13,970 nucleotides of DNA. It comes from JAWCQZ01 sp038869515 [NCBI: Halobacteria archaeon] (lineage in GTDB: Archaea; Halobacteriota; Syntropharchaeia; JACQPP01). The position numbers and the translations under genes are program-made. Under the pieces are notes generated by a model, which had not been told where the DNA came from, did no database searches, and saw nothing but the letters and a program-made list of their open reading frames with translations. Shown here piece by piece: positions 1-13,970 of the stretch. Position 1 is the stretch's first letter, and each line of letters opens with the position of its first letter. The DNA is taken from contig JAWCQZ010000013.1 in assembly GCA_038869515.1 (NCBI GenBank), positions 1 through 13,970 on the forward strand. Reading direction: 5' to 3'.

Positions 1-550
1 CCAGGAGTTCCCGGATCTTCCCGTAGGGGACACCGAGGCTCCGCAGGTCGGCCACCAGCGTGTGGAGACGGATGCCGAACCGGCTGTGGGGGACGGCGCC
101 GGGGACGGGGAGGCTTGCCACAGTGCCGCAGCCGGAGCAGACGCACCGGAACACCTGGAACTTCCGGACCACCCGGCGCATCTCGACCTCCTCGACGTAG
201 CGGTCCTCCGCGCCGATCACCTCCAGGGGCCCGTCGCACTTCGAGCAGGCATCGGGCCTGAGGATAACCTCCTCGTCCACGCGGTCGGGGAGGGGGCGGG
301 TGACGCCTTTGTGGCCCTCCGGGCGGCCCGACCTCCTCCTCCGCTTCTTGGACTCGGGCTTGATGAACGCTCGGGGGGTCCCGGGCGGGAGGGTGGAGGC
401 CATGCCGAGCTTCTTCCGGAGGCGGCGGTTCTCGCGTTTCAGTCGCAGGTTCTCCCCCCGGAGCCTTCGGAGCCTCTGGTTCTCGGCTTCCAGCTGGGCG
501 ACCCTCCGTTCCAGCCGCTCGATGCGGGCCAAAAGGTCCGACTCGTTCAC
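1..550 (-). CDS. IS66-family transposase, N-terminal part (cut by window edge)
   Basis: The minus strand reads open from a GTG at 550-548 to the window edge, 183 codons without a stop. An in-frame TAG lies four codons upstream (560-562), so GTG is the only reasonable start. Residues 1-48 are a charged leucine-zipper-like coiled coil with repeated R/E/L heptads. A basic linker follows (KKRRRR, about 68-73) and then GRPEGHKG (75-82). After this comes a zinc-finger-like segment with C102xxC105 and C138xxC141. This order (coiled coil, basic linker with GHxG, four-cysteine zinc-binding domain) is that of the IS66 TnpC transposase N-terminus. The DDE catalytic domain would lie beyond position 1, so activity cannot be judged. 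GC is as high as in the right part of the window, unlike the adjacent operon. Identification is by motif order only. Confidence 0.82.
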   Translation of the reverse strand, partial: MNESDLLARIERLERRVAQLEAENQRLRRLRGENLRLKRENRRLRKKLGMASTLPPGTPRAFIKPESKKRRRRSGRPEGHKGVTRPLPDRVDEEVILRPDACSKCDGPLEVIGAEDRYVEEVEMRRVVRKFQVFRCVCSGCGTVASLPVPGAVPHSRFGIRLHTLVADLRSLGVPYGKIRELL

Positions 551-623
551 GTGGAATCGCTATGGGCGGAGGCTCCCTATGCGCTTTCTGGTGGCGGAGG
601 GGACGGGATGGCTAAACATTTAC
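1..623 (-). mobile_element. IS66-like insertion sequence, right end (putative boundary)
   Basis: The element must extend left beyond the window. IS66 elements typically have terminal repeats starting GTAA. On the minus strand a GTAAATGTTTAGCC sequence begins at 623, 73 nt upstream of the GTG start, and could be the element's 5' end. An eight-base target duplication would then be 624-631. Without the other end neither the inverted repeat nor the duplication can be confirmed, so the boundary is tentative. Confidence 0.35.
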
Positions 624-661
624 GGCACGGTAATACTGAAATAGTTTATCCGACCTAATAT

Positions 662-1969
662 TCAGCCGGATGCGGGAGGCATGTGGAGATGTGCCTCCTT
701 GCCTTTCCAAAAGTCAAAAAGGGCCCAAAAAAAGAGGACCCCGTTGAAGGCGACGAAGACCGGCACAGTCCAATCCCTGACCACGTAGATTTCGCGATTC
801 AGGTTCTGGAGGACGTGAGCGAGATTAAATAGGTAGGAACCGGAGAGGGCGACGTAAAGAAGACGGTCTCGCGGCCACGCCAGCACCAACAGGGCCAATG
901 CGGGGAACAGGTAGCGCTCATGGATGCGGGTGGACAGCATGAAGAAGGCAAAGAGAGTAAGGAAGGCGACCTGCAGAAACAGACGGTCCCGGTCCTCCAT
1001 TTTCGCGCAGGCTGCAGGATAGCGTTTATCGAGTTGCCACATCAAGAACCCGGCGATGCTCAAAAAAGACAACCACCCCCAACTCTGGTAAGACAGACCG
1101 AGAACGGTCGTCTGGTCGCTTACTCGCATCCCTGCCATGGCCCAAAAGGTGTAGGCATTGAGGCTTGTCTGCCGGAAAAGGTCGTAGGCCCCAAAGTATC
1201 GCTCGGCGATGAAGGCAATCGGGTTCGAAGCCCCCTGAAAGGGGGCAATCACGGCCAGGACCACGCCCCCGGCCACGATGGCCGACGAGATTGTGCGCTT
1301 CAGCCCCCCCTCCTGGAGGACCAGATAGGCAATAACCGGCAACACCAAGACGCCCTGAGGCTTGGTGAGCACCGCGAGGGCAAGAAGAGCGCCCGAGAGC
1401 TCGAAGCGCCTCCTCAGAACCGCCATAATCCCGCCGACCATAAAAATCGTGTAGAGGGAATCCCACTGGCCCCAGACGGCGAGGTCGAAGATTGTGGCGG
1501 GGTTGAAGGCATAGGCCGCGGCGCCCAGAAGGGCCACCCGGTGGCTTTTGGGCCTCAGCCAGACGTAAATCAGAATCACAATACCCAAGTCCGCGAGGTT
1601 TTGTGGCAGTTTCAGGAAGAGGGTCTCGGCGGGGCTGAACGGGGCAGAGATGGTTCCGAGGAGGCCGGCGGCCCCTTCGGCGCGGCCGATGATGGAAAAA
1701 ATCAGGATGTTAAACGGCGGATAGTCGCTGAAGACGGTGTTGTAGAAACCCGGGAGGTTTGTCGCGGCGGCAGCGTGCCAGAGAGCGAAGGCGTTCATGT
1801 CCTTCCACCAACCAGGAAGGGAGAAGAGTGCCCAACGGAGGGTGAGAGAGGCGGAGAGGAGAGCGGCTACGAGGAGGACCTCGCCGAGACTCCATCCCAC
1901 AACAGGTCGGGAAGTGGTCATCTCCCCGCCAATTTCGCGGACACTCTCAGCAGAGTTTGCAGAGCGCAT
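662..1969 (-). CDS. Gpi18-like GT-C membrane mannosyltransferase
   Basis: The 435-residue protein is very hydrophobic, with about ten membrane segments. It carries landmarks of polyprenyl-phosphate-sugar-dependent GT-C glycosyltransferases: an acidic residue in the first external loop (WWKDMN, D57), SDYPP at 81-85, NPATIFDLAVWGQWDSLY at 156-173, TKPQG at 202-206 and a late TRIHERYLFPAL at 347-358. The WGQWDSLY and HERYLFPAL pair is typical of the Gpi18-like mannosyltransferase group (COG5542). By family, it should transfer a sugar from a lipid carrier to a glycan or protein outside the membrane; donor and acceptor are unknown. It is the last gene of a three-gene operon. ATG at 1969 lies nine bases after the preceding stop, and a GGTGAGG Shine-Dalgarno-like sequence overlaps that stop codon, suggesting translational coupling. 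A second ATG at residue 17 has GGGGAG directly abutting it, too close to work well. GC is low for the window. Confidence 0.8.
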   Translation of the reverse strand: MRSANSAESVREIGGEMTTSRPVVGWSLGEVLLVAALLSASLTLRWALFSLPGWWKDMNAFALWHAAAATNLPGFYNTVFSDYPPFNILIFSIIGRAEGAAGLLGTISAPFSPAETLFLKLPQNLADLGIVILIYVWLRPKSHRVALLGAAAYAFNPATIFDLAVWGQWDSLYTIFMVGGIMAVLRRRFELSGALLALAVLTKPQGVLVLPVIAYLVLQEGGLKRTISSAIVAGGVVLAVIAPFQGASNPIAFIAERYFGAYDLFRQTSLNAYTFWAMAGMRVSDQTTVLGLSYQSWGWLSFLSIAGFLMWQLDKRYPAACAKMEDRDRLFLQVAFLTLFAFFMLSTRIHERYLFPALALLVLAWPRDRLLYVALSGSYLFNLAHVLQNLNREIYVVRDWTVPVFVAFNGVLFFWALFDFWKGKEAHLHMPPASG

Positions 1970-1978
1970 CAGCAGACC

Positions 1979-3586
1979 TCACCCCCAAAGGCCCAACGCA
2001 GGACGGAGGAGGGCCAGGAAGAGGAGTGCAGCAATGGTTATGAAGATGTACCTGAAACGAACGGGTTGCTTCCCCAACCAATAGGCCAGAACCGGGAGGC
2101 TGAGAACGAAGGGGAGGTAGTAGTGATAAAAATAGGTCGTCCGGGAAGGGATGGACAAGGGGAGCCACGCGGCGAAGAAGAAAACCGACAATACGAGGAG
2201 GGTCCACGTCTCTTTCGGGGTGGAGTCCGAAGCAGATTTTCGGCGCAAGAACGGGATTCCCGTCCAGAGTGCCCAAGCCATCAGCGGGAGGGACATCCAA
2301 GCGAGGAGCGGGTTCCCGATGGCCGTCACTCCGGAAACCGCTCCGCCCACCGCAAGGGTCGAATAGGGAGATGGGACCCAGGGAGAGAGCGGCCAACTCC
2401 ACCACGGGGAGTTCCACCCATCCTGCAGGTTGAAGGTGAAGATGGTGGAGTGATAGGAGAATATGCTCCTGGGCCCGCAGCACTGCTCGGCCAAGACGTC
2501 GCCGAGGCCAAAGCCGGCCGCGTAATAGGGTGCGTAGCTTCCCAAGTAGATGACTCCCGCGGTGAGGATGCCGCCGAGGACCGCCGGCCCGTATTTGCGA
2601 ACATCGACTCGCGGCCTTCGAATCAGCAACAGGAGGAGCAGAGCAGGGAACAGGAGAAGGGCGGTCCACTTGACGGCCGCCGCGGCCCCCAGCATCGACA
2701 AGGAAAGGACAAGAAAGAGCCGTCTCTCGGCGCGGAGGAAAAAGAGGGCGGAGAGGGATCCAAAAAGGACGAGGTGAACGTCGAGGAGCCCTAGGCGCGA
2801 ATAGGTGTAGTGAAGAGGGTTGAGCGCGAGAAGGAGAGTTGCCAAGAGGCCCGTGCGTGCCCCGGCCAGATGCGACCCGATGAGATAGACAACGATGAGC
2901 ACAAGGACTCCCGATGCGAGCTGGGGCAGCCTCCAACCCAGAGGGGACATTCCCGCCAGTCCCACTCCAAGAGCAATGATGTCTTTGCCGAGTGGAGGAT
3001 GGTCAAAATGGACGAATGGGGCCGATTGGGTGAGGTACTCCCGGGCCGTCCTCACGTAGATGATTTCGTCGTAAATGGCTCCGTAGAAGTAGTTTGGTGG
3101 CTCATTCAACAGAGTTTGTTCATCGAAGAGACGGGACGGGTCCCCGTAATTCGTCTCGATGCCATTGAGAACCCGTTTTTCGAAGCCCCGGAACAGATAC
3201 ACCTCGCCGATATGCGCGTCGGAGGTGAGGAGCAGACGTATCCGACCTTGGCAAGGGAGGTCAAGGTAGATCCACGAGTTGAACGAGGCCTTGCTGAGGC
3301 GGTTGGCGTCTCGGATTGGCGCGCCTCCGGAATCTTCGCAAATCGCCTTCGCGGCCAAGACCTCCGGAGTGCCGACATGGAAGTAGATTCGGTCGACGGG
3401 GCCGTCGGGGGCGACGACGACAGACACCTCCCCTCCGGTCCAAGGCTGCGACGGGATAGAGGAGGAGCCGATGCCCCAGAGGGCGACCGCTAGAAAGAGG
3501 ACGAGTATCGCCCCGAGGGTCCTCGGTGGATTCGCGGCGATGCGCGCTACGCTTTTAGGGATACCAGATGCGGACGGTTCCGTCAT
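1979..3586 (-). CDS. PMT/GT39-family protein O-mannosyltransferase with extra N-terminal soluble domain
   Basis: Counting from ATG at 3586 (535 residues), TM1 spans about 23-43. A soluble, beta-rich segment follows at about 50-145, then the external-loop motif YDEIIY with the Asp-Glu pair at 173-174, FDHPPLGK at about 194-201, and roughly ten further membrane segments including AAVKWTALLLFPALL. The DE pair plus HPPLGK is the signature of the PMT (GT39) glycosyltransferases, which move mannose from dolichyl-phosphate-mannose to Ser/Thr of exported proteins. The roughly 100-residue soluble insertion before the DE loop is not part of the usual PMT core and resembles a carbohydrate-binding beta-sandwich; that is my inference. 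An in-frame TTG at 3601 would add five residues, but ATG is preferred. The start overlaps the end of the WD40 gene by 32 nt in another frame, so the two are probably co-transcribed and coupled. Confidence 0.85.
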   Translation of the reverse strand: MTEPSASGIPKSVARIAANPPRTLGAILVLFLAVALWGIGSSSIPSQPWTGGEVSVVVAPDGPVDRIYFHVGTPEVLAAKAICEDSGGAPIRDANRLSKASFNSWIYLDLPCQGRIRLLLTSDAHIGEVYLFRGFEKRVLNGIETNYGDPSRLFDEQTLLNEPPNYFYGAIYDEIIYVRTAREYLTQSAPFVHFDHPPLGKDIIALGVGLAGMSPLGWRLPQLASGVLVLIVVYLIGSHLAGARTGLLATLLLALNPLHYTYSRLGLLDVHLVLFGSLSALFFLRAERRLFLVLSLSMLGAAAAVKWTALLLFPALLLLLLIRRPRVDVRKYGPAVLGGILTAGVIYLGSYAPYYAAGFGLGDVLAEQCCGPRSIFSYHSTIFTFNLQDGWNSPWWSWPLSPWVPSPYSTLAVGGAVSGVTAIGNPLLAWMSLPLMAWALWTGIPFLRRKSASDSTPKETWTLLVLSVFFFAAWLPLSIPSRTTYFYHYYLPFVLSLPVLAYWLGKQPVRFRYIFITIAALLFLALLRPALGLWG

Positions 3587-4664
3587 GAGAAGAGGATGCA
3601 ATCTGGCTCCCGTCGGGGCTCCAAGCCACGTCCCACACGGAGCGGTTGTGGCCGCTCAGATTCCGCAGGAGGATGCCTTTCGACGGGTCCCAGATGCGGA
3701 CCTCCCGGTCCATGGACCCTGAAGCGAGGAGGCCCCCGGTCGGACTCCAGGCCACGGACCACACCGGATTGGTCGGCCAAGTGGGCTTCTGGCGGTCGGT
3801 GAGCGTTCGCAGAAGGGAGCCGTTCAACGGATTCCAGATGTAGATTGCGCTGTCCAAAGAGCCTCCGGCCAGCCACATTCCATCAGGGCTCCAGGCGATG
3901 GACTCGACCTCTCCCCGCGGCGGCCTGAGCGTCCCCAGCAGGGAACCGGACGAGACTTCCCAAATGCGAACAACGAGTTCAGCCTCGATGGAGGCAAGTC
4001 GTGTTCCATCCGGGCTCCAAGAGACCGACTCCACGTTGCCGCCCCCCCGTCCGAGAGTCCGCAACAGGGCGCCAGTGGAGGGATTCCAGATGCGCGCCTG
4101 ACCCACCGGGGAGTTGGAGGCGAGAAGAGTTCCGTCCGGGCTCCAAGAGAGGGACCAGATTGCTGCGCCTGTCCCCTCCAGGGTCCGGAGGAGTGTGCCT
4201 GTGGCAGAGTCCCAAATCCGAATCCGCGTGTCACCCGATCCCGATGCCAATCGCGTCCCGTCCGGGCTCCACGCGAGCGCATAGACCCAATTTCCGTGCC
4301 CAACCCATGCCCGCACAAGAGACCCGGTGGAGGTCCAAATGTATATCTTTCCATCTTGGGAACTTGCCGCCAATCGGGTTCCATCGGGACTCCAAGCCAC
4401 AGAGAAGGCCCACGCAGAACTGCCGCGCATGACATGCAGAAGCCGATTTAGGATTGGCGTGTCTGTGACATTCCCAAGAGAAGACGCGTCGCCGCCTGCG
4501 GGCGAACGGCCCGGCCGGGCCTCCTGGCCCATGGCGACCACGAAGGCAGAAGCAGCGAGGACCCCGAGAAACAGGGACGGAGAGGGCCCGGCGCGATGCC
4601 TCCATCCGCTTCCATAGGAAGTATAGCCATTAAAGCATTGCAGCCGGCGTGAACTGGACCACAA
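3555..4664 (-). CDS. Exported seven-repeat WD40 beta-propeller protein
   Basis: Seven consecutive WD40 units of about 41-48 residues fill the protein from about residue 85 to its end. Each has a V-x-W-SPDG core and an R/Y-IW strand, so they should form one closed seven-bladed propeller. The repetition shows in the DNA as a GGAGCCCGG-type motif every 123-126 bp. Before the repeats, a hydrophobic stretch (about 29-46, LFLGVLAASAFVVAMG) looks like a signal peptide or membrane anchor, placing the propeller outside the cell. WD40 propellers are binding platforms; no catalytic motif is visible. The start is uncertain: the only in-frame NTG codons before the hydrophobic segment are TTG at 4664 and two CTGs, while a well-placed ATG at 4605 is in a different frame. 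It is the first gene of the operon with the two mannosyltransferases, which suggests a role in recognising or being modified as a surface glycoprotein. Confidence 0.85.
   Translation of the reverse strand: MWSSSRRLQCFNGYTSYGSGWRHRAGPSPSLFLGVLAASAFVVAMGQEARPGRSPAGGDASSLGNVTDTPILNRLLHVMRGSSAWAFSVAWSPDGTRLAASSQDGKIYIWTSTGSLVRAWVGHGNWVYALAWSPDGTRLASGSGDTRIRIWDSATGTLLRTLEGTGAAIWSLSWSPDGTLLASNSPVGQARIWNPSTGALLRTLGRGGGNVESVSWSPDGTRLASIEAELVVRIWEVSSGSLLGTLRPPRGEVESIAWSPDGMWLAGGSLDSAIYIWNPLNGSLLRTLTDRQKPTWPTNPVWSVAWSPTGGLLASGSMDREVRIWDPSKGILLRNLSGHNRSVWDVAWSPDGSQIASSSHDGTVRIWYP
4629..4635 (-). promoter_or_regulatory. Possible TATA box for the WD40-mannosyltransferase operon
   Basis: The minus strand carries CTTTAAT centred at about 4632. 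Archaeal TATA boxes sit about 26-27 nt before the transcription start, which would place the start at about 4605. That coincides with an ATG at 4605-4603, but this ATG is one frame away from the WD40 reading frame. The box lies inside the long TTG-start version of the gene, which argues that the real start is further downstream. Low AT content nearby makes the match stand out, but it is a single short motif. Confidence 0.35.
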
Positions 4665-4794
4665 ACCCCGCCCCCGTTTCTATCCGACTTCCCGGGACGC
4701 CTTGGTGACGCCCCCTGCCGAAATCTGCACCTTCAATACGGCACTTCGGACAGGGCTCGCACGCAAACTTGGTCGCGTTCGCACCGAGCGCGGG

Positions 4795-5892
4795 CTAGCA
4801 GGTCGTCGACGCCAGCCAGGGGTTGTAGGTGTAGTCGAGGCTGAAGGTCCCGAGGCCGTTCAGGTGGGTCTCAATCGTGTAGGCGGGGTCGAGGAACCAG
4901 TCGCCCTTGTAGGCCGGCCCGTCGTCGCCGTCGTCCCAGCCCCAGGGCGGGTTGGCCGCGTCGTCGCCCTTGGTGTCGCCGTCGAAGGCGCCCCCGATGC
5001 TGTAGGTGAAGGAGTTGCGGGCCCCCTGGTAGGTGAAGGGCTTGTCGTAGAGTTGGCCGTTGCCGATGTTGCACCGGCGGCTCCAGAGCTCCTCCATGGG
5101 CTTCAGGACGTAGGTGGCCGAGGTGACCTTGCCGGTGGAGTGGCCGAGGTCGGAGGGATACTGGGCGACGGACCCGACCCGGTAAATCACGCCGTCGCCG
5201 CCGGGGAAGGTCCCGGGGGTGTGGCTGCAGGTGAAGGTCGAGGAGTAGAGGTCGGAGCAGACCCCGTGCCCCTTCGACTCGACGTAGAGGACTGGGTTCT
5301 TGCCGTTCTCGAACGCCACGCCAGCGTCCACGTTGTCGCTGCCGGTCGTGATGGCGGGGTCGTTGGTGAACTGGTAGAAGTTCCCGTGGGCCTGGGTCTC
5401 CATGAGGTGGAACGCCCCGTAGGGGGAGCCGTCCTTCCTGACGACCACCATCGCCCCCTCCATGTCGTTCTCGTGGCAGTCCGGGTCGGGGCCGCAGCCG
5501 CCGAGCCAGGCGTTGTTCCAGTCCCGGGGGTGGAAGTCGGCATAGGTGATGAAGTAGTGCGTCGGGGTCTCCGCGACGGCGTAATATACGTAGGCGAATT
5601 GCTTGTAGTTGTAGGTGTTCTCCCAGTTGTTGTTCCCCCTCCAGTCCCCGTCGAAGTTGACCGCGGCGATGTAGTCCTCCCGGTATTTCCCGGCGGTGTC
5701 CTGCCGCCAGACCGGGGCCCAGTGGTTGGCCAGTTCGGAGTAGGTCACGGCCTGGGCCACCCCGGAGAGGGTGAAAAGGAGGGCCACCGACAGGGTCAGG
5801 GTCAGGATGCCCCGGGGCTTGGAGTTTCGGTGGCCCGAGAGGCGGGTCCCGGGGCCTCCTTGCCGGGCAGGCAGGGAGAGGGAGCGGTCCAT
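4795..5892 (-). CDS. Secreted protein of unknown function with HENDxEG motif
   Basis: The 365-residue product starts with a long positive n-region and a hydrophobic core (about 29-44), followed by a VAQA cleavage site at 45-48, so it should be exported. The mature part is rich in aromatic residues, Gly and Asp. It contains ADFHPRDW (118-125), HENDMEG (140-146), and an acidic WGWDDGDDG stretch (about 317-325). Six cysteines at 133, 139, 212, 222, 274 and 365 could form disulfides. The HENDMEG and surrounding strand pattern vaguely recall the His-Asp-Trp-Glu motifs of NPP1-like or Vps62/DUF946-like proteins, but I cannot assign a family. The ATG is preceded by GGAGGA with only three bases between. 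No enzymatic function is claimed. It is upstream of, and in the same direction as, the WD40 operon, 130 bp away, and differs from it in base composition. Confidence 0.75.
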   Translation of the reverse strand: MDRSLSLPARQGGPGTRLSGHRNSKPRGILTLTLSVALLFTLSGVAQAVTYSELANHWAPVWRQDTAGKYREDYIAAVNFDGDWRGNNNWENTYNYKQFAYVYYAVAETPTHYFITYADFHPRDWNNAWLGGCGPDPDCHENDMEGAMVVVRKDGSPYGAFHLMETQAHGNFYQFTNDPAITTGSDNVDAGVAFENGKNPVLYVESKGHGVCSDLYSSTFTCSHTPGTFPGGDGVIYRVGSVAQYPSDLGHSTGKVTSATYVLKPMEELWSRRCNIGNGQLYDKPFTYQGARNSFTYSIGGAFDGDTKGDDAANPPWGWDDGDDGPAYKGDWFLDPAYTIETHLNGLGTFSLDYTYNPWLASTTC

Positions 5893-5917
5893 GGCTCCTC
5901 CAAGCGCCGGCTTTTGA

Positions 5918-5924
5918 GATAAAC
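5918..5924 (-). promoter_or_regulatory. Possible TATA box of the secreted-protein gene
   Basis: On the minus strand a TTTATC element lies about 29 nt before the ATG at 5892, in otherwise GC-rich DNA. That spacing would start transcription within a few bases of the ATG. No clear purine-rich BRE precedes it, so this is a weak call. Confidence 0.35.
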
Positions 5925-5967
5925 CAGGAGGAGGAAGGGGTGCGCCGGGTGAAAATCGGCATCGGCA

Positions 5968-5977
5968 GGCATATGCC
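5968..5977. repeat. 10-bp perfect palindrome in the divergent intergenic region
   Basis: GGCATATGCC reads the same on both strands. It lies 76 bp upstream of the minus-strand secreted-protein gene and 138 bp upstream of the plus-strand 7TM gene, so it could be an operator for either. A 10-bp palindrome may also occur by chance. Confidence 0.3.
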
Positions 5978-6042
5978 GGTGAGCGACTGACCGGTGGCCC
6001 CCCGGGGGTCCGCCGGGGGCAGGTGAGCTGCTCCCCGAAGGC

Positions 6043-6106
6043 GAAAGGATGAAGGCGAAAGGCGGAAGGGGCCCTTCATCCTTTAGCCTTCATCCTTCAT
6101 CCTTTC
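6043..6106. repeat. Inverted and direct repeats (AAGGATGAAGG / CCTTCATCCTT) before the 7TM gene
   Basis: GAAAGGATGAAGG at 6043-6055 is exactly complementary to CCTTCATCCTTTC at 6094-6106. Twelve of its bases also pair with CCTTCATCCTTT at 6073-6084, leaving a 17-nt loop. A third partial copy (CCTTCATCC) sits at 6087-6095. The left arm is repeated in part (GAAGGCGAAAGG). A TATA-like CTTTAG at 6081-6086 lies within the right-hand repeats, at the distance expected for a start near 6110. The structure occupies the promoter region of the 6116 gene, so it may be a regulatory site, or a repeat family seen here once. Confidence 0.55.
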
Positions 6107-6115
6107 CATGACCCG

Positions 6116-7345
6116 ATGGTCATCAACCCCTCCTCCATCCCCACCTTCGCCGCCCTCCTGGTGAACGCCGGCCTCGCCCTCTACCTCCTCCACCACGGCC
6201 CCCGGCGGGCGGCCAACCGGACCTTCGCCCTCCTCCTCGGCGCCCTGGCCGCCCACGCGGCGGCCACGGTGGTGCTCAAGAACGCCCCCTCGCCCGAGGT
6301 GGCCGCGACGGCGGTCCGTTTCCAGAGCGTCCTCCTCGCCGCCGCGGCCCCCGCATTCGTCCACTTCACCTTCGTCTTCCCCCGGGGCGAGTCCCCGGGC
6401 CCCCGGGCCCTGCTCCTCATCTACGGCGCCCTGCTCCCCCTGGCGGTCGCATCCTTCGCCGGCGAGGGGCCGGTCCAGGTCATCGAGACCCCCCTGGGCC
6501 CCACGAGCCGCTTCCTCGACAAGCCGGTGGCCCACTACTACGCGCTCCTCGGAGTCTTCCTCCTCCTGGCGCTCTACGGCCTCTTCCGCATCTACCGCTC
6601 CCACCGCGACGGGGGCGTGGTCGAGAAGCGGCAAATCCGCTGGGTGGTGGCGGGGATGCTCGCCGGGCTCGCGGGCGGGGCCCTGTTCAAGGTCGCGCTC
6701 CCGGAATTGGCGGGGGTTGACACCCCGGGCTCGGGCTCCGCGTCGGCCATCCTCCCCGCCCTATTCACCACCTGCGCCATCGTCCGCTACCGGTTCCTCG
6801 CCATCGAGCCGGTGGTGGAGCGGAAACTGGAGACGAGGCCCCGCTTCGCCCACCAGCCCGGCGTGCCCCTCCTGGTGAGCGCGGAGACCGGCCCCGCGGC
6901 CTTCAAGGACCTGGTGGACCACGGGGCCGCGGGGCTCGCCATCTCCAGGACCCACCCCGCGAAGCTGCGGGGCGAGTTGGGGCTGGAGAAGACGCCGGCG
7001 GTCTGGTTGAGCGGGGAGGCGGAGGGGGGCACGGCCTCCATCGAGCGGCCGGAGGAGGTTCTGCGGACCATCCGGCACTTCGTTTCATCCGCCGCGTCGC
7101 GAAACGACGCGGCGGCCCAAACCACGGCGGCCGGGCCGGACCCGGCTGCCGTGGTTTGGGTGGATGGCCTCGAATACCTGACCACGCGGTTCGGCTTCGA
7201 GGCGGCCCTGCGGGTGGTGCAGGACGTCCGGGACCTCGCCACCGCGAAGGGGGCGGTCCTGCTCTTCACCGTGGACCTCCGCGGGATGGGGGAGAGGGAG
7301 CGGGCGCTGCTGGAGAGGGAGTGCAAACCTCTGGGGCCGGGTTGA
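6116..7345 (+). CDS. Seven-TM membrane protein with C-terminal DUF835 domain
   Basis: Residues 1-230 contain seven hydrophobic segments, at about 10-27, 36-54, 66-88, 97-114, 138-158, 174-192 and 208-228. This matches the 7TM sensor region found at the N-terminus of some histidine kinases. The cytoplasmic part (about 250-405) matches DUF835, with ISRTHPAKLR at 276-285, AVWLSG at 295-300, VWVDGLEYLTTRFGFEA at 347-363 and LLFTVDL near 382-388. No kinase catalytic motifs are present, so it is best seen as a receptor with a DUF835 output or partner-binding domain; the ligand and signal are unknown. The ATG at 6116 is used because an earlier ATG at 6108 is in another frame. A stretch of about 20 extra residues (about 325-347) separates the two halves of DUF835 and is encoded by two back-to-back DNA hairpins. 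The next gene starts about 51 nt after its stop, in the same direction. Confidence 0.82.
   Translation: MVINPSSIPTFAALLVNAGLALYLLHHGPRRAANRTFALLLGALAAHAAATVVLKNAPSPEVAATAVRFQSVLLAAAAPAFVHFTFVFPRGESPGPRALLLIYGALLPLAVASFAGEGPVQVIETPLGPTSRFLDKPVAHYYALLGVFLLLALYGLFRIYRSHRDGGVVEKRQIRWVVAGMLAGLAGGALFKVALPELAGVDTPGSGSASAILPALFTTCAIVRYRFLAIEPVVERKLETRPRFAHQPGVPLLVSAETGPAAFKDLVDHGAAGLAISRTHPAKLRGELGLEKTPAVWLSGEAEGGTASIERPEEVLRTIRHFVSSAASRNDAAAQTTAAGPDPAAVVWVDGLEYLTTRFGFEAALRVVQDVRDLATAKGAVLLFTVDLRGMGERERALLERECKPLGPG
7089..7115. repeat. Intragenic hairpin 1 (11-bp perfect stem)
   Basis: CCGCCGCGTCG at 7089-7099 and CGACGCGGCGG at 7105-7115 are exactly complementary, with loop CGAAA. It lies inside the coding region of the DUF835 protein and directly abuts the larger hairpin that starts at 7116. 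Confidence 0.85.
7116..7160. repeat. Intragenic hairpin 2 (20-bp stem, one G-T wobble, 5-nt loop)
   Basis: Arms 7116-7135 and 7141-7160 pair over 20 positions. The outer 13 bp (CCCAAACCACGGC against GCCGTGGTTTGGG) and the inner 6 bp (GCCGGG against CCCGGC) are perfect. The only exception is G7129 opposite T7147, a wobble in RNA. The loop is CCGGA. Together with hairpin 1 it covers 72 bp, exactly 24 codons, in the linker within DUF835. Confidence 0.9.
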
Positions 7346-7396
7346 GCCCGGGGACCGCAGACTTTTCCGGTGGCCGGGCCCACATCGGATTCGGCA

Positions 7397-8476
7397 ATGC
7401 CCTCCCGCGCCGACGAGGCCCGCCGCGTCATCGAGGGGAACGCCGGCCCCCGCGGCTTCTACGCCGGCCGCGACTGCCGCCAATACCGGGTCCGGGACCT
7501 CGTCTTCAGCATGGAGGCCCTGCTCCGCCTCGGCCACCAGGAGCGGGTCGAGAGCCACATGGCGCTCCTCCTCGACCGGATGAAGCCCGACGGGCGCGTC
7601 CCCGCCCGCGTCGAGACCGCCGGGGGCCTCCGCAAAGGGGTGCGCCCGCGCCTCTGGCTCACCGCACTCCGGCAGCGGGGGCCCTACATCCTCCGGAACC
7701 TGGGGCAGTACTCCGACCCCTTCCAGTCGTGGACCATGGACAGCGCGCCTCTCGCCCTCACCGGCCTCCGGCGCCTCCAGCGGGCGAAGTCCAGACTCCC
7801 CCGGGGGCGGGCCGCGGAAATCACGCGGCTGAAGGCGTGGGTGGACTCCCGGCGCGACCCCGAGACGGACCTCCTGCGGGGGGCGGGCTGGATGGACGCC
7901 ATGGACGTCTATAGCGGGCGGTTCACCCTCTGCGGCCTCGCCGTGATGCACCGGATGCGCGTCGCCTGGGGAGAGGGGAAGGCCGCCGAGAGGCTCCGGC
8001 GGGTCCTCGACGTGGGGTTCTGGGACCCCGCCCTCGGCTTCTATCGCGACCACGACCGGGGGCGCGCCTTCGACACCCTCGCCCACGCGCTGCTCCTCCA
8101 GGACGGGGCCGTGCCCGAGGAGCGGGCGCCAAAAGTGTTGAGCGCGCTGGAGTGGGCCGCGACCAGGTTCGGCTACCTGAACCTGACCCCGCCCTATCCC
8201 GCCCACGCCTGCGGCCAGTGGCCGCGGGTCTACCAGAACTCGACGGTCTGGCCCTTCGTGCAGGGGCAGGCCATCCTCGCCCTGGCGAAGGCGGGGGAGG
8301 AGGGGGCCGCGCGGAGGGAGATGAGGAAGTTGGAGGCGTTGGAGGGGTTCGGCGAGTGGCACGACCCCGGGACGGGACGGCCCATGGGGAGCGCGGAACA
8401 GCTCTGGAGCGCTGCCTCCTTCCTTCAAGCGTTGGAAGCGGTGACAGGAGAGCCTATCGAGGGTCCCGCAAAGTAA
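7397..8476 (+). CDS. Six-hairpin (alpha/alpha) glycosidase-like protein
   Basis: With ATG at 7397 the product has 359 residues and no signal peptide. It is almost entirely helical, with motifs typical of (alpha/alpha)6-barrel glycosidases such as glycogen-debranching enzymes and glucoamylases: RDLVFSMEALL near 32-42, FQSWTMDSAPLAL at 109-121, GWMDAMDVYSGRF at 164-176, QNSTVWPFVQGQAILAL at 280-296, EWHDPGTG at 320-327 and SAEQLWSAASFLQAL at 332-346. The family hydrolyses alpha-glycosidic bonds, but I cannot assign the substrate or name the catalytic acids with certainty. An in-frame GTG at 7370 would add nine residues. ATG is preferred because it lies about 33 nt after a weak TATA-like CTTTTC, fitting a near-leaderless mRNA. 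It may instead be co-transcribed with the preceding DUF835 gene. A cytoplasmic role in polysaccharide or glycan turnover is an inference. Confidence 0.65.
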   Translation: MPSRADEARRVIEGNAGPRGFYAGRDCRQYRVRDLVFSMEALLRLGHQERVESHMALLLDRMKPDGRVPARVETAGGLRKGVRPRLWLTALRQRGPYILRNLGQYSDPFQSWTMDSAPLALTGLRRLQRAKSRLPRGRAAEITRLKAWVDSRRDPETDLLRGAGWMDAMDVYSGRFTLCGLAVMHRMRVAWGEGKAAERLRRVLDVGFWDPALGFYRDHDRGRAFDTLAHALLLQDGAVPEERAPKVLSALEWAATRFGYLNLTPPYPAHACGQWPRVYQNSTVWPFVQGQAILALAKAGEEGAARREMRKLEALEGFGEWHDPGTGRPMGSAEQLWSAASFLQALEAVTGEPIEGPAK

Positions 8477-8504
8477 AATGGAGGAAGTCGGGGTTGCAGA
8501 TGCA

Positions 8505-9488
8505 TCACCGCGCCCCGGACTCCTCGTTCTGTCGCAGTTTCTCCCTGGCCGCCCCGAGGGCCTTGGCCGCCTCCTCGAGCATCCTCCGCTCCTGGGCCTT
8601 GCGGGCCTTGAACTTCAGGATGCGGCGGCCCGCCTCGGCCCCCTCCTCCACCACCGGCACGAACTCCTCGGGCGGCATGTTGAGCCAGACGATGCGGCCG
8701 AACCCGCACGGGGGGCAGAGGAAGGCGACCTCGCTCGCCGCGAGTTCGACGGAGATGGCGTCCACCCGCTCCATCTCGCTGTTGCACGAGGGGCAGACCT
8801 TCATCTGCCCGAGCGAGACCTTCGGGGCCTTCAGGCGCTTGAGCGAATCCTCCCACACGATGCGGTTGGGGTCGCCGGTGACCTGGCAGAGGTAGACAAG
8901 GCGCTGGAGGGCGCTCTTCATCGCCTCCCGGGAAGCGAGGTCGCCCCGGCGGATCTTGTCCAGGAGCTCCTCCTTCTCCTTCTCGGCAGCCACCGGGTCC
9001 ACCGGCTCCGCCTCCTTGAAGAGCCCCTTCTCCAGCAACGCGCCGACGTGCTCAACCGCCCACGCCTCCCACGAGGCGTGGTTGAGCGACCCCGCGACCC
9101 TCTCGAAATCCCCCGAGAGGGGAACCCCGGTCTCCTGTTCGAGTGATGCGAGGATGCGCCGGGTGTGGTAGAGGGCCTGCTCCGCGCGGACGACGGTCGC
9201 CTTCGCGTCCCGGATGCGCGCCTCGAGGTCGCGGCGGGTCGCGACTCCCTCCGCGGCCATGTGGGTGAGGAGGAAGTAGAGGCGGGGGAAGACCGCGAGG
9301 AACATCTGGCCTGCGGGGGTCCCGCCGTGCTTGCGGACCAGTTCTTCGGGGGGCGGCGGGGTCTGCCGGGTCACCCGGAGGGCCGACTTGATGAACTTCC
9401 TCTCGTCGGGGAAGAACTCCCGGAGGACCTGTTCCAGCAACGGGGGGAGTTTCTCGAAGAGGGTGGCGAGGACCGGCTCGGAGGGCAT
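8505..9488 (-). CDS. Zinc-ribbon protein of unknown function
   Basis: The 327-residue protein has no signal peptide and no clear membrane segment. It is largely helical, with a charged coiled-coil-like stretch around 155-182. A four-cysteine knuckle follows, CPSC at 232-235 and CPPC at 258-261, spaced as in a zinc ribbon, then IVWLNMPPEEFVPV and a basic C-terminal helix (about 284-320). I do not recognise the family. Zinc ribbons of this kind often bind nucleic acid or protein, which would suit its position: it is divergent from the Vms1-like peptidyl-tRNA hydrolase, sharing a 156-bp intergenic region with it. It converges with the glycosidase-like gene, 28 bp apart. ATG at 9488 is chosen because a TATA-like sequence lies at the right distance upstream. 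Confidence 0.72.
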   Translation of the reverse strand: MPSEPVLATLFEKLPPLLEQVLREFFPDERKFIKSALRVTRQTPPPPEELVRKHGGTPAGQMFLAVFPRLYFLLTHMAAEGVATRRDLEARIRDAKATVVRAEQALYHTRRILASLEQETGVPLSGDFERVAGSLNHASWEAWAVEHVGALLEKGLFKEAEPVDPVAAEKEKEELLDKIRRGDLASREAMKSALQRLVYLCQVTGDPNRIVWEDSLKRLKAPKVSLGQMKVCPSCNSEMERVDAISVELAASEVAFLCPPCGFGRIVWLNMPPEEFVPVVEEGAEAGRRILKFKARKAQERRMLEEAAKALGAAREKLRQNEESGAR

Positions 9489-9516
9489 GGGGTCCTGGGG
9501 ATGGGGGGTGGGGGAC

Positions 9517-9526
9517 TATGAAATTT
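9517..9526 (-). promoter_or_regulatory. Possible TATA box of the zinc-ribbon protein gene
   Basis: The minus strand reads AAATTTCATA, centred about 33 nt upstream of the ATG at 9488, an AT-rich island in GC-rich DNA. Transcription would start a few bases before the ATG. The rest of the divergent region (9527-9644) holds an imperfect dyad at 9551-9590 but no stronger promoter for the plus-strand gene. Confidence 0.4.
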
Positions 9527-9644
9527 GGGGTCGGTCCGGCCGTGACAGAACTCGCGCGCAGCGAAAATTCTTGTGAGACTTTCGAGCGAGGTCCATCCGC
9601 TTCCCACCGGAATCCTTACCTCGAATCGCGCACAGGCAGGGCAG

Positions 9645-10679
9645 ATGGAGTTCCTCCTTCAACCCCCCGACTGGTGGCGCCTCAACACCTCCCTGCGCAC
9701 CCTCGTCGGCGCCCGCTCCCCCTCCATCTCCGCCTACGTCCCCGCCGGAAAGGAGGCCAGATTCCTCAAGGTTTTGGAACGTCCACCCCGCGAGGCTCCC
9801 GAGGAGCCCGATACGGCCCCCGTCGCCGCCGCCCTCCGCAAAGCCCTCGAAGCCCACGGCCCGGTCCACGGCACCCTCTGCCTTTTCGGCTGGGGCCCCG
9901 ACGCGCCCGAAGTCCGCTCCATCGAGGTCCCGGCCAAGTTGCGCCACTCCTACGGCGTGGCCCCGGAGCCCTTCGTCGGGCCCCTGCGCGAGTTGCTGGA
10001 GCCGCGCTGCTCCTTCGTCCTGGTTCAGGTCAATCACCACGACGCCACCGTGCGCCGCTACGAGGGGCTGGAGGTGGTCGGCCAGAAGAGGGTCCGCTCC
10101 TACGTGGAGCGCCACCACAAGAAGGGGGGCGCAAGCGCCGGTCGCTACCAGCGAGGGCAGCAGGAGCAGGTTCACCAGCACCTCGTCAATGTGCGGCGGA
10201 CCCTGGGGCGGTTCATTCCCGGCGCCGACCTCATCCTCGTGGGGGGGCCGGGGACCGCCAAGGTCCGGTTCATGGAGCTCCTCGGGGCCGCACCCGCCCC
10301 CCGGGCGCGGCAGGTGGAGGGGATGGGGCCCACCACATCCGGCAAAGAGTTTTACCGCCTCCTCCGGGAGGCCCTCGACGCGTTCCGCCTGGACGAGGAG
10401 TTCCGGTTTGTGGAGCGGGCGGTGGAGGGGACCCGAGCCGGCCTCCTCCTCACGGACGCGGGCGGTGTCGCCAGGGCCCTGGAAGCAGGGGCGGTGGAGG
10501 CTCTCCTGGTGGCGGCCGACGCCCGGGACGTGGACGGAGTTGTGGCCCGGATGGTGGAGGCCGCGGGCAGGAGCGGCGCCCGGGTGGAGTTCATCACCCG
10601 CGCCGAGCCGCGCGCCCGCCTCCGGCGCCACGGAGAGGTCGCGGCGCGACTCCGCTACCCCTGGAAGAAAGATTCATAG
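9645..10679 (+). CDS. Vms1/Ankzf1-like (VLRF1, eRF1-related) peptidyl-tRNA hydrolase
   Basis: From ATG at 9645 the protein has 344 residues. It opens with MEFLLQPPDWW, then an early segment with SISAYVPAGKE (about 27-37), a beta-rich domain with CSFVLVQVNHHDATVRRYEGLEVVG (about 122-146) and a catalytic-type loop, HHKKGGASAGRYQRGQQEQ at 157-175. After this come a helix (VHQHLVNVRRTLGRF), a strand with DLILVGGPG (194-203) and a C-terminal eRF1-domain-3-like region. This architecture is that of the VLRF1 branch of the eRF1 superfamily, which cleaves peptidyl-tRNA on stalled ribosomes. The position expected for the Gln of a GGQ-like motif is Ala163; a Gln at 169 (GRYQ) could serve instead. An in-frame upstream start at 9573 would add 24 residues unlike the family. 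It is followed by atpF after 21 nt. Confidence 0.75.
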   Translation: MEFLLQPPDWWRLNTSLRTLVGARSPSISAYVPAGKEARFLKVLERPPREAPEEPDTAPVAAALRKALEAHGPVHGTLCLFGWGPDAPEVRSIEVPAKLRHSYGVAPEPFVGPLRELLEPRCSFVLVQVNHHDATVRRYEGLEVVGQKRVRSYVERHHKKGGASAGRYQRGQQEQVHQHLVNVRRTLGRFIPGADLILVGGPGTAKVRFMELLGAAPAPRARQVEGMGPTTSGKEFYRLLREALDAFRLDEEFRFVERAVEGTRAGLLLTDAGGVARALEAGAVEALLVAADARDVDGVVARMVEAAGRSGARVEFITRAEPRARLRRHGEVAARLRYPWKKDS

Positions 10680-10700
10680 CCCGCGCTCCCCATCCGGGCG

Positions 10701-11003
10701 ATGGACGTCGCGGTCGTCGGCTCCCCGACATTCGTTCTCGGCTTCCGCCTCGCCGGGGTCCGGAAGACCTGCCCCGCCGAGGGGGCCCGGGATCTGGAGG
10801 CGCGCATCGGCGAGGTGCTGAAGGACCCCTCCGTCGGAGTCCTCGTCCTCCACAACGCCGACTACCAGGAGCTCCCGGCCGGGCTCCGCCGCCGCCTCGC
10901 GGACTCGGTCGCCCCGGTGGTGATTCCCGTCGGGAAGGAGGAGGAGACCGACCTGCGGGAGAGAATCAAGCAGGCGGTCGGGATTGACTTGTGGAAAAAG
11001 TAA
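10701..11003 (+). CDS. atpF: A/V-type ATP synthase subunit F
   Basis: The 100-residue protein matches subunit F of archaeal A-type (V-type) ATPases end to end, with the expected length. It starts MDVAVVGSPTFVLGFRLAGVRK, continues with a VLKDPSVGVLVLH strand and a VAPVVIPVGKE strand, and ends with the hallmark IKQAVGIDLWK. Subunit F belongs to the central stalk of the A1 motor and couples ATP turnover to rotation and regulation. It is normally encoded among the other ATPase subunit genes, but here its neighbours are a peptidyl-tRNA hydrolase 21 nt upstream and a convergent peptidase 10 nt downstream. It is probably co-transcribed with the hydrolase. Whether it is the only copy cannot be seen from this window. 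Confidence 0.92.
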   Translation: MDVAVVGSPTFVLGFRLAGVRKTCPAEGARDLEARIGEVLKDPSVGVLVLHNADYQELPAGLRRRLADSVAPVVIPVGKEEETDLRERIKQAVGIDLWKK

Positions 11004-11013
11004 ACCGGGCGCA

Positions 11014-12225
11014 TCATGCGTATTTGTCACCCGCCCAGCTGGCGGCGATGGCCCAGGTCCACTCCACGGCCTCGGCGGCGACCTTCAGGTCCACGTTGTC
11101 CGGGGTGTCAGTGGGCCAGTGGTAGTTCTCCACGTAGCCGATTTCGAGAAGCCCGAGGAGGCTTACTCCCCGCAGGCCGAAGCGGATGAGAACCTGGCCG
11201 TCGGTCCCTGCCGGGGCATCCTCGACCGGCAGCGGACGCCTCCCGAGGCGCCGGGCCGCGGCCTCCACCAGCTCCCCGGCGATGGGCGGGTAGGGAACGG
11301 CGCCCGGGATGAGGTAGCCCGCCTCCCGGGCGAGCCGGCAGAGCCTGCCCGAGCCCAGGGACTCCAGGTTCACGAAAATCGTGGGCTTGTCCCGGAGTCC
11401 GCCCGCGTGCCTCTTGCAGAAGGCCGCGGCCCCCTTCAGGCCCAGCTCCTCGGCGTCCGTGGCCACGCACCACACCTCCAGGTCCTTCGGGCAGCGCTCC
11501 CGGAGGCCTCCCGCCACGGCCATCATCGCGGCCACCGCCGACGCGTTGTCGCCGGCGGCGGGGATGGGCGCTCCCCGGGCCCAGTCCGCCATGATGAGGA
11601 TGCCGAAGGAGAGGGAGGCCGCGCCGTAGAGGGCCGGGACGGCGACGGCCGGGCCCGCGACCCAGTGGCGGGCCAGGGCCGAGAGCACCACCGCCGCAAC
11701 CCCCAGGTTCAGGAGGAAGAACGGGGCTCGCAGGAAGAGGGGCCAGTTCTTCGTGGCCTGCGCGAATTTCCGGGCCCGCCCGGGCTCGAAGACCCGGGCC
11801 TGGCGGGTCCCGTCGTGGTGCGCGAGGACCACCAGGCGCCGCGCCCCCGACGGATTCCACCGGCCCACGATGTTCGCCCCCCGGCGCCGGGCGAGGAGCA
11901 GGTTGAAGAGGTCGTAGCGGCCGGTCTCGGAGCCGTAGACCGAGACCAGGACGAGGAGGGAGAGGCCGAGCGCCGGCGTGGGGTGGCCCGCCAGGGTCAG
12001 GAGGGCCGAGGCGACGAGGAGGGAGAAGTGCAAGACGAGGCCGTGGGGGTGGGAGGCGCGGAAGTCGAACTCCTCGGCCTCCGTCGCGAGGCCCGCGGCC
12101 TCCATGCTCTTCCGGATTTCGGCGGCCGCGGCCCGGCACTCGAGAGAACCGGAGACCCGGTGGCCCCCCGCGCAGAGGAGGCGAATCCACCGGTCGAGGA
12201 GGGCGGTGACCGGCTCCGGGGCCAT
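11014..12225 (-). CDS. Membrane M28-family zinc metallopeptidase
   Basis: The 403-residue protein carries the five M28 metal-binding elements in order: LAHHDG (His136, Asp138), GDNASAVA (Asp226), TDAEELGLKG (Glu259 and Glu260), NLESLG (Glu288) and NYHWPTDTPDN (His369). All ligands are present, so it should be an active dizinc aminopeptidase or related hydrolase. Hydrophobic segments at about 63-80, 84-97, 164-184 and 189-212 make it an integral membrane protein. The latter two sit between the HxD and DN motifs, which in ordinary M28 enzymes lie much closer together. The ATG at 12225 follows GGAGAG with little spacing. A TTAACT stretch about 23 nt upstream and a TTTTAAAA at 12273-12280 are candidate promoters. 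The gene end nearly meets atpF, with a small palindrome (11010-11020) across both ends. Confidence 0.82.
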   Translation of the reverse strand: MAPEPVTALLDRWIRLLCAGGHRVSGSLECRAAAAEIRKSMEAAGLATEAEEFDFRASHPHGLVLHFSLLVASALLTLAGHPTPALGLSLLVLVSVYGSETGRYDLFNLLLARRRGANIVGRWNPSGARRLVVLAHHDGTRQARVFEPGRARKFAQATKNWPLFLRAPFFLLNLGVAAVVLSALARHWVAGPAVAVPALYGAASLSFGILIMADWARGAPIPAAGDNASAVAAMMAVAGGLRERCPKDLEVWCVATDAEELGLKGAAAFCKRHAGGLRDKPTIFVNLESLGSGRLCRLAREAGYLIPGAVPYPPIAGELVEAAARRLGRRPLPVEDAPAGTDGQVLIRFGLRGVSLLGLLEIGYVENYHWPTDTPDNVDLKVAAEAVEWTWAIAASWAGDKYA

Positions 12226-12272
12226 GGCTCTCCAAGGAGGCGGAGAGTTAAGGCGGTTGCGCCCCGGCAGGG

Positions 12273-12280
12273 TTTTAAAA
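12273..12280. promoter_or_regulatory. Palindromic TATA box between divergent genes
   Basis: TTTTAAAA is symmetric and is the most AT-rich spot in the region. Its centre is 24 nt upstream of the GTG at 12300, which suits a leaderless plus-strand transcript, and 51 nt upstream of the minus-strand M28 start, giving that gene a short leader. A symmetric box could direct transcription both ways. Confidence 0.5.
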
Positions 12281-12299
12281 CAGGGGGGGCAGTTTTTTC

Positions 12300-12779
12300 G
12301 TGACCGGCTACGCCGCCCAGTTCAGCGACATCGGGCGGGAGGTGGGGAAGGGGGTGGCGGACGTCGTCGGCGAGCGGGTGGCCAGGACCTCGGGGAACTT
12401 CATCACCGAGTTCTTCTCCGCCTTCGGGCTCAGCGACCCCGTCGCCGCCTACGGGGTCCTCTTCGGCCTCGTCGGGGGCCTGGCGGCCCTGTTCTACGCG
12501 GGGTTCCGGCAGAGGCGCAGGGAGGAGCGGGAGGCGCCCGCGGTGGAGGCGCCCGCGCCGAGCGGGACGCCCCGCCTGGAGTGGTTCCTCCTCGACGCCC
12601 ACCAGCAGTATGTCCGCGGCGAAATCACGCAGGAGCAGTTCCAGGTGCTGGTGAAGGCCCACGCCGATTTGGCGAAGACGGTGGCGAGCGTCAGGAAGCC
12701 GGCCGCGGGGGCCCCGAAGGCCCCTCCCAAGCCCGCGGCCGGGGTCCCGCGCAAGCAACCCCGGTCCCGGGCGAGATAG
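12300..12779 (+). CDS. Small single-TM protein with SHOCT-like segment
   Basis: The 159-residue protein starts at GTG 12300; no in-frame ATG occurs early and the palindromic TATA box fits this start. An amphipathic N-terminus (about 1-45) is followed by one membrane segment (about 47-68, AAYGVLFGLVGGLAALFYAGF) and a strongly basic/acidic stretch RQRRREEREA. Next is a short helical segment, FLLDAHQQYVRGEITQEQFQVL at about 96-117, which resembles the SHOCT motif, in which a G-E-I-T-x-E-x-F turn joins two short helices. The C-terminus is a Pro/Ala/Lys/Arg-rich tail, probably disordered and cytoplasmic. SHOCT segments are thought to mediate oligomerisation. No specific function can be given. It is divergent from the M28 peptidase, 74 bp apart, and may be co-regulated with it. 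Confidence 0.7.
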   Translation: MTGYAAQFSDIGREVGKGVADVVGERVARTSGNFITEFFSAFGLSDPVAAYGVLFGLVGGLAALFYAGFRQRRREEREAPAVEAPAPSGTPRLEWFLLDAHQQYVRGEITQEQFQVLVKAHADLAKTVASVRKPAAGAPKAPPKPAAGVPRKQPRSRAR

Positions 12780-12843
12780 GGGCCCGGTCGCCCTCCGACA
12801 GGGAGGAGGCCCGCGCCCCGTCCCGCCTCGCCGGCAACGGGCG

Positions 12844-13845
12844 TTACTTCCTCGGGCCGCCGTTCAAGTATCCGTTCTCCTTGAGCCAGCGGTACTCCTT
12901 CTCCACCGCCTCCCTCACCGGCGTCCGGGGGAGGCCGAGTTCGCGCCGCGCCTTGGAGGGGTCCACGCAATGGTGGGCGAAGGCGCCCCGGACGGTGGCG
13001 GGGTCGAGCCACGCCAGGGCGCCCGTGGAGCGCTTCGAGAGGGGCGCGGCCAGGTAGGCCACGGCGAGGGCGACCGGCTTGATGAGTTTCGCCTTGGGCG
13101 GCCTCTTGCCGACCACCTCGGACACCAGGGTGAGGAACTCCTTCCAGGCCATGTTCTGGTTGCCGAGGATGTAGCGCTGGCCGACGCGCCCCTTCTCCAT
13201 CGCCAGCAGGTGGCCGAGGGCCGCGTCCTCGACGTCGATGAAGTTGTTGGAGCCGGTGGTGTAGAACGGAATGCCCCGCTTCGCGATGATTTGCAGGATG
13301 AGCCCCGACGTGGGTTTCACGTCCCAGGGGCCGAACATGGTGGAGGGGTTCACGACCTTCGCGGGCAGCCCCTTTTTTGCGAACCCGAGGACGAGCTCCT
13401 CCCCCTTGTGCTTCGTGGTGTGGTAGGGGCTCTTGACCCGGTCCAGGTCGTAGGGGGTCTCCTCGTTGGCGGGTTTATCGAGGGTCCCGGTCGCGACCGC
13501 CGCCGTGCTGCTGGTGTGGACGAACCCCTCCACGTTCTCCTCGAGCGCCGCCTTGCAGATGTTCTCGGTCCCCCGGACGTTCACGGCCCACATCTGCTTC
13601 TCCTTCCATTTTCCGCCCACGACGCCGGCCACGTGGTAGACCCGCCGGACTCCGCCCATCGCCCGCTTCACCGATGCGGGGTCGGTGACGTCGCCGCTGA
13701 CCACCTCGGCCCCGAACTTCTTGACGAACCCGATGCCGTTGCTGGTGGGGCGGGCGAGGACGCGGATCTTCTCGCCGCGCTTGGAGAGTTGATTGACGAC
13801 GTTCAGTCCGACCAGGCCCGTCGCGCCCGTGACCAGAGTGGTCAT
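12844..13845 (-). CDS. NAD-dependent epimerase/dehydratase (extended SDR)
   Basis: The 333-residue protein has a complete extended-SDR layout: the TGATGLVG nucleotide-binding loop at 6-13, a GDVTD acidic strand end at 51-55, HVAGVVGG at 71-78, the HTSSTAAV strand with the catalytic Ser near 112-113, and the YHTTK catalytic pair Tyr141/Lys145. PSTMFGPWD (about 167-175) and NNFIDVEDAALGHLLAME (about 199-216) are conserved substrate-domain elements. The family includes sugar-nucleotide epimerases, dihydroflavonol-4-reductase-like enzymes and 3-beta-hydroxysteroid dehydrogenase-like enzymes; the sequence resembles the HpnA/DFR-like group, but the substrate is not predictable. It is cytosolic and single-copy here. 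The ATG at 13845 is supported by a TATA box at the ideal leaderless distance. Its end converges with the SHOCT-like gene, with 64 bp between. Confidence 0.88.
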   Translation of the reverse strand: MTTLVTGATGLVGLNVVNQLSKRGEKIRVLARPTSNGIGFVKKFGAEVVSGDVTDPASVKRAMGGVRRVYHVAGVVGGKWKEKQMWAVNVRGTENICKAALEENVEGFVHTSSTAAVATGTLDKPANEETPYDLDRVKSPYHTTKHKGEELVLGFAKKGLPAKVVNPSTMFGPWDVKPTSGLILQIIAKRGIPFYTTGSNNFIDVEDAALGHLLAMEKGRVGQRYILGNQNMAWKEFLTLVSEVVGKRPPKAKLIKPVALAVAYLAAPLSKRSTGALAWLDPATVRGAFAHHCVDPSKARRELGLPRTPVREAVEKEYRWLKENGYLNGGPRK

Positions 13846-13868
13846 GGCCCGAATGGGCGCTTTGAAAG

Positions 13869-13875
13869 GTTAAAC
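13869..13875 (-). promoter_or_regulatory. TATA box of the epimerase gene (leaderless)
   Basis: The minus strand reads GTTTAAC, centred 27 nt before the ATG at 13845, exactly the archaeal TATA-to-start spacing. It is preceded by a purine-containing GAAG stretch that could act as BRE. Transcription would begin at the ATG, giving a leaderless mRNA. Confidence 0.6.
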
Positions 13876-13901
13876 TTCACGACGAAGAACATAGGCCCTT
13901 T

Positions 13902-13970
13902 TGCGCGCGGGGGGCGCCCCCCCGCCCAAAGGGCGGGCCCCCCCCCCGGGCGCCCCCCCCCCGGGCGGGG
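13902..13970. repeat. Low-complexity G/C palindromic tail at the window end
   Basis: The last ~70 bases are almost only G and C, with runs of up to twelve C. They contain nested inverted repeats, including CCCGCCC-AAA-GGGCGGG at 13921-13937. No gene is visible. It may be a strong hairpin downstream of a neighbouring gene, or a mis-assembled contig end. Confidence 0.6.

What the first reader, a model, noticed from the sequence alone, without database searches (positions are those of the whole stretch)
7089..7160. Two abutting hairpins, exactly 24 codons long, inside a DUF835 gene
Positions 7089-7115 form an 11-bp perfect stem (loop CGAAA), and 7116-7160 form a 20-bp stem with one G-T wobble (loop CCGGA), with no base between them. 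Such long near-perfect stems are unlikely by chance, even at high GC. The 72 bp encode a low-complexity Ala-rich linker between two conserved halves of DUF835, where the family normally seems to need few residues. The single mismatch is a G-T wobble, as if RNA pairing were preserved. It could be an in-frame palindromic mobile element, an RNA regulatory structure that pauses translation or transcription, or a protein-binding site.
Basis: partly seen in the sequence, partly recalled or inferred. Interest (0 to 1): 0.72.

Follow-up and report, generated by a model that had tools for sequence, protein, structure and literature searches.

The report
Inverted duplication inside DUF835 sensor gene
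Two back-to-back DNA hairpins in the middle of a probably archaeal signalling gene are real and far beyond chance, and they look most like the scar of a copying or repair error that doubled short stretches back-to-front in a spot where the protein tolerates extra residues, though no close relative could be reached to prove it.

Summary
The hairpins are present as described. Hairpin 1 (7089-7115): 11 Watson-Crick pairs, loop CGAAA. Hairpin 2 (7116-7160): 20 pairs with one G-T, loop CCGGA. No base lies between them; MFE -67.6 kcal/mol, z -10. A stem as long as hairpin 2 (21 pairs with a flanking G-T) appeared in 0 of 3000 codon permutations of the gene. The gene is HisKA_7TM-DUF835. Pfam places 21 residues where the DUF835 profile has 5 positions, an excess of 16 residues or 48 nt; removing 16 residues raises the DUF835 score from 81.7 to 93.3 bits. 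The last 13 nt of hairpin 2's right arm encode profile-aligned AVVWV, while the left arm lies wholly in the expanded linker, so it is most simply an inverted copy of the right arm. Best explanation: inverted duplication by template switching or fold-back repair, kept because it stayed in frame in a tolerant linker. The G-T joins two third codon positions and is no evidence for RNA selection. Own genome, close relatives and other copies could not be reached, so ancestry, mobility and compensatory change are untested.

The parts
6116..7345 (+). Gene: N-terminal HisKA_7TM membrane region, C-terminal DUF835 (409 aa)
7089..7115 (+). Hairpin 1: arms 7089-7099 and 7105-7115, 11 Watson-Crick pairs, loop CGAAA 7100-7104
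7116..7160 (+). Hairpin 2: arms 7116-7135 and 7141-7160, 20 pairs with one G-T (7129/7147), loop CCGGA 7136-7140
7116..7135 (+). Left arm of hairpin 2, proposed inverted copy of 7141-7160
   Evidence: lies wholly in the expanded linker 7085-7147; copy direction is inferred
7085..7147 (+). Linker of 21 residues where the DUF835 profile has 5 positions (73-77): excess 16 residues, 48 nt; which 16 are extra is not determined
7148..7162 (+). Profile-aligned residues A-V-V-W-V (DUF835 profile from position 78); 13 of its 15 nt are the 3' part of hairpin 2's right arm
   Evidence: strand from 7151 in the model

Best explanation
The two abutting hairpins are short inverted duplications made by one or two template-switch (or fold-back break-repair) events in a DUF835 gene. 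Shown: the stems exist beyond chance; the gene carries about 48 nt more than the family profile at this point; the outer part of hairpin 2's right arm encodes profile-aligned residues, while its left arm and both loops lie in the expanded linker. Inferred: the left arm of hairpin 2 was copied back-to-front from the right arm, and one arm of hairpin 1 from the other. Inferred: the exact abutment at 7115|7116 marks where two inverted copy tracts met, for instance two ends that each folded back, were extended on themselves and were then joined. The result persisted because the net change stayed in frame and fell between a helix and a strand, where added Ala-rich residues are tolerated. No dedicated RNA or DNA function is needed.
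For: Stem length beyond the nulls (0 of 3000 codon permutations reach 21; 0 of 300 rounds over 12 genes). Net excess of 16 residues, found both with the halves scanned apart (profile 72 at 7082-7084, profile 78 at 7148-7150) and in the whole domain (145 residues on 129 positions). Score 81.7 bits as is, 93.3 with the 16 residues of 7100-7147 removed, 87.6 with 10 removed. Right arm partly in profile-aligned residues, left arm in the linker. Single-sequence AlphaFold2 model (mean pLDDT 69.5; the other four models 53-62; blocks holding the linker 81, 61 and 66) has a helix to residue 86 (7115-7117), then a loop and short turn, then a strand from residue 98 (7151). One departure in 31 pairs, at third codon positions. 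Template switching making stems in one step is described (PMC8794818: outline and part 1 of 2 of its Results read), as is its effect on yeast coding DNA (PMC8604942: abstract read).
Against: No relative without the insertion was found, so no ancestral state is shown. The two inverse-copy tracts sum to 31 nt, which is neither 48 nor a multiple of three, so priming overlap, extra bases or older linker variation must be assumed. The profile does not tell how variable this linker is in close relatives. Codon adaptation does not favour the proposed direction: the 7 codons of the right arm score 0.39, the 7 of the left arm 0.63, upstream flank 0.75. The W in the right arm is not the residue of the consensus that I recalled there, so some right-arm bases may be derived. 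With the protein held fixed, 114 of 20000 synonymous redraws still reach 21 pairs, so the amino acids alone carry much of the pairing.
Confidence: 0.62

Rival explanations
1. An RNA structure selected for function: the double hairpin in the mRNA slows ribosomes between two halves of the DUF835 fold, stabilises the message or binds a protein.
For: Very stable (-67.6 kcal/mol, z -10). The one non-Watson-Crick pair is a G-T. Both hairpins have third codon positions facing each other, so pairing can be kept by silent changes.
Against: No Rfam family at gathering score in the window. No terminator-like site in 5800-7500. The heptamers CCCAAAC and TTTGGGT are in the wrong phase for -1 frameshifting. 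A G-T is what about half of transitions would leave anyway. No comparative evidence either way.
Confidence: 0.14
2. An in-frame palindromic mobile element of the Rickettsia palindromic element or REP type, inserted into the gene.
For: A palindromic in-frame excess in a protein linker resembles such elements, which occur within coding regions of known proteins (PMC3733652, passages). Hairpin 1's 11-bp stem and 5-nt loop are within the range given there for GTAG elements.
Against: No second copy in the window, no phage match, no hairpin 1 in viral contigs. Hairpin 2's 20 bp exceeds the 5-13 bp given for GTAG and 8-9 bp for CGTC elements. No GTAG or CGTC tag adjoins either stem by inspection (CGTC occurs at 7095-7098, inside the stem). 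The right arm coincides with profile-aligned residues of the host protein, which an inserted element would not be expected to supply.
Confidence: 0.08
3. Gradual origin: high GC and Ala-rich codons in a loose linker happened to build a long palindrome.
For: Local GC is 77% and GC3 of the gene 95%; stems of 11-13 with G-T allowed occur in 3 of the other 11 genes. A survey reports palindromes over-represented in most prokaryotic coding regions, less so in archaea (PMC4060949, passages).
Against: Shuffling the 25 codons among themselves gives at most 18 pairs in 20000, and 0 of 3000 gene permutations reach 21.
Confidence: 0.08
4. An assembly or amplification artefact (fold-back chimera).
For: Fold-back chimeras make inverted repeats (recalled); no genome is held for the window, and its end is low-complexity C/G runs.
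Against: The reading frame stays open across the feature and the downstream half still matches DUF835 at E 3.1e-14; an artefact would keep frame in about one case of three.
Confidence: 0.08

Closest known systems
Template-switch mutations creating perfect stems (PMC8794818; PMC8604942 in yeast coding DNA)
   Same: Short near-perfect reverse-complement copies next to their source; in coding DNA they change neighbouring amino acids.
   Different: Here no ancestor is at hand, so the event is inferred from the family profile and the anatomy; two tracts abut.
Coding palindromes in Nematomorpha mitochondrial genes (PMC6649704)
   Same: Long inverted repeats within translated genes; that paper also reports, in a few cases, insertions encoding hydrophilic residues opposite an arm that encodes needed hydrophobic ones, as AQTTAAG stands opposite AVVWV here.
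   Different: Those reach 284 bp, are numerous, perfect, and both arms encode conserved residues; here two short ones in a 14-kb window, one arm in an expanded linker.
Rickettsia palindromic elements and GTAG/CGTC REPs (PMC3733652)
   Same: Palindromic and in frame within a gene.
   Different: No repeat family found, no end tag seen, hairpin 2's stem longer, one arm overlaps profile-aligned codons.

Membership tests
DUF835 (PF05763) | Profile match above the curated cut-off of 33.1 bits | tested here: met
   78.1 bits for the protein; 81.7 bits for the domain alone
Template-switch / inverted-duplication scar | Near-perfect reverse-complement copy beside its source, beyond chance | tested here: met
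Template-switch / inverted-duplication scar | Ancestor or sister sequence without the copy | tested here: inconclusive
   only the family profile lacks the stretch; no close relative reached
Rickettsia palindromic element / REP-like mobile element | Several dispersed copies in one genome | tested here: inconclusive
   no other copy in 13,970 bases with up to 3 mismatches; own genome not held
GTAG or CGTC REP superfamilies | Stem of 5-13 bp (GTAG) or 8-9 bp (CGTC) with a terminal GTAG or CGTC tag outside the pairing | tested here: not met
   hairpin 2 has 20 bp; hairpin 1 (11 bp) fits the GTAG length only; no tag adjoins either stem by inspection; feature list from passages
-1 frameshift signal | X XXY YYZ heptamer in phase, a few nt before the structure (recalled definition) | tested here: not met
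   in 7040-7170 only CCCAAAC (7116) and TTTGGGT (7155), inside or at the end of hairpin 2 and out of phase
Known structured RNA (Rfam 15) | Score above a family's gathering threshold | tested here: not met
   0 matches in the window

The most novel reading that the evidence does not exclude
The double hairpin is one copy of an uncharacterised in-frame palindromic element, or a selected coding-RNA pair, that recurs in genes of this lineage and adds linker residues to sensor proteins.
Probability: 0.1. Interest if true: 0.6.

Novelty: new member of a known kind. Interest (0 to 1): 0.27.

Why it matters
If right, it is a clear single-locus example of how an inverted copying error can lengthen a protein linker in a cellular, probably archaeal, gene. 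It also warns that a very stable hairpin in a coding region with a G-T wobble need not be a regulatory RNA. If relatives instead showed conserved pairing or dispersed copies, it would become a new family of coding palindromes.

Tried and rejected
Own-genome search: none held. Relatives: the one genome-contig scan gave 2 loci, both matching only within residues 79-236, the HisKA_7TM part, in a Bacteroidetes and an Ignavibacteriae MAG. Three viral-contig scans with the window protein or with DUF835 alignments gave no relative; one with the neighbouring epimerase gave none. tblastn of the DUF835 part at E 0.1 in plasmids and phages: no match. DUF835 in 395 genomes of the phylum of G001: 1 match, 20.8 bits, below the cut-off, not used; 2 of 14 control genomes ring, 0 over the cut-off. 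PDB sequence search: none at E 1. PDB fold search of the moderate-confidence model: no match at E 0.001 or below; first row a WRN helicase domain, then KaiC chains, with FlaH, RadA and RecA chains lower. This agrees with the label iKaiC for DUF835 in PMC5847659 (one passage seen) but proves nothing.

Two arm matches in viral contigs share one sequence context, without a pairing arm; the ORFs of one of the two, L003, were listed and look phage-like to me. The plasmid match was judged chance. Frameshifting, terminator and Rfam families: rejected. The target hairpin of diversity-generating retroelements came to mind from a listing; not tested.

Literature: four searches were looked through for a coding palindrome of this kind in archaea; none was evident in the rows shown, which were 15 of 23, 15 of 50, 2 of 2 and 10 of 121 papers, titles and abstract starts only. 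This is no proof of absence in print. Opened further: PMC6649704 (outline, passages, Discussion), PMC8794818 (outline, Results part 1 of 2), PMC8604942 (outline with abstract), PMC3733652, PMC4060949 and PMC5847659 (passages).

Full report
Observation. The sequence at 7089-7160 was read and scanned for inverted repeats. Hairpin 1 has arms 7089-7099 and 7105-7115, 11 Watson-Crick pairs and loop CGAAA; with a three-base interruption it continues outward to 7082-7122 (18 nt arms, 83%). Hairpin 2 has arms 7116-7135 and 7141-7160, 20 pairs, loop CCGGA, and one G-T between 7129 and 7147. RNA folding of the 72 nt returns exactly these two stems at -67.6 kcal/mol; 200 dinucleotide shuffles average -36.0 and none is as low. 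In a 151-nt context both stems persist (z -6.0).

Chance. With G-T allowed, hairpin 2 has 21 pairs (7115-7161), the longest uninterrupted stem with a loop of 3-12 on this strand of the window. Permuting the gene's codons with the hairpin codons left out gave no stem over 18 in 3000 rounds, and shuffling the 25 local codons among themselves gave at most 18 in 20000. Over 12 genes, 300 permutation rounds gave at most 18, and 100 rounds of synonymous codons at most 17. With the local protein held fixed and codons drawn by window usage, 114 of 20000 draws reach 21 or more, so the amino-acid sequence itself carries much of the palindrome. Hairpin 1 alone is mildly unusual: 27 of 3000 permuted genes hold an 11-bp Watson-Crick stem. 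Its direct abutment is the striking part, about 1.5e-5 by that rate.

Context. The gene at 6116-7345 matches HisKA_7TM and DUF835. One paper passage lists DUF835, labelled iKaiC, in archaeal response regulators (PMC5847659). The host is not told; an archaeon is my inference from DUF835.

Where the extra residues are. Scanned apart, the part upstream of the hairpins matches DUF835 profile positions 6-72, ending at 7082-7084, and the part downstream matches 78-135, starting at 7148-7150. So 21 residues stand where the profile has 5 positions. The ends of local matches are approximate, but the whole domain gives the same net figure: 145 residues on 129 positions, an excess of 16 residues or 48 nt. 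Removing the 16 residues encoded by 7100-7147 lifts the domain score from 81.7 to 93.3 bits; removing 10 gives 87.6. A consensus typed from recall matched the profile with no net length difference. Which 16 of the 21 residues are extra is not determined.

Anatomy. The last 13 nt of hairpin 2's right arm belong to the profile-aligned residues AVVWV, whereas its left arm lies wholly in the expanded linker. A single-sequence AlphaFold2 model of the domain (best mean pLDDT 69.5, pTM 0.65; other models 53-62) has a helix at residues 64-86, then a loop with a three-residue turn, then a strand at 98-102; confidence is lower over the linker (blocks of 61 and 66). By codon count the hairpin-1 residues form the end of the helix, hairpin 2's left arm the loop, and the strand begins at 7151. 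Both hairpins pair third with third codon positions.

Mechanism. The simplest reading is that the left arm of hairpin 2 is a reverse-complement copy of the right arm, made by template switching or by fold-back extension of a broken end, and that hairpin 1 arose in the same or a second event. The zero-base abutment would be the point where the two copy tracts met. This is inference. The copied tracts sum to 31 nt, which neither equals 48 nor is a multiple of three, so priming overlap, extra bases or older linker variation must be added. Codon adaptation gives no help and leans the other way: right arm 0.39, left arm 0.63, 7 codons each. That template switching can make a stem in one event is described in PMC8794818 (outline and first part of Results read), and its action in yeast coding DNA in PMC8604942 (abstract read). 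Inverted repeats within translated genes, in a few cases with insertions of hydrophilic residues opposite arms that encode needed hydrophobic ones, are described for Nematomorpha mitochondria (PMC6649704: outline, passages and Discussion read).

The G-T. It joins the third bases of GCG (Ala) and GCT (Ala), so either base could have changed silently. About half of transitions in a perfect stem leave a G-T on a given strand. It is therefore not evidence for RNA selection.

Rivals. No Rfam match in the window, no terminator-like site in 5800-7500, and slippery-like heptamers out of phase. No second copy in the window, no phage match, hairpin 1 absent from viral contigs, two viral-contig matches to one arm without its partner, and a weak match in two plasmid records judged chance. 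The strongest tests, the own genome and close relatives, could not be made, so the mobile-element and functional-RNA readings are weakened, not excluded.

Verdict. Real and improbable by chance; most likely a tolerated inverted-duplication scar, a known kind of mutation in a new place. Confidence 0.62.

Noticed in passing
6037-6106: A second long imperfect inverted repeat (arms of 19 nt at 95%, 33 nt at 82%) of heptamer-like units lies just upstream of the start codon of the same gene. An exact 22-mer of it also occurs between two genes in viral contig L006, and in the same context in L007, both 54% GC.
   Followed up: partly
662-4664 versus 4795-13845: Composition step: the three genes on the left have GC3 0.70-0.74, the nine on the right 0.87-0.96. 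The left genes include WD40 repeats and a protein with weak, below-cut-off matches to mannosyltransferase models.
   Followed up: no
9573-10679: An eRF1-like protein over the Pfam cut-offs of acVLRF1 and baeRF family 10 and, below cut-off, matching aRF1 and Rv2629-family hibernation factor models.
   Followed up: no
13904-13969: Low-complexity C/G runs with tandem 15- and 19-nt units at the end of the window, perhaps a contig end.
   Followed up: no
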